From: an uncultured bacterium
Lineage (GTDB): Bacteria > Hydrothermota > Tepidihabitantia > Tepidihabitantales > DTDR01
Assembly (NCBI GenBank): GCA_938040315.1
Contig: CALHQW010000025.1
Span: 1 to 64,000 of the forward strand
Direction: 5' to 3'
Length of the DNA stretch: 64,000 nucleotides
Part shown: positions 1 through 64,000 of the stretch, one piece after another
Numbering within the stretch: position 1 is the first letter of the stretch
Layout of the letters: the number at the start of each line of letters is the position of its first letter
The notes under the pieces: generated by a model
What the model saw: only the letters and a program-made list of their open reading frames with translations
The model's database searches: none
What the model was told of the DNA's origin: nothing
Position numbers and translations under genes: made by a program

Positions 1-18
1 AAAAAGTCAATAAAAAGT

Positions 19-642
19 TTATTTTATAATGCCAAGCCAATCTCTTAATAAAAAGGTAAGCCGACCAATTAGTAAAGATATTCTTGCCATCACAGTATAA
101 CCAAAAGAAGCACCAAATCCAAGCATTATGAAAATAATCCCCGAATAAGAGAGATGTTTTAATATTCCTTTTCTCTCTTTGGAGAAAAAGAAATAGATAA
201 TTGTCGCAATAACACCAAAGAAGATGATAATTGAAGAGATTCCATCAAAAAGGTTTAGAAAATTAGTTCTTTTTAAAATTGTTGCTTTTGTCTGTTCAAT
301 GATTGATGCTTCAATTGTTCTCGGTATCGCAGCACCTGCTCCATAACCTAAAACAAAGGCAATCGGAATTCTTACTAACCAAGATAATTTTGGTATAAAT
401 CGGGTAAAATATAACGCACCAATAAAGGCAAATATTAGAAGATATAATTTCTCGCCACGAGAAACTGGGTTAATTAAACTCGGAACTAAAATCCTATGCC
501 AATAGAAAGTTATCGCATAGCCATTTGTTATTCCAACAAAGAGATGTTCACAAAAGCGATAAAAGGGATTATCTTTATATAAGAAAGAGAAGATTCCTAA
601 CGTTAAGATCGCTGCTATCCAGACCCAGATATCTGTGCTCAT
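19..642 (-). CDS. Uncharacterised multi-pass membrane protein (operon gene 4)
   Basis: I do not recognise a named family. The 207-residue protein is strongly hydrophobic, with about six predicted membrane segments: near residues 5-22, 34-50, 65-80, 88-106, 132-152 and 165-195. Charged loops such as FSKERKG lie between them. It has no cleavable signal peptide and no obvious catalytic motif. It is the last gene of a four-gene minus-strand operon and overlaps the upstream gene by 4 bp (ATGA type), which suggests translational coupling. The likely role is the membrane part of a complex with its three neighbours; that is inference from operon structure only. Confidence 0.75.
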   Translation of the reverse strand: MSTDIWVWIAAILTLGIFSFLYKDNPFYRFCEHLFVGITNGYAITFYWHRILVPSLINPVSRGEKLYLLIFAFIGALYFTRFIPKLSWLVRIPIAFVLGYGAGAAIPRTIEASIIEQTKATILKRTNFLNLFDGISSIIIFFGVIATIIYFFFSKERKGILKHLSYSGIIFIMLGFGASFGYTVMARISLLIGRLTFLLRDWLGIIK

Positions 643-1478
643 CTCTTTTTTCTTTTTAGAAAGTAAATTAGATTTCCGATAATAATTAATAAAATAATGG
701 TGATATGAGCCGTAGTTTGGGCAGACATCGCTTCGGTTGCCTTTCTTCTCTTTGTCTTACCAAAATGTTCTTCTAAAAGTTCCTCATATTCGGCACCGCC
801 ACGCATGCCAGCAAGTAAACCAGTTAATTGGCCAGAATTTAAATAAGGATAATAATCAGCAGCCGAAACCGCAGTAAAACCAGCACCAACCTTTATCCCA
901 AAAGTAGTTTGGGCATAAGTAACATACAACATCGGTATTGCTGAACCAGAAATTGAAACAACAATTCCAACATCCCGATAATTTTTTATCTCTTTTAATA
1001 AGGGTAAGGTATCTGTCTTATTTCCATAATAATCAACTGGAAAAACTTTGGTAATACTTTCACCCATACCAAGTAGAGGAACTAACGGTGGTGTTTGCCA
1101 GCCAAGAAAAACATAATCTCTGCCATAAATAATGCTATCCTCTCTTGTCTTTGCCTTTTCATTAAACTCTTTTAAAACCACTCTTAAAGCATCCTCTGCC
1201 AATCCTAAACCAAGTAAAGTCAAAGTTAAAACACCAACTTTTATTCTTTTATGAAAGGCATGCTTTAATAAAGCAATTGTCATTGGATGTAATTCCGCTT
1301 CAGTATCAGGTGTATAATCAACCGAAATTAATAATGCCTTATCCTTTGGTAAATTATTAATATAATAAAATAACTTTTCAACTGGTTTCATTGGCAAAGG
1401 TTTTAATTTGAAAGGTCTCAAAAGAGGAATTAAAATAACTAAAGTTAGAACTAAATAGATAATTCTTCTACTTGCCAC
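639..1478 (-). CDS. Uncharacterised bitopic membrane protein (operon gene 3)
   Basis: A 279-residue protein of unknown function. It has one N-terminal membrane segment (about residues 6-20) and one C-terminal segment (about 252-272, followed by KRKKR). Between them is a soluble alpha/beta domain of about 230 residues with hydrophobic strands, for example ALLISVDY, GIVVSISGS and VGVLTLTLLG, reminiscent of a Rossmann-like fold. Gly/Ala-rich stretches (GAGFTAVSAADYY, LLAGMRGGAEYEELL) may be binding loops. The 11-bp overlap with the preceding gene and 4-bp overlap with the next place it firmly in the operon. The ATG start follows the overlap. The fold statement is inference. Confidence 0.75.
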   Translation of the reverse strand: MASRRIIYLVLTLVILIPLLRPFKLKPLPMKPVEKLFYYINNLPKDKALLISVDYTPDTEAELHPMTIALLKHAFHKRIKVGVLTLTLLGLGLAEDALRVVLKEFNEKAKTREDSIIYGRDYVFLGWQTPPLVPLLGMGESITKVFPVDYYGNKTDTLPLLKEIKNYRDVGIVVSISGSAIPMLYVTYAQTTFGIKVGAGFTAVSAADYYPYLNSGQLTGLLAGMRGGAEYEELLEEHFGKTKRRKATEAMSAQTTAHITIILLIIIGNLIYFLKRKKR

Positions 1479-2124
1479 CTAACCACCCTCTTTCAATTCC
1501 TAATAATATTTTTAAAGAGGTTGACAAGACTCCTAAGGTGATACCAAATAACATTCCCCTTTTTGCGGCAGTATTGGGAACATCTAAAATCCATTCTGAG
1601 ATATAAGGTAGTTTAGGAATGAGTCTGGCAACTGGTGGCACAGAAGCGAGCATGACAATAAAGGCAGCAATTAATAATAAAATTGCTTCAAAATTTCTTG
1701 CCCGAAATGCCCGATAAGCAGCCGAGGCCATAAAATAGGCAAGAAGTGAAAACATTGTCGCTCCTAAGGGAATTGCCATATTCACATATATTGTCTGAAT
1801 ATCAAAAGAAAACTTACCAATCGCCATCTTTATTATTCCCTTTCCATCTATTCCACCAAATAGTCCAATAAAGGCAGTTAAAAAAAGAGAAATTAAAGTT
1901 ACATAACTATATTCCCAAAATTCTCTTTTCCTTTTTATCTTTTCCCAATGGTGACGGATAATACTACCAACTCCTAAAACCAAAGAAAAGGCAAAAATAA
2001 TCCTTAAAGCAGTATTCCTTAACTCATTATCAAAATTTTGAACTGCTTTATGAGGAACATAATAGGCAATCATTCCAATTATTCCCATTATCAAACATAA
2101 AATTAAAGGAAATTTTACTTTCAT
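1468..2124 (-). CDS. Uncharacterised multi-pass membrane protein (operon gene 2)
   Basis: A 218-residue hydrophobic protein with about six membrane segments (near residues 5-22, 38-55, 74-92, 111-135, 145-165 and 190-208). A basic loop with HHWEKIKRKREFW follows the second. I recognise no family and see no catalytic signature. Its topology resembles the product of the last gene of the same operon, so the two may form a heteromeric membrane part; this is inference. The start overlaps the stop of the FN3-containing gene by 4 bp and its own end overlaps the next start by 11 bp, so the four genes are probably expressed together. Confidence 0.75.
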   Translation of the reverse strand: MKVKFPLILCLIMGIIGMIAYYVPHKAVQNFDNELRNTALRIIFAFSLVLGVGSIIRHHWEKIKRKREFWEYSYVTLISLFLTAFIGLFGGIDGKGIIKMAIGKFSFDIQTIYVNMAIPLGATMFSLLAYFMASAAYRAFRARNFEAILLLIAAFIVMLASVPPVARLIPKLPYISEWILDVPNTAAKRGMLFGITLGVLSTSLKILLGIERGWLGGK

Positions 2125-3194
2125 TTTATAATAAAATTAAAAATTAAGGAGATTATTGAAAGGAAAGTTAGAATGATAATTATTAAAAATTTTCCATAAT
2201 CTTGACCTTTTAAAGAGCCAAGTAAAATTGGTTCTTTTGAAAGATAGGCAGAGGCGGCATATAGTTCTTCACCAATTAATGTGTAATCGCAGGCAACAAT
2301 AAAAAAGGGTAATTGGGTAATCGAGTCGGTCGCAGCAATTTGGATTGCACCAGTTTGGGCACCGGTCTCTGCCAAAATTAATGATTCGGCATAAAAATAG
2401 CCACAAAAGAAATTTGTTGCCGGTCTTTCTCTTACCATTATTCCATCCACACCAGCAGCATAGGCAAATTGGGAATCGGTTAGGTAAAATACTGAATCGG
2501 GATTAAAAGCATCAGGTCTTCCAACACTTGTATATGCCTCTTTTACTATCTCGCGAGCAACCGTATAGACAATCGGATCATTATTAGGCACTATCAATTT
2601 CACATCGTATTGGGCAATTTTTTTAGCAATTTCCGAGAGGATATTTAAAGCAGCAATTGTTGCGACATCAGACATACCACTTAAACCAGGAACGAATAAA
2701 ACAGGTTTTCCCATTTCGGTTGCCCTACCCACCGCTTCTTCCACCGCATTCAAACCAGCAATTCTTCTAATAAACAATTCAACCCTCTTTGCCCTTTTTA
2801 TAAAATATAAAATCAAAAAACTAAAAAGAAAGAAGGTTAATAAAATAATTAATTTACCTTTATTAAACCATTGGGGATAACTTTTTGCTGGCTTAGAAAT
2901 TTCCGAAAAAATTTTTATTGTATCCTTCACAGCAGCAATTTGATAATAATAATTTAAATTATCTTCAGTATTTTCATCCAAAAAACTATTTCTACCAGGA
3001 CCAACAAAACCAACCTTACAAAAATCTTTCTCTTTCTCACTTTTTCTTAATATCTCATAGCCATCCAAAATTGAATCAGTTGGCGAAAGTTCCCAACTTA
3101 CTAAAATTTTATTTCCGCCATCATTAGGATTATCAATCGCTTTTATATTTCGCGGAGGCTCAATTATAAAAGTAAAAAGCAAAAATAAAAACAT
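2121..3194 (-). CDS. FN3-domain membrane protein, DUF6754-like (operon gene 1)
   Basis: 357 residues. A signal or membrane segment (about 2-11) is followed by a fibronectin type III domain (about 12-105, with the typical LVSWELSPTDSILDGYEILR pattern). Then come a membrane helix (about 114-132), a roughly 190-residue alpha/beta domain (PVLFVPGLSGMSDVATIAAL, VKLIVPNNDPIVYTVAREI, ETGAQTGAIQIAAT) and a C-terminal membrane helix. The FN3 plus second-domain arrangement is like proteins annotated DUF6754, as I recall; function is unknown. It is the first gene of the operon. The ATG lies 6 nt after a TATAAT box with no Shine-Dalgarno, so the mRNA should be leaderless. Confidence 0.75.
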   Translation of the reverse strand: MFLFLLFTFIIEPPRNIKAIDNPNDGGNKILVSWELSPTDSILDGYEILRKSEKEKDFCKVGFVGPGRNSFLDENTEDNLNYYYQIAAVKDTIKIFSEISKPAKSYPQWFNKGKLIILLTFFLFSFLILYFIKRAKRVELFIRRIAGLNAVEEAVGRATEMGKPVLFVPGLSGMSDVATIAALNILSEIAKKIAQYDVKLIVPNNDPIVYTVAREIVKEAYTSVGRPDAFNPDSVFYLTDSQFAYAAGVDGIMVRERPATNFFCGYFYAESLILAETGAQTGAIQIAATDSITQLPFFIVACDYTLIGEELYAASAYLSKEPILLGSLKGQDYGKFLIIIILTFLSIISLIFNFIIK

Positions 3195-3200
3195 TTCTAA

Positions 3201-3228
3201 ATTATAAAAACTTTAAGATAAAATTCAA
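3201..3228 (-). promoter_or_regulatory. Promoter of the four-gene membrane operon
   Basis: On the minus strand, TTGAAT (3228-3223) is separated by 16 nt from TATAAT (3206-3201). The ATG starts 6 nt after the -10 box, so transcription would begin at or next to the start codon. It is divergent from the ferritin-like gene promoter. Confidence 0.65.
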
Positions 3229-3233
3229 GTAAC

Positions 3234-3261
3234 TTGATTTTTTATTTTTAATTAGTATAAT
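3234..3261 (+). promoter_or_regulatory. Promoter of the ferritin-SOD operon
   Basis: TTGATT (3234-3239), a 16-nt spacer and TATAAT (3256-3261) match the recurrent promoter of this window. The transcript would have a short leader carrying GGAGG before the ATG at 3290. The -10 box lies inside a perfect inverted repeat. Confidence 0.65.
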
Positions 3262-3275
3262 TTTAGATTAAAAAT
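3244..3275. promoter_or_regulatory. Inverted repeat around the -10 box, possible operator
   Basis: ATTTTTAAT (3244-3252) and ATTAAAAAT (3267-3275) are perfect 9-bp inverted arms with a 14-nt centre that holds the TATAAT of the ferritin-SOD promoter. The position suits a repressor such as the Fur/PerR-like protein encoded at 23858. In DNA this AT-rich such arms can arise by chance, so confidence is low. Confidence 0.3.
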
Positions 3276-3289
3276 TAATAGGAGGAGAA

Positions 3290-3715
3290 ATGGTTAAAGT
3301 ATCAAAGGAATTGTTAGATATGTTAAATCAGGCAATTGCTCGGGAATTACAGGTTTCTATTCAATATATGTGGCAACATGTTCAATGGAAGGGTGTAAAA
3401 GGTTTTAGTGTGAAAGATGAGTTGAAAAAAATTGCAATTACGGAAATGAAGCATGCGGAAGCGATTGCGGAAAGGCTTTTCTATCTTGGTGGTATACCAA
3501 CAACTAAACCGGACCCGATTTTTGTTGGCAATACCTTAAAAGAGATGTTAGAGAAAGATAAGCAGGACGAAGAGAATGCTATTACCCTTTATAAAAAGAT
3601 AATTGAGAAAGCAAGAGCCGAAAATGATGAGACGACAAGAAAACTTTTTGAAAATATCCTTGCGGAAGAAGAAGGACACCATGATACCTTTACTTCCCTC
3701 TTAGAAGAATTATAA
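3290..3715 (+). CDS. Ferritin-like / bacterioferritin-family protein
   Basis: 141 residues, entirely helical, of the ferritin-like diiron superfamily. Diiron-type residues are visible in the helices: the Glu in NQAIARELQVSIQYMWQHV, EMKHAEAIAERL (E..H) and the late EEEGHHDTF motif. The four-helix bundle of about 140 residues fits a bacterioferritin-like iron-storage or detoxification protein. I cannot tell true haem-binding bacterioferritin from a Dps-like or other ferritin-like protein. A GGAGGAG Shine-Dalgarno precedes the ATG. It is followed after 10 bp by superoxide dismutase, which points to a joint role in oxidative-stress defence and iron handling. Confidence 0.85.
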   Translation: MVKVSKELLDMLNQAIARELQVSIQYMWQHVQWKGVKGFSVKDELKKIAITEMKHAEAIAERLFYLGGIPTTKPDPIFVGNTLKEMLEKDKQDEENAITLYKKIIEKARAENDETTRKLFENILAEEEGHHDTFTSLLEEL

Positions 3716-3725
3716 AGGAGGAAAA

Positions 3726-4334
3726 ATGAAGAAATTTTATCAACTACCACCTCTGCCTTATTCTTTTAAAGATTTAGAACCGGTTATTTCTGAAGAGCAG
3801 TTGAGAATCCATTATGAAAAACATCATCAGGCATATGTGAATGGTGCCAATGCTATTTTGGAGAAATTAGATAAAGGACGGGAAGAAAATCAAGATTTAG
3901 ATATGAAGGCACTTTTGAAAGAACTTTCTTTTAATATTGGTGGTCATCTCTTACACTCTTTATATTGGTATAATCTTATCTCACCAAACAAGGCAAAAGA
4001 GATTCCGGAAGGAGTGATAAAGGAGAAATTGGATAAAGAATTTGGTAATTTTGAAAGATTTAAAAAGGAATTTATTAAGTCGGCTTTAACTTGTGAAGGT
4101 TCTGGTTGGGCTTGTCTTACTTATTGTAAACAGACCGACCGACCAATTATTATGCAGGTAGAAAAACATAATACTAATGTCTATCCAATGTTTCGGATTT
4201 TACTTGTCTGCGATGTGTTTGAGCATGCCTATTATTTAGATTACAAAAATGACCGAGCAAAATATGTTGAAAACTTCTTTAAAATCATAAATTGGGAAGC
4301 GGTAAATAAGCGATTATTAGAAATTTTAGATTAA
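3726..4334 (+). CDS. sodA: Superoxide dismutase (Fe/Mn type)
   Basis: 202 residues, normal length for Fe/Mn-SOD, which converts superoxide to hydrogen peroxide and oxygen in the cytoplasm. The metal ligands are visible: His29 in LRIHYEKHH, the second His in GGHLLHSLYW, and Asp and His in CDVFEHAYYLDY. The N-terminal PPLPYSFKDLEP is typical. The metal (Fe or Mn) cannot be decided, so the symbol is by family only. GGAGG lies just upstream. It shares an operon with the ferritin-like protein; the peroxide product would be dealt with by the rubrerythrin and peroxiredoxin encoded at 24533-25801. Confidence 0.95.
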   Translation: MKKFYQLPPLPYSFKDLEPVISEEQLRIHYEKHHQAYVNGANAILEKLDKGREENQDLDMKALLKELSFNIGGHLLHSLYWYNLISPNKAKEIPEGVIKEKLDKEFGNFERFKKEFIKSALTCEGSGWACLTYCKQTDRPIIMQVEKHNTNVYPMFRILLVCDVFEHAYYLDYKNDRAKYVENFFKIINWEAVNKRLLEILD

Positions 4335-4360
4335 ATTAAATTAAACTCTTTTAAAGTAGG

Positions 4361-5323
4361 GTGAGAAAAGTTATTTTCTTTTTCTTAATATTTTTTATCT
4401 TTTTATTTTCCCAAGAAGATACCTTGAAAGAAGAGAAAGTGATAAAAGAGAGAAATTACCGAAGTTATTTTATTGCTTCAGAAGTTTTCTTAGGAATTAG
4501 TATTTATCCCTGGGCATTGCCTTTAGGTCTTGGTTTAAAGGACCGGTTAGCGATTGGTTTAGGATTATGGACGCCAGCAATTTCTTTTTTTCTTTCTTCA
4601 AAGGTTAGATATGTAAAAGCAAGTGGCACTCCTTTACAATCTTTTTTCGGTGGTGTTGGTGGTCTTTTGAGAGGGTTTACTCTGCCGAAAATTAGTGAAA
4701 ATCATTTTACTTTTCCTTTATTTTTAAGTTTAGGTGAGAATATTGGTGGTTATTTTTTAAGTGAGCGACTAAAATTTGGTGTAGAGGATGCTTGGCGATT
4801 TTTCAATTTCAATATCTTAGGAGTCTATCATGCGGGAATGCTACAAATTTTAACCAAGGGGAACTGGAAGAATTATAAATATTTATATCTTATTCTATCA
4901 GGTTTAGAAGGTTATGGTGGCAGTATTCTTTTAAGTAAAGAAGAGAATATTACTTTTGGTGATGCCTTTTGTGAATTGGAATATGCCCGATTAGGAGTAA
5001 CAAGCCCTCTTGCCTTTTTAGGAGGAATGGCACTTTTGACGAATAAAAATTTGTTTAATAATAATTCTATTAGTATCTCTTCTTTAATCGGAAGTTGTGT
5101 AGGTTATTATTTTGGGTATAAAATGAGTAAGAAGAGGGATTTATCTTTTGGTAAGGCGCTACTAATATCTTTTGCTCCGAGAATGATTGAAGGAATAGTT
5201 CTTGGAACTGCGATACTAATTTTAGGAGATTGGAAAAGGACTGGTTGGGGGATAACTTTGATTACTTTAAGTATCGCTGATCCAATTGGCACCTATCTGA
5301 TAGATAGAAAACTAAATGAATAA
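4361..5323 (+). CDS. Uncharacterised membrane-associated protein
   Basis: 320 residues starting at GTG. A hydrophobic N-terminal signal (RKVIFFFLIFFIFLFSQ) is followed by a charged stretch and then repeated glycine-rich hydrophobic segments such as LPLGLGLKDRLAIGLGLW, FFGGVGGLLRGFTL and IEGIVLGTAILILGD. These could be membrane helices or membrane-embedded strands. I recognise no family. It starts 26 bp after the SOD stop without a clear Shine-Dalgarno and may belong to the same transcript. A hairpin terminator follows at 5596-5619. An earlier in-frame start is not supported. Confidence 0.65.
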   Translation: MRKVIFFFLIFFIFLFSQEDTLKEEKVIKERNYRSYFIASEVFLGISIYPWALPLGLGLKDRLAIGLGLWTPAISFFLSSKVRYVKASGTPLQSFFGGVGGLLRGFTLPKISENHFTFPLFLSLGENIGGYFLSERLKFGVEDAWRFFNFNILGVYHAGMLQILTKGNWKNYKYLYLILSGLEGYGGSILLSKEENITFGDAFCELEYARLGVTSPLAFLGGMALLTNKNLFNNNSISISSLIGSCVGYYFGYKMSKKRDLSFGKALLISFAPRMIEGIVLGTAILILGDWKRTGWGITLITLSIADPIGTYLIDRKLNE

Positions 5324-5460
5324 TAGATAGCAGAAGGCAACAGGGAGTAAGATAATACCACGCTTTTTAACTATCTACCAATAAATTTATCTGGATAAGT
5401 TAATTTAAAAAGAATAGATTTCTGAAAAAGAATATAAAAGCCTTATAAAACCGTTATCTT

Positions 5461-5557
5461 TCTTTTTATCGGCAAAGAGGATTGAAACTTACACTATTAT
5501 TACAATCTTTTTCTTTGCTATCTTTTTATAAGCAAAGGGGATTAAAACCTATACTAT
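5461..5557 (+). repeat. Two-copy 60-bp-period repeat, CRISPR-like relic
   Basis: Starting at 5461 and again at exactly 5521, about 37 nt recur with 31 matches: TCTTTTTAT, then GCAAAG, GG, ATT, AAAC and ACTAT blocks. The core ends GGATTGAAAC in copy 1 and GGATTAAAAC in copy 2, the kind of 3' end seen in many CRISPR repeats. Copy 2 also has an inverted CTTTGCT/AGCAAAG stem. The roughly 60-bp period fits a repeat plus spacer. There are only two diverged copies and no cas gene in the window, so this is at best a decayed array; a simple duplication is the alternative. Confidence 0.35.
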
Positions 5558-5595
5558 CTCCTATACAGTCCCCTTTTTATTAAAACAAATATCCT

Positions 5596-5619
5596 CCCTT
5601 TTCTATTAAAGGGGTTTTT
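5596..5619 (+). terminator. Rho-independent terminator
   Basis: CCCTTT (5596-5601), a 6-nt loop and AAAGGG (5608-5613), followed by G and TTTTT. It is placed to end transcription from the SOD/membrane-protein operon before the convergent thioredoxin reductase gene. Confidence 0.55.
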
Positions 5620-5688
5620 AAATTAATTATCTCTTCTATATATATAAGACGGAAAAAAGGGCATTTAGGTTACCACTTTTTTTAATTT

Positions 5689-6651
5689 TCAAGATAGGTT
5701 AGATAAAAGGTATTTAAAGGCTTTTAAACTTGCCTTGGCTCCTTCGCCACAGGCAATAATAATCTGTTTGTTTTCTATTGAGGTGCAATCACCACAAGCA
5801 AAGACTCCCGGAACATTTGTTTCACAATTACAATTAATAATAATCTCTCCTTTATCATTTAAATTTAAAAATCCTTTTAGAAATTCGGTATTCGGCTTCA
5901 TGCCGGCTTCAATAAAAACACCGTCAAGAGGAATTTCGTATTCTTTATTATTTAACTGGTCATAAACTAAAATACCCATAACCTTTTCTTTTCCTAAAAT
6001 TGCTTTTGGCAAATGTTTTAAAAGGATATTTACATTATTAAAATTTTTTAATCGTTCTTGTAATATATAGTCAGCCTTTATTTCGCTACGCACAATTAAA
6101 TAAACCTTTTTACAAACTTTAGCAAGTTCAATAGCACTAATCACTGCTGAATTGCCACCGCCAATAACTGCGGTCTCTTTATTTTTAAATAAAGGAGCAT
6201 CACAAGTAGCACAATAACTTACTCCCCTTCCCAATAGTTCTTTTTCATTGGGCAAATTTAGTGGTTTGGGACTTTGACCAGTAGCAATGATAATAGTTTT
6301 ACCTTGATAAGTTTTATTGTCAGTAGTTTTTACTAAAAATATATTATTCTCCTTTTTAAGTTCATTAACTTCAATCCCCAATCCTAAAGAAATGGGAAAA
6401 TTGGCTAATTGGGTAGTGAATTTTTCTGCCAGTTCTTTGCTAGAAATATATTGAAAACCAGGATAATTTTCAATTCCACTTGTTAATAAAATCTGACCGC
6501 CCAAATCTTTGGTTAAAAGTAAGATATTTAAGTTCTTCCTTGCCGAATAGATTGCTGCGGTGATACCAGCCGGACCACCACCAATAATAATTAAATCGTA
6601 TAAAAAATTTTCTTTTGGTTCTTTTAGATTGAGTCCGAAGAGAGAAAACAT
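5689..6651 (-). CDS. trxB: Thioredoxin reductase
   Basis: 320 residues, the usual length for low-molecular-weight thioredoxin reductase, which uses NADPH and FAD to reduce thioredoxin-like proteins. Visible motifs are the FAD-binding GGGPAGITAAIYSAR (about 24-38), the redox CATCD pair, the NADPH-binding GGGNSAVISAIELA and the C-terminal FACGDCTS flavin motif. The active site reads CATCDAP rather than the commoner CATCDG. The ATG directly follows the TAA of the formate-THF ligase gene, so it is the third gene of an operon with ferredoxin. The PDO at 25804 is a plausible electron acceptor; that pairing is inference. Confidence 0.95.
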   Translation of the reverse strand: MFSLFGLNLKEPKENFLYDLIIIGGGPAGITAAIYSARKNLNILLLTKDLGGQILLTSGIENYPGFQYISSKELAEKFTTQLANFPISLGLGIEVNELKKENNIFLVKTTDNKTYQGKTIIIATGQSPKPLNLPNEKELLGRGVSYCATCDAPLFKNKETAVIGGGNSAVISAIELAKVCKKVYLIVRSEIKADYILQERLKNFNNVNILLKHLPKAILGKEKVMGILVYDQLNNKEYEIPLDGVFIEAGMKPNTEFLKGFLNLNDKGEIIINCNCETNVPGVFACGDCTSIENKQIIIACGEGAKASLKAFKYLLSNLS

Positions 6652-8298
6652 TTATTTTAAGCCAATAATATAATCATTTTCATCTAAATCAATATTTAGA
6701 GCATTGGGATTTTTTGGTAAACCAGGCATTAAAGAAATTTCTCCAGCAATTGGGACAAGAAAACCAGCACCCGCATTAATATTAATTTGATTAATAGTGA
6801 TATCAAAATTGGTGGGCGCACCAAGTAAAGCCGGATTATCAGATAAGGAATATTGGGTCTTGGCAATACAGATTGGCAAGTTATTAAAACCTAAAGCATT
6901 AATCCTTTCAATATCCCTTTTTGCCTTTAATGTTAAAATCACTTGGCGGGCACAATAGATTTCAGTGGCTACTTTTTTAATTTTTTCTTCTACTGGGTCA
7001 TTAAGATTATAAGTATAATTAATCTCGCTTTTCTTTTCAGTAATTTTGGTAATTTCTTGAGCAAGTTCAATAGCGCCTTCGCCTCCTTTTTCATAAACCT
7101 CAATCACCGTAAAAGGCACTTGTTGGAATTCACAATATCCCCGAACGACCTTTATCTCTTCTCTTTTATCATTAGTAAATTTATTCAAGGCTACCACAAA
7201 GGGAATATTAAACTTTCTTAAAATTTCAATATGTCTTCCCAAATTTGCTAAACCTCTTCTTAATGCTCGGATATCTTCTCCTAAGCCGTGATGTTTTAAT
7301 GCCCGAATTGTGCAAACTAAAACTGCAGCATCAACAGGCAGATTGCCAATCCGCGAGACAATATTAATAAATTTTTCAGCACCTAAATCACTACCAAATC
7401 CACATTCGACAACTAAGTAATCACAAATTTTTAGACCAATCTTCATTGAGATAACACTACAAGTGCCAGTAGCAATATTGGCGAAAGGTCCAGTATGGAT
7501 AAAAGCCGGTGTGTGTTCAATAGTTTGGACAATATTTGGCTTTAAGGCATCTCTTAATAAAACTGCCATTGCACCATGGGCTTTTAGGTCGCCAGCAGTA
7601 AAAGGTTTGCCATCTTTTCTAAAAGCAACCAAAATATTAGACAATCTTTTTTTCAAATCTTTTAAAGAAGTCGCCAAGGATAAAATTGCCATCACTTCGG
7701 AAGCAGCGGTAATAATAAAACCGTCTTCTCTTGCCGGTCCATTCATTTTTCCACCTAAGCCAATGACAATCGTTCTTAATACTCGGTCGTTCATATCAAT
7801 TGCCCTTTTACAAAGAATATCTCTTTCATCAATTATTGGTTCGGCACCAAAATGGATATGGTTATCTAAAAGAGTGGCTAAAAGATTATGGGCACTAGTT
7901 ACCGCATGGATATCACCAGTAAAATGTAAGTTGATATCCTCCATTGGTAAAACCTGACTATAACCTCCACCAGTAGCACCACCTTTTATGCCAAAGACCG
8001 GTCCTAAAGAAGGCTCGCGTAATGCCACAATTGATTTTTTACCAATTCGCCAGAAAGCCATTGAAAGACCAATAGCAGTTGTGGTCTTTCCTTCGCCATA
8101 AGGAGTAGGATTAATAGCAGTAATCAAGATTAATTTACCATTAGGGTTATTTTTTATTTTTTCATAAAATTTTAAAGAGATTTTTGCTTTAAAATTACCC
8201 GAAGGTAAAAGAAATTCTTGGGGAATATTTATTTTTTCGGCAATTTCATAAATAGAATATAAAGGTGTTTTACGAGCAATTTCTAAATCAGAAAGCAT
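6652..8298 (-). CDS. fhs: Formate--tetrahydrofolate ligase
   Basis: 548 residues, standard length. It makes 10-formyl-THF from formate, THF and ATP in the cytoplasm. The ATP-binding loop TPYGEGKTTT is at about residues 65-74. Other conserved stretches are REPSLGPVFGIKGGATGGG, NLHFTGDIHAVTSAHNLLA and the C-terminal MPGLPKNPNA. It is the second gene of the ferredoxin-fhs-trxB operon, starting 30 bp after the ferredoxin stop and ending directly at the trxB ATG. With the glycine cleavage genes at 38539-43037 it gives part of a C1-glycine route; folD and other steps are not in the window. Confidence 0.97.
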   Translation of the reverse strand: MLSDLEIARKTPLYSIYEIAEKINIPQEFLLPSGNFKAKISLKFYEKIKNNPNGKLILITAINPTPYGEGKTTTAIGLSMAFWRIGKKSIVALREPSLGPVFGIKGGATGGGYSQVLPMEDINLHFTGDIHAVTSAHNLLATLLDNHIHFGAEPIIDERDILCKRAIDMNDRVLRTIVIGLGGKMNGPAREDGFIITAASEVMAILSLATSLKDLKKRLSNILVAFRKDGKPFTAGDLKAHGAMAVLLRDALKPNIVQTIEHTPAFIHTGPFANIATGTCSVISMKIGLKICDYLVVECGFGSDLGAEKFINIVSRIGNLPVDAAVLVCTIRALKHHGLGEDIRALRRGLANLGRHIEILRKFNIPFVVALNKFTNDKREEIKVVRGYCEFQQVPFTVIEVYEKGGEGAIELAQEITKITEKKSEINYTYNLNDPVEEKIKKVATEIYCARQVILTLKAKRDIERINALGFNNLPICIAKTQYSLSDNPALLGAPTNFDITINQININAGAGFLVPIAGEISLMPGLPKNPNALNIDLDENDYIIGLK

Positions 8299-8328
8299 TT
8301 AATAATTATTTCTATTCTTCTTCTATTT

Positions 8329-8520
8329 CTATTCTTCTTCAATAATAATTGCGCTAACTGGACAATCTTCAGCAGCCTGTCTTACACAATCCTCGGCTGC
8401 TTCGGGAACCACCTCCACTTTTACGCCAGCAGTATCACCCTGCATTTCAAAAACATCTGGACAGGTATTACAACAAAGTTCACAACCGGTACAAAGTTCT
8501 TTATCGATTTTTGCTTTCAT
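8329..8520 (-). CDS. Single-cluster [4Fe-4S] ferredoxin
   Basis: 63 residues from ATG at 8520. That start is preferred to the upstream TTG because GGGAGG sits 6-7 nt before the ATG. Cys10, Cys13, Cys16 and a later Cys in EDCPVSAI would bind one [4Fe-4S] cluster. Cys20 and the Cys of EDCVRQ match the disulfide pair of Thermotoga-type ferredoxins as I recall them, and there is an extra Cys17. It is an acidic small electron carrier, likely serving anaerobic oxidoreductases. It is the first gene of the operon with fhs and trxB and has its own promoter at 8545-8572. Confidence 0.92.
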   Translation of the reverse strand: MKAKIDKELCTGCELCCNTCPDVFEMQGDTAGVKVEVVPEAAEDCVRQAAEDCPVSAIIIEEE

Positions 8521-8544
8521 CAATTCCTCCCTTTTTAAAAATAA

Positions 8545-8572
8545 ATTATATAATAAACTTGAAAAAAATCAA
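8545..8572 (-). promoter_or_regulatory. Promoter of the ferredoxin-fhs-trxB operon
   Basis: On the minus strand, TTGATT (8572-8567) and TATAAT (8550-8545) are separated by 16 nt. The leader is short and carries GGGAGG before the ATG at 8520. Confidence 0.65.
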
Positions 8573-8591
8573 CAATTTTTTAAAATTAGTT

Positions 8592-9401
8592 ATGAAGAAA
8601 AAAATTGAAAAAAGAAAGATTAAAAAGAAATTTTTATTTGCTACCGATTTTGACCAAACCCTTTCTTTTGATGATACCGGAGTTTTAATCTCTTTAGAAT
8701 TAGGAATTCCGCCAGAAAAATTTTTAAACAAAGTAAAAGAAATAAGAAATAGAAATATTACCCAATTAGGTGGTGAACTTGCTTATCTTTTATCTTATGA
8801 TCCGGAATATAAAAATCGGGTGACAAAGGATTTTTTATTAAAAATTGGCGAAAAGGTGAGACTAAAAGCCGATGTTGATATTCTTTTTAAAACTCTCGAA
8901 GAAGGGATTGAGGATTGTGAATTTGTTTGTTATGTTATTTCTGCTTGTCCTGATTTGATTATTAAAAAATCAATGAATAAAATTTTAAAAGAAGAGAATA
9001 TTTTCGGCACCGAATTTAAATATGATGAAAACGGCAGAATAGTTGAGATTTTAAAAACTGCTGCTGGTCATGGCAAGGCAGCAATTATTGATTATCTTGT
9101 TGAGAAGGAGCATATACCAAAAGAGAATATAATTTATATTGGCGATGGTTCTTCGGATATTCACGTGATGCTTCATGTAAATGTCTATGGTGGTTTTACA
9201 ATTGCTGTCTCGCCGTCTCCCTATTTGGGGCATATATCAAAAAGGACTGTTTTGTCTGAAAATGCCTTATCCGTTCTCTGTCCGATCTTAGAAGATTTAT
9301 TTGGTTATAGGGAAGAGGAGATAAAAGATTTTTATGCTAAATTGGGTCATCCGATTTATGAATGGAATCGGGCAAAATTGGAATGGCTTACTATCGCCTA
9401 A
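8592..9401 (+). CDS. HAD-superfamily phosphatase
   Basis: 269 residues from the ATG at 8592. The open frame extends upstream, but that part overlaps the divergent ferredoxin gene and has no conserved content. HAD motif I is FLFATDFDQT (nucleophile Asp19, acid/base Asp21). A later VISACPD fits motif II, and GDGSSDIHVM fits motif IV. The layout resembles phosphoserine-phosphatase-like or MtnX-like HAD enzymes, but the substrate is not evident. The 3' end overlaps the start of the apbE-like gene by 19 bp. I see no strong Shine-Dalgarno, so the exact start is uncertain. Confidence 0.8.
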   Translation: MKKKIEKRKIKKKFLFATDFDQTLSFDDTGVLISLELGIPPEKFLNKVKEIRNRNITQLGGELAYLLSYDPEYKNRVTKDFLLKIGEKVRLKADVDILFKTLEEGIEDCEFVCYVISACPDLIIKKSMNKILKEENIFGTEFKYDENGRIVEILKTAAGHGKAAIIDYLVEKEHIPKENIIYIGDGSSDIHVMLHVNVYGGFTIAVSPSPYLGHISKRTVLSENALSVLCPILEDLFGYREEEIKDFYAKLGHPIYEWNRAKLEWLTIA

Positions 9402-10288
9402 TTCTTTTCTTTTTATTCTTTCTTTTTTGTGAAAAAGAGATTCCAATAGAAAAAAGCGATATTGCCTTTGGTAGTTATTTTAAGATAAAAATTTTTACTA
9501 AAAATAAAGAAGAGAGTAAAAAATACCTTGATTCAATATTTATTTTGATTAAATATTATGATTCGCTTTTTTCTTATTTTAATAAGAATAGTGCGCTTAC
9601 TTTTATTAATAGAAATAAAAAAGGCGAACTCTCCCCAAATTTAAAAGAGATTGTTTTAATATCAGAAGAAATAAAGAATAAAACTTTTGGTTATTTTGAT
9701 ATTAGTGTTGCTTCTTTAATGGAACTTTGGGGATTTTATGATAAAAATTATAGAAGACCAAAAGAAGTAGAAATAAAAGAGATAAAGAAATTTGTTGGTG
9801 ATAATGCTTATTTAATAAGAGGAGATTCTATCTTTTTAAAAGAAAAGGCAAAGATTGATTTAGGAGGAATTGCAGTTGGTTATATTCTTGATAAACTTGT
9901 TTTGTTTTTAAAAAGGAAAAATATTAAAAAAGGGCTCATTGATGCCGGTGGCGATATCATTGTTTTTGGCGATTATAAGGCAAGGATTGGAATAAAAAAT
10001 CCAGAAAAAGAAGGAGTGATTGAGACGGTTGAGATAAAAGAGGGTGCCTGTTCTACTTCCGGTGGTTATTATAATTATTTTAAAATCGGTGATACAATCT
10101 TTTTTCATATTATAAACCCAATAAGTGGTGAAGCAGAAAGAAGTTTAAATAAATTTCGGCAGGTAACAGTAATTGGTAAAAAGGCGGTTATTTGTGATGC
10201 GCTATCTACTGCTTTGTTAGTAATTCCTGATTCTTTAAGAAATAAAGTATTAGAAAATTTTAAAGATTATAAAGTAATTTTTTATTAA
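9383..10288 (+). CDS. apbE: FAD:protein FMN transferase (ApbE family lipoprotein)
   Basis: 301 residues from ATG at 9383, chosen because it begins directly with a lipoprotein signal (MAYYRLILFFLFFLFC, lipidated Cys16); an in-frame ATG at 9362 is the alternative. ApbE transfers FMN from FAD to Thr or Ser of membrane proteins such as Rnf or Nqr subunits, outside the inner membrane. Family motifs are KIDLGGIAVGYILDKL, GLIDAGGDIIVFGD, ACSTSGGYYNYF, HIINPISGE and ICDALSTALLV. It overlaps the amrS-like start (TAATG). No Rnf or Nqr gene is in the window, so its target is unknown. Confidence 0.93.
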   Translation: MAYYRLILFFLFFLFCEKEIPIEKSDIAFGSYFKIKIFTKNKEESKKYLDSIFILIKYYDSLFSYFNKNSALTFINRNKKGELSPNLKEIVLISEEIKNKTFGYFDISVASLMELWGFYDKNYRRPKEVEIKEIKKFVGDNAYLIRGDSIFLKEKAKIDLGGIAVGYILDKLVLFLKRKNIKKGLIDAGGDIIVFGDYKARIGIKNPEKEGVIETVEIKEGACSTSGGYYNYFKIGDTIFFHIINPISGEAERSLNKFRQVTVIGKKAVICDALSTALLVIPDSLRNKVLENFKDYKVIFY

Positions 10289-11274
10289 TGGTTGAAGCCA
10301 GATATTATAAAAAATTAGAAGATAATAAGGTTCAATGTGAACTCTGTCCCAATTACTGTGTTATTAGTGATAATAAATATGGTCGTTGTTTAGGAAGAAA
10401 AAATATTGATGGAAAACTTTATGCCCTAAATTATGGAGAAGTTGTTTCTTATGCGATTGATCCGATGGAGAAAAAACCTTTATATCATTTTTATCCAGGA
10501 AAAGAGATATTTTCCGTTGCTACTTATGGTTGTAATTTACTCTGTCCCTTTTGTCAGAATTGGGAAATCTCCCAGAACCGAGTAAAAGGAATCTATTTAT
10601 CACCCGAAGATTTGATAAAAATTGTTGAAAGGGAAAGATGCGAATTTATTGCTTATACCTATACTGAACCTCTTATCTGGTTTGAATATCTTTTGGATGT
10701 GATGAAATTAGCAAAAGAGAAAAATATCAAAAATGTTTTAGTCACCAATGGAATGATTAATGAAGAGCCTTTAAAAGAACTTTTGCCTTATATTTCGGCA
10801 ATGAATATTGACCTAAAATCAATCAAAGAAGATTTTTATAAAAATTTTATCAAAGGCGATTTGAAGACGGTATTAAGGACAATTGAGATAAGCAAAGATT
10901 TTTGTCATATTGAGATAACCAATCTTTTAATACCAACAAAGAACGATACCGAAGAAGAGATAAAAGAACTGGTTTTATTTGTGAGCAATTTAAAGAAAAG
11001 TATTCCTTTACATTTTTCAAGATATTTTCCCCATTATAAATGCTCCTTTCCACCGACACCGGTAGAGACACTGATAAAAGCCTATAATATCGCCAAGGAG
11101 AAACTTTATTATGTTTATTTAGGAAATGTTTTTGGTCTAGAAATTGGTCAGGATACCTTTTGTCCGGACTGTGGAAATCTATTAATTGAAAGAAATTATT
11201 ATCATATTAAAATTATTGGTTTAAAAGATAAAAGATGTAATAAATGTGAAAGGAAGATTGAAATAGTTTTTTGA
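10288..11274 (+). CDS. amrS: AmmeMemoRadiSam-system radical SAM protein
   Basis: 328 residues. The radical SAM cluster motif is CNLLCPFCQNW (Cx3Cx2C). It is preceded by an N-terminal CELCPNYC and GRCLGRKN region and followed by a C-terminal zinc-ribbon-like pair (CPDCGNLL, CNKCERK). This layout matches the AmrS family, whose reaction is not well established. Other family signatures are YTYTEPLIWFEY and HFSRYFPHYK. Its usual partners Memo and AMMECR1 are not seen here. It overlaps the apbE stop codon by one base and is followed after 10 bp by a DUF4321 gene with GGAGG. Confidence 0.9.
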   Translation: MVEARYYKKLEDNKVQCELCPNYCVISDNKYGRCLGRKNIDGKLYALNYGEVVSYAIDPMEKKPLYHFYPGKEIFSVATYGCNLLCPFCQNWEISQNRVKGIYLSPEDLIKIVERERCEFIAYTYTEPLIWFEYLLDVMKLAKEKNIKNVLVTNGMINEEPLKELLPYISAMNIDLKSIKEDFYKNFIKGDLKTVLRTIEISKDFCHIEITNLLIPTKNDTEEEIKELVLFVSNLKKSIPLHFSRYFPHYKCSFPPTPVETLIKAYNIAKEKLYYVYLGNVFGLEIGQDTFCPDCGNLLIERNYYHIKIIGLKDKRCNKCERKIEIVF

Positions 11275-11284
11275 AGGAGGTAAA

Positions 11285-11545
11285 ATGGGAAAGAAAACAA
11301 TTCCTTTTGTGATTATTATCATTTTAATTGGTGGTGTCTTAGGCAGTGCCTTTTCTTTATATCTTTCTGGTTTATTTCCCGAAGGGCAAGTAAAAAAATT
11401 TTTCTTTGAGGCAATAAAATTTGGTATTCCTCAGTTTACTTTAAATCTTGGTTTTTTAGAAATTACTTTTGGTTTCTCTTTGGCCATTACCGCCTTTACC
11501 GCCCTTTTTATTATCTTTCTCACTTATTTGATAATGAAATTATAA
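11285..11545 (+). CDS. Small membrane protein, DUF4321 family
   Basis: 86 residues with two membrane helices, about 6-26 and 62-83. A central GLFPEGQVKKFFFEAIKFG and LNLGFLEITFGFSLAIT pattern resembles DUF4321 proteins as I remember them. Function unknown. It has a clear AAGGAGG Shine-Dalgarno and sits between the radical SAM gene and valS. The valS promoter begins immediately after its stop, so it ends the operon that began with the HAD phosphatase. Confidence 0.8.
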   Translation: MGKKTIPFVIIIILIGGVLGSAFSLYLSGLFPEGQVKKFFFEAIKFGIPQFTLNLGFLEITFGFSLAITAFTALFIIFLTYLIMKL

Positions 11546-11548
11546 AAA

Positions 11549-11576
11549 TTGACTTTTTCAACTTAATTAATATAAT
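11549..11576 (+). promoter_or_regulatory. valS promoter, leaderless type
   Basis: TTGACT (11549-11554), a 16-nt spacer and TATAAT (11571-11576). Only 8 nt separate the -10 box from the ATG at 11585, so transcription should start within about 2 nt of the start codon. There is no Shine-Dalgarno. Confidence 0.75.
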
Positions 11577-11584
11577 AGTTTTTT

Positions 11585-14188
11585 ATGGAGATAAAAAAGA
11601 TTTACGAACCCAAGGAGATAGAAAAAAAATGGTATTCCTTTTGGGAAGAAAAGGAGTATTATAAAGCAAATCCTGATTCAGAAAAACTAAAATTTTCAAT
11701 TGTTATTCCGCCACCTAATATTACTGGTCCCCTTCATATCGGTCATGCTTTGAATAATACTATTCAGGATATTTTGTCAAGGTATAAAAGAATGGCTGGC
11801 TATGAAGTTCTTTGGTTACCAGGTATTGATCATGCTAGTATTGCGACTCATAATCAAATTGAAAAGGAATTAAAAAAAGAGGGAAAAACAAGGTTTGATA
11901 TTGGCAAAGAAGAGTTTTTAAAAAGGGCTTGGGCTTGGAAAGAGAAGCACCATCATTTGATTGTTTCCCAATTAAAAGGGCTTGGTTGTCTTTGTGATTG
12001 GTCAAGGTTTCGTTTCACTATGGATGAGGAGTATTCTTATACGGTAAAATATGCCTTTGTTTATTATTATAAAAAGGGTCTGATTTATCGGGATAATAGA
12101 ATTATTAATTGGTGTCCCAGATGTCGGACAGCCCTTTCGGATTTAGAAGTAAAGCATAAAGAGATAGATGGTTATTTGTATTATATAAAATATCCTTTAA
12201 AGGATAGTAGTAATTATATCGTTGTGGCGACTACTAGACCGGAGACGATGCTTGGTGATACCGCCGTAGCAGTAAATCCTTTTGATGAACGATATAAAGA
12301 TTATATTTCAAAAACCTTGCTCTTACCATTACAAGAAAGGGAAATAAAAATTATCGCTGATGAAATGGTAGATATTCAATTTGGTACTGGTGCAGTAAAA
12401 GTTACTCCTTCCCATGATCCAAATGATTTTATCATTGCTAAGAAACATAATTTAGAATTTGTGAAAGTGATTGATGAAGATGGTAAGATAATTCCGCCGG
12501 CAAAGGAAAAGTATTGTGGATTGGATAGATTTGATGCGCGAGAGTTGATTGTTAAAGATTTAAAAGAAAAGGGATTTTTAGAGAAGATTGAGAATTATAA
12601 AGTACCGGTTGGTTTGTGTGCCCGTTGTGAGACAATTATTGAGCCCTTAATTTCTAAACAATGGTTTTTAAAGATGGATGAATTAGCAAAAAAGGCAATT
12701 GAGGTAGTGGAGAAGGGAGAAATAAAATTTGTCCCTAAAAGATGGGAGAAGGTGTATTTAGATTGGTTATATAATATTAAAGATTGGTGTCTATCAAGAC
12801 AATTATGGTGGGGTCATCAGATACCAGTATATTATTGTTTAGATTGCGAAGAAATTATGGTAGCGATGGAAAAACCAGAAAAATGTAGCAAGTGTGATAG
12901 TAAAAATATCAAAGAGGAGGAGGATGTTTTGGATACTTGGTTTTCTTCGGCTCTCTGGCCCTTTGCGACAATGGGTTATCCAAAAGAGACAAAAGAGTTA
13001 GAAGTTTTTTATCCAACCGATGTTTTGGTTACGGACCCGGAGATTATCTTTTTATGGGTAGCAAGGATGGTTTTTTCCAGTTTAGAGTTTCTTAATAAGA
13101 TTCCTTTTAGATATGTCTATATCCATTCAACCGTTTTAAATGAGCGTGGCGAAAGAATGTCAAGGACAAAAGGGATTGGTATTGATCCGCAGGAGATTGT
13201 GGAAGAATATGGTGCCGATGCTTTAAGATTTACTTTAACTTATTTAGAAAGTCAGTCCCAATCTTTCCGGTTAAGTAAGGATAGATTTATCATTGGTAGA
13301 AATTTTGCTAATAAGATTTGGAATGCGGGAAGGTTGCTTTTTTCTTATTATTTGGAAAAAGAGAGTTTTGTGGAAGAAGGGAAAGAGAAGATTTATGATT
13401 ATTGGATTAAAGAACTTTTTAACGAACTTTTGAGGAAATATGATTATTATTTAAAAAATTATTATTTTTCTCTTTTGGCACAAAGTCTTTACAGTTTCTT
13501 TTGGAATAATTATTGTGATTGGTATTTAGAATTAAACAAAGAGAGATTTAGAAAGAGAGAAAGAAAGGCATTAAATATAAGTTTAGAGATTTTCTATAAC
13601 TTCTTAAAACTTTTGCATCCCATTATGCCTTTTATCACGGAAGAGATTTGGCATCTTTTTAAAAAAGAAGAAAAATCGATAATGGAAGAAAAAATCCCTG
13701 GGCCTTTTCTTACTCCCGAAGAAAAAATTAAAGAGATTTTCTTTTGCGAGGAATTAATTAATTTAATAAAAAGTATTAGAAATATTAGAGCAAATTTTAC
13801 AATTCCTAAAAATATTGAGTTAAAAGGATATCTTAAAACGAATAATCAAAGACTTTTTAATTTCCTAGAAGAAGAAAAGGAGATAATTAAGAAAATGGTA
13901 AATGTTATAATTTTGCCATGGGAAGAGAAATTGGAAAAAGGATTTTCTAAGATTATTTTAAAGGAAGGTGATTTTTATTTAGAGGTTGGCAATTTCTTTA
14001 ATTTGGAAAAAGAGAGGAAAAGATACGAGAGAGAGATTAAGGAGTTAGAGAAGATTTATGAAGAGATTAAAGCGAATCTTAATAATGAAGATTTTCTGAC
14101 AAAGGCAAGAAAGGAGATCATTGAGAGTGAACTTTCTAAGAAAAAAGAAATTGAAGAGCGATTAAAAAGATTAAAGGAGATGCTATGA
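11585..14188 (+). CDS. valS: Valine--tRNA ligase
   Basis: 867 residues, normal for ValS, which charges tRNA-Val in the cytoplasm. Class I signature HIGH is in GPLHIGHALNNT. The editing domain carries TTRPETMLGDTAVAVNP. A zinc-type CPRC and CARC pair, WWGHQIPVYY and the C-terminal coiled coil (about 800-867) are present. The KMSKS loop reads RMSRTKG: both lysines are arginine and Ser is Thr, and the usual GN after KMSKS-K is GI, which is unusual. The start follows a promoter so closely that translation is probably leaderless. It overlaps the next gene by 4 bp (ATGA). Confidence 0.97.
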   Translation: MEIKKIYEPKEIEKKWYSFWEEKEYYKANPDSEKLKFSIVIPPPNITGPLHIGHALNNTIQDILSRYKRMAGYEVLWLPGIDHASIATHNQIEKELKKEGKTRFDIGKEEFLKRAWAWKEKHHHLIVSQLKGLGCLCDWSRFRFTMDEEYSYTVKYAFVYYYKKGLIYRDNRIINWCPRCRTALSDLEVKHKEIDGYLYYIKYPLKDSSNYIVVATTRPETMLGDTAVAVNPFDERYKDYISKTLLLPLQEREIKIIADEMVDIQFGTGAVKVTPSHDPNDFIIAKKHNLEFVKVIDEDGKIIPPAKEKYCGLDRFDARELIVKDLKEKGFLEKIENYKVPVGLCARCETIIEPLISKQWFLKMDELAKKAIEVVEKGEIKFVPKRWEKVYLDWLYNIKDWCLSRQLWWGHQIPVYYCLDCEEIMVAMEKPEKCSKCDSKNIKEEEDVLDTWFSSALWPFATMGYPKETKELEVFYPTDVLVTDPEIIFLWVARMVFSSLEFLNKIPFRYVYIHSTVLNERGERMSRTKGIGIDPQEIVEEYGADALRFTLTYLESQSQSFRLSKDRFIIGRNFANKIWNAGRLLFSYYLEKESFVEEGKEKIYDYWIKELFNELLRKYDYYLKNYYFSLLAQSLYSFFWNNYCDWYLELNKERFRKRERKALNISLEIFYNFLKLLHPIMPFITEEIWHLFKKEEKSIMEEKIPGPFLTPEEKIKEIFFCEELINLIKSIRNIRANFTIPKNIELKGYLKTNNQRLFNFLEEEKEIIKKMVNVIILPWEEKLEKGFSKIILKEGDFYLEVGNFFNLEKERKRYEREIKELEKIYEEIKANLNNEDFLTKARKEIIESELSKKKEIEERLKRLKEML

Positions 14189-14700
14189 AGTATTTTTATC
14201 TTGCTTTATTTTTGATTACCTTAGGTATTTTTCTAATTTTTTATAATTTTAAATACCTTCCCTTAGAAGAAAGAATTATGAAAATTAGTGATGAAAATCT
14301 ATTGTGGCAAAAGGAAATTCAAGATTTAAAAGAAAAATTAAGTGAATATGAAGGTGGTAAAGATAGATTAATTTATTCTTTTGAGTTTAAGGAACTTTTT
14401 TTAACGGAGACTTCTGATAGTCTTAGTCCGGTGGGAGAAGCAAAATTGAAGGCAATAATTCCCAGTTTAAAAGAGAGTAATAAGAAAGTGGCAATTATCT
14501 TTTATGGTGAAGATATTGAACTTCCTATCCAGATTAAAAAGAGATATTTAACCGCTTATCATTATGGTTTTCAAAAGGCATTGGCGGTTTTTAATTATTT
14601 AATAAATATGGGTTTTTTAAAAGATAAACTTTTGATAATTAATGATTGTGAAAAGAAAAATAAGAAAAATATCTTGGAGTTACAAACTATTAATTATTAG
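14185..14700 (+). CDS. Membrane-anchored coiled-coil protein with degenerate OmpA-like domain
   Basis: 171 residues. An N-terminal membrane anchor (about 3-24) is followed by a coiled-coil stretch (ENLLWQKEIQDLKEKLSEY). A C-terminal region has the spacing of MotB/OmpA peptidoglycan-binding domains: LSPVGEAKLKAIIPSLK, then ELPIQIKKRYLTAYHYG and KALAVFNYLINMGF. Where such domains have GHTD it reads YGEDIEL, so the peptidoglycan-contacting Asp pattern looks changed. The assignment is by pattern and is moderate only. It overlaps valS by 4 bp and the next gene by 59 bp. Confidence 0.6.
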   Translation: MKYFYLALFLITLGIFLIFYNFKYLPLEERIMKISDENLLWQKEIQDLKEKLSEYEGGKDRLIYSFEFKELFLTETSDSLSPVGEAKLKAIIPSLKESNKKVAIIFYGEDIELPIQIKKRYLTAYHYGFQKALAVFNYLINMGFLKDKLLIINDCEKKNKKNILELQTINY

Positions 14701-15022
14701 TTTTCTTTTTACCTTTTTATTAGGAAAAGAAAATTATAAATCACCTAATAAGGCATTATTTTACTCTTTGCTCTTTCCTGGTGCAGGACAGTTTTATACT
14801 AAAAATTATTTAAAAGGTTCTTTATTTCTTATTGCCGAAGGTACTCTTTGTTATTTTCTTTATAAGGCAAATAAAAATAATGAGAAAGAAAAATTTTCTG
14901 ATTTATTATGGATACTGGTCGGTGTTCATGTTTATAATATGGCTGATGCCTATATCTCTGCCCATTTTTATCGTTTTAAAGAAGAGACAAGATTAACTTT
15001 AAACATAAATTATGCTTACTAA
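14642..15022 (+). CDS. Small membrane protein, DUF5683-like
   Basis: 126 residues. An N-terminal hydrophobic segment (about 14-28) precedes SPNKALFYSLLFPGAGQFY, then KGSLFLIAEGTLCYFLY and LLWILVGVHVYNMADAY. The PGAGQFY core with two following membrane helices and the NMADAY motif matches DUF5683-type envelope proteins as I recall them. Function unknown. The ATG at 14642 lies within the previous gene and overlaps it by 59 bp, which is long; a GTG two codons later is possible. It overlaps bioY by 11 bp. Confidence 0.65.
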   Translation: MIVKRKIRKISWSYKLLIISFLFTFLLGKENYKSPNKALFYSLLFPGAGQFYTKNYLKGSLFLIAEGTLCYFLYKANKNNEKEKFSDLLWILVGVHVYNMADAYISAHFYRFKEETRLTLNINYAY

Positions 15023-15551
15023 AAGTGCGATACTTATTAAAGAAGAGATAAAAGAGATAATTCTTATTTTATTATTTTCTTTCTTTACTGCTGTTTCCTC
15101 TAAGATAAAAGTTGAAATTGGTGTTGTGCCGATAACTTTTCAAACCTTTGCTGTTTTTCTTTCTGGTATTATTTTAGGAAGTAAAAGAGGTGCTTTATCA
15201 CAGGTAACTTATTTAATTCTTGGACTTTTGGGTTTTCCTTTCTTTTCCCGTGGCGGTGGAATACATTATCTTTTCTCACCTACTTTCGGCTATATTATCG
15301 GTTTTATCTTTGCTTCTTATATTAGTGGATTTATAAAAGAATATAAATTGAACTTTTTTCTCTCTTTGTTAGTTTTAATTTTTGCTAATCTTACAATTTA
15401 TATCTTTGGACTTTTATATCTTCTAAATTTTATTCCTAAAGAAAAATTATTACCAATTGGCCTATATCCTTTTATTATTGGTGACCTATATAAAATTTTC
15501 TTAATTCTTCTATTTACCACCACCCTTCCGCAAGTCCAATTGATTAAGTAA
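15012..15551 (+). CDS. bioY: Biotin transporter BioY
   Basis: 179 residues with about six membrane helices. The BioY signature is clear: VPITFQTFAVFLSGIILG followed by GALSQVTYLILGLLG and FPFFSRGGGIHYLFSPTFGY. BioY is the substrate-binding S component of a biotin ECF transporter and may also work alone. No ATPase (BioM/EcfA) or EcfT gene is in the window. It is the last gene of the valS transcription unit and overlaps the previous gene by 11 bp. No biotin synthesis genes are seen, so uptake may be the biotin source; this is inference. Confidence 0.93.
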   Translation: MLTKSAILIKEEIKEIILILLFSFFTAVSSKIKVEIGVVPITFQTFAVFLSGIILGSKRGALSQVTYLILGLLGFPFFSRGGGIHYLFSPTFGYIIGFIFASYISGFIKEYKLNFFLSLLVLIFANLTIYIFGLLYLLNFIPKEKLLPIGLYPFIIGDLYKIFLILLFTTTLPQVQLIK

Positions 15552-15730
15552 TATATTTTTTGTGCCAAAATAGATAAAAAATTAATTATTAAGTTTATAA
15601 ATTTTATACACTTAAAAATTGAAATTTAAAGATTTTTATAAAAATATAGAAAGAAAAATTGAGACAAAAAACTATCTTTTTTATCTAAGTTTTTGTAATT
15701 AAAAGATTTTTTTGTAATGCGACAGATTTA

Positions 15731-15758
15731 TTGAATTCGGTTTATTTTTTATTATTCT
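15731..15758 (+). promoter_or_regulatory. Promoter of the porin-like gene
   Basis: TTGAAT (15731-15736), a 16-nt spacer and TATTCT (15753-15758). A leader of about 15 nt with AAGGAGG precedes the ATG at 15781. The rest of the 229-bp spacer from 15552 is AT-rich with nothing I can identify. Confidence 0.45.
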
Positions 15759-15780
15759 TATATTTTTAAAAGGAGGAATT

Positions 15781-16770
15781 ATGAAGAACCTTTTCTTTCT
15801 TTTACTTTTAATCAACATTACTTTAGCCTTTAATTTTCAACAGGATAAATATAAGATATCTTTAAATTCTTTATTTATTTTTAATTATGATTATGCCCAA
15901 AGAAAAAGGGATAACAAAATTTTTAGGTCAAACTCCTTTTACTTTTCAAAAATATATTTAGATATAATAAAGGAATATCAAGAATTTTTTCTTTTAAAAT
16001 TTCTTTTAGATATTAGCGATTTAGAAGGCAAACCTTCTTATGAATTATGTGGCGAAATAAAACTAAAAAAAGAAATGAAAATTATTTTAGGAAAATTTAA
16101 ACAGCCTTTAGGTTACGAAGTTTCTATGTTGCCAAAAGAGAGTTATCTTTTTGAGCCCTCTTTTATTTATTATTGGAAAGAGCCTTTTATTTATGACTTA
16201 GGTATTGGGCTCTTTTATCTTTTTAATAATTTAGAAACAAATATTAATTTAGTAAACGGAAGTGGTAGAATATCTAATTGGGATAAGGACGAATGGAAAA
16301 ATATTTCTGGAAGAATTTTATATAAACCAACTAAAGATTTATTTGTAGGTATTAATTTTTATTATTTGGGTAATAATTTCTATTATTGGAAAATCAGCAA
16401 GAAAATAGATGATTTATTATCTTCTTTTCAATTGGGTTGGGAGTTTGGTTATTTAAAACCTTCTAATCTATTTATTTTTGAATACTTTTTTGGTCAAGAT
16501 AAAGATGTGGTATATAATAAATATCAAAAACAGGGTTTTTATTTTATTTTTGGTTATCAAATTGACAAACTTTTACCGGTTATTCGCATTGATTTTAAAA
16601 AAGAGAAAAGTGAAGTGAGAGAACTAATAAAAGATGTTGGTTTTACTCTGGGATTAAATTACTATTTAAAAGAAAGAAATTTTAAAATTGCTCCTAATTT
16701 CTGTTTTTATCGTTATAGTAAAACTCATTATTTAGTAAAGTTTGTCCTTCAATTTAAAGGATATATTTGA
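15781..16770 (+). CDS. Outer-membrane porin-like beta-barrel protein
   Basis: 329 residues. A signal peptide (MKNLFFLLLLINITLAF) is followed by alternating amphipathic strands rich in Tyr, Phe and Asn. The stretch IILGKFKQPLGYEVS and the later GIGLFYLFNNLETNINLVNG and SGRILYKPTKDLFVGINFYY resemble phosphate-selective-type porins (OprO/OprP-like). It ends in a beta-strand, LVKFVLQFKGYI. It probably forms a barrel in the outer membrane; the solute is unknown. It has its own promoter and a good Shine-Dalgarno and is likely monocistronic. Confidence 0.7.
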   Translation: MKNLFFLLLLINITLAFNFQQDKYKISLNSLFIFNYDYAQRKRDNKIFRSNSFYFSKIYLDIIKEYQEFFLLKFLLDISDLEGKPSYELCGEIKLKKEMKIILGKFKQPLGYEVSMLPKESYLFEPSFIYYWKEPFIYDLGIGLFYLFNNLETNINLVNGSGRISNWDKDEWKNISGRILYKPTKDLFVGINFYYLGNNFYYWKISKKIDDLLSSFQLGWEFGYLKPSNLFIFEYFFGQDKDVVYNKYQKQGFYFIFGYQIDKLLPVIRIDFKKEKSEVRELIKDVGFTLGLNYYLKERNFKIAPNFCFYRYSKTHYLVKFVLQFKGYI

Positions 16771-16774
16771 TTTA

Positions 16775-16803
16775 TTGACAAAATAAAAATTTTTGTTTAA
16801 ATT
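16775..16803 (+). promoter_or_regulatory. Promoter with near-consensus -35 box
   Basis: TTGACA (16775-16780), a 17-nt spacer and TAAATT (16798-16803). The expected start of transcription, near 16810, coincides with the foot of a perfect hairpin. Confidence 0.6.
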
Positions 16804-16809
16804 TTTTTA

Positions 16810-16832
16810 TTCCTGTTAATTAAAAACAGGAA
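16810..16832 (+). promoter_or_regulatory. 5'-terminal mRNA hairpin
   Basis: TTCCTGTT (16810-16817) and AACAGGAA (16825-16832) pair perfectly over 8 bp with a 7-nt loop. The stem ends one base before the GGAGG Shine-Dalgarno and would lie at the very 5' end of the transcript. It could protect the mRNA or adjust ribosome access. It lacks a U-tract, so it is not a typical terminator. Confidence 0.5.
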
Positions 16833-16842
16833 GGGAGGAATT

Positions 16843-17271
16843 ATGAATGTATCTAAAATAAAAACGATTAGTGAGGCAGATGGAAAGGTATTTTTAGATA
16901 TGACAATCAAATTAGAATATTCGCCAGCCGAAGCCTTAGTTATCCAAGAGGCATTAAGAAATCTTCCGGAAAATATCAAGAGTAATGAGACATTAGAAAT
17001 TATCACTAATGAGCGAATGACCCAAATGCATTTTACTGTTGATACTAAAGAGATTTCGGAAACTACAATTAACCAATTAGTTAATTCTTGGTTGACGGAA
17101 TTGAATATTTCTTTAGAGGAGAAAAAGCATTTATTACCTTTGATGGATGAGATATTAAAACTTAAAAAAGAAATCAACGAAATAAGCAAACGGATTAAAA
17201 ATTTAGAAGATGAAAATTTGTTGATTAAAGAGGCATTAATTAAGAAAAAAATTATTAAAGAAGAATTTTAA
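16843..17271 (+). CDS. Uncharacterised protein with C-terminal coiled coil
   Basis: 142 residues, not recognised. The first 95 residues look like a compact alpha/beta domain (VFLDMTIKLEYSPAEALVI, LEIITNERMTQMHFTV). The C-terminal 45 are a heptad-type coiled coil (LKKEINEISKRIKNLEDEN) ending in a basic tail. There is no signal peptide or membrane segment, so it is cytoplasmic. A GGGAGGAATT Shine-Dalgarno precedes the ATG. The strong promoter, 5' hairpin and stand-alone position suggest an abundant protein under its own control; that is inference. Confidence 0.7.
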   Translation: MNVSKIKTISEADGKVFLDMTIKLEYSPAEALVIQEALRNLPENIKSNETLEIITNERMTQMHFTVDTKEISETTINQLVNSWLTELNISLEEKKHLLPLMDEILKLKKEINEISKRIKNLEDENLLIKEALIKKKIIKEEF

Positions 17272-17282
17272 TTTCCATCTAT

Positions 17283-17310
17283 TTGACTTATCTTTTAGAA
17301 ATTATATAAT
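17283..17310 (+). promoter_or_regulatory. exbB operon promoter, leaderless type
   Basis: TTGACT (17283-17288), a 16-nt spacer and TATAAT (17305-17310). The GTG start codon begins 6 nt after the -10 box, so the mRNA probably begins at or next to the start codon. Confidence 0.75.
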
Positions 17311-17316
17311 AATTTA

Positions 17317-17907
17317 GTGATAAATCTTTTTTTAAATTTAGGTTTTTTTGCTAAAATTATTGTTTTTATTCTTATTCTTTTTTCCATTATTTCTTGGGGA
17401 ATAATTTTTTCTAAATTGCGTCTTTTTAGAAGATTAAAAAAAGAGAACGAAGAGATAAGAAGAAAATTATATTATTTTAAAAATTTGGATGAGTTGAGGG
17501 GGTATTATAATTTTAAAGAAAAAAATTATTTCTCTTTATTAATTTCGGCTTTGGAAGGAGGAAAAAGGGATTATCAAATAAAAGAAACTATAGATGATTT
17601 AGTTGATAAAGCCGGTAAGAATTTGCCCTTTTTAGCCACCGCTAGCAGTGTCTCACCCTTTTTAGGTTTATTAGGAACGGTTTGGGGAATTACCAAAGTT
17701 TTTTTTGATGTTAAGGATTTACCAATGATAACATTACAAGCAATTGCTCCCGGCATGGCAGATGCTTTAATTACAACTATCGCCGGACTTTTAGTTGCTA
17801 TTCCGGCGGTTGTTTCTTATAATTATTTTATAATAAAATTAGAAGAGTTTAGAAAAAATTTAGAGAAGATAACAGATTATTTAATGGAGATAAGAAATAA
17901 AAAATGA
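17317..17907 (+). CDS. exbB: MotA/TolQ/ExbB-type proton channel protein
   Basis: 196 residues from a GTG start. There are three membrane helices: about 9-28, a second in VSPFLGLLGTVWGITKVFF, and a third in IAPGMADALITTIAGLLVAIPAVVS after the ADALITT motif. The family signature GLLGTVWGI is present. With ExbD and TonB encoded next, it should use the proton gradient to energise outer-membrane transport or envelope integrity. Whether it is functionally ExbB or TolQ cannot be decided. It overlaps the next gene by 4 bp (ATGA). Confidence 0.9.
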   Translation: MINLFLNLGFFAKIIVFILILFSIISWGIIFSKLRLFRRLKKENEEIRRKLYYFKNLDELRGYYNFKEKNYFSLLISALEGGKRDYQIKETIDDLVDKAGKNLPFLATASSVSPFLGLLGTVWGITKVFFDVKDLPMITLQAIAPGMADALITTIAGLLVAIPAVVSYNYFIIKLEEFRKNLEKITDYLMEIRNKK

Positions 17908-18314
17908 GAAATATTTATCAAAAATTAATCGCCTTTATTAATATAACCTCTTTAGCAGATATTTCTATTACTTTGATGATCATCTTTTTGATCGCCGGGA
18001 TTACTGCTGCTTTTTCTCGGGTCGGTCTTTCTGTGAGATTACCTCAAAGTGCCTATTTACGACCCCAAATAAAAGAAGGAATTTTGATAACAATAAATGA
18101 AAAGGGAAAAATATTTGTTGAAGAAGAAGAGGTAGATAAAAAAGATTTAATTAAAACAATTTATAAATATATGGAAAAAATGGGAAGTGACCGAGTTTAT
18201 TTACAAGCGGATAAAGATTTACCTTATGGTCAAATTATTGAAATTTTAGGAGAGATTAAGAATGCCGGTATTGGGGATATTGGACTTTTAGCAACCCAAG
18301 TTAAAAAGCGATAA
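17904..18314 (+). CDS. exbD: ExbD/TolR-family protein
   Basis: 136 residues. One N-terminal membrane helix (about 15-36) carries the conserved acidic residue in SLADISITLMIIFLI, thought to take part in proton flow. The periplasmic domain follows the ExbD/TolR pattern: VRLPQSA, then ILITINEKGKIFVEEEEV and RVYLQADKDLPYGQIIEIL. It lies between exbB and the tonB-like gene with 4-bp overlap and 1-bp spacing, which fits a three-gene energy-transduction operon. Confidence 0.9.
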   Translation: MRNIYQKLIAFINITSLADISITLMIIFLIAGITAAFSRVGLSVRLPQSAYLRPQIKEGILITINEKGKIFVEEEEVDKKDLIKTIYKYMEKMGSDRVYLQADKDLPYGQIIEILGEIKNAGIGDIGLLATQVKKR

Positions 18315-18315
18315 A

Positions 18316-18909
18316 ATGGATGGCAATTTTAAAGGTTATTTTTACTCCTTTCTTTTCCATTTCTTTTTTTTTGTTCTTTTTTCCTTAATGCCAACATTCA
18401 AAAAAACGAAAAATATCGAATATCCGATAGTTTTTGAAGTGAGTATTGCATCAAAGATTAGCGAGGAGAAAATTGAAAAAAAGAGCGATATAGCAATTCA
18501 AAAAGAAGGAATAAAAGAAATAAAGAAGAAGGAAGAAAAAAAAGATACTTTTAAAGCGAAAAGTGGCGAAAAGAAGGAAGGGATAATAAAATCAAAAAAT
18601 GGCGTTAGTTTAAAAACAGAAGGTGGCGTTGTTTCATCGTTTTATTTAAACATTGTTTTGAATAAAATTGCAGAAAATTGGTATAATCCTTATCAGAATA
18701 CCAATTTAAATTTAAGGGCCCTTATCTTTTTTAAAATTACTCGGGATGGAAAAATTGAAGAAGTAAAGGTAGAAAAAAGTTCAGGGAAGGAAGACTATGA
18801 TGAATATTGTAAGCGAGCAGTGTTGTTAACTAAAAATTTACCACCACTGCCTGATGAGTTTAAAGCCGACATGTTAAAAATTCATTTAGAATTTGAATAT
18901 AAACCTTAA
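18316..18909 (+). CDS. tonB: TonB/TolA-type energy transducer
   Basis: 197 residues. A single N-terminal membrane helix (about 8-26, with LFHFFFFVLFSLMP) precedes a charged Lys/Glu-rich linker (about 45-100) that could span the periplasm. The C-terminal domain (about 110-197) follows the TonB/TolA fold: NWYNPYQNTNLNLRALIFF, then ITRDGKIEEVKVEKSSG and AVLLTKNLPPLPDEF. It works with the ExbB and ExbD proteins encoded upstream. No TonB-dependent receptor is obvious in the window. dnaE starts 4 bp after its stop, which may reflect simple packing. Confidence 0.85.
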   Translation: MDGNFKGYFYSFLFHFFFFVLFSLMPTFKKTKNIEYPIVFEVSIASKISEEKIEKKSDIAIQKEGIKEIKKKEEKKDTFKAKSGEKKEGIIKSKNGVSLKTEGGVVSSFYLNIVLNKIAENWYNPYQNTNLNLRALIFFKITRDGKIEEVKVEKSSGKEDYDEYCKRAVLLTKNLPPLPDEFKADMLKIHLEFEYKP

Positions 18910-18913
18910 AATT

Positions 18914-21900
18914 ATGGAATTTGTTCATCTTCATAATCATACTGAATACAGTTTATTAGACGGTGCGAATAAAATTACTAATTTAGTTTTAAAGGCAAAG
19001 AAAGAAAATATGAAAGCCTTGGCCATTACTGATCATGGTAATCTCTTTGGAGCCATTGAATTTTATAATGAATGTCTTAAAGAAGGAATAAAACCAATAA
19101 TCGGTATGGAAACTTATGTGGCAGTTGGCAGACGGGATGAGAAAAAACCTCATCCTACTATCCAAGAATCAAGTTTTCATCTTACTTTATTGGCAATAGA
19201 CTTAGAAGGTTATCATAATCTTTTAAAATTGGCTTCCTACGCTTACTTAGAAGGATTCTATTATAAGCCGAGGGTTGATAAAGAACTTTTAAAGAAGTAT
19301 CATAAAGGGATAATCGCGCTTTCTGGTTGTCAAAAGGGAGAAATAAATTATTATTTAAAAATTGGCGATTATGAGAACGCTAAAAAGGCTCTTTTTGATT
19401 ATTTAGATATTTTTGGTAAAGAAAATTTCTTTTTAGAAATAATGAAAGTTGGTATAGAAAAGGAAGACGAAATAATTTTACAAGTTATTAAGTTAGCAAA
19501 AGATAACAAAGTGAAATTGGTAGCCACTAACGACTGCCATTACTTATCAAAAGAAGATTATTATGTTCATGATATTTTATTATGTATTCAGACCAATAAA
19601 AAAATAACCGACCCTAAAAGATTAAAATTTGAATCAAAGGAACTCTATTTTAAATCTAGAGAAGAAATGTTAGAAGTTTTTAAAGAAGTAGAAGAGGCTT
19701 TAAAAAATACCTGGGAAATTGCTGAAAGAGCCACTCTTTATTTAGATACCTCGGGAAAAAAATTTCATTTGCCAAGATTTCAAAAACCAGAAGATTTTGA
19801 AAATAATTATCAATATTTAATTTATTTAGTAAAGGAAGGATTAAAGAACTTAAAAGAAAAAAATTCAGAAATTAAAAATAATTTTGATAGATATCTCTCT
19901 CGACTTAATTACGAACTATCTTTAATAGAAAAAATTGGCTTTACCGATTATTTTTTAATTGTAAAAGATATTATTGATTTTGCTAAAAAGGAGAATATTC
20001 CAGTTGGTCCCGGAAGAGGCAGTGCGGTTGGTAGTTTAGTTTTATATGCTTTGGGAATTACTAATATTGATCCATTAAAATATGGGCTGATGTTTGAAAG
20101 GTTTATTAACCCAGAAAGGATAACAATGCCGGATATTGATATTGATTTCTCTGATGAAGAAAGAGATAAGGTAATAAATTATTTAAGAAAAAAATATGGA
20201 GAAGAAAACGTTGCACAAATAATTACTTTTGGTCGAATGATGGCAAGAGGTGTAATTAGAGATGTTGGTCGAGTGATGGGAATTCCTTTAGAGGAAGTTG
20301 ATATGATTGCTAAGACTTTACCCGGAAATATAGAATTGACAGAGGCTTATGAAAAGGTATCCGAATTCAGAGAATTAATTAATAGCAAAGAGGAATACAA
20401 AAAACTTTATGAAAACGCTATAAAATTAGAGGGTGTGGCTCGCCATGCTTCTATTCACGCTTCGGGAATTGTAATTGCTCCGGGAAGATTAATTGATTAT
20501 GTACCTTTATATAAAACTCCTGATGGAGATATTTGTACCCAATATGACATGGATTCTTTAGCAGCCGTTGGTCTTTTAAAAATGGATATCTTAGGATTGA
20601 AAACTTTACGAGTAATTGAAGAGACTTATCAGTTGCTCTTAAATAGTGGCAAAGAAATAAAAAGGGAAGTTACCTTTGATGATAAAAAGACTTATGCACT
20701 CTTAGGAGAAGGAAAAACTTTAGGAGTATTCCAATTAGAAAGTGTTGGTATGAGAGAAATTTTAAAAAAATTGAATCCCACAAGTTTGGAAGATTTAATT
20801 GCTGTTTTGGCCCTTTATCGGCCTGGTCCCCTTTTAAGCGGTGATGTTGATAGATTTATAAAAAGAAAAAAAGGAAAGGAAGAAATCACCTATCCCCATC
20901 CTTTGTTAGAAGAAGTGTTAAAAGAGACTTATGGAATGATTCTTTATCAAGAGCAGGTTATGCAAATTGCTGCTAAGATTGCCGATTTTACTTTAGGAGA
21001 GGCTGATATTCTAAGAAGAGCAATGGGTAAAAAAATCCCCGAATTGATGACTGAAATGAAAGAGAGATTTATTTTAAAAGCAAAGAATAAAGGAATTAAT
21101 GAAGAAGAAGCTGCGCAAATTTTTGAATTACTTATTCCCTTTGCTGGTTATGGTTTTAATAAATCTCATGCTGCCGGTTATGCTTATTTAAGTTATTTAA
21201 CAGCCTATTTAAAAGCTAATTATCCAAAAGAATTTCTTTGCGCCACATTGACCAGCGAAATAAATTCTCCGGAAAAGATTGAAGAGATTATTAAAGAGGC
21301 AAAATCTTTTGGTATTGAAATTCTTCCGCCAGATATTAACAAAAGTTATTATGAATTTGTTATTGAAGAGTCCGGTATTCGTTATGGCTTAGGAGCTTTA
21401 AAGGGAATTGGCAAAAGTTTTTGCGACGCCTTAGTAAAAGAAAGGAAAAGAAGGGAATTTAGTTCTTTTGAGGATTTCCTTACGCGGACAAAATCCTTTG
21501 GTAATAAAAAAGCTTATGAAGTCTTAATTAAAGCGGGTTGTTTTGACTGTTTTAATATAAAAAGAGAAGTGTTGTTAGCAAGATTGCCGGAATATCAAAA
21601 AGGTAATAAAGAAAAAATAGAAGTTTTGCAATTCTCTTTGTTTGAAGATAAAAAGAAAAAGTTAATGGAAAAGAAGGAGATAAAAGAAACACCCAATTTT
21701 GAATACGAAAAGGAAGTTTTTGGTTTTTATTTTTCCTACCATCCTTTGAAAGAATATCAAGAACTTTATCAAGTAATGGAAATAAAAAATTTCGAGGAAT
21801 TAGAATATTTAGATAAGAACGAAGACTATTATTTTTTAGGAGTCCTTACCGAACGAAAAACAAAATATGATAAAAATGGACGGAATTTTGCTATTTTAGG

Positions 21901-22309
21901 ATTAGAAGATTTAGATAAAAAAATAATCGGTTTTCTTTTTAATGAACTTTATGAAAGAAAATATAAAGATTTGAAAAAAGAAAAAGTTTATTTAATTAAA
22001 GGTAAGGTAAGAAGTAATAAAGAGTTAAGTATTGTGATAAAAGATATTTCTCCAATTGAAAGATTATGGGAAAGTGTTAAAAGGATAAATATTGAATTAA
22101 AAGAAAATGTTGAGTTAAAAAGTATTCCAATTTTAAAAACTATTTTGATGGAACATCCCGGAGAAGCCGAAATAATAATTACTTATTATGAAGAAGGTGA
22201 AAAGAAAATCGGCAAACTTACTAAATTAAAAATAAAACCAAATATTGAACTTCTAAGAAGATTAAAAGAATTACCAATAATAAAAAGTGTAAAATTTCAT
22301 TTTGTTTAA
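18914..22309 (+). CDS. dnaE: DNA polymerase III alpha subunit
   Basis: 1131 residues from ATG at 18914; an upstream in-frame TTG lies inside the tonB-like gene and is rejected. Domain order: PHP domain (about 1-280: HLHNHTEYSLLDGA, ITDHGNLFGAIEFY, TNDCHYLSKED), palm with catalytic MPDIDIDFSDEERD (about 405), fingers (GYGFNKSHAAGYAYLSY), helix-hairpin-helix region and C-terminal OB fold (YYFLGVLTERKTKYDK). It is the replicative polymerase. The metal-binding His/Asp residues of the PHP domain look intact, so in-built proofreading is possible; E. coli has lost these residues. Confidence 0.97.
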   Translation: MEFVHLHNHTEYSLLDGANKITNLVLKAKKENMKALAITDHGNLFGAIEFYNECLKEGIKPIIGMETYVAVGRRDEKKPHPTIQESSFHLTLLAIDLEGYHNLLKLASYAYLEGFYYKPRVDKELLKKYHKGIIALSGCQKGEINYYLKIGDYENAKKALFDYLDIFGKENFFLEIMKVGIEKEDEIILQVIKLAKDNKVKLVATNDCHYLSKEDYYVHDILLCIQTNKKITDPKRLKFESKELYFKSREEMLEVFKEVEEALKNTWEIAERATLYLDTSGKKFHLPRFQKPEDFENNYQYLIYLVKEGLKNLKEKNSEIKNNFDRYLSRLNYELSLIEKIGFTDYFLIVKDIIDFAKKENIPVGPGRGSAVGSLVLYALGITNIDPLKYGLMFERFINPERITMPDIDIDFSDEERDKVINYLRKKYGEENVAQIITFGRMMARGVIRDVGRVMGIPLEEVDMIAKTLPGNIELTEAYEKVSEFRELINSKEEYKKLYENAIKLEGVARHASIHASGIVIAPGRLIDYVPLYKTPDGDICTQYDMDSLAAVGLLKMDILGLKTLRVIEETYQLLLNSGKEIKREVTFDDKKTYALLGEGKTLGVFQLESVGMREILKKLNPTSLEDLIAVLALYRPGPLLSGDVDRFIKRKKGKEEITYPHPLLEEVLKETYGMILYQEQVMQIAAKIADFTLGEADILRRAMGKKIPELMTEMKERFILKAKNKGINEEEAAQIFELLIPFAGYGFNKSHAAGYAYLSYLTAYLKANYPKEFLCATLTSEINSPEKIEEIIKEAKSFGIEILPPDINKSYYEFVIEESGIRYGLGALKGIGKSFCDALVKERKRREFSSFEDFLTRTKSFGNKKAYEVLIKAGCFDCFNIKREVLLARLPEYQKGNKEKIEVLQFSLFEDKKKKLMEKKEIKETPNFEYEKEVFGFYFSYHPLKEYQELYQVMEIKNFEELEYLDKNEDYYFLGVLTERKTKYDKNGRNFAILGLEDLDKKIIGFLFNELYERKYKDLKKEKVYLIKGKVRSNKELSIVIKDISPIERLWESVKRINIELKENVELKSIPILKTILMEHPGEAEIIITYYEEGEKKIGKLTKLKIKPNIELLRRLKELPIIKSVKFHFV

Positions 22310-22338
22310 TAATTTTTAAATAAAAAGACAAAATTCCC

Positions 22339-22367
22339 TTGACAAAAGGATATTTTTTGACTATATT
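22339..22367 (+). promoter_or_regulatory. Probable speD-bpsA promoter
   Basis: TTGACA (22339-22344), a 17-nt spacer and TATATT (22362-22367) give a leader of about 40 nt. A second TTGACT at 22357 has poorer -10 candidates. The leader contains an out-of-frame ATG at 22403. Confidence 0.4.
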
Positions 22368-22415
22368 TATATAGTTATAAATTATAAAAAGGTTAGGTAG
22401 ATATGGATAAGGAAG

Positions 22416-22787
22416 ATGGCCGAGGTGTATATAAAACCAAAAAAGACGGTCCATATTGTGGCCGATTTTTATGGAATAGATGGAAAATTTATTTCTTGTG
22501 TAAAGGAGGTAAGGAAAGTATTAAAGAAAGCGATAGAAAAAGCAAAATTATCAGTAGTGGGTTCAAAATTTTTTCAGTTTGATCCTCACGGGGTAACGGG
22601 CATATTTTTATTAAAAGAATCTCATATTAGTGTCCATACTTGGCCAGAATACGGTTATATCGCTGTTGATATTTTCACCTGTAAAGATGATGGGAGTGCT
22701 TTTATTGCTTATAATTATTTATTAGAAAAATTAAAACCTAAAAAAGTAAAAAAAAGAATAATAATTAGGGAAGTATGGAAAAAATAA
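22416..22787 (+). CDS. speD: S-adenosylmethionine decarboxylase proenzyme (short, class 1B)
   Basis: 123 residues. The proenzyme self-cleaves between Glu68 and Ser69 in LLKESHISVHTWPE; Ser69 becomes the pyruvoyl group, and His74 and Cys89 match the catalytic residues of the Thermotoga enzyme by spacing. It makes decarboxylated SAM, the aminopropyl donor for polyamines. The ATG at 22416 is preceded by AAGGAAG; the ATG at 22403 is in another frame. It overlaps the bpsA-like gene by 13 bp, tying donor synthesis to branched polyamine formation. Confidence 0.95.
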   Translation: MAEVYIKPKKTVHIVADFYGIDGKFISCVKEVRKVLKKAIEKAKLSVVGSKFFQFDPHGVTGIFLLKESHISVHTWPEYGYIAVDIFTCKDDGSAFIAYNYLLEKLKPKKVKKRIIIREVWKK

Positions 22788-23809
22788 TTTCACAAATAAT
22801 TAATTTTATCGGTGAAAAAAAGAGAATTTTATTTCCAGAACTTTTAGAATATTTGGCTGATTATTATCCACTAAAAGAGATAATGAAAACTTTGAACAAA
22901 TTAGCAAAGGATGAGATAATTAGTAATGAAGATTCTTATTTAATTTTAACCAAAAAAGGTAAGGAATTATATTTAAGAACGAGAGCACCTTTTAAAATTA
23001 GTTTTTGTGAAACTTGTTTCGGAAAAAGAATAACTATTAATGAAGATTTTCAGCCAATTTTAGAAAGGTTTAAAGAAATTGTAAAAGAAAGACCTCAACC
23101 AATAGTAGAATATATTCAAGGTTATATGAATGAAGAAGATGTTATAAGAAGAATTATTTTTATGCATTCTTATAATGATTTAAAAGAGAAAGATATTATT
23201 ATTATTGGTGATGACGATTTGTTGAGCATTGCCTTGGCATTAACAAAATTGCCAAAGCGAATTGTGGTATTAGATATTGATGAAAGATTAGTTAAGTTTT
23301 TAGAAGAGACAAATAAAAGATGTAATTTCCCTATTGAAGTTTTTGAATATAATATAAGCGATCCTTTACCCAAAAAATTAAGAAACAAATTTGATGTTTT
23401 TTCTTGTGAACCTTTAGAAACCTATAGTGGTTTAAAATTGTTTATTGGTCGAGGTATAAATGCTTTAAAGAAAAAGGGAGTAGGTTATTTTGGTTTAACA
23501 ATTCAAGAGGCTTCTTATCCTAAATGGCAATATATTCAAAAATTTATAAATCGGTCAAATGGTGTGATTACCGACATAATTAAAGGCTTCTCTTCTTATC
23601 CCGTTAATAGTTATGAAACTTTTAATTGTGAAGAAGTTTTATTAAAAAGATTAAAAATGGTAATTAAACCTTCCCAAAAAGAGATCTCCTGGTATAAATC
23701 CACTTTGATTCGTTTTGAAATTCTTGGTGAAGCAAAAAAATTAATTAAACCAGAAAAGAAATATAAATTAATTTTTAAAGATAAGGAAGAGGATATCACT
23801 ATTCCTTAA
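22775..23809 (+). CDS. bpsA: Branched-chain polyamine synthase (BpsA family)
   Basis: 344 residues. An N-terminal winged-helix-like domain (about 1-70) is followed by a Rossmann-type aminopropyltransferase domain. Motifs are IIIGDDDLLSIALALTKLP, VVLDIDERLVKFL and DVFSCEPLETYSGLKLFIGR with GRGINALKKKG. This matches N4-bis(aminopropyl)spermidine synthase, which adds aminopropyl groups to spermidine. It is known from thermophilic archaea and bacteria, where the products stabilise nucleic acids. Where archaeal BpsA, as I recall it, has a DPPxT-like motif, this protein has CEPLET. No linear spermidine synthase gene is in the window. Confidence 0.88.
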   Translation: MEKIISQIINFIGEKKRILFPELLEYLADYYPLKEIMKTLNKLAKDEIISNEDSYLILTKKGKELYLRTRAPFKISFCETCFGKRITINEDFQPILERFKEIVKERPQPIVEYIQGYMNEEDVIRRIIFMHSYNDLKEKDIIIIGDDDLLSIALALTKLPKRIVVLDIDERLVKFLEETNKRCNFPIEVFEYNISDPLPKKLRNKFDVFSCEPLETYSGLKLFIGRGINALKKKGVGYFGLTIQEASYPKWQYIQKFINRSNGVITDIIKGFSSYPVNSYETFNCEEVLLKRLKMVIKPSQKEISWYKSTLIRFEILGEAKKLIKPEKKYKLIFKDKEEDITIP

Positions 23810-23823
23810 ATTTATTATTTTTA

Positions 23824-23851
23824 TTGACTTTAAAAATTTTTTTATTATAAT
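23824..23851 (+). promoter_or_regulatory. Promoter of the Fur-rubrerythrin operon, leaderless type
   Basis: TTGACT (23824-23829), a 16-nt spacer and TATAAT (23846-23851). The ATG starts 6 nt after the -10 box. The -35 box sits between ATTTTTA (23817-23823) and TAAAAAT (23831-23837), a 7-bp inverted repeat that could serve autoregulation, although such arms are common in this AT-rich DNA. Confidence 0.65.
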
Positions 23852-23857
23852 TTTGTA

Positions 23858-24274
23858 ATGATTACAGATTTGGATAGAATTAAAGAAATTCTTCAAAAAG
23901 CAAAGATTAAACCGACTTATTTAAGAATGCGCCTTTTAAAATATTTATTAGAGAAGAAAGAGCACCCAACCGGTAAAATGATTTATCAAGTATTAAAGAA
24001 AGAATTACCAACGATTTCTTTAACTTCAATTTATAATAATTTAGAACTTTTTGCTCAAAAGGGTTTAGTAAAAATTATTTTACTCGATCCGAAGGAAATA
24101 AGATTTAATGGTAAAAAGGGTCACCATCATTTTTTTTGTGAGAAATGTCAAAGGATAATTGATTTGACGATTAATTGTCCTTTAATTAAAAAGAAGAAAA
24201 TTTATGGCCATTTAATAAAAGATTGGGATGGTTATTTTTTTGGAATTTGTAAAGATTGTCAAAAAGATGGATAA
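23858..24274 (+). CDS. Fur/PerR-family transcriptional regulator
   Basis: 138 residues. The winged-helix domain occupies about 1-85 (LKKELPTISLTSIYNNLELF is the recognition region). The metal-binding domain carries GHHHFFCEKCQRI and a second [11 protein letters not shown] pair, so four cysteines probably hold structural zinc. It heads an operon with rubrerythrin, peroxiredoxin and PDO, so a peroxide-sensing PerR role is likelier than iron sensing; that is inference from context. It may also control the ferritin-SOD promoter. Its gene overlaps the next by 8 bp. Confidence 0.9.
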   Translation: MITDLDRIKEILQKAKIKPTYLRMRLLKYLLEKKEHPTGKMIYQVLKKELPTISLTSIYNNLELFAQKGLVKIILLDPKEIRFNGKKGHHHFFCEKCQRIIDLTINCPLIKKKKIYGHLIKDWDGYFFGICKDCQKDG

Positions 24275-24545
24275 AAATCTATTAGAAAAAATAAAAGAAG
24301 AATTTAATTCCTTACGTAAACCGGAGTGTTATGCCGAAATAAAAGAAATTGGTGAGGATTACCTGGTGTTAGAATTTTTTGGAACAAAGATTAATTCGGC
24401 TTGTTGTTTTGATGAGAATTTTATTGATTATCAATACTATTTAAAAGATTTTGGTAATTTAGAATTTTTAATTGATGAGATAAAAAGAGAAGGAGATAAA
24501 TTTATTGTAAAATATATTAAAAAGGAGGAAAAATGCGATCAATAA
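24267..24545 (+). CDS. Small uncharacterised protein in the oxidative-stress operon
   Basis: 92 residues from ATG at 24267, which overlaps the regulator stop; an in-frame ATG at 24228 lies deeper in the regulator gene and is less likely. Not recognised. It is a small alpha/beta protein with three cysteines in two spots, RKPECYAEI and [14 protein letters not shown], which might bind metal or act in redox chemistry. It overlaps rubrerythrin by 13 bp, so it is embedded between the regulator and the peroxide-removing enzymes. Confidence 0.65.
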
Positions 24546-25108
24546 AAGGAACAAAGACAGAGAGAAATTTATTAATTGCTTTTGCTGGTGAAAGTCAGGC
24601 AAGGAATCGTTATACCTTTTTTAGTGAACAGGCAAAAAAGGAAGGTTATCATCAAATTGCCGAAATATTTTTAGAAACAGCGGAGAATGAAAAAGAGCAT
24701 GCTCAGAGATTATTTGGTTTTTTAGAAGGTGGTTCGGTAGAAATTATTAGTTCTTTTCCAGCGGGTAAAATTGGTACTACGGAGGAGAATTTAAAAGCAG
24801 CGGCAGAAGGTGAGAATTATGAATATACTCAAATGTATCCGAGTTTTGCTAAAATTGCTGAAGAGGAGGGGTTTAATGAAATTGCTATTGTTTTGAGGGC
24901 GATTGCAGTGGCTGAACGACAGCATGAAAAAAGATACCTTGCTCTTTTAGAAAATTTAAAAAAGGATAAGGTATTTAAAAAAGATAAAGAAGTAATTTGG
25001 AAATGTCGGAGATGTGGGTACCTTCATATTGGCAAAGAGGCACCCAATATTTGTCCTTCTTGTGGTTATTCTAAAAATTATTTTGAATTATTATGTGAAA
25101 ATTGGTAA
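24533..25108 (+). CDS. rbr: Rubrerythrin
   Basis: 191 residues. The N-terminal diiron four-helix bundle has typical motifs: [36 protein letters not shown], and later [19 protein letters not shown] and [11 protein letters not shown]. The C-terminal rubredoxin-like domain has CRRCGYLH and CPSCGY, binding a single iron. It reduces hydrogen peroxide in anaerobes, using electrons from rubredoxin or similar carriers. AAGGAGG precedes the ATG. It is the third gene of the regulator-led operon and is followed by peroxiredoxin. Confidence 0.97.
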
Positions 25109-25129
25109 AATATTAAAAAGGAGGAGAAA

Positions 25130-25801
25130 ATGAATAAGGAAGAAAAAAAAGGTATTCCCCTTTTAGGGGAGGATTTTCCCGAAATAAATGTTTTAACAAC
25201 TCATGGTTTAATCAGTTTACCCCAAGCCTACAAAGGAAAATGGTTTGTATTATTCAGTCATCCTGCTGATTTTACACCAGTTTGTACTACTGAATTTTAT
25301 GCCTTTCAAGTTCGGTATCCACAATTTCGGAAATTAAATTGTGAACTCATTGGATTAAGTGTTGACCAAGTTTTTTCCCATATCAAATGGACAGAATGGA
25401 TAAAAGAAAAACTAAATGTTGAAATTGAGTTTCCAATAATTGCTGATACTGGGGAGGTAGCAGAAAAACTGGGTTTAATCCATCCGAAAAAAGGAACAAA
25501 TACAGTAAGAGCAGTTTTTGTTGTTGATCCAGAAGGAAAGATTAGAGTAATTTTATATTATCCGCAAGAATTGGGAAGAAATATTGATGAAATATTAAGA
25601 ATTATTGAAGGTATTCAAATTAGTGATAAAAATAAGGTTGCCTTGCCTGCGAATTGGCCCAATAATGAATTGATAAAAGATAAAGTAATAATCCCCCCGG
25701 CAACCTATATTAAATTGGCAAAGGAGCGTTTAGAAAAAGCCAAGAGCGGTGAATTCGAATGTTATGATTGGTGGTTTTGTTATAAAAAATTAGAAAGATA
25801 A
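25130..25801 (+). CDS. Peroxiredoxin (Prx6-like, long form)
   Basis: 223 residues. The peroxidatic Cys52 lies in [13 protein letters not shown], followed by the conserved [17 protein letters not shown] and the extended C-terminal domain ([20 protein letters not shown]) of archaeal/thermophile Prx6-type enzymes. Further cysteines near the C-terminus ([13 protein letters not shown]) could form the resolving disulfide. It reduces hydroperoxides in the cytoplasm. AAGGAGG precedes the ATG. The PDO encoded 2 bp later is a good candidate for its reductant, fed by thioredoxin reductase; that chain is inference. Confidence 0.93.
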
Positions 25802-25803
25802 AA

Positions 25804-26478
25804 ATGAGTGTGTTACAAGAGAATGTTAAAGAGCAAGTAAGAGAAATTTTTAAGGATTTAAAAAATATAGTTAAGTTAGTTGTTTTTACTCAGGAGAGTT
25901 TAGTTACCCTACCAACTTTTGAATGTGAGACCTGTCGAGATAACCGAATTTTAATGGAAGAACTTGCTTCCCTTTCGGATAAAATAAGTATTGAGGTTTA
26001 TGATTTCTTAAAGGATGAAGAAAAGAAAAATCATTATGGAATTGATAAAATACCGGCAACTGCAATAATTGGTGAAAAGGATTATGGAATTAGATTTTAT
26101 GGGCTACCAGCAGGTTATGAATTTTCGACAATTATTCACGCAATAAAATTAGTATCAGAAGGCGAAAGTAAAATAAGCGAGGTAAACAAAGGGAAATTGG
26201 CTACTTTTACTAAACCAATACACATTCAAGTTTTTGTTACTTTGACCTGTCCTTATTGTCCCCAGGCTGGTTATCTTGCTTATCAATTAGCAATGGCAAG
26301 TGATTTAATAAAAGCCGATGTGATAAACGCTGGTGAATTTCCCCAACTGGCACAAAGATATAATGTCTTTGCTGTACCAAAAATTGTGATTAATGAGAGT
26401 ATCCAATTTGAAGGCGCCTTACCAGAAGATGCTTTTGTAGAAAAAATAATTATGGCTCATAATACTCAAATTGAATGA
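25804..26478 (+). CDS. pdo: Protein disulfide oxidoreductase (two thioredoxin folds)
   Basis: 224 residues with two glutaredoxin/thioredoxin-fold units. The first has CETC (Cys41, Cys44). The second has CPYC (Cys149, Cys152) in VTLTCPYCPQAGYLAY. Each unit has its cis-Pro region (IPATAIIG and VPKIVIN). This two-domain layout is typical of PDO proteins of thermophiles, which form or reduce protein disulfides and pass electrons from thioredoxin reductase to peroxiredoxin. It is the last gene of the oxidative-stress operon. The symbol is descriptive. Confidence 0.9.
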   Translation: MSVLQENVKEQVREIFKDLKNIVKLVVFTQESLVTLPTFECETCRDNRILMEELASLSDKISIEVYDFLKDEEKKNHYGIDKIPATAIIGEKDYGIRFYGLPAGYEFSTIIHAIKLVSEGESKISEVNKGKLATFTKPIHIQVFVTLTCPYCPQAGYLAYQLAMASDLIKADVINAGEFPQLAQRYNVFAVPKIVINESIQFEGALPEDAFVEKIIMAHNTQIE

Positions 26479-26847
26479 TTTTCCAAAGATATTAAAATTT
26501 CTCTGCCGTTGGGGGAATAGTCTACCAGATAGTCTAGGAGAAAGAAGTCTTCTTAAAAGTTAATTTTATCTTGATAAAAAATATAAATTTTAAAAAGGAG
26601 GATTTTAAGGATTTCCAAAGAGTAATAAATATAGATTTTAATGAATAATTTCTGCTAATTTTAGAAAGAAGTTTATTTAGGATTCTTAAAAAGGAGTTAG
26701 CAAAATAGGAGGAAGATAAGGATAAAATACCCATTTTCTTATATTTATCTTTCCTTATCTTAGGGAGTATTAAGCCCATAACTATGGTATTACTTATCTA
26801 TTTTTACAACTTGATTTTTTAATCCAATTTTTTATAATCAAGTAAAA
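26479..26847. other. Gene-free spacer with inverted repeat
   Basis: A 369-bp AT-rich stretch with no convincing gene. It holds an inverted repeat, AAGATAAGG (26713-26721) and CCTTATCTT (26753-26761), separated by 31 nt, and a short direct repeat ATAGTCTA near 26517-26540. Several AGGAGG-like strings occur without a following open frame. The promoter for the next gene is at its right end. Confidence 0.6.
26811..26838 (+). promoter_or_regulatory. Promoter of the DUF5916-like gene
   Basis: TTGATT (26811-26816), a 16-nt spacer and TATAAT (26833-26838). The ATG at 26848 is 9 nt downstream with no Shine-Dalgarno, so the leader would be 0-3 nt. Confidence 0.7.
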
Positions 26848-28989
26848 ATGATTTTTCTACTTTTATTTCTTCTAAGTAAGAATTTCTTAGAAGTTAATAA
26901 AATAGATAGAGTTTTTATTGATGGAATAGAAGAAGAAGTTTGGCAATTAGCAGATTCCCTAATTATTAATAAACAATTTTCTCCTTATTATGATTCTCTT
27001 GCAAGTTATCAAACAGTTGTAAAGGTTTTACAAGATAGAAATAATTTGTATTTTCTTATTAAAACTAATTTCCAAAAGGATAGACCAAATACTTCTTTAA
27101 GTGGTGATTTAGATCGTTATTATATTTATCTTGATCCAACCCTTTCTAAATTGAATGCTTATTGTTTCTCAATTAATGGAGTTAATAAGCGAACCACAAG
27201 ATTAATATTAGATGATGGAAGAAGAGAAGAAATCTGGGAAGGGGTATTTGAAAGCAAGGCAAAAATTCATAAAGATATCAATAATAATTATATATTGGTT
27301 TGTGAACTTAAAATCCCCTTTAAAAATTTTCGCTATAAAAAAGATATAAATGAATGGGGGTTTCAAATAAAAGTATATTATCAAAAGAAAAAAGAGACTT
27401 GCTTTTTTCTTTTGCCTGAACAAATAGAAGGTATGAGGGTATCAAAATTTGCTACTTTAAGAAAGGTTTTTCCCCATTCCGAAGGAGTTGGTATGGAAAT
27501 CTATCCGGTTGGAGTTTTAAAGAATGAGTATTATATTCCTCGTGATAAAGAGAGATTAGGAAAAATTTTGCCCTGGGCTGGTTTAGATATTGCTTATAAA
27601 AAAGAAGATAAACAGATAAATTTAACCTTTTTACCCGATTTTGCGGAAATTGAATCTGATCCCTTCACAATGACTTTAGGAAAATATGAAATTTTTTATC
27701 CAGAAAGAAGACATTTTTTCATTGAAGGTAAAAATTATTTTGAACCAGCAACAATGGAGATGGAGTTATATACACCGATTAATGTTTTTTATTCAAGAAG
27801 GATTGGCAGAAAAATGCGTGATTTTTTTGATGGAAGAATAATTTATTCATCGGAAGTACCAATATTGAGTGGTTTGAAATTTATTGGAAAAATAAAAAGA
27901 TATGAGATTGGCTTCTTGAATTCTTTAACCGGCAAAGAGGCTACTTCATTAGATACTGCTTTTTATACCAATTGGAATGTTTTCAGAATAAAAAGATATT
28001 TCTTTACCAATTCAGAGATTGGTTTTCTTTTCACCAATAAATATGATATAGAAAAAAGAGGATATTTCTCTAATTTTGATAATGATGGTGCTTTAAGATT
28101 TGGCAAAAATCAATTTTTATGGCAGATAGTTGGTAATAAAAATAGAAATGAAAATTTAGGATATGCTATCCAAAATGGTGGAATTTACTATTTAACAAAA
28201 AATCTCGTTACTTTTTATAGTATGCGATATGTAAATAAAAATTTTAATATTGATTCAACCGGCTATGCTAATCTCTCTCCTGGTGACAAAAATGGAAGTT
28301 TAGGAATGAGTTTTGTTGGGTTTCCTCAAAGTAGAAAAATTAGTGAATATAGTTTTACCACTTCTTGCTGGATAGGAAAAGAGATTAGTGATATTGATTG
28401 GTCAAGCACCAGTGGAATAGCATTTAATATTAACTTTGCACAACCACTTCTTTCTTATTATAACTATTTTGCCTATGGGAAATGTTTTAAAGGCACAGTT
28501 AAATATCATTATATTGGAATAAATAATAATCTATCCTTTTGGATTGGACAGGTAAATTTTTGGTTAGGGAGTTGGATCGGAAGGTCTTATAATTATTTAA
28601 GAAATTTTGTTTCTTGGCAAGCATACTCTTGGTTTAATTTTCAATTACCTTTTTTAAATAGGTTTTATTTAGATCTAATTATTAATAGTTGGTCAGAGTT
28701 TGATACCTTAAATAAATTTTTATCAACCACTTTAAGTCCCACTTTTTATCTTGGATATAAATTTAGTCCTTATACAGAAATTGTATTTTATTCTAACCCT
28801 CCTTTAAGTTATCAACCTTCTCAATTTAATATCTTTCAAACAAGAATTGCCTTGTATTATCATTGGGAAATAAAACCAAAATCGAAGATTTATTTTATAA
28901 TAAATGAACTTTTTATAAAAAAGGATAATAAATGGCAGGAGAACGAAAGGATATTAGCCATTAAAATAAAATATTTTTACTGGTTTTAA
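26848..28989 (+). CDS. Carbohydrate-binding-like / DUF5916 outer-membrane protein
   Basis: 713 residues. A short signal peptide is followed by a family-9 carbohydrate-binding-like domain (about 15-190: IDRVFIDGIEEEVWQLAD and LVCELKIPF). A beta-barrel-like DUF5916 region follows, with signature FLPDFAEIESDPFTMTLG, then EIFYPERRHFFIEG and NVFYSRRIGRK, and many Tyr/Trp-rich strands to the end. Related proteins occur in outer membranes of Bacteroidetes-like and candidate-phylum bacteria; the substrate is unknown. It has its own promoter and clpC follows with another. Confidence 0.8.
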   Translation: MIFLLLFLLSKNFLEVNKIDRVFIDGIEEEVWQLADSLIINKQFSPYYDSLASYQTVVKVLQDRNNLYFLIKTNFQKDRPNTSLSGDLDRYYIYLDPTLSKLNAYCFSINGVNKRTTRLILDDGRREEIWEGVFESKAKIHKDINNNYILVCELKIPFKNFRYKKDINEWGFQIKVYYQKKKETCFFLLPEQIEGMRVSKFATLRKVFPHSEGVGMEIYPVGVLKNEYYIPRDKERLGKILPWAGLDIAYKKEDKQINLTFLPDFAEIESDPFTMTLGKYEIFYPERRHFFIEGKNYFEPATMEMELYTPINVFYSRRIGRKMRDFFDGRIIYSSEVPILSGLKFIGKIKRYEIGFLNSLTGKEATSLDTAFYTNWNVFRIKRYFFTNSEIGFLFTNKYDIEKRGYFSNFDNDGALRFGKNQFLWQIVGNKNRNENLGYAIQNGGIYYLTKNLVTFYSMRYVNKNFNIDSTGYANLSPGDKNGSLGMSFVGFPQSRKISEYSFTTSCWIGKEISDIDWSSTSGIAFNINFAQPLLSYYNYFAYGKCFKGTVKYHYIGINNNLSFWIGQVNFWLGSWIGRSYNYLRNFVSWQAYSWFNFQLPFLNRFYLDLIINSWSEFDTLNKFLSTTLSPTFYLGYKFSPYTEIVFYSNPPLSYQPSQFNIFQTRIALYYHWEIKPKSKIYFIINELFIKKDNKWQENERILAIKIKYFYWF

Positions 28990-29018
28990 TTGACTTTTAA
29001 ACAATTTTAGGTTAAAAT
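28990..29018 (+). promoter_or_regulatory. clpC promoter, leaderless type
   Basis: TTGACT (28990-28995), a 17-nt spacer and TAAAAT (29013-29018). The ATG at 29024 begins 5 nt after the -10 box, so the transcript should begin at or just inside the start codon. Confidence 0.65.
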
Positions 29019-29023
29019 AAAGT

Positions 29024-31456
29024 ATGCAGGATAGATTTACCAATCGTTTAAGAAAGGTTATTAATATTGCCCGCCAAGAAGCAATCAGAATGCATCATGA
29101 TTATATCGGTTCTGAACATTTACTTTTAGGTATTGTAAAAGAGGGCGAAGGAGTTGCCGCATTAGTTTTATCCAATTTAGGGATTGAAAAGGATGAATTG
29201 ATTTCGGCAATTGAGAATGCAATAAGTTATGGTAAAACACCTATAATTCTTGGAGAAATTCCTTTAAATCAGGAGGCAAGGAGGATTTTAAATTATGCGA
29301 TGGAAGAGGCAAGGAGGATGAATCATTCTTATATTGGTACCGAGCATCTTTTATTAGGAATATTAAGAGAAGAACAATCGGTAGCCGCTCAAGTTTTATT
29401 TTCCTTAGGAATTGATATTGATATTGTTCGTAGCGAAATAATGAAAGTTTTAGAAGGCGAGGCAGTTGGTCAATCTATTCCGAGAGGTAAATCTAAAACA
29501 CCCGCCTTAGATTATTTTTCAAGAGATTTAACCCAATTGGCAAGAGAAGATAAACTTGACCCAATTATTGGTAGAGAGAAAGAGATTGAGCGGGTTATCC
29601 AAATACTGGTGAGAAGAAAAAAGAATAATCCGGTTTTGATTGGTGAAGCGGGTGTTGGTAAAACCGCAATTGTTGAAGGACTTGCCCAGAGAATTGTTGA
29701 AGGAAGAGTTCCTTCTTTATTAAAAAATAAAAGAGTTTTGGCATTAGATTTACCAGCGCTGATTGCGGGCACAAAATATCGGGGACAATTTGAAGAGAGA
29801 ATGAAGACAGTGCTTAATGAGATAACCAAATCCGGCGATGTTATTCTTTTTATTGATGAGTTACACACAATTGTTGGTGCTGGTGCAGCCGAAGGAGCGA
29901 TTGATGCTTCTAATATATTAAAACCAGCATTAGCCAGAGGAGAAATTCAATGTATTGGTGCCACTACTTTTGAAGAATATCGAAAGTATATTGAGAAACA
30001 TTCAGCATTGGAAAGAAGATTCCAACCGATCATTGTTGAGCCACCTTCTGTTGCCGAAACGATAAAAATTTTACAAGGTTTAAAAGAAAAATACGAATTA
30101 CATCACGGTGTGATTTATACTGATGAAGCCTTAGAGGCTTGTGCTTATCTTGCAGATCGATATATTACTGACCGCTATTTGCCCGATAAGGCAATTGATG
30201 TGATGGATGAAGCAGGTGCCCGAGTAAAATTGTTAAGACCTGTCTTCAATCCAGAGATTGAAGAATTGGAAAGAAGAATTGAAAGAGTAAAAAAATTAAA
30301 AGAAGAAGCAGTGAAGAAGCAGGAATTTGAAAAAGCAGCAGAAATTAGGGATGAACAGCGAAGATTAACAGAAATTTTAAAGAAAAAGAGAAAGGAAATT
30401 GAAAAGAAGGGCGGTTTTCCAGTGGTTGTTCCCGAGGATATTGCCCAGGTTGTTTCTATGTGGTCAGGAATTCCTTTACAAAGAATTGAAGAGAGTGAGC
30501 AACAGCGCCTTTTAAAAATGGAGGAGGAGTTAAAGAAGAGGATTGTTGGTCAAGATCATGCAATTGAAGCAGTAGCTCAGGCAACAAGAAGAAGTCGGGC
30601 AGGAATAAAAGATCCAAGAAGACCAATTGGTTCCTTTATCTTCTTAGGTCCAACAGGTGTTGGTAAAACTGAATTGGCAAGGGTTTTGGCCAAGTTTCTT
30701 TTTGGGCATGAAGATGCTTTGGTGAGGCTTGATATGTCAGAATATATGGAAAAATTTAATGTTTCCCGATTAATTGGTGCACCACCTGGTTATGTTGGTT
30801 ATGAAGAAGGAGGCCAATTAACTGAAAAAGTAAGAAGAAAACCTTATTCAGTGGTTTTATTTGATGAGATTGAAAAAGCCCATCCTGATGTTTTTAATAT
30901 TTTATTACAAATTTTGGAAGATGGCCAATTAACTGATGCTTTTGGTCGCAGAGTTAATTTTAGAAACTGTGTAATTATTATGACCTCTAACATTGGTACA
31001 GCAGAAATAAGAAAATCAAGTGGTTTTGGTTTTGCTTCCGGTAGTCCAGAAGAGAGTTATGAAAAGATGAAAGAGAGAATTTTGATGGAAGTGAAAAAAG
31101 TTTTTCGACCAGAATTTATTAACCGGGTAGATGAAATTATTGTGTTTAGACCATTAGGAAAAGAAGAGATGGAAAAGATTGTCGATATTCAGATTAACGA
31201 TATTAATGAAAGGTTAAAAGAAAAGGGTTTAAGATTAGTTTTATCACCGGAAGCAAAAGAGGTTCTTGTAGAGCAGGGTTTTGATCCAGAATATGGTGCT
31301 CGACCATTAAAGCGGGCAATAAGAAGATTGATTGAAGACCCCTTAGCCGAAGAGATTCTAAGAGGAAAATTTAAAGAAAGTTCCATTGTCTATATTGAAA
31401 GGGAAGGAAACGAATTGCGTTTTGTGGCCAAAAAACCAGAAGAATTAAAAGTTTAA
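29024..31456 (+). CDS. clpC: ATP-dependent Clp protease ATPase subunit ClpC
   Basis: 810 residues. Two N-terminal Clp repeats (about 3-145) carry [17 protein letters not shown] and [20 protein letters not shown]-1 has Walker A GEAGVGKT; a UVR/linker region (about 410-460) follows; AAA-2 has Walker A GPTGVGKT and [13 protein letters not shown]. The C-terminal part ends with [11 protein letters not shown]. ClpC unfolds proteins for ClpP, which is not encoded here. No mcsA or ctsR precedes it. BamA follows after 9 bp, so both may be on one transcript, an unusual pairing of protein quality control with outer-membrane assembly. Confidence 0.97.
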
Positions 31457-31465
31457 ACAAAATCG

Positions 31466-33667
31466 GTGTTTAAAAAATCTTTATTTTTCTTTCTTTTCTC
31501 TTTTCTTTTTTCACAAGTAATTTATCAAGTCCGCGCAAAAACTGAATTTGTTGATACCTTAACCATTCTCAATTTATGTGGAATAAAACCAAAGGAAAAT
31601 TTCTCTTCGGAAAAAGTGGCCCAAGCAATTAAAAAGATTTACAAAAGTGGTCTTTTTAGTGAAATTAAAGTGGAAACAACAATTACTAATAAAGGGATAA
31701 TTTTAATTTTCAATACCAAAGATAATCCTTTGTTAAGAGATATTCTTTTTTCAGGCAATCAAAAAGTTAAAACTAAAGAGTTAAAAGAAAAAATTAAATA
31801 TAAAAAGGGCGAAGTAATTAGTGAATATAAAATATTTAATTATCGAAAGGAAATCCTTAATCTTTATAAAGAAAAAGGGTTTGTGGCACCAAAAGTTTTT
31901 TATACTAAATCGGAGAGAGATTCTCAAAATATGATAACCATTACTTTCCATATTGAAGAAGGTAAAAAATACAAAATAAAAAAGATAAATCTGATTGGTG
32001 TTAGAAATTTAAAAGAAAATAAGATAAAAAGGAAATTGGTTAATAAAGAAAAGAGATGGTATCGGAAAGGAATTTTTAAAGATGAGGAGTTTAAAAAGGA
32101 TTTGACAAGAATAATTGATTATTATAAAGAGAATGGTTTTTTACAAGCCAAGATTGTTAATTATGAATTAAAAAGCGAAGGCGATTGGCTCGAAATTAAT
32201 ATTCATTTAGAAGAAGGAAAAAGGTTTTATGTAGGAAAGATTAATTTTAGTGGCAATAATTTCTTTAGCGTGGAGAATTTAAGAAAAACAATAAAATTGA
32301 AAGAAGGCGATTATTATAATGTAAAAAAGATGAATTTAAGTTTGCAGGAATTATATAATCTTTATCAAGAAGAAGGTTTTTTATATTGTCAGATTAATCC
32401 GATTGAAGAGATTAGAAATGATACAGTTGATGTTAATTATGAGATAAAAGAAGGAAAATTAGTTAAAATCCGATTGGTTAATATTGAAGGTAACGAACGG
32501 ACAAAAGACAAAGTTATCAGAAGAGAGATTGTTACTTTACCCGGTGATTTGTTTAAGAAATCGTTATTAATAAGAAGCCAAAGAAATATTTTCAACTTGG
32601 GATTTTTTGAAGATGTGAGTGTGGATTTTACACCAGTAGATAGTGAAAATATTGATTTAAATTATAAAGTGAAAGAGAAAGTGACCTTTGGGCAAGTAAG
32701 TGCTAGTATTTCTTATTCTCAGAAAGAAAAGATTGTTGGTGGTTTTGAAATCTCTCAGCCCAATCTTTTTGGTAATGGTCAAAAGATTTATTTAAAATTA
32801 GAAAAGGGTGGCGCAATTACTAATTTTCAAATAGGTTTTGAAGAGCCCTACCTCTTTGATATTCCTTTTTCTTCTGGTTTCAATTTGTTATACTATTCCT
32901 ATTCTTATGATTATTATGATAAACTTGATCGAAATCTTTCTTTTAATTTTTCCTTCCCAATATTTTTGGATTATACAAAAATTTATTGGGGATTGAAATT
33001 GGGGAGTAGTTATATTCCACCAAAAAGTATTAAAGATACGAAAGTGCCAAAAGAAATTTATCGGGATACAATAAAAAAAGTTTATCTTTTGCCCAATTTT
33101 TCTATTGTAAGGGATGCACGGGATTATATTTTTAATCCGAGTGCTGGTTCTTATTATTTATATTCTTTGGATATTTCAACTTTAAAGATTAATTTTTTAA
33201 GGCAAGTATTTGATGTGCGCATTTATTTTCCATTGTTTTGGAAGTTTTCCTTAATGGCAAGAACAAGGATTGGTTATCTTACTGAATTAAGAAAAAATGA
33301 TACGGTGCCGTTATATGAAAGATTTTATTTAGGCGGAGTTGGTGAGGAAGGTATTCGGGGTTATCCCGACCGTTCAATTTCACCAATAAAAGAGGGTTAT
33401 TTAGTAGGTGGTAAGGCAATGACCATTTTTAATTTGGAATATAAGTTGAAATTAGCCTATTACCTTTCTTTTATTGCTTTCTTTGATTGCGGAAATTGTT
33501 TTGAAGATTTAAATAAGATAAATTTTGGAACCTTTAAAAGAGGAATTGGTGTTGGTGTGCGAGTAGAAGTACCAATGTTAGGATTGATTGGTTTTGATTT
33601 AGGATACGGATTTGACCGTGAAGGAAATAAATTAGAACCCCATTTCCAATTTGGCAAAACTTTCTAA
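31466..33667 (+). CDS. bamA: Outer membrane protein assembly factor BamA (Omp85)
   Basis: 733 residues from GTG. A signal peptide (about 1-20) is followed by a series of POTRA domains (about 25-410), seen as repeated VxxIxxxGN patterns such as DILFSGNQKVKTKELKEKI, KIKKINLIGVRNLKENKI and VRLVNIEGNERTKDKVI. The C-terminal Omp85 barrel (about 420-733) contains GGVGEEGIRGYPDRS and ends in Phe. It should insert beta-barrel proteins into the outer membrane. It has no Shine-Dalgarno and lies 9 bp after clpC. Its end overlaps the convergent rnhB by 4 bp. Confidence 0.93.
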   Translation: MFKKSLFFFLFSFLFSQVIYQVRAKTEFVDTLTILNLCGIKPKENFSSEKVAQAIKKIYKSGLFSEIKVETTITNKGIILIFNTKDNPLLRDILFSGNQKVKTKELKEKIKYKKGEVISEYKIFNYRKEILNLYKEKGFVAPKVFYTKSERDSQNMITITFHIEEGKKYKIKKINLIGVRNLKENKIKRKLVNKEKRWYRKGIFKDEEFKKDLTRIIDYYKENGFLQAKIVNYELKSEGDWLEINIHLEEGKRFYVGKINFSGNNFFSVENLRKTIKLKEGDYYNVKKMNLSLQELYNLYQEEGFLYCQINPIEEIRNDTVDVNYEIKEGKLVKIRLVNIEGNERTKDKVIRREIVTLPGDLFKKSLLIRSQRNIFNLGFFEDVSVDFTPVDSENIDLNYKVKEKVTFGQVSASISYSQKEKIVGGFEISQPNLFGNGQKIYLKLEKGGAITNFQIGFEEPYLFDIPFSSGFNLLYYSYSYDYYDKLDRNLSFNFSFPIFLDYTKIYWGLKLGSSYIPPKSIKDTKVPKEIYRDTIKKVYLLPNFSIVRDARDYIFNPSAGSYYLYSLDISTLKINFLRQVFDVRIYFPLFWKFSLMARTRIGYLTELRKNDTVPLYERFYLGGVGEEGIRGYPDRSISPIKEGYLVGGKAMTIFNLEYKLKLAYYLSFIAFFDCGNCFEDLNKINFGTFKRGIGVGVRVEVPMLGLIGFDLGYGFDREGNKLEPHFQFGKTF

Positions 33668-34287
33668 ATTATTTTTATTCTCCATTTTTTACGAATTATC
33701 GGCAGGCAATTATTATAATATTTTTTTAAAAATTCTATTGTTTTCTTATCGCCCGGATAACCCGAACCGAAATCACCGTATTTCTTTTTTAAATTTTTTA
33801 TAATTCTCTCTCTTTCTACTTTGGCAATTATTGAGGCAGCGCTCACTACCGCATATTTTTTATCCGCCTTATTTTCTCCAATAATTTTACCAAAGAAGTT
33901 CTTTTCTTTTAATAAATTTTTTAAATCTTGGCAATATTTTTTTATTCCCTTTTGATTTACTGGACAATCAAAATATAAAATAGTTGGTCTTAATTTCTCA
34001 ATAATTTTTGCCATATTTTTAAGTTCTAAAAAATTAAGATTATATTTATCAATAATTTTTGGTGGTATTCTCTTTATAATTATTCTCTTAGCAATCTCTT
34101 TTATTTTTTTTGCTAATTTCTCTCTTTTATTAGGTTTAAGTAGTTTTGAGTCCTTTACTCCAATTTCTTTTAATTTTAGAATATCTTTTTCTTCTATTAA
34201 TACTCCACAAAGGACCATTGGTCCAATTATACATCCTCTACCGGCTTCATCAATACCTAAAATATAATTTTCTTTATTCAACTTCAA
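33664..34287 (-). CDS. rnhB: Ribonuclease HII
   Basis: 207 residues, normal length. Catalytic acidic residues lie in GIDEAGRGCIIGPMV (DEAGRG motif, about 12-17) and in TILYFDCPVN. The conserved KADKKYAVVSAASIIAKVERE follows. It cleaves RNA in RNA-DNA hybrids, including single ribonucleotides in DNA. It is the last gene of a four-gene minus-strand operon after the phosphohexomutase gene, glmS and a lipoprotein gene, overlapping the lipoprotein gene by 14 bp. Its stop overlaps the stop of bamA on the other strand. Confidence 0.96.
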   Translation of the reverse strand: MKLNKENYILGIDEAGRGCIIGPMVLCGVLIEEKDILKLKEIGVKDSKLLKPNKREKLAKKIKEIAKRIIIKRIPPKIIDKYNLNFLELKNMAKIIEKLRPTILYFDCPVNQKGIKKYCQDLKNLLKEKNFFGKIIGENKADKKYAVVSAASIIAKVERERIIKNLKKKYGDFGSGYPGDKKTIEFLKKYYNNCLPIIRKKWRIKII

Positions 34288-35233
34288 AGGTTTTTAGAAT
34301 TACCTCTAATTGAAGTAGATTGTTTAATTTTTTTTCACCGGGATAAAATAAAGTGCCATCAATCAAATAAAATTTATCCTTATAATTAAAGGCGTAAGAG
34401 ATAAAAGGACCACCAATAATATCTTTATCATTCTGCCACACTCCCATAATTTTCAAAGATAATTGATTTAAAAAATAAGTGGTCTCATAATAAGTATACT
34501 CCCTTAAAATATAATCACCATTATAAAATTTTATCGTTAAACTATCTCTTAAATCAGCAATCTTTTTGGGTATTAATTCTCTTTTTTTATTATCAAAATA
34601 GATAAAGATGGATCTATCCGGATAGTGGGTAAAAAGATAGATAAAATTCTCCTTTTTATACTCTTCTTTTAAGAAATATCTTTTAGGAACCTTAAAAGCG
34701 AAAGAGTAATTTTCTTTTAAATATTTTATTTTTTCTTTGTCAATACCAATGGAATAAGTGTAGAGATGGATAAGATGATAAAGATGCTCTAAAAGAGAAT
34801 AAAAGATACGCTTTTCATATCTTTTTAAACCCTCTTTTAATAAATTTTTATCATTACTAACAAAAATAAATATCTGCTGATTTTTGCCGTATAACTCTTT
34901 TAGACGAAAGAAGCCAAAGGTATCTTTTTTAACAATTTCAATTTTATCGCCAATCAAATCAGAGATAAATTCATCAGATATTGTACCGATTAAAAAGAGA
35001 GTAGAGAAATCTTTTAATAAAGGAAAACTTGCTAAATTTTTATATCTAATAGTAAAATAAGACTCGGGTTGAGGAGTATAAACTTTCTTTTCTAATATCT
35101 TAGAAATTATGTCTCTTATTTCATTTTCATATTCGGTAAAAATAATTACTTCTCTTAATTTACCAATTGTCGGTGGTAAAGGAGAACAAGAAAATAAAAA
35201 AAGAATAAAAATTAATAATTTTATTATATTCAT
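34274..35233 (-). CDS. DUF4837-like lipoprotein
   Basis: 319 residues. The lipoprotein signal ends in FILFLFSC (Cys16). The region IIFTEYENEIRDIISKIL, a central part with RYKNLASFPLLKDFSTLFLI and the C-terminal VWQNDKDIIGGPFISYAFN plus LLQLEVILKT resemble the DUF4837 family described from Bacteroidetes, as I recall. Function unknown; it is predicted to be periplasmic or anchored to a membrane. It overlaps glmS by 1 bp and rnhB by 14 bp. A conserved place beside cell-wall precursor genes would suggest an envelope role, but this is inference. Confidence 0.7.
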   Translation of the reverse strand: MNIIKLLIFILFLFSCSPLPPTIGKLREVIIFTEYENEIRDIISKILEKKVYTPQPESYFTIRYKNLASFPLLKDFSTLFLIGTISDEFISDLIGDKIEIVKKDTFGFFRLKELYGKNQQIFIFVSNDKNLLKEGLKRYEKRIFYSLLEHLYHLIHLYTYSIGIDKEKIKYLKENYSFAFKVPKRYFLKEEYKKENFIYLFTHYPDRSIFIYFDNKKRELIPKKIADLRDSLTIKFYNGDYILREYTYYETTYFLNQLSLKIMGVWQNDKDIIGGPFISYAFNYKDKFYLIDGTLFYPGEKKLNNLLQLEVILKTFEVE

Positions 35234-37092
35234 TATAATACAGTGACACTTTTTGCTAAATGTCTTGGTTTATCAACGTCACAACCCCGCAGGCAGGCGA
35301 TGTGATAGGCAAAAAGTTGGAGAGGAAGGGCAACCAAAATCGGTGTTAAAAATTCAATTGTTTCTGGAAGATAAAAGACATCTTCGGAGATTTCTTTCAA
35401 TCTTTTATCATTCTCATTACCGATAGCAATAATTCTTCCACCTCTTGCTTTTGCTTCCATTATATTAGAAATCATTTTTTCGTAAGTGGAATCTTTTACA
35501 CAGATAGAGATAACCGGTGTCTCTTCGTTGATAACTGAAATTGGTCCGTGTTTCATTTCACCGGCTGGATAACCAGCAGCGTGGATATAAGAAATTTCTT
35601 TTAACTTTAAGGCACCTTCTAAGGCGCTCGGATAATTTATTCCTCTGCCTAAAAAGACAAAATGGGGTGAATTATAATATTTTTTGGCTACCTTTTTAAT
35701 TATCCCATCTAAAAGTAAGGCTTTTTTAATCTTTTCCGGTATGAATTTTAACTCTTTTAAATAACTTTCTAATTTCTCTTTATTAATCTTTTCTCTTATT
35801 AAGGCGAAATATAATGCCAAAATAAATAGATTAAAAATTTGAGCGGTGTATGCCTTGGTAGAAGCCACACCAATCTCCGGACCAGCATTAATAAAAATAA
35901 CACTATCCGCTTCTCTATCCATCGATGACCTTTTCACATTTAAAATCGCCAAATTTTTTATCTTTCTCTCTTTTGCCTCTCGCAAAGCCATTAAAGTATC
36001 AGCAGTTTCGCCCGATTGAGAAATGGCAATCATTAAGGTGTTGGTGTTAAATAAGAAAGGTCTTGATAAAAGTTCTGAGGCTATCTCAACAGTTGTTGGT
36101 ATTTCACTTATTCTTTCAAAATAATCCCGACCAACTAAACCAGCATGATAAGAAGTTCCACATGCCTGAATTACGATATTGCTAATATTTTTTATATCCT
36201 CGGGATAAAGATGGAAACTTTCACCAAAAAGAATCTCTTTCTCATATATCCGTTTTTCTAAATTCTCTTTTAAAATTTTTGGTTGTTCAAAAATCTCTTT
36301 GCGCATAAAATGGCGAAATCTGCCTTTACTTACTTCTTTTGCCTTTAAGTCAATTTTTATACTTTCCTTTTCAATTTTTTCACCTTCTTCATTATAAAAA
36401 CTTACTCCCTCTTTTTTTAAAAAGCAGATTTCACCATCATCTAGAATATAAACTTTTTTACAGATCCCAACTAATGCCAAAATATCAGAGGCAATCATGC
36501 CTTCATTTTTACCAATTCCACAAAGAAGGGGGCTTCCTTTTTTTATGCCAATAAGAAAATCAAATAAAGGAGAAATAAGACAGAGAGCAAAACTTCCTTT
36601 TAATTCCTTCAAGGTTTCTGATAAGGCTTTTAGAACATCTTTTTCGGTTAATTCTTTTTCTTTTATCTTTTCTTCTAAAAGATGGACAATTACTTCGGTA
36701 TCAGTTTCGCTCTCGAATTTATGGCCATTATTAATAAGTTTCTCTTTTAACTCCTGAAAGTTTTCTATTATACCATTATGGACAATTGCCCAAAGTTTTT
36801 GACAATCTAAAAAGGGGTGGGCATTTTCATCGCTCACTTTACCATGAGTTGCCCAACGGGTATGACCGATCCCAATTAAAGTCTCTCCCTCTTTATAAGA
36901 AAATAATGGCTGAGAGTTTAAAAGTTCTTTTAATTTAAATAATCTTCCAGCAGTCTTTTTAATAAAAATTTTCCCTTGATAATTAACAGCAACGCCACAA
37001 GAATCATATCCTCGATATTCTAACCTTTCTAAGGCAACTAAAAGAACCGAAATAATATCCCGAAAACCAATATAACCAACAATTCCACACAT
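35233..37092 (-). CDS. glmS: Glutamine--fructose-6-phosphate aminotransferase (isomerizing)
   Basis: 619 residues. Cys2 (MCGIVGYIG) is the glutaminase nucleophile after removal of Met1. The N-terminal glutamine amidotransferase domain shows GIGHTRWATHG and NAHPF. Two SIS domains follow (AISQSGETADTLMALREAK, EIGVASTKAYTAQ, PAGEMKHGPISVI), and the protein ends KPRHLAKSVTVL. It makes glucosamine-6-phosphate for peptidoglycan and LPS. It begins 3 bp after the phosphohexomutase gene, so there is no room for a glmS ribozyme. The next pathway enzyme (GlmM-like) is encoded directly upstream. Confidence 0.97.
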   Translation of the reverse strand: MCGIVGYIGFRDIISVLLVALERLEYRGYDSCGVAVNYQGKIFIKKTAGRLFKLKELLNSQPLFSYKEGETLIGIGHTRWATHGKVSDENAHPFLDCQKLWAIVHNGIIENFQELKEKLINNGHKFESETDTEVIVHLLEEKIKEKELTEKDVLKALSETLKELKGSFALCLISPLFDFLIGIKKGSPLLCGIGKNEGMIASDILALVGICKKVYILDDGEICFLKKEGVSFYNEEGEKIEKESIKIDLKAKEVSKGRFRHFMRKEIFEQPKILKENLEKRIYEKEILFGESFHLYPEDIKNISNIVIQACGTSYHAGLVGRDYFERISEIPTTVEIASELLSRPFLFNTNTLMIAISQSGETADTLMALREAKERKIKNLAILNVKRSSMDREADSVIFINAGPEIGVASTKAYTAQIFNLFILALYFALIREKINKEKLESYLKELKFIPEKIKKALLLDGIIKKVAKKYYNSPHFVFLGRGINYPSALEGALKLKEISYIHAAGYPAGEMKHGPISVINEETPVISICVKDSTYEKMISNIMEAKARGGRIIAIGNENDKRLKEISEDVFYLPETIEFLTPILVALPLQLFAYHIACLRGCDVDKPRHLAKSVTVL

Positions 37093-37095
37093 CTT

Positions 37096-38448
37096 TTATT
37101 CTAAAATCTCAAAAACTCTATTAACCATCTTTTCATCATCCGCATTGATTATCAGCCTTAAAAAATTTTCGGTATTAGAAGGTCTTAAATGAAATAAGAA
37201 ATTTCTTTTAAAAAAGAAAAAGCCATCTTCTTCATTGATAATATAAGGTTTTTTAAATAACTTAATAAAATTATTTTTTATTCTTTTTTTTATCTTTAAA
37301 AATTTTTTAATATCAAAAGCCATTTTCTCTTTAATAATTATGTAATCATTAAAATTCTTTTTCAATATTGATAAAGGTTTATTCTTTTCTTTGATTAATG
37401 ATAAAATAGTATAAAAGGCAACAAAGCCATCTCTTGTTAAATTGATATCTTTAATAATCACGCCGCCATTACCTTCACCACCAATCAAACTTTTTTTTAT
37501 AAGCATTTGATAAACCACATTGCTTTCGCCAACTTTTGTTCGGTATAAAGGAACATTAAACTTTTCACAGACATCATTAACTAAAAGACTGGTAGAGAAA
37601 TTACAGACAACCGGTGTTTTTTGCTTTTCTAAGAAATATAAGAGCACCAAGGGAAGAGTATATTCTTCACTCAAAATTTTGCCATCCTCACAAACAAAAG
37701 TAACTCGATCACCATCTGGATCAAAGCCAATCCCCAAATTTAAATTTTCTTTTCTAACAAGATTGGCTAATTTTTTAAGAGAATCCTTTTTTGGTTCCGG
37801 AGGTCTGGGAAAATCTTTTTTAATAGATAACTTACAGAATAAAAACCTTGCCTTTAAGTTTAAAAAATCACAAAAATAATTAATTTCCGAACTAGTTGAA
37901 CCATTAACACAGTCAATGCCAACTTTTAAATCTTTAAAAGAGAGATTTTTAAAGATTTTATATTTACTAATTTTTAAGAAATGTTTTTGATAAATAGATT
38001 TTTTATCTATCTTTTTAATTTGTGGTAAATTCTCGCTTTTTAAATTTCTAATCTCAAGGAGATCATTGCGCCAGTTTTTAATTTTAGTAATTTCTCTTTC
38101 AAAAGGAAATCGACCATTTCTTAAAACAAACTTTAAGCCATTTTCATCAATAGGATTATGGGAAGCGGTGATAACTATTCCTGGTAATTTTAATATCCGA
38201 GAAGCAAAAACCAAAGTAGGCGTGGGGATGATTTCTAAATCAATCACATTTTTATTTGCTTGCAAGATTCCTGACAAAACAGGTAGATAAAAAATCTGAG
38301 AACTTGGGCGGGTGTCATAACCAACCAAGATTTTCTCCTCTTTTTGATTTTTGGCAAAATGATAGGCAAATATAAAAAAATCATAAGGAAAAATATTTAA
38401 AAATATCTTTCCTCTTAATCCCGAAACACTAAATTTATATTTATCCAT
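37096..38448 (-). CDS. glmM: Phosphohexomutase, probably phosphoglucosamine mutase
   Basis: 450 residues of the alpha-D-phosphohexomutase family. The phosphoserine loop is TASHNPIDENGLKF. The metal loop is GFDPDGDRVTF. The sugar-binding GGEGNGGVI and the C-terminal phosphate-binding RPSNTENFLRLI are present. Phosphoglucosamine mutase is preferred over phosphomannomutase because glmS follows 3 bp later and the two enzymes act in sequence; sequence alone does not settle it. It heads the operon. Its leader is only about 10 nt and lacks a Shine-Dalgarno. Confidence 0.85.
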   Translation of the reverse strand: MDKYKFSVSGLRGKIFLNIFPYDFFIFAYHFAKNQKEEKILVGYDTRPSSQIFYLPVLSGILQANKNVIDLEIIPTPTLVFASRILKLPGIVITASHNPIDENGLKFVLRNGRFPFEREITKIKNWRNDLLEIRNLKSENLPQIKKIDKKSIYQKHFLKISKYKIFKNLSFKDLKVGIDCVNGSTSSEINYFCDFLNLKARFLFCKLSIKKDFPRPPEPKKDSLKKLANLVRKENLNLGIGFDPDGDRVTFVCEDGKILSEEYTLPLVLLYFLEKQKTPVVCNFSTSLLVNDVCEKFNVPLYRTKVGESNVVYQMLIKKSLIGGEGNGGVIIKDINLTRDGFVAFYTILSLIKEKNKPLSILKKNFNDYIIIKEKMAFDIKKFLKIKKRIKNNFIKLFKKPYIINEEDGFFFFKRNFLFHLRPSNTENFLRLIINADDEKMVNRVFEILE

Positions 38449-38466
38449 TTGCTATTAGTATAATTT

Positions 38467-38494
38467 AGTATAAAACAAAATAAAATAATGTCAA
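38467..38494 (-). promoter_or_regulatory. glmM-glmS operon promoter
   Basis: On the minus strand, TTGACA (38494-38489), a 16-nt spacer and TATACT (38472-38467). The ATG at 38448 follows after 18 nt. The -35 box is back to back with the gcvT -35 box, 3 bp apart. Confidence 0.6.
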
Positions 38495-38497
38495 ATT

Positions 38498-38525
38498 TTG
38501 ACTTTTATTAATAATTTGTTATAAT
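38498..38525 (+). promoter_or_regulatory. gcv operon promoter
   Basis: TTGACT (38498-38503), a 16-nt spacer and TATAAT (38520-38525), then 13 nt to the gcvT ATG with no Shine-Dalgarno. There is too little space for a glycine riboswitch. Confidence 0.7.
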
Positions 38526-38538
38526 TTAAAATTAAAAA

Positions 38539-39660
38539 ATGGTAAAAAAGACACCCTTTTATAAAAAACATTTAGAATATAATGCCAAAATGATTAATTT
38601 TTTTTCTTATTTAATGCCAATTTCTTATCGGTCAATCAAAGAGGAGGTATTAGCGGTAAGGAATAATTGTGGTCTTTTTGATGTCTCCCATATGGGAAGG
38701 ATTGAGATTTCTAAGAAAAATTATAAAGAATTTGTGAATTATTTGATAACTAATGATGTTTTTTCTTTAAAAGAAAATCAGGCTTGTTATGCTTGTATGT
38801 TAAATGAAGATGGTGGTATTGTGGATGATTTGGTCGTATATAATCTAAAAGAAAGAATTTTATTGGTGGTAAATTGTGCCAATTTGGAGAAGGATTATAA
38901 CCATATTCTTTTAATAAATAAAAAATTTAATTGTCAAGTGAAAAATATTTCGGAGGAGATAGCTCAATTAGCCTTGCAAGGTAAAAAGGCTTATGAGTTT
39001 CTTTCTTTTCTTACTGATGATAATCTGTCAGAAATTGGTTTTTACTTTTCTAAAGAGACAAAGATTTTAGATATTCCCGTCTTGATTTCCCGAACTGGTT
39101 ATACTGGTGAAGATGGTTTTGAAATCTATTTTGATAAAAATTATGCGGAAAGAATATGGGATTTTCTTTTTGAAAAGAATCCTTCTCTTTTACCTTGTGG
39201 ATTGGGTGCTCGGGATATGTTAAGATTGGAGATGGGCTATTGTCTTTATGGTCAAGATATTGATGAAGATAAAGATCCTTTATCCGCAAATCTCTCTTTT
39301 ATTGTAAAATTTAATAAAGATTTTATTGGCAAATCTGCCTTGTTAAAAATAAAAGAAAAAGGTTTGAAAAGAAAATTGGTCGGAATAAAATTTTCTGATA
39401 AAATTATTCCGCGACCAAAGATGAATTTGTATGATAGTAATAATTCTTTGATTGGTTTTATTACAAGTGGAACTTTTTCTTTTAGTTTAAATTGTGGAAT
39501 TGCCTTAGGTTATGTAGATATAAATTATGCTCAAGTGGGTTTTAAAGTTTATTTAGAAGATAAAAATTTAGAAAATAAAAAGGAAGGTGAGATTGTAAAA
39601 CTGCCTTTTTATCAATTTGGTAGTATTAAAAAAATTAAGAAATCAGAAAAGGAGGTTTAA
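38539..39660 (+). CDS. gcvT: Glycine cleavage system T protein (aminomethyltransferase)
   Basis: 373 residues. The folate-binding T-protein pattern is clear: GLFDVSHMGRIEI (catalytic Asp in DVSHMGR), QACYACMLNEDGGIVDDLVVY, SRTGYTGEDGFEIYF and LPCGLGARDMLRLEMGYCLYG, with a C-terminal barrel. It transfers the methylene group from the H protein to THF, releasing ammonia. It is the first gene of the operon with gcvH, gcvPA, a DUF6485 gene and gcvPB. Its stop TAA touches the gcvH ATG, and GGAGG for gcvH lies inside its 3' end. Confidence 0.96.
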   Translation: MVKKTPFYKKHLEYNAKMINFFSYLMPISYRSIKEEVLAVRNNCGLFDVSHMGRIEISKKNYKEFVNYLITNDVFSLKENQACYACMLNEDGGIVDDLVVYNLKERILLVVNCANLEKDYNHILLINKKFNCQVKNISEEIAQLALQGKKAYEFLSFLTDDNLSEIGFYFSKETKILDIPVLISRTGYTGEDGFEIYFDKNYAERIWDFLFEKNPSLLPCGLGARDMLRLEMGYCLYGQDIDEDKDPLSANLSFIVKFNKDFIGKSALLKIKEKGLKRKLVGIKFSDKIIPRPKMNLYDSNNSLIGFITSGTFSFSLNCGIALGYVDINYAQVGFKVYLEDKNLENKKEGEIVKLPFYQFGSIKKIKKSEKEV

Positions 39661-40050
39661 ATGAGTTTGGTGTTAGAGAATTTATATTATACAAAAACTC
39701 ACGAGTGGATTAGAGTTGAGGAAGATATCGGAATCGTTGGAATAACAGATTTTGCTCAGAAGGAGTTACAGGATATTGTTTATTTTGGGATTGATGAGAG
39801 TATTATTAAAAAAGAGTTAAAAGCAGGTGAGAAATTTGGTTATGTGGAAGCGGTAAAGACAGCGGCAGATTTATATTTGCCGGTTAGTGGCGAGGTTTTA
39901 GAGATAAATAAAGAGTTAATTAGTAATCCAGCAATTGCTAATCAAGATCCTTATGGAAAAGGTTGGATATTAAAAATTAAAATAAAAGATAAAGAGGAAT
40001 TAAAAAGTTTATTAAATAGCGAGGATTATAAAAAACATATTGGAGAATAA
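39661..40050 (+). CDS. gcvH: Glycine cleavage system H protein
   Basis: 129 residues, typical length. The lipoylated lysine is Lys66 in GYVEAVKTAADLYLPVSG. N-terminal HEWIRVE and the later NPYGKGW-like DPYGKGWILKIK fit the family. It shuttles the aminomethyl group between the P and T proteins. No lipoate attachment gene (lplA or lipB) or Lpd is in the window. A strong GGAGG precedes the ATG. Confidence 0.97.
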   Translation: MSLVLENLYYTKTHEWIRVEEDIGIVGITDFAQKELQDIVYFGIDESIIKKELKAGEKFGYVEAVKTAADLYLPVSGEVLEINKELISNPAIANQDPYGKGWILKIKIKDKEELKSLLNSEDYKKHIGE

Positions 40051-40052
40051 AC

Positions 40053-41399
40053 ATGTTTATACCCCATAGTGAAGAAGAGATAAAGGAAATGCTTTCTTAT
40101 CTTGGGCTAAAGAGTTTAGAGGACCTTTTTACAGTTATTCCCGAAGAGTTAAAAGTGAAATCCGATGAGGAAAAGATTAAAGTCTTAAAAGAATTAGCGA
40201 TAAGGGAAGAATTAAAAAAACTTTCTCAAGAGAATAAAACAATTTCTTCTTATATTTCTTTTTTAGGTGGTGGAATTTATGACCATTATATCCCTTCTTG
40301 TATTGACCAACTTGTTTCAAGAAGTGAATTTTATACTGCCTATACTCCCTATCAGCCAGAAGTCTCTCAAGGAACTTTACAAGCAATGTTTGAATTTCAA
40401 TCGCTAATAGGTGATCTATTCAAAATGGATGTCTCTACTGCTTCTCATTACGATGGTGCCACTGCCTTAGCAGAAGCCATTTATGTTTTAAAAAAGAAAG
40501 GTTATAAAAATTGTCTTATCTCCTCTTCGCTTTCTCCTTTTTATTGGGAAGTTATTAAAACTTATTTTTTAGGTCAAGATATAAATTTTTTAAAAATTCC
40601 TTTAAAAGAGTTTATCACCGATATTTTCTATTTAGAAAAAAAGGCAAAGGAATTGGAAAATAATTTCTTTTTTGTCTTTCAAACACCAAACTTTTTTGGT
40701 TTCTTAGAAGAGGTAGATGCGATTTCTGAGATTGTTCAAAGATATAAAGGTAAATTGGTTGTTTCTTGTGATCCAATTTCTTTGGCGATCTTAAAACCAC
40801 CGGGTGAGTATGGTGCTGATTTGGCAACTGCTGAAGGTCAATCCTTAGGTCTTTATCCTTCTTTTGGTGGTCCTCTCTTAGGAATTTTAACAAGTAAAAA
40901 AGAGTATATTAGAGATTTACCGGGAAGAATTTGTGGCAAGACCGTTGATAAAGAAGGAAAAGTTGGTTATGTTACTGTTTTACAAACAAGAGAGCAACAT
41001 ATCAGAAGAGAAAAAGCCACTTCCAATATCTGCACTAATCAGCAACTTTGTGCCTTACGGGTAACTATCTATCTATCCTTAATGGGAAGGGAAGGACTTA
41101 AAAAAGTCGCCAATTTTTGCCTTCAGAAAAGTTATTATCTTTATGAAAATCTTTTATCACTACCAATTTTTGAAAAAGTATCTAATAAACCCTTCTTTAA
41201 AGAATTTACAATAAAAAGTAAAGTCCCAATTAAAGAATTGCTCAATAAATGTGAAAAAGAGAAAATTTATGCTGGTATTGATTTATATGAAATAACTAGA
41301 GATGAGAGTTTAAAAGATACTTTACTTATTTGTGTGACTGAGAAAAGGAAAAAAGAAGAGATTGATTATTTTGTAAAATTTTTAAAAAGGAGTTTCTAA
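40053..41399 (+). CDS. gcvPA: Glycine dehydrogenase (decarboxylating) subunit 1
   Basis: 448 residues, the size of the split P-protein alpha-type subunit. Signature stretches are FLGGGIYDHYIPSCIDQL, FYTAYTPYQPEVSQGTLQ, HYDGATALAEA and GYVTVLQTREQHIRREKATSNICTNQ. It lacks the PLP lysine, which is in subunit 2, and pairs with GcvPB to decarboxylate glycine. The P protein is thus of the two-subunit kind found in many thermophiles and Gram-positives. It overlaps the DUF6485 gene by one base (TAATG). Confidence 0.96.
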   Translation: MFIPHSEEEIKEMLSYLGLKSLEDLFTVIPEELKVKSDEEKIKVLKELAIREELKKLSQENKTISSYISFLGGGIYDHYIPSCIDQLVSRSEFYTAYTPYQPEVSQGTLQAMFEFQSLIGDLFKMDVSTASHYDGATALAEAIYVLKKKGYKNCLISSSLSPFYWEVIKTYFLGQDINFLKIPLKEFITDIFYLEKKAKELENNFFFVFQTPNFFGFLEEVDAISEIVQRYKGKLVVSCDPISLAILKPPGEYGADLATAEGQSLGLYPSFGGPLLGILTSKKEYIRDLPGRICGKTVDKEGKVGYVTVLQTREQHIRREKATSNICTNQQLCALRVTIYLSLMGREGLKKVANFCLQKSYYLYENLLSLPIFEKVSNKPFFKEFTIKSKVPIKELLNKCEKEKIYAGIDLYEITRDESLKDTLLICVTEKRKKEEIDYFVKFLKRSF

Positions 41400-41593
41400 T
41401 GGAGTGCAATATTAAAAGAAATTTAAGTTTTTGTAATTGTTCTTATCCTGGTTGTGAGAAGAAGGGAAAGTGTTGTGAATGTCTTCATTATCATTTAAAA
41501 AGAAAAGAGGTTCCGGCTTGTTTCTTCTCCAAAGAAGTAGAAAAGAGTTATGATCGTTCAATAGAGAATTTTATAAGAAATTATAAGGGATAA
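41399..41593 (+). CDS. Small Cys-rich protein, DUF6485-like
   Basis: 64 residues with eight cysteines: MEC, FCNC, PGC, KGKCCEC and PACFF. The C-terminal half has EVEKSYDRSIENFIRNY. The pattern resembles proteins annotated DUF6485, as I recall; the many clustered Cys suggest metal (zinc or Fe-S) binding. Function unknown. It sits exactly between gcvPA (1-bp overlap) and gcvPB (4-bp gap), so it is co-expressed with the P-protein subunits and may support their assembly or regulation. That role is inference. Confidence 0.8.
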   Translation: MECNIKRNLSFCNCSYPGCEKKGKCCECLHYHLKRKEVPACFFSKEVEKSYDRSIENFIRNYKG

Positions 41594-41597
41594 GAAT

Positions 41598-43037
41598 ATG
41601 CTTGAAAAATTGCTTAAAGAATATTCTAAAAGAGGTAAGTTTAATGATTATTTAGGCGAGATTGATGTTGAAAAGAAAGATATTGAAAAAATTATTCCCC
41701 AAAATCTTTTAAGAAAAGATTTTGAATTTATTGAGGTTTCGGAAATCGAAGTTATCAGACATTTTATTCGTCTTTCTAACTTGAATTATCACTTAGATAA
41801 AGGGATATATCCTTTGGGCAGTTGCACAATGAAGCATAATCCGAAGGTAAATGAAGAGGTTTCAAGTTATGAAGGTTTTATTTTTCTTCATCCCTTACAA
41901 AAAGAGGAAGATATTCAAGGTGCCTTAAAATTGATGTATGAACTTATTTATTTCTTAAAAGAGATTTCGGGAATGGATTATGTTTCTTTACAACCGCCGG
42001 CTGGTGCCAGTGGTGAATTGACTTCGATGTTGGTTATCAAAAAGTATTTTATGGATAAAAAAGAGGATAGAAAAATTGTTTTAATTCCTGATTCAGCCCA
42101 TGGCACAAATCCGGCAAGTGTTACAATGGCGGGGTTTATTTGCCAAACGATTAAATCTAATAGCGAAGGAATGGTTGATTTGGACGATTTGAAAAAGAAT
42201 TTAAGTGAGCAAGTGGCTTGCCTAATGATTACTAATCCTAATACTTTAGGAATTTTTGAAAAGAATATTAAAATTATTATTGAAGAACTTCATAGGTATG
42301 GTGCTTTGGTATATTTAGATGGTGCTAATTTGAATGCCTATTGTGGAATCCATCGGCCGGGTGATGTTGGTGTAGATATTATGCATTTTAATCTTCACAA
42401 AACTTTTTCAACTCCTCATGGTGGTGGTGGTCCAGGAGCAGGTCCGGTTGGTGCGAAAAGTTTTTTAGTGCCCTATTTACCCAATCCCAAGATTGAAAAA
42501 GAAGGCGAAAGATACTATTTTAAATATGATAAAGAATCAATTGGTAAAACTGCCAGTTTTTATGGTAATTTCAATGTTTTTATTAAAGCCTATACTTATT
42601 TAAGAATGAACGGAATAAAAGGTTTAAAAAAAATGTCCCAAATTGCGGTTTTGAATGCCAATTATTTAAGAAAGAGATTAGAAGAGATTGGTTTTTCCTG
42701 CGAATATAAAACAAGTACTTTACACGAATTTGTTTTGACCTTAAAGGATTTTAAAAGAAAAGATATTAGAGCCTTGGATATTGCCAAAAGATTGTTAGAT
42801 TATGATTGTCATGCTCCAACAATCTATTTTCCATTAATTGTGCCTGAAGCCTTTATGATTGAGCCAACCGAAACCGAACCAAAAGAAGAACTGGATAGAT
42901 TTATTTCGGTAATGAAGAAAATAAAAGAAGAGATTGAAGAAAATCCTAATTTAGTAAAAGAGGCGCCTCATAATACACCAGTGAAAAGATTAGATGAAGG
43001 AAAGGCAGGAAGGGAATTAGTAGTAAAATGGGATTAA
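41598..43037 (+). CDS. gcvPB: Glycine dehydrogenase (decarboxylating) subunit 2
   Basis: 479 residues, the beta-type P-protein subunit. The PLP-binding lysine is in HFNLHKTFSTPHGGGGPGAG. Other family stretches are YPLGSCTMKHNPKVNE, SLQPPAGASGELTSML, PDSAHGTNPASVTMAGF and the C-terminal EPTETEPKEELDRF. With GcvPA it removes CO2 from glycine and loads the H protein. It overlaps the following small gene by 10 bp, extending the operon towards the MutL-type gene. Confidence 0.97.
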   Translation: MLEKLLKEYSKRGKFNDYLGEIDVEKKDIEKIIPQNLLRKDFEFIEVSEIEVIRHFIRLSNLNYHLDKGIYPLGSCTMKHNPKVNEEVSSYEGFIFLHPLQKEEDIQGALKLMYELIYFLKEISGMDYVSLQPPAGASGELTSMLVIKKYFMDKKEDRKIVLIPDSAHGTNPASVTMAGFICQTIKSNSEGMVDLDDLKKNLSEQVACLMITNPNTLGIFEKNIKIIIEELHRYGALVYLDGANLNAYCGIHRPGDVGVDIMHFNLHKTFSTPHGGGGPGAGPVGAKSFLVPYLPNPKIEKEGERYYFKYDKESIGKTASFYGNFNVFIKAYTYLRMNGIKGLKKMSQIAVLNANYLRKRLEEIGFSCEYKTSTLHEFVLTLKDFKRKDIRALDIAKRLLDYDCHAPTIYFPLIVPEAFMIEPTETEPKEELDRFISVMKKIKEEIEENPNLVKEAPHNTPVKRLDEGKAGRELVVKWD

Positions 43038-43333
43038 CTGATTTAGAAAAAGAAGAATTAATAAAAAAGATTGCTGAAAGGGTAGTTTCTTTGAGGTTAA
43101 CACCAGTAGCAATTGTTTTATTAGAATCAGCTAAACCATTATCTTTTGCTTTTAATCAACTTTTAGTATTTTTTCAGCCAATTGTTACTTCCGTTGTTAA
43201 TCCTTTACCTTATGAGAAATTAGTTTCATTATTTGAAGAGCGAGATAATATTGAATTATTAATTAAAGAGATTGAGAAAAGAGAGGATGAATATGAAAGA
43301 GAAAGAAGAAATAAAAAGAATATTAGCCACTGA
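43028..43333 (+). CDS. Small uncharacterised protein preceding a MutL-type gene
   Basis: 101 residues, not recognised. The N-terminus is helical (GLTDLEKEELIKKIAERVV) and followed by a hydrophobic middle (PVAIVLLESAKPLSFAFNQLLVFFQP, about 25-55) that could be membrane-associated or buried. The C-terminus is a charged coiled coil (LIKEIEKREDEYERERRNKK). It overlaps gcvPB by 10 bp and the next gene by about 41 bp. The tight packing with the MutL homologue suggests a joint function; no direct evidence for which. Confidence 0.65.
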   Translation: MGLTDLEKEELIKKIAERVVSLRLTPVAIVLLESAKPLSFAFNQLLVFFQPIVTSVVNPLPYEKLVSLFEERDNIELLIKEIEKREDEYERERRNKKNISH

Positions 43334-45119
43334 TTGTGGTAGCACAACAACGAAGGCAATTTTGATTGAAAAAAGAGGGGAGGAGTATCGTTTAATTGTT
43401 CGGGGTGAGGCACCAACAACTGTTGAAGCACCTTTTGAAGATGTGACGAGAGGTGTTTTAAATGCGGTAAGAGAGGTAGAGGAACTTAGCGGTGTAAAAA
43501 TTTTAGAAGGAGAGAGGATAATTAAGCCTTACAGAAATGAGAAAGAGGGAGTTGATATCTATGTCTCAACAAGTTCTGCTGGTGGCGGATTGCAGATGAT
43601 GGTTGCGGGTGTTGTTTTGACAATGACTGCGGAAAGTGCCCAAAGGGCAGCATTAGGAGCCGGCGCAATTGTAATGGATGTGATTGCTTCCAATGATGGA
43701 AGATTACCTCATGAAAAGATTGAAAGGATAAGAAATCTAAGGCCAGATATGATTTTACTTTCTGGCGGTGTTGATGGCGGAACAATTTCTCACGTAGTAG
43801 AACTTGCTGAATTAATTAGGGCATCCGAACCAAAACCAAGGTTTGGGATTGGTTATAAATTGCCGGTAATTTATGCGGGCAATAAAGATGCCCGAGAATA
43901 TATTTTGAAAATTTTAAAAGAGCATACCGCCTTAGAGATTGTTGAAAATATTAGACCAGTTTTAGAAAGGGAAAATCTCCAACCTGCTAGACATAAGATT
44001 CACGATTTATTTATGGAACATGTGATGGCTCATGCACCAGGATATAAAAAACTTATGGAGTGGACCGATGTTCCGATTATGCCGACACCAGGAGCAGTTG
44101 GCCTTTTAATTGAACAAGTAGGTAGAAGTGAGAATATTGAAGATTTAGGAGTGGATATTGGTGGAGCAACGACCGACATCTTCTCTTGTTTTCGGGATAG
44201 AAGAGGAGAGAAAGAAGAATTAGTTTTTAATAGAACCGTGAGCGCTAATTTAGGAATGTCTTATAGTATCAGCAATGTTTTAAAAGAGGCAGGTATTGAA
44301 AATATTATCCGTTGGATTTCTTTTAAAATTAATGAAGGAGAGTTAAGAAATCGAATAAGAAATAAAATGATAAGACCAACCACAATACCCCATACTTTGG
44401 AAGAATTAAAGATTGAGCAGGCGATTGCCCGGGAGGCATTGAGATTGGCTTTAGAACAACATAAATCAATGGCGGTCGGCTTAAAGGGAATTCAACAAGA
44501 AAGAACAATTTCTGATGCCTTTGCCCAGGCATTGACTGGCGAGACGTTAGTTAATATGATGAGTTTAAATTTAATTATTGGTTCTGGTGGAATTTTATCT
44601 CATGCTCCAAGAAGGGTACAGTCAGCGATGATGATGATTGATGGTTTTTTGCCCGAAGGAATAACCAGGTTGGCAGTTGATAGTATTTTTATGATGCCCC
44701 ATTTAGGTGTTCTTTCTACTGTTCATCCAATTGCGGCTAAACAGGTATTTGATAAAGATTGTCTGATTAGGTTGGGCACTTGTATTGCTCCGGTTGGTGA
44801 AGGTAAAGAGGGAATAAAGGTGATGAGGATAAAAATTTATAAAAAGGATGGCGAAATAATTGAGAAAGATTGCTATTATTCCGAAATTTATTTGATTCCT
44901 TTAAAAGAGAATGAAAAGGCAAAGGTGGAGATTATTCCGGAAAGGGGTTTTGATGTTGGTGCTGGTCGCGGTAAGCGATTAGAAGCAGAAATTGAGGGTG
45001 GAGTTGTTGGAATTATTATTGATTGTCGGGGAAGACCATTAAATTTGCCAAAAGAAGAGAATAAAAGAATAGAATTACTTAATAAATGGGCATCAGCAGT
45101 TAACCTCTATCCCCAATAA
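43293..45119 (+). CDS. Glutamate mutase L (MutL/GlmL) family ATPase
   Basis: 608 residues from ATG at 43293, chosen because AGAGAGG lies 6 nt upstream; in-frame TTG 43272 and ATG 43287 are alternatives. It belongs to the ASKHA ATPases: phosphate-1 loop ILATDCGSTTTKAILIE, and later LGVDIGGATTDIFS. Family stretches VSTSSAGGGLQMMVAG and LSGGVDGGTISHVVELAE are clear. Members occur with B12-dependent carbon-skeleton mutases and are thought to act as chaperone or reactivase. No MutS/MutE mutase subunits are in the window, so the partner is unknown. The TAA stop overlaps the queF ATG. Confidence 0.85.
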   Translation: MKEKEEIKRILATDCGSTTTKAILIEKRGEEYRLIVRGEAPTTVEAPFEDVTRGVLNAVREVEELSGVKILEGERIIKPYRNEKEGVDIYVSTSSAGGGLQMMVAGVVLTMTAESAQRAALGAGAIVMDVIASNDGRLPHEKIERIRNLRPDMILLSGGVDGGTISHVVELAELIRASEPKPRFGIGYKLPVIYAGNKDAREYILKILKEHTALEIVENIRPVLERENLQPARHKIHDLFMEHVMAHAPGYKKLMEWTDVPIMPTPGAVGLLIEQVGRSENIEDLGVDIGGATTDIFSCFRDRRGEKEELVFNRTVSANLGMSYSISNVLKEAGIENIIRWISFKINEGELRNRIRNKMIRPTTIPHTLEELKIEQAIAREALRLALEQHKSMAVGLKGIQQERTISDAFAQALTGETLVNMMSLNLIIGSGGILSHAPRRVQSAMMMIDGFLPEGITRLAVDSIFMMPHLGVLSTVHPIAAKQVFDKDCLIRLGTCIAPVGEGKEGIKVMRIKIYKKDGEIIEKDCYYSEIYLIPLKENEKAKVEIIPERGFDVGAGRGKRLEAEIEGGVVGIIIDCRGRPLNLPKEENKRIELLNKWASAVNLYPQ

Positions 45120-45493
45120 TGGAAGAATTAGAAAAGGCAAAAAAGGCAAAAGAAGAACTAAAAAAGATTAAAAACGAATTTGAAGGTAGAAATTATATTA
45201 TTCAATTACAGAATGAAGAACTAACCGCCCTTTGCCCTTTTACCACTAATCCTGATTTTTATGAGATAAAATTAACCTATCAACCTGATAAGGAACTTAT
45301 TGAACTCAAAAGTCTAAAATTATATTTACAAAAATTTCGGGATATAAAAATAACTCACGAGTCTTTATTAAATATTATCTTTGAAGATATTGACTCCTTA
45401 ATCGCTCCCAAGTATCTTAAAGTTGAATTGAATGTAAATATTCGGGGTGGAATAAAAACCACGGTTATTAGAGAAAAGGGAAGTTTAAAATAA
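45119..45493 (+). CDS. queF: NADPH-dependent 7-cyano-7-deazaguanine reductase
   Basis: 124 residues, the short form of QueF. Catalytic Cys39 and Asp46 are in ALCPFTTNPDFYEI and match the seven-residue spacing of the Bacillus enzyme (Cys55, Asp62). The LKLYLQKFRDIKITHESLLN stretch is the conserved substrate-binding part. It reduces preQ0 to preQ1 in queuosine synthesis. It overlaps the MutL-type gene by one base (TAATG), and the queuosine-precursor transporter gene follows 6 bp later. Confidence 0.93.
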   Translation: MEELEKAKKAKEELKKIKNEFEGRNYIIQLQNEELTALCPFTTNPDFYEIKLTYQPDKELIELKSLKLYLQKFRDIKITHESLLNIIFEDIDSLIAPKYLKVELNVNIRGGIKTTVIREKGSLK

Positions 45494-45499
45494 TTCAAA

Positions 45500-46186
45500 T
45501 TGATTGTTTATCTTTATTGGTTAATCAGTTTAACAATTGTTACTTATTTTAGTGCCTATTTTGTTAAAAAATTTAAAGAGGCTGGTTATGCTTTTTTGGT
45601 TGGTTTTTATGTTATTTATCTGGCTGCTTCCCAGATTTTTGCTACGCGAACAATAAAATTTGATTTAGGTTTTCATATTTTTTATGCTCCCGCTGCGGTT
45701 TTTATATATCCCTTTATTGCTCAAGCCTTAGATATGATTAATGAGGTTTATGGAAGAGAAAAGACCTATTTAGCAATCTTAATTGCCTTTCTTACCCAAG
45801 TTTTATTAGTCCTTTTTATTTTAATGGTAAGTAGTTTAAAACCGGCACCCTTTTTCTTATACGAAGAGGTTTGGAGAAATATTTTCAAATTGGGAATAAG
45901 AATAACAATTGCTTCTTGGATTTCCTTTCTTATCTGTCAATATATTGATGCTACAATCTTTGCCTTTTTAAAGAAAAGATATGAAAAGAAGGTTTTATTA
46001 AGAAGCATAACTTCTGATGTGATTGATTTAACTTTAGATAGTTTAATCTTTATTACCATAGCCTTTTTAGGAGTGATGCCAATAATCCCCTTAATTATTG
46101 GTCAAATAGTAAGTAAAAATATAATCGGTTTTATTGACACTCCCTTTTTTCTTTGGTATAAGAGATTAATTAAAAAAGAAGGATGA
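45500..46186 (+). CDS. yhhQ: Queuosine precursor transporter (YhhQ family)
   Basis: 228 residues from TTG at 45500. About six membrane helices are predicted. The family core is GFYVIYLAASQIFATRTI, then FYAPAAVFIYPFIAQALDMI with the NEVYGREKTYLAIL motif, and later SDVIDLTLDSLIFITIAF. The protein is expected to import preQ0/preQ1 or queuine. Co-location with queF supports this. The last 300 bp are almost identical to a broken copy at 48183-48463. Its stop overlaps a small ORF in ATGA fashion. Confidence 0.9.
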   Translation: MIVYLYWLISLTIVTYFSAYFVKKFKEAGYAFLVGFYVIYLAASQIFATRTIKFDLGFHIFYAPAAVFIYPFIAQALDMINEVYGREKTYLAILIAFLTQVLLVLFILMVSSLKPAPFFLYEEVWRNIFKLGIRITIASWISFLICQYIDATIFAFLKKRYEKKVLLRSITSDVIDLTLDSLIFITIAFLGVMPIIPLIIGQIVSKNIIGFIDTPFFLWYKRLIKKEG

Positions 46187-46272
46187 ATAAAAAAGAGGTA
46201 AAATTAGTTGCTTATTGTGGGATTGCTGATTTGGTGGAGAATTATAAAGATCTATATGAGAGAAAGTATTAA
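46183..46272 (+). pseudogene. Short ORF, possible DUF3795 gene remnant
   Basis: A 29-codon frame starts with an ATGA overlap with the yhhQ stop, as genuine operon genes here do. It reads MNKKEVKLVAYCG, then IADLVENYKDLYERKY and stop. The LVAYCG start and the IADL continuation both resemble parts of DUF3795 proteins, in which a Cys-rich stretch lies between them. It could therefore be an internally deleted leftover. It may equally be a chance short ORF. Confidence 0.3.
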
Positions 46273-47215
46273 AAAATTGGCAAGTTTTATTTTAATTGTA
46301 ATCTTTTTAATTACTTTTTTATTCTTTATTAGTTGCTTTCGTAGACCTTATATCTCTTTGAGGGATGTAAATGATTTTTTGTATCAACTTCAAAATATTG
46401 ATTTAGATGCAATTGGAAATACGAAATTTGATATGGTGGTAATTGATTATTCGCGAGATGGTAGTGAGGAGGGTAGATTTAGTGCTGAGGAGATAGAGAA
46501 ACTGAAAAATAGTCCAGGTGGTCCTAAAATTGTGCTTGCCTATATGAGTATTGGGGAAGCAGAGAATTATCGTTGGTATTGGAATGATAGTTGGGATAAA
46601 GATGGAGATGGTATTCCGGATGAGGAAGCACCTTCTTGGCTTGGGCCTGTTAATCCGGATTGGCCGGGATGTTATAAAGTGAAATATTGGGAATCAGGTT
46701 GGCAATCTATTATTTATAGTTATGTTGATAAAATTATTGAGGCAGGATTTGATGGAGTTTATCTTGATGTTATTGATGCTTATGAATATTGGGGACCTGG
46801 CGGAGAAAGTGGTTTAGAAAGAAAAACAGCAGAAAAAGATATGGTTAATTTTGTAAAAGAGATTGCTAATTATTCTCGGATAAGAAAAGGAAAGAGTAAT
46901 TTTTTAATTTTTCCAAATAATGGCGAAGGGCTTTCTAAATATCCTGATTATGTGGAAATAGTTTCTGGTATTGGAAGGGAGGATGTTTGGTATGAAGATA
47001 ATACACCTCAACTGCCAGAATATACGGAAGAAGTTATTGCTAATTTAGATATTTTTAAGGAAGCGGGCAAAGTTGTTTTGGTAATAGATTACGTTACTCA
47101 AAAGGATTTGATAGACGATTTTTATTTAAAAGCGAAATCAAAAGGTTATATTCCTTATGCAACAGTAAGGGAATTAGACCAACTTACAATAAATCCTGGG
47201 CATGAACCTGATTAA
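46256..47215 (+). CDS. TM1410/GH114-type putative glycoside hydrolase
   Basis: 319 residues from ATG at 46256; the frame is open further upstream, but a start there lacks support. The N-terminus is a signal with a possible lipobox (LFFISC). The TIM-barrel domain shows FDMVVIDYSRDGSEEGRF, IVLAYMSIGEAENYRWYW, a long DKDGDGIPDEEAPSWLGP insert and DGVYLDVIDAYEYWG with likely catalytic acids. This matches MJ1477/TM1410 and GH114 proteins (endo-alpha-1,4-polygalactosaminidase-like). It is probably exported and acts on exopolysaccharide; substrate unproven. It lies between the two yhhQ copies. Confidence 0.8.
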   Translation: MRESIKKLASFILIVIFLITFLFFISCFRRPYISLRDVNDFLYQLQNIDLDAIGNTKFDMVVIDYSRDGSEEGRFSAEEIEKLKNSPGGPKIVLAYMSIGEAENYRWYWNDSWDKDGDGIPDEEAPSWLGPVNPDWPGCYKVKYWESGWQSIIYSYVDKIIEAGFDGVYLDVIDAYEYWGPGGESGLERKTAEKDMVNFVKEIANYSRIRKGKSNFLIFPNNGEGLSKYPDYVEIVSGIGREDVWYEDNTPQLPEYTEEVIANLDIFKEAGKVVLVIDYVTQKDLIDDFYLKAKSKGYIPYATVRELDQLTINPGHEPD

Positions 47216-47291
47216 TTATTAATTAAGAAAAAGAATCTTATCTAATCCTAAATTGCCTTTAACAACCTTTTATTATGTAAATATGAGAAAA

Positions 47292-47320
47292 TTGACTTTT
47301 TAAAAAAAAGTTATTATAAT
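47292..47320 (+). promoter_or_regulatory. Promoter of the nuclease-like gene
   Basis: TTGACT (47292-47297), a 17-nt spacer and TATAAT (47315-47320). A leader of about 25 nt with AAGGAGG precedes the ATG at 47353. It is a full-strength housekeeping-type promoter within an otherwise decaying region. Confidence 0.7.
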
Positions 47321-47352
47321 AAAAAGGTTAACATTTATAAAAGGAGGATATT

Positions 47353-47835
47353 ATGAATGGTGAGGAAAGAATATTATTAGGATTAGCCGCTGAATATGCT
47401 GTTGCAAGTGAACTTTGTAGAAGAGGCATTTACGCTCAATTGACATTTGGTTTACCTGAACGCACTGACCTTTTAGTTGCAAATGCAACTGGGAATAAAA
47501 TGTTAAGAATCCAAGTTAAAAGCAAGCAAGGACGTGAGTGGCCAAATGTTAAAGGAATATATGGAGAGAACATGATACTTGTTTTGGTGGATTTTGAAAA
47601 TAAAGGGGAAAATCAGAGGCCTGATTTTTATATTCTTACTGTTGAAGATTGGAGAGCCTTATTATTTAATAGATTGAGAGATAAAATTGAGAGTGGAGAA
47701 GTAGTGATTGATGAAACAAATACGCCTATATGGACGAAGCAAAACAATGTTAGAGGTATGGGAGTATTGCCTGAATGGATTACAGACCATCGAGAAAGGT
47801 GGAATAGAATAACAGATAGAGTTATGGACGACTAA
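47353..47835 (+). CDS. PD-(D/E)XK nuclease-like protein
   Basis: 160 residues. An N-terminal helix with Glu14/Glu20 (LAAEYAVASELCRRG) is followed by PERTDLLVAN (Asp39) and LRIQVKSKQG (Gln54-Val-Lys56). This is the E...D...QxK layout of PD-(D/E)XK nucleases, as in Holliday-junction resolvase-like and restriction-type proteins. The C-terminal part (ILTVEDWRALLFN, GMGVLPEWITDHRERW) is not recognised. It has its own promoter and strong Shine-Dalgarno and appears less AT-rich than its neighbours, which would fit acquisition by transfer. The activity is inferred from motifs only. Confidence 0.65.
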   Translation: MNGEERILLGLAAEYAVASELCRRGIYAQLTFGLPERTDLLVANATGNKMLRIQVKSKQGREWPNVKGIYGENMILVLVDFENKGENQRPDFYILTVEDWRALLFNRLRDKIESGEVVIDETNTPIWTKQNNVRGMGVLPEWITDHRERWNRITDRVMDD

Positions 47836-47977
47836 GAATGCTACAAAAAGTACAAGGAAAGGTCCTCTAACACAGCATAAAAGTTTCATATCTCACGGTA
47901 CTAATCTAAATCCTTCACCAACGCTCAGGATTTTTTTATGTTGGAAACATTGGGCAAAATTTTATGAGAGAAGAGAT

Positions 47978-48092
47978 ATGAAGATTGAAATTATTAACCT
48001 TACCGAGGAAAATTTATTAGATACTCTAGAGTGGTAGACTCATCCATTTAACTGTAAGTAATTGCATCTACTGGGAATTCACCAAGAATGGT
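47978..48092 (+). pseudogene. GNAT acetyltransferase remnant
   Basis: From ATG 47978 the frame reads MKIEIINLTEENLLDTLEW, then an in-frame TAG, then THPFNCK and another stop. Shifting by one base restores CIYWEFTKNG. Joined, NLTEEN, HPFNCK and CIYWEF match the N-terminus of a GNAT family whose members, as I recall, begin with NLT and a HPFxCxxCxYWE segment. The stop and the frameshift show it is dead, and the rest of the gene is missing. Confidence 0.5.
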
Positions 48093-48182
48093 AATAATAG
48101 CTAAAAAAGTAAAGTGAAAAGAATAGGAATATGTATGGGCATCATTTAATAGCGGATAAAAGGTTTATAGTTACACAAATTG

Positions 48183-48463
48183 ATATTTTCAAATTGGGAA
48201 TAAGAATAACGATTGCTTCTTGAATTTCCTTTCTTATCTGCCAATATATTGATGCTAAGAAAAGATATGAAAAGAAGGTTTTATTAAGAAGCATAATTTC
48301 TGATGTGATTGATTTAACTTTAGATAGTTTAATCTTTATTACCATAGCCTTTTTAGGAGTGATGCCAATAATTCCCTTAATTATTGGTCAAATAGTAAGT
48401 AAAAATATAATCGGTTTTATTGACACTCCCTTTTTTCTTTGGTATAAGAGATTGATAAAATAA
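48183..48463 (+). pseudogene. Truncated, disrupted second copy of the yhhQ transporter gene
   Basis: 281 bp are nearly identical to the 3' part of the intact gene (about 45879-46180). The homology starts at ATATTTTCAAATTGGG in both. I count about five substitutions and one 18-nt in-frame deletion; one substitution turns the Trp codon of IASWISF into TGA. The copy lacks the first 126 codons and ends RLIK with TAA. High identity implies a recent duplication or recombination. A terminator follows at 48485. Confidence 0.9.
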
Positions 48464-48484
48464 AATAGAAATTCCTCTTTTCTC

Positions 48485-48510
48485 AGTTTCCTCTACGGAA
48501 ACTTTTTATT
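48485..48510 (+). terminator. Rho-independent terminator
   Basis: AGTTTCC (48485-48491), a 5-nt loop and GGAAACT (48497-48503) form a perfect 7-bp stem followed by TTTTATTT. It lies 21 bp after the yhhQ pseudogene and was probably the terminator of the queF-yhhQ unit in one ancestral arrangement. Confidence 0.7.
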
Positions 48511-48565
48511 TGATGAAAAATTTATATAAATTATTGAAATTTAATAACTTATTTATATTATCCTT

Positions 48566-48586
48566 AAAAATAGGGGAGCGTTCCCC
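48566..48586 (-). terminator. Probable terminator of the macro-domain operon
   Basis: Read on the minus strand, GGGGA, loop ACGC and TCCCC are followed by TATTTTT. The stem is short but GC-rich for this DNA. It lies about 100 bp downstream of the macro-domain gene stop. Confidence 0.45.
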
Positions 48587-48692
48587 CAATAGTATAGGAT
48601 ATGGTATCAGGAGTATTTTCTATTTCTTTTATCATACATTCTTCTATACATTTACTTAGAGATTTTCTTAGAGAAATAAAGGAAAATTAATT

Positions 48693-49232
48693 TTAGGTAG
48701 GAAGAAGTTCTTTTAATTTATTTTGGTAAATATTATAGGCTTCTTTATCAAATAAAACAAATCTTATTCTCTTTACCTTCTTTAATTGGGGAATTATTTC
48801 TAAGCAGGTTTTTAAAGCGACCTCAGTGGCTTCCTCTATTGGGTAGCCAAAAAACCCCGTCGAAATGGCAGGAAAGGCAATTGAACTTATCTCTTTCTCT
48901 TCGCAGATTTTTAAGGCATTCTTATAACATAAAGAAAGGAATTTATCTTCCGGCCTATCTTTACCATAGACAGGTCCTAAACAATGGATTACATATTTAT
49001 TGGGTAATTTATAGCCCTTGGTAATTACTGCTTCACCTGGTTTTATTGGTGCATATTTTTCACATTCTTTTTCTAATTCTGGTCCGGCTGCCCGATGAAT
49101 TGCACCAGCAACTCCGCCACCCCTTCTTAAATAGGCATTGGCAGCATTCACTATCGCCTCAATATCCGGTTGCTTTGTTATATCTCCTTGCACAATCTCA
49201 ATTATCACACCTTTATAATTTATACTCACCAT
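48693..49232 (-). CDS. Macro-domain ADP-ribose-binding protein
   Basis: 179 residues, a stand-alone macro domain of the YmdB/MacroD type. Conserved loops are IVQGDITKQPDIEAIVNAANAY (written here in part), RRGGGVAGAIHRAAGPEL and FPAISTGFFGYPIEEA. Such proteins hydrolyse O-acetyl-ADP-ribose or remove ADP-ribose from aspartate/glutamate or other targets. It is the last gene of the minus-strand operon and overlaps the DUF192 gene by 7 bp. Substrate not determined. Confidence 0.92.
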   Translation of the reverse strand: MVSINYKGVIIEIVQGDITKQPDIEAIVNAANAYLRRGGGVAGAIHRAAGPELEKECEKYAPIKPGEAVITKGYKLPNKYVIHCLGPVYGKDRPEDKFLSLCYKNALKICEEKEISSIAFPAISTGFFGYPIEEATEVALKTCLEIIPQLKKVKRIRFVLFDKEAYNIYQNKLKELLPT

Positions 49233-49678
49233 TTTAAATAAATGGTATCACCAATCTTTATTCCTTTTTCCTCAAAATATCCCTGATTTACCTCTAAAGC
49301 ATATAAGAATGGTTTAAGAGGTTGATAAGTTTTTTTATCATCTAAGGGTGTCATCCTTTGAATATCAATAATTATATTATCTTTGGAAATAAAAGCAATA
49401 TCCAAAGGAATAAAGGTATTCCTCATCCAAAAAGGATAAATCCCTTCTTTTTCAAAGATAAAGAGCATACCTTCATTCGGCAATAAGTTTTTTCTAAAAG
49501 CAAGACCAATCGCCCGCTCTTCTGGATTATCAGCAATTTCCACATATAAAGTCTCCTTTCTTATTAACAAAGCCTTTTTCTCTTTTTCAATTATTATCTC
49601 CCCTTTTGGTGCTTTAATTAAATAAAAGATTAATAAAAGAAAAAATATGATGGCAACAAAAAGGGTTAGATAACGCAT
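49226..49678 (-). CDS. DUF192 family membrane-anchored protein
   Basis: 150 residues. An N-terminal membrane anchor (about 4-22) precedes the DUF192 beta domain: VEIADNPEERAIGLAFRKNL, GMLFIFEKEGIYPFWMRNTF, IPLDIAFISKDN and FLYALEVNQGYFEEKGI. The pattern (ERxxGLMxR, FWMKNTxIPLDxxF, ALExxxG) is standard for the family, whose function is unknown. The domain should face the periplasm. It overlaps glyS by 13 bp and the macro-domain gene by 7 bp. Confidence 0.92.
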   Translation of the reverse strand: MRYLTLFVAIIFFLLLIFYLIKAPKGEIIIEKEKKALLIRKETLYVEIADNPEERAIGLAFRKNLLPNEGMLFIFEKEGIYPFWMRNTFIPLDIAFISKDNIIIDIQRMTPLDDKKTYQPLKPFLYALEVNQGYFEEKGIKIGDTIYLKW

Positions 49679-51723
49679 TCCGAAAAATCACAATATTTAT
49701 CAAAAATATCTTTTAGCGATTTTAAAATTTTTAAGCGGTTATTTCTAATATCCAAATTCTCATCCATTACAAAGACATTGTCAAAAAATTTATCAATGTA
49801 AGGTCTTAAAGATAGAAGATAATTTAACGCTTTCTCATAATCTTCCTTATTTAAGGCTTCTTCGTAATCTTTTGCTATTTCCTTGCGATATTTCAAAAGT
49901 TCTCTCTCCTCTTCCTTTATCAAAAGATTTTCATTAATATCCAAATTTTCTAAATTTACTTCCTTTAAAATATTTCTTACCCTTTTTTGACCAATCACAA
50001 TCTTTTCGTAATCTTCTTTTTTCTCGGCTTTTAATCTCTTTAAATATTCACATCTTTTTACGGCGCTTTTTGGATTCCACCAGATAATTTTAGTAATCGC
50101 TCGGGCAATATCGTAAGAATAACCTTTTTCTTGGATATAAAGTTCTAACCTCTCTTTAAAGAAAGAAGATACCTCTCTTTCAATTTTTTCAATATCAAAA
50201 TTGACCTTCAATTGCCAAAAAAGTTCTAAATCAGCATTAATTAAATTTTTTAAGTTAATATCAAGATTATGATAAACGATAGTGTTGATAATATTATCCG
50301 CTTGTTTTTTTAATCCAAAGGGATCATAAGAGCCTTTGGGAATTTCGCCCTTTATAAAACTGGCATTAATATTATCAATTCGATCAACAATTGTTAAATA
50401 GGCACCATAGATAGTTTTTGGTAAATCTTCATATTGTTCATATAAAGCATCACAAATTATTTGAGGATAATTAAAATACTTTCCGTAAATTCCGCCCATC
50501 TTCCCTTGTAAAGAGGTAAACTCCTTTTCCCTCACCATATTTGTTAATAAATCCGTTTTGCTTAAATAGGCAATTTTCTTTAAATCTTCATCCTCTTTAA
50601 TTATTTTGGTTAAAGCGACCAGTCTTTCGGTTTTATCATAAAGGCTTCCTAAATCTTCAATCCAAATTACCTTCTTCTCTTCCTCTATTAACTCTTCTAA
50701 GGGTTTTTTTAAATCTTCATTAAAGTAATACTTGGCATCTTCCAATCTTGCCTCACAAGCCTTTTCATACCAATTTTTTATCTCATTAATTGCTTTTTTA
50801 TCTTTCAAAAAGGGTTTATTAATAACGACAATAAAATAGGGAAGTAGTTTGTTATCTTTGAAAACTGCTAAGGAATGGAGATAGTTTTTTAGACCAGTAA
50901 TTATTATTTCTTTCGGTAAAGAGAGATAATCCTTTTTAAACTCGCAAAGAATTAAGGAAGGATATTCACAGATATTTAGCATTTCAAAAATTAATTCTTT
51001 TTCCTCAATAATTTGGGCATCAATTTTCTTTAATATCTTCTTTAAATTTTGGTAAAAGATTTTTTCTCTCTCTTCATAAAGAGCAATGACACCATTTTTT
51101 CTTAATATATCAAAATATTCTTTGGCATTCTTTATTTTTATTTTCTTAAAAGATTTATCTCTGTGGGGATAAGTAAAATTGCTACTTTTTATATTATCAA
51201 TCTTAAATTTAATAATTTGGTTATTAAAAAGCAAGCAAATAGAATGGATTGGTCTGGCAAAGGTTAAATTTTCGGAGATTTTCATTCTCTTAGGAAAAGG
51301 GATATTTCTTATTATATTAGGTAAAAATTGGGAAATAAGTTTTTTTAAACTTTCGCCGCCAATTTTTTTCTTTACAAAAATATATTCTTTCTCATTAATT
51401 TTTTTAATTATAATATCCTTTTCTTTTGCCTTATTTGCTTTTAAAAATCCTTTACCTTGTTCGCTTAAAATACCTTCTTTTAAAAAGGCGATATTTTTTG
51501 GCGGTCCTTGAATTTCAATAAATTTTACCTTTCTTTTTTCTGGAAGACCATTAATAAAAATACCAATTCTTCTTGGTGTGAAAAACTCTTTTATCTCATT
51601 AAATTCAATCTCATTCTCTTTTAAAAAATTTATAAAATTATCTTTTAAAAATAGAACGGCTGGCTTAATATAACTAACTGGTAATTCTTCGGTTAAAATT
51701 TCTAACAAAAAATAGTTTTTCAT
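49666..51723 (-). CDS. glyS: Glycine--tRNA ligase beta subunit
   Basis: 685 residues, normal for the beta subunit of the alpha2beta2 enzyme. It begins FLLEILTEELPVSYIKPA (family LLEIGTEELP) and contains FTPRRIGIFINGLP, FARPIHSICLLF, DLLTNMVREKEFTSLQGKMGG and a C-terminal anticodon-binding region ending FFDNVFVMDENLDIRNNRL. It charges tRNA-Gly with GlyQ, which is not in the window. Its start lies within the end of the cvpA-like gene (50-bp overlap) and has no Shine-Dalgarno, so translation may depend on coupling. Confidence 0.95.
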   Translation of the reverse strand: MKNYFLLEILTEELPVSYIKPAVLFLKDNFINFLKENEIEFNEIKEFFTPRRIGIFINGLPEKRKVKFIEIQGPPKNIAFLKEGILSEQGKGFLKANKAKEKDIIIKKINEKEYIFVKKKIGGESLKKLISQFLPNIIRNIPFPKRMKISENLTFARPIHSICLLFNNQIIKFKIDNIKSSNFTYPHRDKSFKKIKIKNAKEYFDILRKNGVIALYEEREKIFYQNLKKILKKIDAQIIEEKELIFEMLNICEYPSLILCEFKKDYLSLPKEIIITGLKNYLHSLAVFKDNKLLPYFIVVINKPFLKDKKAINEIKNWYEKACEARLEDAKYYFNEDLKKPLEELIEEEKKVIWIEDLGSLYDKTERLVALTKIIKEDEDLKKIAYLSKTDLLTNMVREKEFTSLQGKMGGIYGKYFNYPQIICDALYEQYEDLPKTIYGAYLTIVDRIDNINASFIKGEIPKGSYDPFGLKKQADNIINTIVYHNLDINLKNLINADLELFWQLKVNFDIEKIEREVSSFFKERLELYIQEKGYSYDIARAITKIIWWNPKSAVKRCEYLKRLKAEKKEDYEKIVIGQKRVRNILKEVNLENLDINENLLIKEEERELLKYRKEIAKDYEEALNKEDYEKALNYLLSLRPYIDKFFDNVFVMDENLDIRNNRLKILKSLKDIFDKYCDFSECVI

Positions 51724-52183
51724 AATAAAAGGAAGTTTTAATAAGAGTTTTTCTTGGTCTTAACCAATAAAGGGTAATTCTTTTAGCAATTTTTGATTTT
51801 TCATAATATTTTTTTAAGGAAGGAAAGAAAAAGAGGGAAAGATGAATAAGAAAGGCAATGGTAATAAAAGTAGCAAAAACCCCCCAAAAACCACCAGCCA
51901 ATTTATCTAACCAAGAGAGAAAGATAATTTTTAAGATTTGGGAGACAATATTTCCGAAGAATTTAAAGATAAAAAAGACCAAAAGAAAGATAATAATAAA
52001 AGAGATAACCCTTATAATTCTTGTATCTCCAAAATATTTTGATAGTTCGGGATAGAAACGATTAGCAATGAATATTCCCAAAATAAAACCAAAAAAATTA
52101 GCAGCACTTTTAAGCAAACCCATCCTTAACCCTTGAAGAAAGCCAAAAATTAAAATAATAATAATCAAAATATCTAAAAACAT
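51674..52183 (-). CDS. CvpA-family membrane protein
   Basis: 169 residues with four membrane helices in the first 130 residues: about 3-30, 31-45, 57-83 and 97-120. The motifs GFLQGLRMGLLKSAANFFGF and WLDKLAGGFWGVFATF are typical of CvpA-like proteins, linked to colicin V production and envelope stress. The C-terminal 40 residues are basic and cytoplasmic. It heads the operon with glyS, DUF192 and the macro-domain gene. The ATG lies 6 nt after the -10 box, so the transcript is probably leaderless. Confidence 0.88.
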   Translation of the reverse strand: MFLDILIIIILIFGFLQGLRMGLLKSAANFFGFILGIFIANRFYPELSKYFGDTRIIRVISFIIIFLLVFFIFKFFGNIVSQILKIIFLSWLDKLAGGFWGVFATFITIAFLIHLSLFFFPSLKKYYEKSKIAKRITLYWLRPRKTLIKTSFYYEKLFFVRNFNRRITS

Positions 52184-52189
52184 ATATTA

Positions 52190-52218
52190 AAAATAACGAA
52201 ATATTTTTATATTGTCAA
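52190..52218 (-). promoter_or_regulatory. cvpA-glyS operon promoter, leaderless type
   Basis: On the minus strand, TTGACA (52218-52213), a 17-nt spacer and TATTTT (52195-52190), followed by 6 nt and the ATG at 52183. Confidence 0.55.
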
Positions 52219-52233
52219 AAAGAAATTTTAAGA

Positions 52234-52569
52234 TTAATAAACTTCCTTTCTTCTTGTTTTATAGATATAGACAATAATCCGCCAAACGATAAAAACCGAA
52301 AGGGTAATAACAATTCCCAAGGCGATATCTTTTAATGGTTCTTCACTGATTAAGAAAATTTCGCCATTCCATAAATGGTCAACAACACCAAAGATTACTG
52401 CGCCAAGAAGTAAAAGATAAAGCCATCCTTTTTCCGGTTCCTTGATTTTTACTTTTTTATTAATAATTGAAAGGAAAATAAGCACTGCCGTTGGAATAAT
52501 ATAACAAAGACCAAAAGAAAATAAAAAATAGGTCAATAATAAATTAGTTTTTGTTGCTATTAAATACAT
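52234..52569 (-). CDS. Uncharacterised membrane protein
   Basis: 111 residues with three to four membrane helices (about 8-34, 48-64 and 80-102). A polar NKKVKIKEPEKGW loop follows the first. I recognise no family. The acidic VVDHLWNGEIFLISEEP between the second and third helices may face the periplasm. AAGGAGGAAAG precedes the ATG. It stands 50 bp after the start of the uvrC-rtcB unit's end and 50 bp before the cvpA promoter, so it may be read through from rtcB-uvrC. Confidence 0.7.
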   Translation of the reverse strand: MYLIATKTNLLLTYFLFSFGLCYIIPTAVLIFLSIINKKVKIKEPEKGWLYLLLLGAVIFGVVDHLWNGEIFLISEEPLKDIALGIVITLSVFIVWRIIVYIYKTRRKEVY

Positions 52570-52618
52570 CTTTCCTCCTTTTTATTTTTTTAAACATTAA
52601 TTATAATAAAAATAATTT

Positions 52619-54412
52619 TTAAGACAAGTTATTTAAATATTGGATAATTTTTTGGGCAATATTTTTCGGAATACCAATTTTTATTATCTCTTCAATTTTT
52701 GCCCTTTTTATATCTTCAATACTACCAAAGGTATTTAAAAGAAGCAATTTTCTTTTCTTACCGATACCGGGAATTTCGTCCAATACTGATTTTTTTATAC
52801 TTTTCTTTCTTAAAGTTTTATGGTAAGTAATAGCAAATCGATGGGCTTCATCTCTGATTCTTTTTAATAGTTTTAAAGCGGGTGAATAAGCGGGTATTGA
52901 GACAATTTTACCATCTTCAAAATATAAGGTATCGCTCTTTTTCGCAAAGGCTAAGATGGGGATATCTTTATTAAATTCTTTATAAACCTTATTGGCAACT
53001 TGTAAATGTCCTTTGCCACCATCTACTAATACTAAATCCGGGAGAGGTTTATTTTCTTCAATTATTCTTCTTAATCTTCTTTTTAAAACCTCTTCCATCA
53101 TTCCGTAATCATCTTGACCACTAATTGTTTTTATTTTGAATTTCCGATATTCACTCTTTTTTGGTTTTATTCCTTCAAAAACAACGATTGCGCCACAGGC
53201 ATATTTACCAAAAAGATTAGAAATATCAACTCCTTCAATCCTCATTGGTGTTTTTTCTAAGGATAGATAATTAGCAAGTTCAATATTAGCCTTTGGTAAA
53301 TGGGGAGTGGGTAAGATTTCCAACAATTTTATCTCGGCATTTTTTTGAGCAAGATTAAGGAGTTTTTTCTTTTCTCCCCTTTTTGGAACAGTAATTTTAA
53401 TTTTTATATTTTTTTTCTTTTCAATCGTTTCAATAAAGGTTTGGATTTCGGGAATTTCTTTTGGCAGAATTATTTCGTTAGGAATGTCATAACTATGGAG
53501 ATAGACTGAGGATAAAAGGGTTTCTAAAATCTCTTCTTCATTATTGGTTAAAGGAAGATGAAAAGGATATTCTTCTTTACTTATTAATTTTCCCTCTCTA
53601 ATTTTAAGAATGAGAGCGATTGCCAAATTTTTCTCTTTTTTAACACCAATCACATCCATTGATTTTTTATCTTTTAAGATTACCTCATGTTTTTTTCTTA
53701 ATTCTTGGAGAGCGAATAGTTGGTTTCTTAAAATTGCTGCTTTTTCAAATTCCTCTTTTTGTGCTGCTTCCCACATTTTCTCTTCAATCTCCTTTATTAA
53801 CTTTTCTGATTTTCCCATTAGAAATTCAATTGTCTCCCTTACTCTTTCTTTATAAACTTCTTTATCAACCTTATTTTGGCAAGGTCCTAAACAGAGATTT
53901 AACCGGTAATTTAAACAAGGTTTTTCGGAAAGGGTTAACGGTAATTTTTTATTACAGGTTCTTATCTTAAAAATTTTTTTTACCAATCTTAATGCCTGTC
54001 TTAAATTTTTTGCTGAAGTATAAGGACCAAAGAGAATTGAGCCATCTTCTTTGAGATTTCTTGTTGGAAAAATCCTTGGATATTCTTCATTAATAGTAAT
54101 TTTTAAATAAGGAAATTTTTTATCATCCTTTAAACGGATATTATATTTTGGCTTGTGGATTTTTATTAGATTATCTTCTAAGATTAGGGCATCGCTTTCC
54201 GAAGAGGTAACAATAATGTCCAATTCAAAGATTTCTTTTATTAAATTTGTTCTTCTAATATCAAACTGGGGTTGAAGATAATATTTTAATCTTTCTTTTA
54301 AATTTCTTGCCTTACCAATATAGATAATTTTTCCTTCCCGATTTTTAAAAAGATAAACACCGGGTGAAGAAGGAGCATTGTTTATTTTATCTTCTAAGGA
54401 AGTGTTTGGCAT
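52619..54412 (-). CDS. uvrC: Excinuclease ABC subunit C
   Basis: 597 residues, typical. The GIY-YIG nuclease domain is at the N-terminus (PGVYLFKNREGKIIYIGKAR). A UVR domain (about 200-235) with EFEKAAILRNQLFAL follows, then the RNase H-like nuclease domain (EGVDISNLFGKYACGAIVVF) and a C-terminal helix-hairpin-helix pair (IPGIGKKRKLLLLNTFGS). It makes both incisions in nucleotide excision repair with UvrA and UvrB, which are not in the window. The ATG overlaps the rtcB stop codon (TAATG). Confidence 0.97.
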   Translation of the reverse strand: MPNTSLEDKINNAPSSPGVYLFKNREGKIIYIGKARNLKERLKYYLQPQFDIRRTNLIKEIFELDIIVTSSESDALILEDNLIKIHKPKYNIRLKDDKKFPYLKITINEEYPRIFPTRNLKEDGSILFGPYTSAKNLRQALRLVKKIFKIRTCNKKLPLTLSEKPCLNYRLNLCLGPCQNKVDKEVYKERVRETIEFLMGKSEKLIKEIEEKMWEAAQKEEFEKAAILRNQLFALQELRKKHEVILKDKKSMDVIGVKKEKNLAIALILKIREGKLISKEEYPFHLPLTNNEEEILETLLSSVYLHSYDIPNEIILPKEIPEIQTFIETIEKKKNIKIKITVPKRGEKKKLLNLAQKNAEIKLLEILPTPHLPKANIELANYLSLEKTPMRIEGVDISNLFGKYACGAIVVFEGIKPKKSEYRKFKIKTISGQDDYGMMEEVLKRRLRRIIEENKPLPDLVLVDGGKGHLQVANKVYKEFNKDIPILAFAKKSDTLYFEDGKIVSIPAYSPALKLLKRIRDEAHRFAITYHKTLRKKSIKKSVLDEIPGIGKKRKLLLLNTFGSIEDIKRAKIEEIIKIGIPKNIAQKIIQYLNNLS

Positions 54413-55872
54413 TAACCTTTAACAACACCGAGAGGCCGCATCTTACAGACTCTTTTTGATATACCGGCATTATGACAGACATCAACAACCACATCAACAT
54501 CTTTGTAGGCATCAGGCACTTCTTCTCTTAAAACCTCTTTACTTGCTGCCATTACAATAATATTTTTCCCTCTCAATTCCTGAGCAATATCTCGATTTCT
54601 GGTTTCGCGCAAAGCCCTTTCTCTTGACCAAACTCTTCCTGCACCATGGCAGGTAGAACCAAAGGTTTCATAAAAGGCTCTTTCCGTACCAACAAGTAAA
54701 TAAGAATTTGTTCCCATATCACCGGGGATGATTACTGGTTGACCAATTTTCTTATATTCTTCTGGAATTTGAGGATGATTTGGTGGAAAGGCTCTCGTTG
54801 CTCCTTTTCGGTGGACACAAACGGTCTTTCTCTCACCATCAATTATATGCTCTTCAAATTTAGCAATATTATGGGCGACATCATAAATCAAATCCATTCC
54901 TAATTCTTCTACTGGTTTCTTTAATACCTGACTAAAGGCCTCTCTTACCCAATGGGTGATACATTGGCGATTTGCCCAAGCATAATTAGCAGCGCAAACC
55001 ATCACACTATAATATTCTTTTCCCTCAGGTGATTCAATTGGTGCGCAAGCAAGTTGTTGATCAGGTAGTTTGATACCATATTTTTGCACTGCCTTTCTTA
55101 AATTTCTGATTGCGTCATCACAGATTTGATAACCAAGCCCACGAGAACCGGTATGAATCATTACTGTTATCATCCCCTTTTCTAAACCAAAAACTTTAGC
55201 ACATTCTTCATCATAAATAGTTTCAATAACTTGGATTTCTAAGAAATGGTTTCCGGCACCAAGAGTACCAAGTTGGGGTGTTCCTCTTTCTAATGCCCTT
55301 TGAGATACCAAATCTGGTCTGGCACCTTTCATTTGGCCATTTTCTTCGGTAAATTTCAAATCTCTTTCTGTGCCAAATCCTTTTTCATAAGCCCATCTCG
55401 CGCCTTTTTCTAATACTTCCTTTACCTCTCGTTGGGAAATTCTTATTTTACCAGTAGAACCAACACCAGAAGGAACATTATGAAAAATACTTCTTACCAA
55501 TTGCTCTAAAAGATTCTGTTTTAAATCTTTGATAGTTAGATTGGTTTTTAATAATCTAACACCACAATTAATATCATAACCCACACCACCGGGCGAGATC
55601 ACTCCTTCTTTTAAATCAAAAGCAGCAACACCGCCAATCGCGAATCCATAACCCCAATGGATATCAGGCATTGCCAGAGAATACTTTAATATTCCTGGTA
55701 AAGTTGCCACATTGGCTACTTGCTCTAAAGCCATCTCCTGTTTGATATGGGTTAAAAGTCTTTCATCCGCATAGACAACACCATCAACCCGCATCTCTCC
55801 TTTATAACTTTTTGGTACTTTGTAACGCCAATCATCAATTTTTATTAACGGTCCCTTCCAGCCATTTGACAT
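54412..55872 (-). CDS. rtcB: RNA-splicing ligase RtcB
   Basis: 486 residues, normal for RtcB, which joins RNA 2',3'-cyclic phosphate (or 3'-phosphate) and 5'-OH ends with GTP and Mn. Visible metal-site stretches are PGGVGYDINCGVRLL, GAGNHFLEIQVIE and MIHTGSRGLGYQ. The guanylated His lies in FGSTCHGAGRVWSR. No intein is present. No archease gene is adjacent. GGAGG precedes the ATG, and a TTGACT/TATAAT promoter lies upstream. It is followed by uvrC with a 1-bp overlap. Confidence 0.97.
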   Translation of the reverse strand: MSNGWKGPLIKIDDWRYKVPKSYKGEMRVDGVVYADERLLTHIKQEMALEQVANVATLPGILKYSLAMPDIHWGYGFAIGGVAAFDLKEGVISPGGVGYDINCGVRLLKTNLTIKDLKQNLLEQLVRSIFHNVPSGVGSTGKIRISQREVKEVLEKGARWAYEKGFGTERDLKFTEENGQMKGARPDLVSQRALERGTPQLGTLGAGNHFLEIQVIETIYDEECAKVFGLEKGMITVMIHTGSRGLGYQICDDAIRNLRKAVQKYGIKLPDQQLACAPIESPEGKEYYSVMVCAANYAWANRQCITHWVREAFSQVLKKPVEELGMDLIYDVAHNIAKFEEHIIDGERKTVCVHRKGATRAFPPNHPQIPEEYKKIGQPVIIPGDMGTNSYLLVGTERAFYETFGSTCHGAGRVWSRERALRETRNRDIAQELRGKNIIVMAASKEVLREEVPDAYKDVDVVVDVCHNAGISKRVCKMRPLGVVKG

Positions 55873-55892
55873 AATTAACCTCCAATTATATA

Positions 55893-55921
55893 ATTATATA
55901 AAAATAAAAAAATTTAGTCAA
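55893..55921 (-). promoter_or_regulatory. rtcB-uvrC promoter
   Basis: On the minus strand, TTGACT (55921-55916), a 17-nt spacer and TATAAT (55898-55893). The short leader has TGGAGG before the ATG at 55872. It is divergent from the speB-like gene promoter, the two -35 boxes lying 3 bp apart. Confidence 0.65.
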
Positions 55922-55924
55922 TTA

Positions 55925-55952
55925 TTGATTTTTTTAAAATTTTAGATATTTT
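55925..55952 (+). promoter_or_regulatory. Promoter of the speB-like gene, leaderless type
   Basis: TTGATT (55925-55930), a 16-nt spacer and TATTTT (55947-55952). The ATG begins 6 nt later at 55959. No Shine-Dalgarno. Confidence 0.5.
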
Positions 55953-55958
55953 TTTTCA

Positions 55959-56783
55959 ATGAGTTTTTATTTTGCCAATGCTAATTTAAAAGAAGCCAAT
56001 ATTTTAATTTTGGGTATTGGATATGATAAAACCTCTTCTTTTATTTCTGGTTCTCGGTTTGCTCCTAATTTAATTCGGGAAGGAGCGGAAAATATTGAGA
56101 CTTATAGCCCTTATCAAAGGCGGGATTTAACAGAAATTAAGATTTGTGATTTAGGAAATTTCATCTTTCAAAAGGAAAAACCCGAAGATTTCATAAAAGA
56201 GGTAAGGCAAGTTATAAAAGATTATTTAAAAGATAAAAAGAAAATAGTAATTCTTGGTGGTGAACACACAATCACCTATCCAATTGTGATGGCTTTTCAG
56301 GAGTATTATAAAAATTTAGCAGTAATTATCTTTGATGCCCATTCAGATTTGAGAGATGATTTTATGGGTGAAAAAATTTGTCACGCCACAGTGGCAAAAA
56401 GAATTTTGGAAGTTGTGGGAAAAGAAAATCTTTATCAATTTGGAATCCGCTCTTTAACGAAAGATTGTTTAAAGAAAAATCCTAACCTTTTTCTTTTTGA
56501 AGTTTTTAAGCCATTAAAAAAAGTTATTTCTTCCTTGAAAAATAAAAAAATTTATTTATCTTTAGATTTAGATGTTTTAGATATGAGTTTGTTGCCCGTG
56601 GTTCAGACGCCAGTTCCTGGTGGAATTAGTTTTTTAGAATTGGTTACTTCTTTTAAGTTATTAAAAAATTTAGAAATTGTTGGTGTTGATATCGTAGAAT
56701 TTTCTCCCCTTTTAAATAATCCTTTAACCTATGCTTCCCTTTGTGCTGAAATTCTGCGGGAAGTTCTTCTCCTAATAAAATAA
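55959..56783 (+). CDS. speB: Agmatinase / ureohydrolase family protein
   Basis: 274 residues. The arginase/agmatinase Mn site is visible: GGEHTITYPI, FDAHSDLRDDF and YLSLDLDVLDMSLLP. The usual DP after the last Asp pair is DM here. The substrate is not fixed by sequence; with speD and bpsA at 22416-23809, an agmatinase or aminopropylagmatine ureohydrolase role in polyamine synthesis is likely, as in Thermus. It has its own leaderless-type promoter and is followed at once by two Cys-rich small genes. Confidence 0.85.
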   Translation: MSFYFANANLKEANILILGIGYDKTSSFISGSRFAPNLIREGAENIETYSPYQRRDLTEIKICDLGNFIFQKEKPEDFIKEVRQVIKDYLKDKKKIVILGGEHTITYPIVMAFQEYYKNLAVIIFDAHSDLRDDFMGEKICHATVAKRILEVVGKENLYQFGIRSLTKDCLKKNPNLFLFEVFKPLKKVISSLKNKKIYLSLDLDVLDMSLLPVVQTPVPGGISFLELVTSFKLLKNLEIVGVDIVEFSPLLNNPLTYASLCAEILREVLLLIK

Positions 56784-56784
56784 G

Positions 56785-56940
56785 ATGTGTTGCCAAGTAT
56801 GTAATCTTTTTAACTTTTGTAAAAATAAGAATGAGAGTTGTTGTGAGAAATGTAAATATTTTGATTCTTGCATGGCGATGACTAAGGAGGATAAAAGAGA
56901 AAAGATGATTTATAATAAGAAATTAAAAAAAAGGAAATAA
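56785..56940 (+). CDS. Cys-rich mini-protein 1
   Basis: 51 residues beginning MCCQVCNLFNFC, 1 bp after the speB-like stop. Eight cysteines fall into two modules of the form CC-x2-C-x5-C (CCQVCNLFNFC and CCEKCKYFDSC), followed by a basic tail (KEDKREKMIYNKKLKKRK). The regular spacing suggests metal binding, perhaps zinc or an Fe-S cluster. It is paralogous to the next gene. No Shine-Dalgarno is visible, so translation may be coupled to the preceding gene. Function unknown. Confidence 0.65.
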   Translation: MCCQVCNLFNFCKNKNESCCEKCKYFDSCMAMTKEDKREKMIYNKKLKKRK

Positions 56941-56952
56941 AAGGAGGAGAAG

Positions 56953-57129
56953 ATGTGCTGTGGAATCTGCCCAGAATACGATGATTGTGAAAAGTTAGAA
57001 AGATTAAAGAACTACTGTTGTGAAGAATGTCCGGATTATGAAGAATGTATAGGCGGAGCAAGAGAAGATTTTTATGATTTTAAATATGATTTTAAAGAGG
57101 ATTACGATAGTGAGGAGGAAGATTTTTAG
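56953..57129 (+). CDS. Cys-rich mini-protein 2
   Basis: 58 residues with a strong AAGGAGGAGAAG before the ATG. It has the same two CC-x2-C-x5-C modules as its upstream neighbour (CCGICPEYDDC and CCEECPDYEEC), but the tail is highly acidic (about residues 38-58, FKYDFKEDYDSEEEDF) where the neighbour's is basic. The opposite charges and tandem position suggest the two may interact or form a pair. Function unknown; metal binding is inferred from Cys spacing. Confidence 0.75.
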   Translation: MCCGICPEYDDCEKLERLKNYCCEECPDYEECIGGAREDFYDFKYDFKEDYDSEEEDF

Positions 57130-57141
57130 TTTTTCCATTTA

Positions 57142-57170
57142 TTGACTTTAATTTTAAATTTTTTTATTAT
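57142..57170 (+). promoter_or_regulatory. Promoter of the PPIase-propeller operon
   Basis: TTGACT (57142-57147), a 17-nt spacer and TATTAT (57165-57170). The leader is about 25 nt and carries AAGGAG before the ATG at 57203. Confidence 0.55.
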
Positions 57171-57202
57171 TGATTAAGGTTTTAATTTAAAAGGAGTGGA
57201 AA

Positions 57203-57997
57203 ATGAAGAGAGTGATCACTTTTTTCTTACTTTTGTGTGGATTTTTCTCTTGTCAGGAAGAGAAACCAGTAATAAAAATTGGTAATAAAAAGATTACTAA
57301 GGATGAAATTCTTGCGCAAATTCCCCAGGAGGTTAATTTAAATGAACAAAATTTGATGTCAATCTTAGAAAGAATTGTAAATAGTGAACTTATTTATCTG
57401 GCTGCTCAAAAAAGGGGGTTAACTAAGGATAAGAGGTTACAAATGAAATTAAAAGCCTTAGAAAGGGATTTCTTCGCTAACGCCCTCATTGAAGAAGAAG
57501 CAAAAAAGATTTCCATCTCGCAGAAAGAAATAGTTGACTATTATAATCAACATAAAGAAGATTTTCTTTCGGAGATTAAAATTAGAAGGATCGTTGTTTA
57601 TGATGATGATTTGGCAAATAGAATTTATGAGGAGTTAAAAGGTGGAAGAGATTTTGTTTCCTTAGCAAAGGAATACTCTCAAGACCAACTTTTGCCAAGA
57701 GGAGAAGAATCTAAATATTTTCCAAGAGGATTTTTAACCGATCCTATCTTGGAAGAGGAGATTTTTTCTTTGAAAATTAATGAGTTTACTTCACCAATAA
57801 AATCACAAGAAGGATATCAGATTATTCAATTAGTGGATAAAAAGAAAGTGAAGAAAGATATTTCCTTACAGGAAGTAGAAGATTATATTAAACAGATATT
57901 ACAATATAAAAAAGGTTATGAAATGTTGAATAAAATGCTTTTAGATTTGAGAGAAAAATACAAAGTGAGTTATTATCCGGAAAATTTCTTTAAATGA
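57203..57997 (+). CDS. Parvulin-type peptidylprolyl isomerase lipoprotein
   Basis: 264 residues. The lipoprotein signal ends LLCGFFSC (Cys17). An N-terminal SurA/PrsA-like helical domain (about 22-115) with KKITKDEILAQIPQEV is followed by a PpiC rotamase domain (about 115-215: FVSLAKEYSQDQLLPRGE and FTSPIKSQEGYQIIQLVDK) and a C-terminal helix. It probably folds outer-membrane or periplasmic proteins. The gene overlaps the next, a second PPIase, by 4 bp (ATGA). Confidence 0.9.
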   Translation: MKRVITFFLLLCGFFSCQEEKPVIKIGNKKITKDEILAQIPQEVNLNEQNLMSILERIVNSELIYLAAQKRGLTKDKRLQMKLKALERDFFANALIEEEAKKISISQKEIVDYYNQHKEDFLSEIKIRRIVVYDDDLANRIYEELKGGRDFVSLAKEYSQDQLLPRGEESKYFPRGFLTDPILEEEIFSLKINEFTSPIKSQEGYQIIQLVDKKKVKKDISLQEVEDYIKQILQYKKGYEMLNKMLLDLREKYKVSYYPENFFK

Positions 57998-59208
57998 TAT
58001 ATTTTTTAATATTTTTTCTTTTCTCCTCCTTTTCTTACGATTATATTGTTGCTTATGTGGATGATGAGATTATTCTTTATTCCGAATTTCAAAAAAACTA
58101 TTTTTTACTAAAAGAATTTTCCTCTCCCCTTATTGATACCAATCTTTTAAAAGATTCTTTATTAAATAGTTTGATTAATGGAAAAATTATTCTGAAAGAA
58201 GCGGAAAAAGAAACAATTGAGATAAAGGAAAAGGAATTGGAGAATATTTGGAAAGAAAGGTTAGAAAAGATAAAAGAAAATTTTTTAACCGACGAGACTT
58301 TATTAGAAAAGGCAAGAGAATTTATTATAAATAATCTTCGTCAGGAATTGTTAATTCAAAAATTGTTGGCAAAAAAAAATCGTTTAAATATTACGATTAA
58401 TCCTTGGGAATTAAAAGAGTTTTATGAAGAGATAAAAGATTCTTTGGCAAAAAAACCGGCAGTTTGTGAGATTGCTCATATCTTTTTGCCAATTTTACCC
58501 AGTGAAGAGAAAGAAAGGAAGGCTCAAAGAAGGATCAGCGAGATTTACGAAATCTTACTTAGAGGTGGCGATTTTGAAGAGCTTTGTAAGAGTTTTTCTG
58601 ATGATAAAAAGACAAAAACGAAAGGAGGTTATTTGGGTGAATTTTTAATTGATAGTTTATCTTTAGAATTTCAAAAGGCTTTGAAGGAGTTAAAAGTTGG
58701 CGAATTTTCTCCTCCTCTGAGAAGTGAAAAGGGATATCATATTGTGAAAAAATTGGGTGAGACAAAAAACCGAGTTAAAATTGCTCACCTTTTTGTAGAA
58801 GTACCGATAGATAAAGAAGATACTTTACAGACAAAAAAATTAATTCTAAAAATAAGAGAAAAAGCCATCAAAGGTGAGGATTTTGGAATTTTGGCAAAAG
58901 AATATTCTTATGATTTAGAAACCAAAGAAAAGGGAGGCTACCTCGGAGAATTTGTTATTACCTTTCTTTTTTCACCCTTTAAAGAAGTCTGTGAAAAACT
59001 GGATAGCGGTGAAATCTCTGAACCAGTTTTATCAAAAGAAGGTTTCCATTTAATAAAAATGTTGAGAAAAGAGAAAGAAAGGATTTTGTCTTTTTTGGAG
59101 ATTCAAGAGGATTTGAGAAATTTTCTCTATCAAAAGAAATTGATAGCAATTATTAATGAATATTTAAGAGAAGTAAAGGAAAATCATTTTATAAAAGTGA
59201 ATTTTTGA
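57994..59208 (+). CDS. SurA-like peptidylprolyl isomerase with two rotamase domains
   Basis: 404 residues. A signal peptide is followed by a SurA N-terminal domain (YIVAYVDDEIILYSEFQKNY, about 12-150) and two PpiC domains. The first is about 150-250 (FEELCKSFSDDKKTKTKGGY, GEFSPPLRSEKGYHIVKKLG) and the second about 255-355 (FGILAKEYSYDLETKEKGGY, GEISEPVLSKEGFHLIKML). The two-rotamase layout matches SurA, the chaperone for outer-membrane protein transport. Its stop overlaps the next start (TGATG). Confidence 0.92.
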   Translation: MIYFLIFFLFSSFSYDYIVAYVDDEIILYSEFQKNYFLLKEFSSPLIDTNLLKDSLLNSLINGKIILKEAEKETIEIKEKELENIWKERLEKIKENFLTDETLLEKAREFIINNLRQELLIQKLLAKKNRLNITINPWELKEFYEEIKDSLAKKPAVCEIAHIFLPILPSEEKERKAQRRISEIYEILLRGGDFEELCKSFSDDKKTKTKGGYLGEFLIDSLSLEFQKALKELKVGEFSPPLRSEKGYHIVKKLGETKNRVKIAHLFVEVPIDKEDTLQTKKLILKIREKAIKGEDFGILAKEYSYDLETKEKGGYLGEFVITFLFSPFKEVCEKLDSGEISEPVLSKEGFHLIKMLRKEKERILSFLEIQEDLRNFLYQKKLIAIINEYLREVKENHFIKVNF

Positions 59209-60542
59209 TGTTAGTAATTCTTCTTTTTCTCTTTTTTAGTAATTTGCCGGTTGATTCTTTTAGTTATTCCCTTTGGGGTGATAAGGAAATTCCAATTTTT
59301 ATATATTTTAAATTTAAAAATATTCCGGCAACTTTAAAAATTGATTGGGGCGACGGTAAAATTGAGAGTTTAGAAGTAAAATGGGTAATTTATGAAGCAG
59401 AACATAAATACGAAAAACCGGGCAAATATATAATTAAAATAAAAATTGATAAAGATTATTTTATGACTACTGATACGGTTACTATTTTTGAAGAGATTTT
59501 TATTGGAAGAGTAAATTTAGCAGATAGGGTTTATAGCAGTTGTGCAATTGATAAAGAAGAGAATATTTATCTTGGCGATGTCAAAGGAAATTTTTATTCC
59601 TTTAATTTATTAGGTCAAATGAGATTTAATTTTCTTGCCAGTGGCAAAATTTATAGTAGTCCCTTAATTGTTGATACTTTGATCTATTTTGGTGCCGATT
59701 CTTTTTTATACTGTTTAACTAAAAATGGAAAATTGGTTTTCCAAAATAAATTATCAGGTGAAATTTATAACACTCCCACTTTCTTGCCACCGGATAAAGT
59801 GGTTATCTCTTCTGATGATGGTAACCTTTATATTTTTAATCTTTTTGGTAAGAAGATAAAGGAGATAAAATTTCCTGCGGAATTGAGTGATATTTCAGTT
59901 GATGAAAAAAATAATTTGATTTTTTCTTCTGGTTCCCAAGTTTATTCTTTAAATTCTAAAGGGAAAATTAACTTTAAATTTAATTCCTTAGAAGATGATG
60001 AATTTTTTCCAGCACCAACAATTACTAAAGATTATCTTTTGTGTGGTTGTGAAGATGGTTATTTATATTTGTTAGATAAGAAAAAGGGTAAATTAATAAA
60101 AAGAATTGCTACTTTTGATGAAGATGCAATCAAGACTGAAGTGATTATTGATGAAGAAGGAAAGTTTTATTTTGGTGACGACGGTGGAAAATTATATGTT
60201 TACGATGGTAAATTGATTTCTCTTTTTGAAGCGGAGGATGCGATTATTTCTACTCCTTTAATTATTAAAAGGGATGGTAAAAAAATAATTTTTATTTTGG
60301 ATGAAATGGGCTATCTTTATGCCTTAAATGAAAAGGGAAAAATATTATTTAAAATGGAAATCTGTTCAAGCGAGAAAGATTTATACCAAACTCCCTCTTT
60401 TCTTTTTGTTCAGGATAAATTAATTATTCCATCTTGGGATGGTTATTTATATGCTTTTCGAATAGAAGGGGAGGTTATAAAAAGTGAATGGTTCACTTAT
60501 CGGGCTAACTTTTCTCGTAATGGCAAAATAAATAAAAAATGA
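59208..60542 (+). CDS. PKD-domain / PQQ-like beta-propeller protein
   Basis: 444 residues from ATG at 59208, which overlaps the previous stop. A signal segment (1-14) is followed by a PKD-like domain (about 20-95) with IDWGDGKIESLEV and AEHKYEKPGKYIIKI. The rest (about 100-440) is a PQQ-type beta-propeller, seen as repeated blades such as IDKEENIYLGDVKGNFYSF, LIYFGADSFLYCLTKNGKLV and LLCGCEDGYLYLLDKKKGKL. It is probably periplasmic or cell-surface and may bind protein or ligand; the function is not known. It shares the operon with two PPIases and two propeller-like proteins. Confidence 0.8.
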   Translation: MLVILLFLFFSNLPVDSFSYSLWGDKEIPIFIYFKFKNIPATLKIDWGDGKIESLEVKWVIYEAEHKYEKPGKYIIKIKIDKDYFMTTDTVTIFEEIFIGRVNLADRVYSSCAIDKEENIYLGDVKGNFYSFNLLGQMRFNFLASGKIYSSPLIVDTLIYFGADSFLYCLTKNGKLVFQNKLSGEIYNTPTFLPPDKVVISSDDGNLYIFNLFGKKIKEIKFPAELSDISVDEKNNLIFSSGSQVYSLNSKGKINFKFNSLEDDEFFPAPTITKDYLLCGCEDGYLYLLDKKKGKLIKRIATFDEDAIKTEVIIDEEGKFYFGDDGGKLYVYDGKLISLFEAEDAIISTPLIIKRDGKKIIFILDEMGYLYALNEKGKILFKMEICSSEKDLYQTPSFLFVQDKLIIPSWDGYLYAFRIEGEVIKSEWFTYRANFSRNGKINKK

Positions 60543-61750
60543 TAATTATTTTGCCGTTACTTTTTTCTTACTTTTCTCAAGCCAATATTTATGGAGAATT
60601 CATTTTGACCAATGAGATTGGTTCTTTTATTCTTCCTAAATTCTCTTTCTCTTCGCCTTTGGAGAGAAAAAAAAGTTTACTTTTTTTAGAAAATTATAAT
60701 AAAATTATCCTCTATTCGGAAGGAGTCTTTAAACCATTAATTTTTGATATTAAAGGAAATTATTTAGGTTATTTGGAGACCGTCTTTTATTATGCTCAGA
60801 AGGTTGAGTATCAAAAGAAAGAAATGGTTGTTCTTCCGAAAGGTAATATATTAGGATTTTATACTTTAAAAAATAAAAATCTTAATCTTTATCGTAAATT
60901 ATTGATAAATGAATATATCGAAAGTTTTGATTTTCTTACAAATCACGATTCTCTTTTTATTGTTTTAAGTTGTAGTGATAAAAAAGAGAACAAAATAAAA
61001 ATTTATAATCAAAATTTTAAATTAATCACCGAAAGGGTAATTGATGAAAAATTTTTTATCAAAAATCTTGATACTTTCCTTTTGGCAATTGGAAAGGATT
61101 TAAAAAGAATAATGCTCTTAAATAGAAATTTACAAATCCTTTGGGAATTTAATTTAAAAGATTTATTTATTAATGATTTTGCCCTTTGGGAAAGTCTTTT
61201 AATTTTAGTTTGTGGTAATTTAAACCAGGATAAAGGAAGGCTTTATTTTTTATCGTTTAAAAAGGGTAAAATTTTAGAAACCTTCCCCTTTGATTATTTT
61301 TATCCCCTTGCTTTTAATAGTATAAAGGTTGCTGATATTGATAACGATACCGAAAAGGAAATTGTGGTGACCGCTTCCGGCAGAAAGGGAGAAATAATTA
61401 TTTTTAAAATAATAAAAGATAAATTAATCTTAAAGAAAAAAAGAACCTTTTCTTCTTTTACCTCCTTAGTAAATATGGTTAATGTCCAGATTTTAGGTGT
61501 TGATGATTTTATTTATGATAAAAATAATAATAAAGAGTTAATTTTATTAATTACTTATGAAGAAAAAAAAGATGTTTTTTTATTGAATAATTTTAATTCT
61601 GGCGAAATTCTGCTTTTAGATAATAAATTTAAAGATATTGCTGATTTAGATCTGGATTTTCCTCTTAGCGATTTTTTAATCCTTAATCAAAAAAATAAGA
61701 AAAGAACAGTTTTAGTTGTCCTTACGGAAAAATTAAAATTTTATGAATAG
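60539..61750 (+). CDS. Exported propeller-like protein with VCBS/FG-GAP-like motif
   Basis: 403 residues, not recognised as a family. A signal peptide (1-15) is followed by Tyr/Phe/Leu-rich strands throughout, consistent with a beta-propeller. Around residues 260-285 IKVADIDNDTEKEIVVTASG matches the calcium-binding-type repeat of VCBS/FG-GAP proteins (DxDxDxxxE). The gene overlaps the previous one by 4 bp (ATGA) and the next by 8 bp. Role unknown; likely part of an envelope sensing or scaffold system with its neighbours. Confidence 0.65.
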   Translation: MIIILPLLFSYFSQANIYGEFILTNEIGSFILPKFSFSSPLERKKSLLFLENYNKIILYSEGVFKPLIFDIKGNYLGYLETVFYYAQKVEYQKKEMVVLPKGNILGFYTLKNKNLNLYRKLLINEYIESFDFLTNHDSLFIVLSCSDKKENKIKIYNQNFKLITERVIDEKFFIKNLDTFLLAIGKDLKRIMLLNRNLQILWEFNLKDLFINDFALWESLLILVCGNLNQDKGRLYFLSFKKGKILETFPFDYFYPLAFNSIKVADIDNDTEKEIVVTASGRKGEIIIFKIIKDKLILKKKRTFSSFTSLVNMVNVQILGVDDFIYDKNNNKELILLITYEEKKDVFLLNNFNSGEILLLDNKFKDIADLDLDFPLSDFLILNQKNKKRTVLVVLTEKLKFYE

Positions 61751-63725
61751 CCTATTTCTTCTTTTTATCCTTAATCTTTCCTCTTATTTCATTTTTTTAA
61801 AAGGAGAAAAAGGGAGAAAAATTGATGAACGAAAAATCAAGAAAAATTTGGTAAAACAGTATATTTCCCAAAAGGATTGGAAAATTTTTTCCCAGATGGA
61901 AGATATTGTTTATCAAAAAGATATTGAAAACTTTCTTTATGGATTTTTGAAAAATAAAGTTTATCAAATTAAAAAAAGGGAGCCAGTAAATTTATATTTC
62001 CGAATTAAAAAGTTGGCCTTAATGGAAGGTAAAAAAGAAATTTACCTTATTTTGATTGGTGAAAGGGAGTTTACGGTATTAAATAAAAATTTAGATATTC
62101 TTTATTATAGAGACTTTGGTGAAAAGATAGAAAATTCTATTTTGGAAGATCGAAATTTTAATAATGAAGAGGAAGTTTATCTGATTTTTAAAAATAAAAT
62201 CTTTTATTTTTCTTTTGAAAAAGAAATGTTTTGGGAATTAAATAATAATTGGATAAATCCTCAATGGTTGGTCAGCGACGGGCATTCATTATTTCTTGTC
62301 TTCGCTGATTCAATAGTTATCCTGGAGGAAAAATTAGAAACCAAAAAAATTTATCCTAAAAAAAATGAGAAATTTATTTTACTCACTTTAAAAAAGGATG
62401 GTTTTTTAATCCTCAGTAAGTTAGAAAATCGTTCGGTTGTTGCCTATGATAAAAATAAAAGAATAGAAATCTTTGGTAATTTTGATAAAATAGAAGGAAA
62501 AATTTTTAAAGATGGTTTTTTAATTAAAGCGGATAATAATCTTTTTTTTATTAACCGTTCTCTTTCTTATTTTGAAAAGATTATTGAACACTCTCAAATA
62601 AAGGAAATTAAAGATTATAAAATCTTTGATTTAAATGGCGATGGAAAAGAAGACCTTATTATAAGTGATGGTAATTATCTTTTTTACTTTTTAAACAATT
62701 CCTTAATCTTAGAAGAGGAACAAAGAAATTATTATCAAAGATTAATTAATCGGGTAAGAATAGGAAATTTATATGGTTATCAAGATTTGCTTATAACCCT
62801 TTTAAATCTTAGTGCGCAAGTAGGGTTACCTTTTTTAGAAATTGAGAAAAAAATTGAAAAGGCAGTTAGAAAATATTATGTTGCAAAAATCCAACAACAA
62901 TTATTTTTAAGTAGTTTTTTATCGGTCTTTTTTGTTCTTTTTATTATGCTATTTATTAGGCCAATTTTTCTCAAAGTTAAAAATAAAAAATGGCGATTGG
63001 AAAACCGTTCTTTGCCTCAGTTGATTAAGATTATTGGCGATTTAGTTGCTTTAAATCATAACTATTTAATGAAAGGTAATTTTTTAGGAGCCCAGAATCG
63101 AATTAAAAAAATTAGCGAAGATTTTAAATTAGTAGAAGAAGAAGTTTTATATCTAAAAGAAACCTTGGAACCCAAATTTTTTATGGAAAATTATTTATCC
63201 CTTTTAAAGAAAATTTTTGATAACAAAAATATTGTTAATTTAATTACCTATCTAAAAGAGATAAACAAAAGTTTAGAGAAAAAAATGGTTTTTCAAAAGG
63301 TTAATTCTTTTGAGATAGAGGAGTATCTTAAAAAAGAAGGATATTATTTACTACAAGTTTACGACCCTTTTATTGGTGAAGATAATGAGAGTTATAAAGT
63401 TTTTTTAGATAAAAAAATAGAAAATTTTTTGATCCACTTGATAACCGATCATTTAAAATATGCTGGAAAAAAGGCGGTTATTATTTTAGAGAAGAAAGTT
63501 ATTACTGATTGGCAGAAGAAGATTATCTTACATTTTTATTCCGATGCGGAAAGTGAGATTGATTTAGAAAAAGGTCATTTAGCAGAAGAGATAAGGGAGA
63601 TAAAAAATAATTATTTTGAATATTTAAATATTAATAAGGGTTTTCAATTAGAAGAAAAGTTAGTTCTTATTTTTTCGGATTTAATTGGTATTATTGAAGG
63701 AATAATTAAAAGGAGTAAAATTTAA
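61743..63725 (+). CDS. Membrane sensor protein with divergent histidine-kinase-like C-terminus
   Basis: 660 residues. A signal or membrane segment (about 3-18) precedes an extracytoplasmic region of about 370 residues with propeller-like strands and a FDLNGDGKEDLIISDGN FG-GAP-type motif (about 297-313). One membrane helix (about 392-412, SFLSVFFVLFIMLFI) leads to a cytoplasmic part. That part has a helical region with ALNHNYLMKGNFLGAQNRI, whose His could be a phosphoacceptor, then LIHLITDHLKYAGKKAVII, which resembles an N-box. No clear G-box is seen, so kinase activity is uncertain. A receiver-like protein gene follows 3 bp later. Confidence 0.6.
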   Translation: MNSLFLLFILNLSSYFIFLKGEKGRKIDERKIKKNLVKQYISQKDWKIFSQMEDIVYQKDIENFLYGFLKNKVYQIKKREPVNLYFRIKKLALMEGKKEIYLILIGEREFTVLNKNLDILYYRDFGEKIENSILEDRNFNNEEEVYLIFKNKIFYFSFEKEMFWELNNNWINPQWLVSDGHSLFLVFADSIVILEEKLETKKIYPKKNEKFILLTLKKDGFLILSKLENRSVVAYDKNKRIEIFGNFDKIEGKIFKDGFLIKADNNLFFINRSLSYFEKIIEHSQIKEIKDYKIFDLNGDGKEDLIISDGNYLFYFLNNSLILEEEQRNYYQRLINRVRIGNLYGYQDLLITLLNLSAQVGLPFLEIEKKIEKAVRKYYVAKIQQQLFLSSFLSVFFVLFIMLFIRPIFLKVKNKKWRLENRSLPQLIKIIGDLVALNHNYLMKGNFLGAQNRIKKISEDFKLVEEEVLYLKETLEPKFFMENYLSLLKKIFDNKNIVNLITYLKEINKSLEKKMVFQKVNSFEIEEYLKKEGYYLLQVYDPFIGEDNESYKVFLDKKIENFLIHLITDHLKYAGKKAVIILEKKVITDWQKKIILHFYSDAESEIDLEKGHLAEEIREIKNNYFEYLNINKGFQLEEKLVLIFSDLIGIIEGIIKRSKI

Positions 63726-63728
63726 TAA

Positions 63729-64000
63729 ATGGAAAAGCCTTTAATTTTAGTAGTTGATGATTTAGAGGAGGCATATTGGGGATTGATAAATTTCATTAAA
63801 GAGAAGGAGGAAAAGATTTATCAAAATTTTGAATTTCTTTATTTTCAAGATTATTTTCAATTAAAGGAGTGGTATTCGAAGAATCGGGGGAAATTTGTTT
63901 CTTTAATTATTCAAGATGTTGATTATACTCATCTAAAAGATAAGAATAGACTTTTAAAGCAGAAAGATGGGCAATTTTTCCATTTAGAATTTTTTGATGA
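63729..64000 (+). CDS. Response-regulator receiver-like protein (partial, cut by window end)
   Basis: The first 90 codons are present and the gene runs off the window. The start MEKPLILVVDDLEEAYWGL has the acidic pair of a receiver domain, and VSLIIQDVDYTHL has the strand-plus-Asp arrangement of the phosphorylation site. The spacing and the IQDVDYT sequence are atypical, so it may be a diverged receiver or the N-terminus of a longer regulator. It starts 3 bp after the sensor-like gene, which supports a two-component pair. Confidence 0.6.
   Translation, partial: MEKPLILVVDDLEEAYWGLINFIKEKEEKIYQNFEFLYFQDYFQLKEWYSKNRGKFVSLIIQDVDYTHLKDKNRLLKQKDGQFFHLEFFD

Follow-up and report, generated by a model that had tools for sequence, protein, structure and literature searches.

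A membrane sensor and a sigma-54 activator (bEBP), encoded by the last two genes of a six-gene operon in an uncultured WOR-3 bacterium, constitute a real, non-canonical pair that is conserved across its order. Gene order, conservation of the pair, the predicted folds, the intact GAFTGA motif and HTH, the presence of RpoN and the loss of the receiver pocket in relatives without a sensor were all computed. There is about an even chance that the pair forms a non-canonical two-component system of WOR-3, in which a signal would pass from the sensor to a receiver-like domain and on to the sigma-54 activator.

Operon structure and the genes upstream of the sensor

The window, i.e. the whole stretch of 64,000 nucleotides that was analysed, belongs to an assembly of 1.49 Mb in 40 contigs that is 98% complete. 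Six co-directional genes on the plus strand run from 57203 to 64000 and onward in an order common to three congeneric WOR-3 genomes: parvulin, SurA-like protein, PKD/propeller, FG-GAP-like protein, sensor and activator. The first five genes overlap by 4, 4 (or 1), 4 and 8 bp and a gap of 3 bp precedes the sixth. The gene coordinates given in an earlier note, made from the letters of the window, are confirmed. Neighbourhood conservation had been suggested there as a check, and the same six genes were found with near-identical spacing in the two congeneric genomes (G001 and G002). The single promoter that the note had placed ahead of the operon was also recovered: a consensus scan, in which such sites are frequent by chance, gives a sigma-70-type promoter (TTGACT-17-TATTAT) at 57142-57170 on the plus strand, and in the three-genome alignment this stretch is almost invariant between the window genome and its two congeners, with the site kept in all three.

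The first gene (57203-57997, plus strand) encodes a parvulin-type peptidyl-prolyl isomerase of 264 amino acids with a lipoprotein-like N-terminus (FFSCQ; PF13145 5e-13, PF00639 1.4e-11), and the second (57994-59208, plus strand) a SurA-like protein of 404 amino acids with SurA_N and two parvulin domains (PF00639 in two stretches, 3e-41). The Rotamase domain is present in both, as expected of SurA/PpiC parvulins and of the two parvulins, one SurA-like, that had been proposed. Their likeness to SurA/PpiC parvulins lies in the domains and the N-terminal region, and nothing is unusual here except the operon partners. Relatives of the SurA-like gene occur in 40 of the 41 genomes searched, and orthologues of the first gene elsewhere are paired with a SurA-like gene; in five loci read, one of them tested by alignment, the second parvulin precedes the SurA-like gene at a distance from the sensor/bEBP pair.

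The third gene (59205-60542, plus strand) starts with TTG, with an ATG three bases further in, and encodes a secreted protein of 445 amino acids with a PKD-like part and a PQQ/BamB-type beta-propeller (PF13570 2.8e-33, BamB TIGR03300 3e-15). It is 35% identical to the gene two positions upstream of the sensor in G006, a genome of family f5. The fourth gene (60539-61750, plus strand) encodes an exported FG-GAP/VCBS-like protein of 403 amino acids with weak propeller matches, and shows weak similarity to the gene directly before the sensor in G006. No duplication could be detected between this protein and the outer domain of the sensor. Of these products as described in the note, the propeller of the third is of BamB/PQQ type according to Pfam, its PKD assignment is weak, and the VCBS-like fourth protein and the propeller of the sensor are each backed by a single weak match (FG-GAP-like, or carrageenase-propeller).

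The sensor

The fifth gene (61743-63725, plus strand) encodes a membrane sensor of 660 amino acids with an extracytoplasmic propeller-like region, one membrane helix and a degenerate histidine-kinase-like cytoplasmic domain. The helix is the single strong one by hydropathy (about residues 387-408; 62901-62966, plus strand) and divides the protein into an outer part, which shows FG-GAP-like traces, and an inner part of 240 residues (63003-63722, plus strand), for which the alignment, AlphaFold (AF2) and Foldseek point to a histidine-kinase fold. The AF2 model of this domain, made from a seven-row alignment, has a pLDDT of 87.7 and a pTM of 0.86. In a Foldseek search of the PDB, the 50 matches listed are histidine-kinase-fold proteins with EL346 first (E 2.7e-5), and a bacterial phosphotransferase is included among them. 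TM-scores over the query are low, about 0.23-0.38, probably because two sub-domains of the cytoplasmic part are placed differently, and the CA part alone reaches a TMt of up to 0.6 (PhoQ). Matches in a viral fold library were weak, with viral histidine kinases at the top. According to the model, the cytoplasmic part is a DHp-CA histidine-kinase fold, and the outcome that would have spoken against the note, a domain folding as something else, did not come true.

Profiles for HisKA and HATPase_c matched the sensor in none of the ten members, and PDB profile searches with the sensor and with the N-terminal domain of the activator gave chance-level or repeat matches only. An N-box-like segment without a clear G-box had been noticed in the sequence. 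The missing G-box was confirmed, as neither GxG nor GxGLGL of the G1 and G2 boxes is present, while the supposed N-box is really an invariant HxxxD (H565xxxD569) in the equivalent helix, with both Asn of the expected NxxxN replaced. With neither the Asn pair nor the G-boxes, normal ATP use by the sensor is doubtful. T588, W590, S600-D601 and H612 are likewise invariant among the sensor domains compared, which are ten sequences from four genera. The same ten sequences share an invariant H439, the first residue of the motif HN[YF]xxKGN (H439-N440-x3-K-G-N), which is not an H-box and sits in a helical hairpin ahead of the CA part that also looks TPR-like. H439 may be the phospho-His.

The activator

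Only the start of the sixth gene lies in the window (63729-64000, plus strand), with 1,300 bp more past its end. The contig has 79,645 bp and runs on 15.6 kb beyond the window, and the last gene can be read whole. Its product has 523 amino acids, 90 of them inside the window, and consists of a receiver-like N-domain (residues 1-170), a sigma-54 AAA+ domain (183-349; PF00158, E 1e-50) and a Fis-type HTH (481-520; HTH_8, E 2.4e-16 with the whole gene searched). GSSGVGKE, FLDEIG and GAFTGA are present in the AAA+ domain and the Walker motifs are intact. The protein is a complete sigma-54 activator and one of three strong matches of this kind in the genome, where RpoN is encoded as well (G000:C32), and its scores against 25 listed NCBIfam models all fall well short of the respective cut-offs.

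The earlier claim of a receiver-like product therefore stands for the N-domain and not for the whole protein, which is a sigma-54 activator rather than a stand-alone receiver. An AlphaFold model of the N-domain of the G001 orthologue (pLDDT 74) has a (beta-alpha)5 order with an insertion of about 30 residues after beta-3, and Foldseek places it among REC domains (E 1.6e-4), so that the downstream gene did not turn out to lack a receiver fold. Together with the DHp-CA fold predicted for the sensor, this agrees with the diverged sensor/receiver pair suggested from the sequence. Neither Response_reg (PF00072) nor any other Pfam family matched the N-domain in nine members, and in a profile-profile alignment with the four canonical receivers of the genome only beta-1/alpha-1 aligned. 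D10 and D11 (63756-63761), D63 (63915-63917) and S117 are at the expected receiver places, and the Lys position is V/A before a conserved P144. The definition of pseudo-receivers by Bourret et al. is applied to five active-site residues, DD, D, T/S and K (PMC12632262). The N-domain is a pseudo-receiver under this definition because the conserved Lys is missing, though four of the five residues are kept. How pseudo-receivers switch has been described as a mystery (PMC12632262).

Distribution of the sensor and the receiver pocket

Among 147 genomes of the phylum, the bEBP N-domain was found in 20 and the C-domain of the sensor in 10. The two genes are adjacent in nine of the ten sensor genomes (G000, G001, G002, G003, G006, G018, G022, G024 and G027) and lie on separate contigs in G025. 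D10, D11, Q62, D63, D65, H68, S117 and R119 of the bEBP are invariant in all ten genomes with a sensor, and the set D10/D11/D63/S117/R119 is lost in nine of the ten bEBP genomes in which no sensor was detected. The tenth, G023, gave no sensor match and has an intact pocket set, with a 27-amino-acid match to the C-terminal end of the sensor just before the bEBP; this match has an E-value of 0.047, is backed by its position and is a possible sensor remnant. On the AAA+ tree the presence of the sensor requires three changes, i.e. few independent events, so the correlation between sensor and pocket is suggestive and not strong. As far as such a comparison goes, the pocket loss in sensor-less relatives suggests that the sensor acts through the acidic pocket of the bEBP receiver. 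One activator family with and without a sensor, in which the receiver pocket is kept or lost to match, offers a natural comparison.

Proposed signalling by the pair and alternative explanations

Beyond these computed observations, the direction of signalling, phosphotransfer, a ligand and a target in the window genome are inferred. The single-pass sensor, with its extracytoplasmic FG-GAP/propeller-like domain, would signal via the remodelled domain of histidine-kinase fold, and the signal would be received by the receiver-like domain of the sigma-54 activator encoded next. Signalling would involve the acidic pocket of D10, D11, D63 and S117, most likely with D63 phosphorylated from the invariant H439, after which the activator would bind a palindromic enhancer and open sigma-54 promoters. 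In this genus the pair has come to stand last in an envelope operon, behind the genes for two parvulins and two secreted propeller-like proteins, an arrangement that probably couples the biogenesis of surface proteins to the sensor.

Phosphotransfer from H439 to D63 is the leading reading, with a DivL-like pseudo-kinase close behind. Such a sensor would neither bind ATP nor transfer phosphate; it would dock on the receiver-like domain, or strip phosphate derived from acetyl phosphate or another kinase, and thereby control whether the activator ring assembles, much as in Caulobacter DivK~P is read by DivL. This is a serious but tentative alternative, which falls short of an even chance. The replaced N-box Asn, the missing G-boxes and the absence of a HATPase_c match are all in its favour, as are the precedent of DivL, a histidine-kinase fold without kinase activity (PMC4211667), and the fact that the genome also encodes canonical partners, namely several HATPase_c proteins and four receivers. 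However, the invariant His and a DD/D/S set kept only beside a sensor (or a recent loss of one) fit phosphoryl chemistry better than docking. The invariant polar residues are found where a degenerate pocket should be lined and are more than mere decay would keep, which could also mean that the cytoplasmic domain is functionally no relative of kinases and that a metal or a small ligand is bound in its pocket (HxxxD, TxW, SD, H). That explanation seems the least probable of those considered, as the binding is a prediction based on the ten sequences from four genera.

To the earlier note the whole six-gene operon looked like an envelope-folding or surface-sensing circuit, and a stress response in which parvulins and propellers handle clients while the sensor reads the load would agree with the tight overlaps and with the order of genes that the three congeneric genomes share. 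Family f5, too, has PKD-propeller and FG-GAP-like genes ahead of the sensor. In G006, however, they do so without parvulins, and sensor and bEBP are adjacent without parvulins in six genomes, G006 and f3 genomes included (the contig of G003 ends at the sensor, with the upstream side unread), and in the other genomes that were examined the two parvulins lie away from sensor and bEBP. They form a widespread module outside the conserved sensor/bEBP circuit, and the occurrence of this module apart from the sensor/bEBP pair means that the operon of the window is two modules joined in one genus. The envelope-folding circuit is thus only an arrangement of one genus, and a stress circuit of all six genes is unlikely.

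The pair resembles NtrC-family two-component systems, in which a receiver-AAA+-Fis activator has a partner kinase, in the gene pair, the AAA+ domain with GAFTGA, the Fis HTH and the presence of sigma-54, but differs in a sensor without recognisable HisKA/HATPase_c and in a receiver without Lys, with an insertion after beta-3 and unmatched in Pfam. With DivL-DivK it shares a histidine-kinase fold with a degraded ATP site and a kinase-like domain that co-varies in presence with a receiver (PMC4211667); in the absence of DivK, loss of the DHp-CA of DivL is frequent (PMC4211667). In contrast to DivL-DivK, the His is kept here and the sensor is partnered with a sigma-54 activator instead of a single-domain regulator. 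The hybrid two-component systems of Bacteroidetes with double propeller sensors (PMC3243724) have a similar periplasmic propeller, membrane helix and cytoplasmic part of histidine-kinase fold, but here the output is a separate bEBP, the propeller is FG-GAP-like and not of Reg_prop/YYY type, and the kinase is degenerate. The uncultured lineage WOR-3 gains a defined sigma-54 signalling unit.

A promoter and an RNA behind the activator gene in relatives

Genomes of family f3 carry a strong -24/-12 site some 110-220 bp past the stop codon of the bEBP gene, with a 17-bp palindrome (TGCCGYATWWTGCGGCA-like) between the two. A Gibbs search for the palindrome scored 229 and none of 31 shuffled sets exceeded 143, the input genomes being related. 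The promoter is followed by an RNA of about 145 nt that ends in an intrinsic terminator, in whose stem 7 of 11 pairs have changes in both partners, with 99% of cells paired; P1 is nearly invariant and P2 weaker. A covariance model finds the RNA in 17 of the 18 f3 genomes, counting G015 (weak and not beside a bEBP) and G017 (cut by the contig end), and Rfam gave no match with the G018 copy as query. By this comparative evidence it is a new structured RNA family, which can be sought in metatranscriptomes, and the promoter and RNA are the likely target of the bEBP in these relatives, where they could serve as a readout. A small RNA behind a sigma-54 promoter directly after the bEBP gene resembles CbrAB-CrcZ, in which crcZ, an RNA gene, comes immediately after cbrB (PMC10562864); unlike that system, the f3 RNA had no match in Rfam and none in the family to which the window belongs. 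It is a tentative proposal, rather less than evenly probable, that the rebuilt nucleotide pocket (HxxxD, TxW, SD) and the Lys-less receiver pass the signal without ordinary kinase chemistry and that the direct output in relatives is this previously undescribed sigma-54-driven structured RNA.

With strict filters the covariance model did not find the RNA in G000-G003 or G006, and neither palindrome nor RNA was found in the family of the window. The four exact sigma-54 sites of the genome were rejected as targets, all being inside genes. When the places that the palindrome pattern picked out in this genome and G006 were read (31 stretches), the best site was coding in 30, and the sole intergenic one (in G006) has no sigma-54 site nearby; the top match in the window (10784) is within a coding ORF. 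Behind the bEBP gene of this genome, the intergenic sequence showed no unusual fold (z 0.72). In G003, which belongs to another sensor-bearing family, the 78 bases left behind the bEBP contain a strong palindrome match.

The bEBP (sigma-54 activator) loci in the related WOR-3 family f3 carry a candidate RNA family of approximately 145 nt with three stems and an intrinsic terminator, located directly 3' of the bEBP gene and after a palindromic enhancer and a strong sigma-54 promoter. It was found at L026:12642-12834, L027:14105-14296, L075:12687-12881 and L076:1978-2169, and at equivalent positions in loci L066-L074. An Rfam search with the copy from genome G018 rendered no matches, and the f3 RNA is a candidate for a new RNA family.

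The GAFTGA motif has been reported as invariant in sigma-54 activators (PMC12316311). In the bEBP genes of L069-L074 (genomes G019, G004, G009, G007, G011 and G013) it is replaced by GAFTDA, or by GAYTDA in G013. The RNA and -24/-12-like sites are still found 3' of the gene in five of these six.

A gene for a secreted BNR/Asp-box repeat protein adjoins the sensor/bEBP locus in f3 in divergent orientation (L026:6865-8355, L071:5917-7287 and equivalents in other f3 loci). Downstream of the bEBP locus, a glycosyltransferase gene, in several cases together with an ABC transporter ATPase gene, is found both in the window's genome (L008:11503-13633, on the window's contig) and in several genomes of the f3 genus g12 (L026-L028, L075, L113). 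The bEBP locus is therefore partly syntenic between them.

The intergenic stretch preceding the FG-GAP gene (L008:9544-9675, 65443-65574 in window coordinates, past the window end) contains ATACCCCCTCTTCCTATC and is 78% identical between the window's genome and the congeneric G002, despite a differing gene on the side far from the FG-GAP gene. A fold test on part of this stretch showed nothing unusual.

Between an agmatinase-like gene and the six-gene operon, the window has two tiny Cys-rich ORFs in tandem (56785-57129), of 51 (56785-56940) and 58 amino acids (56953-57129), each with a CCxxC...CCxxC pattern. Congeneric G001 retains both and G002 the first.
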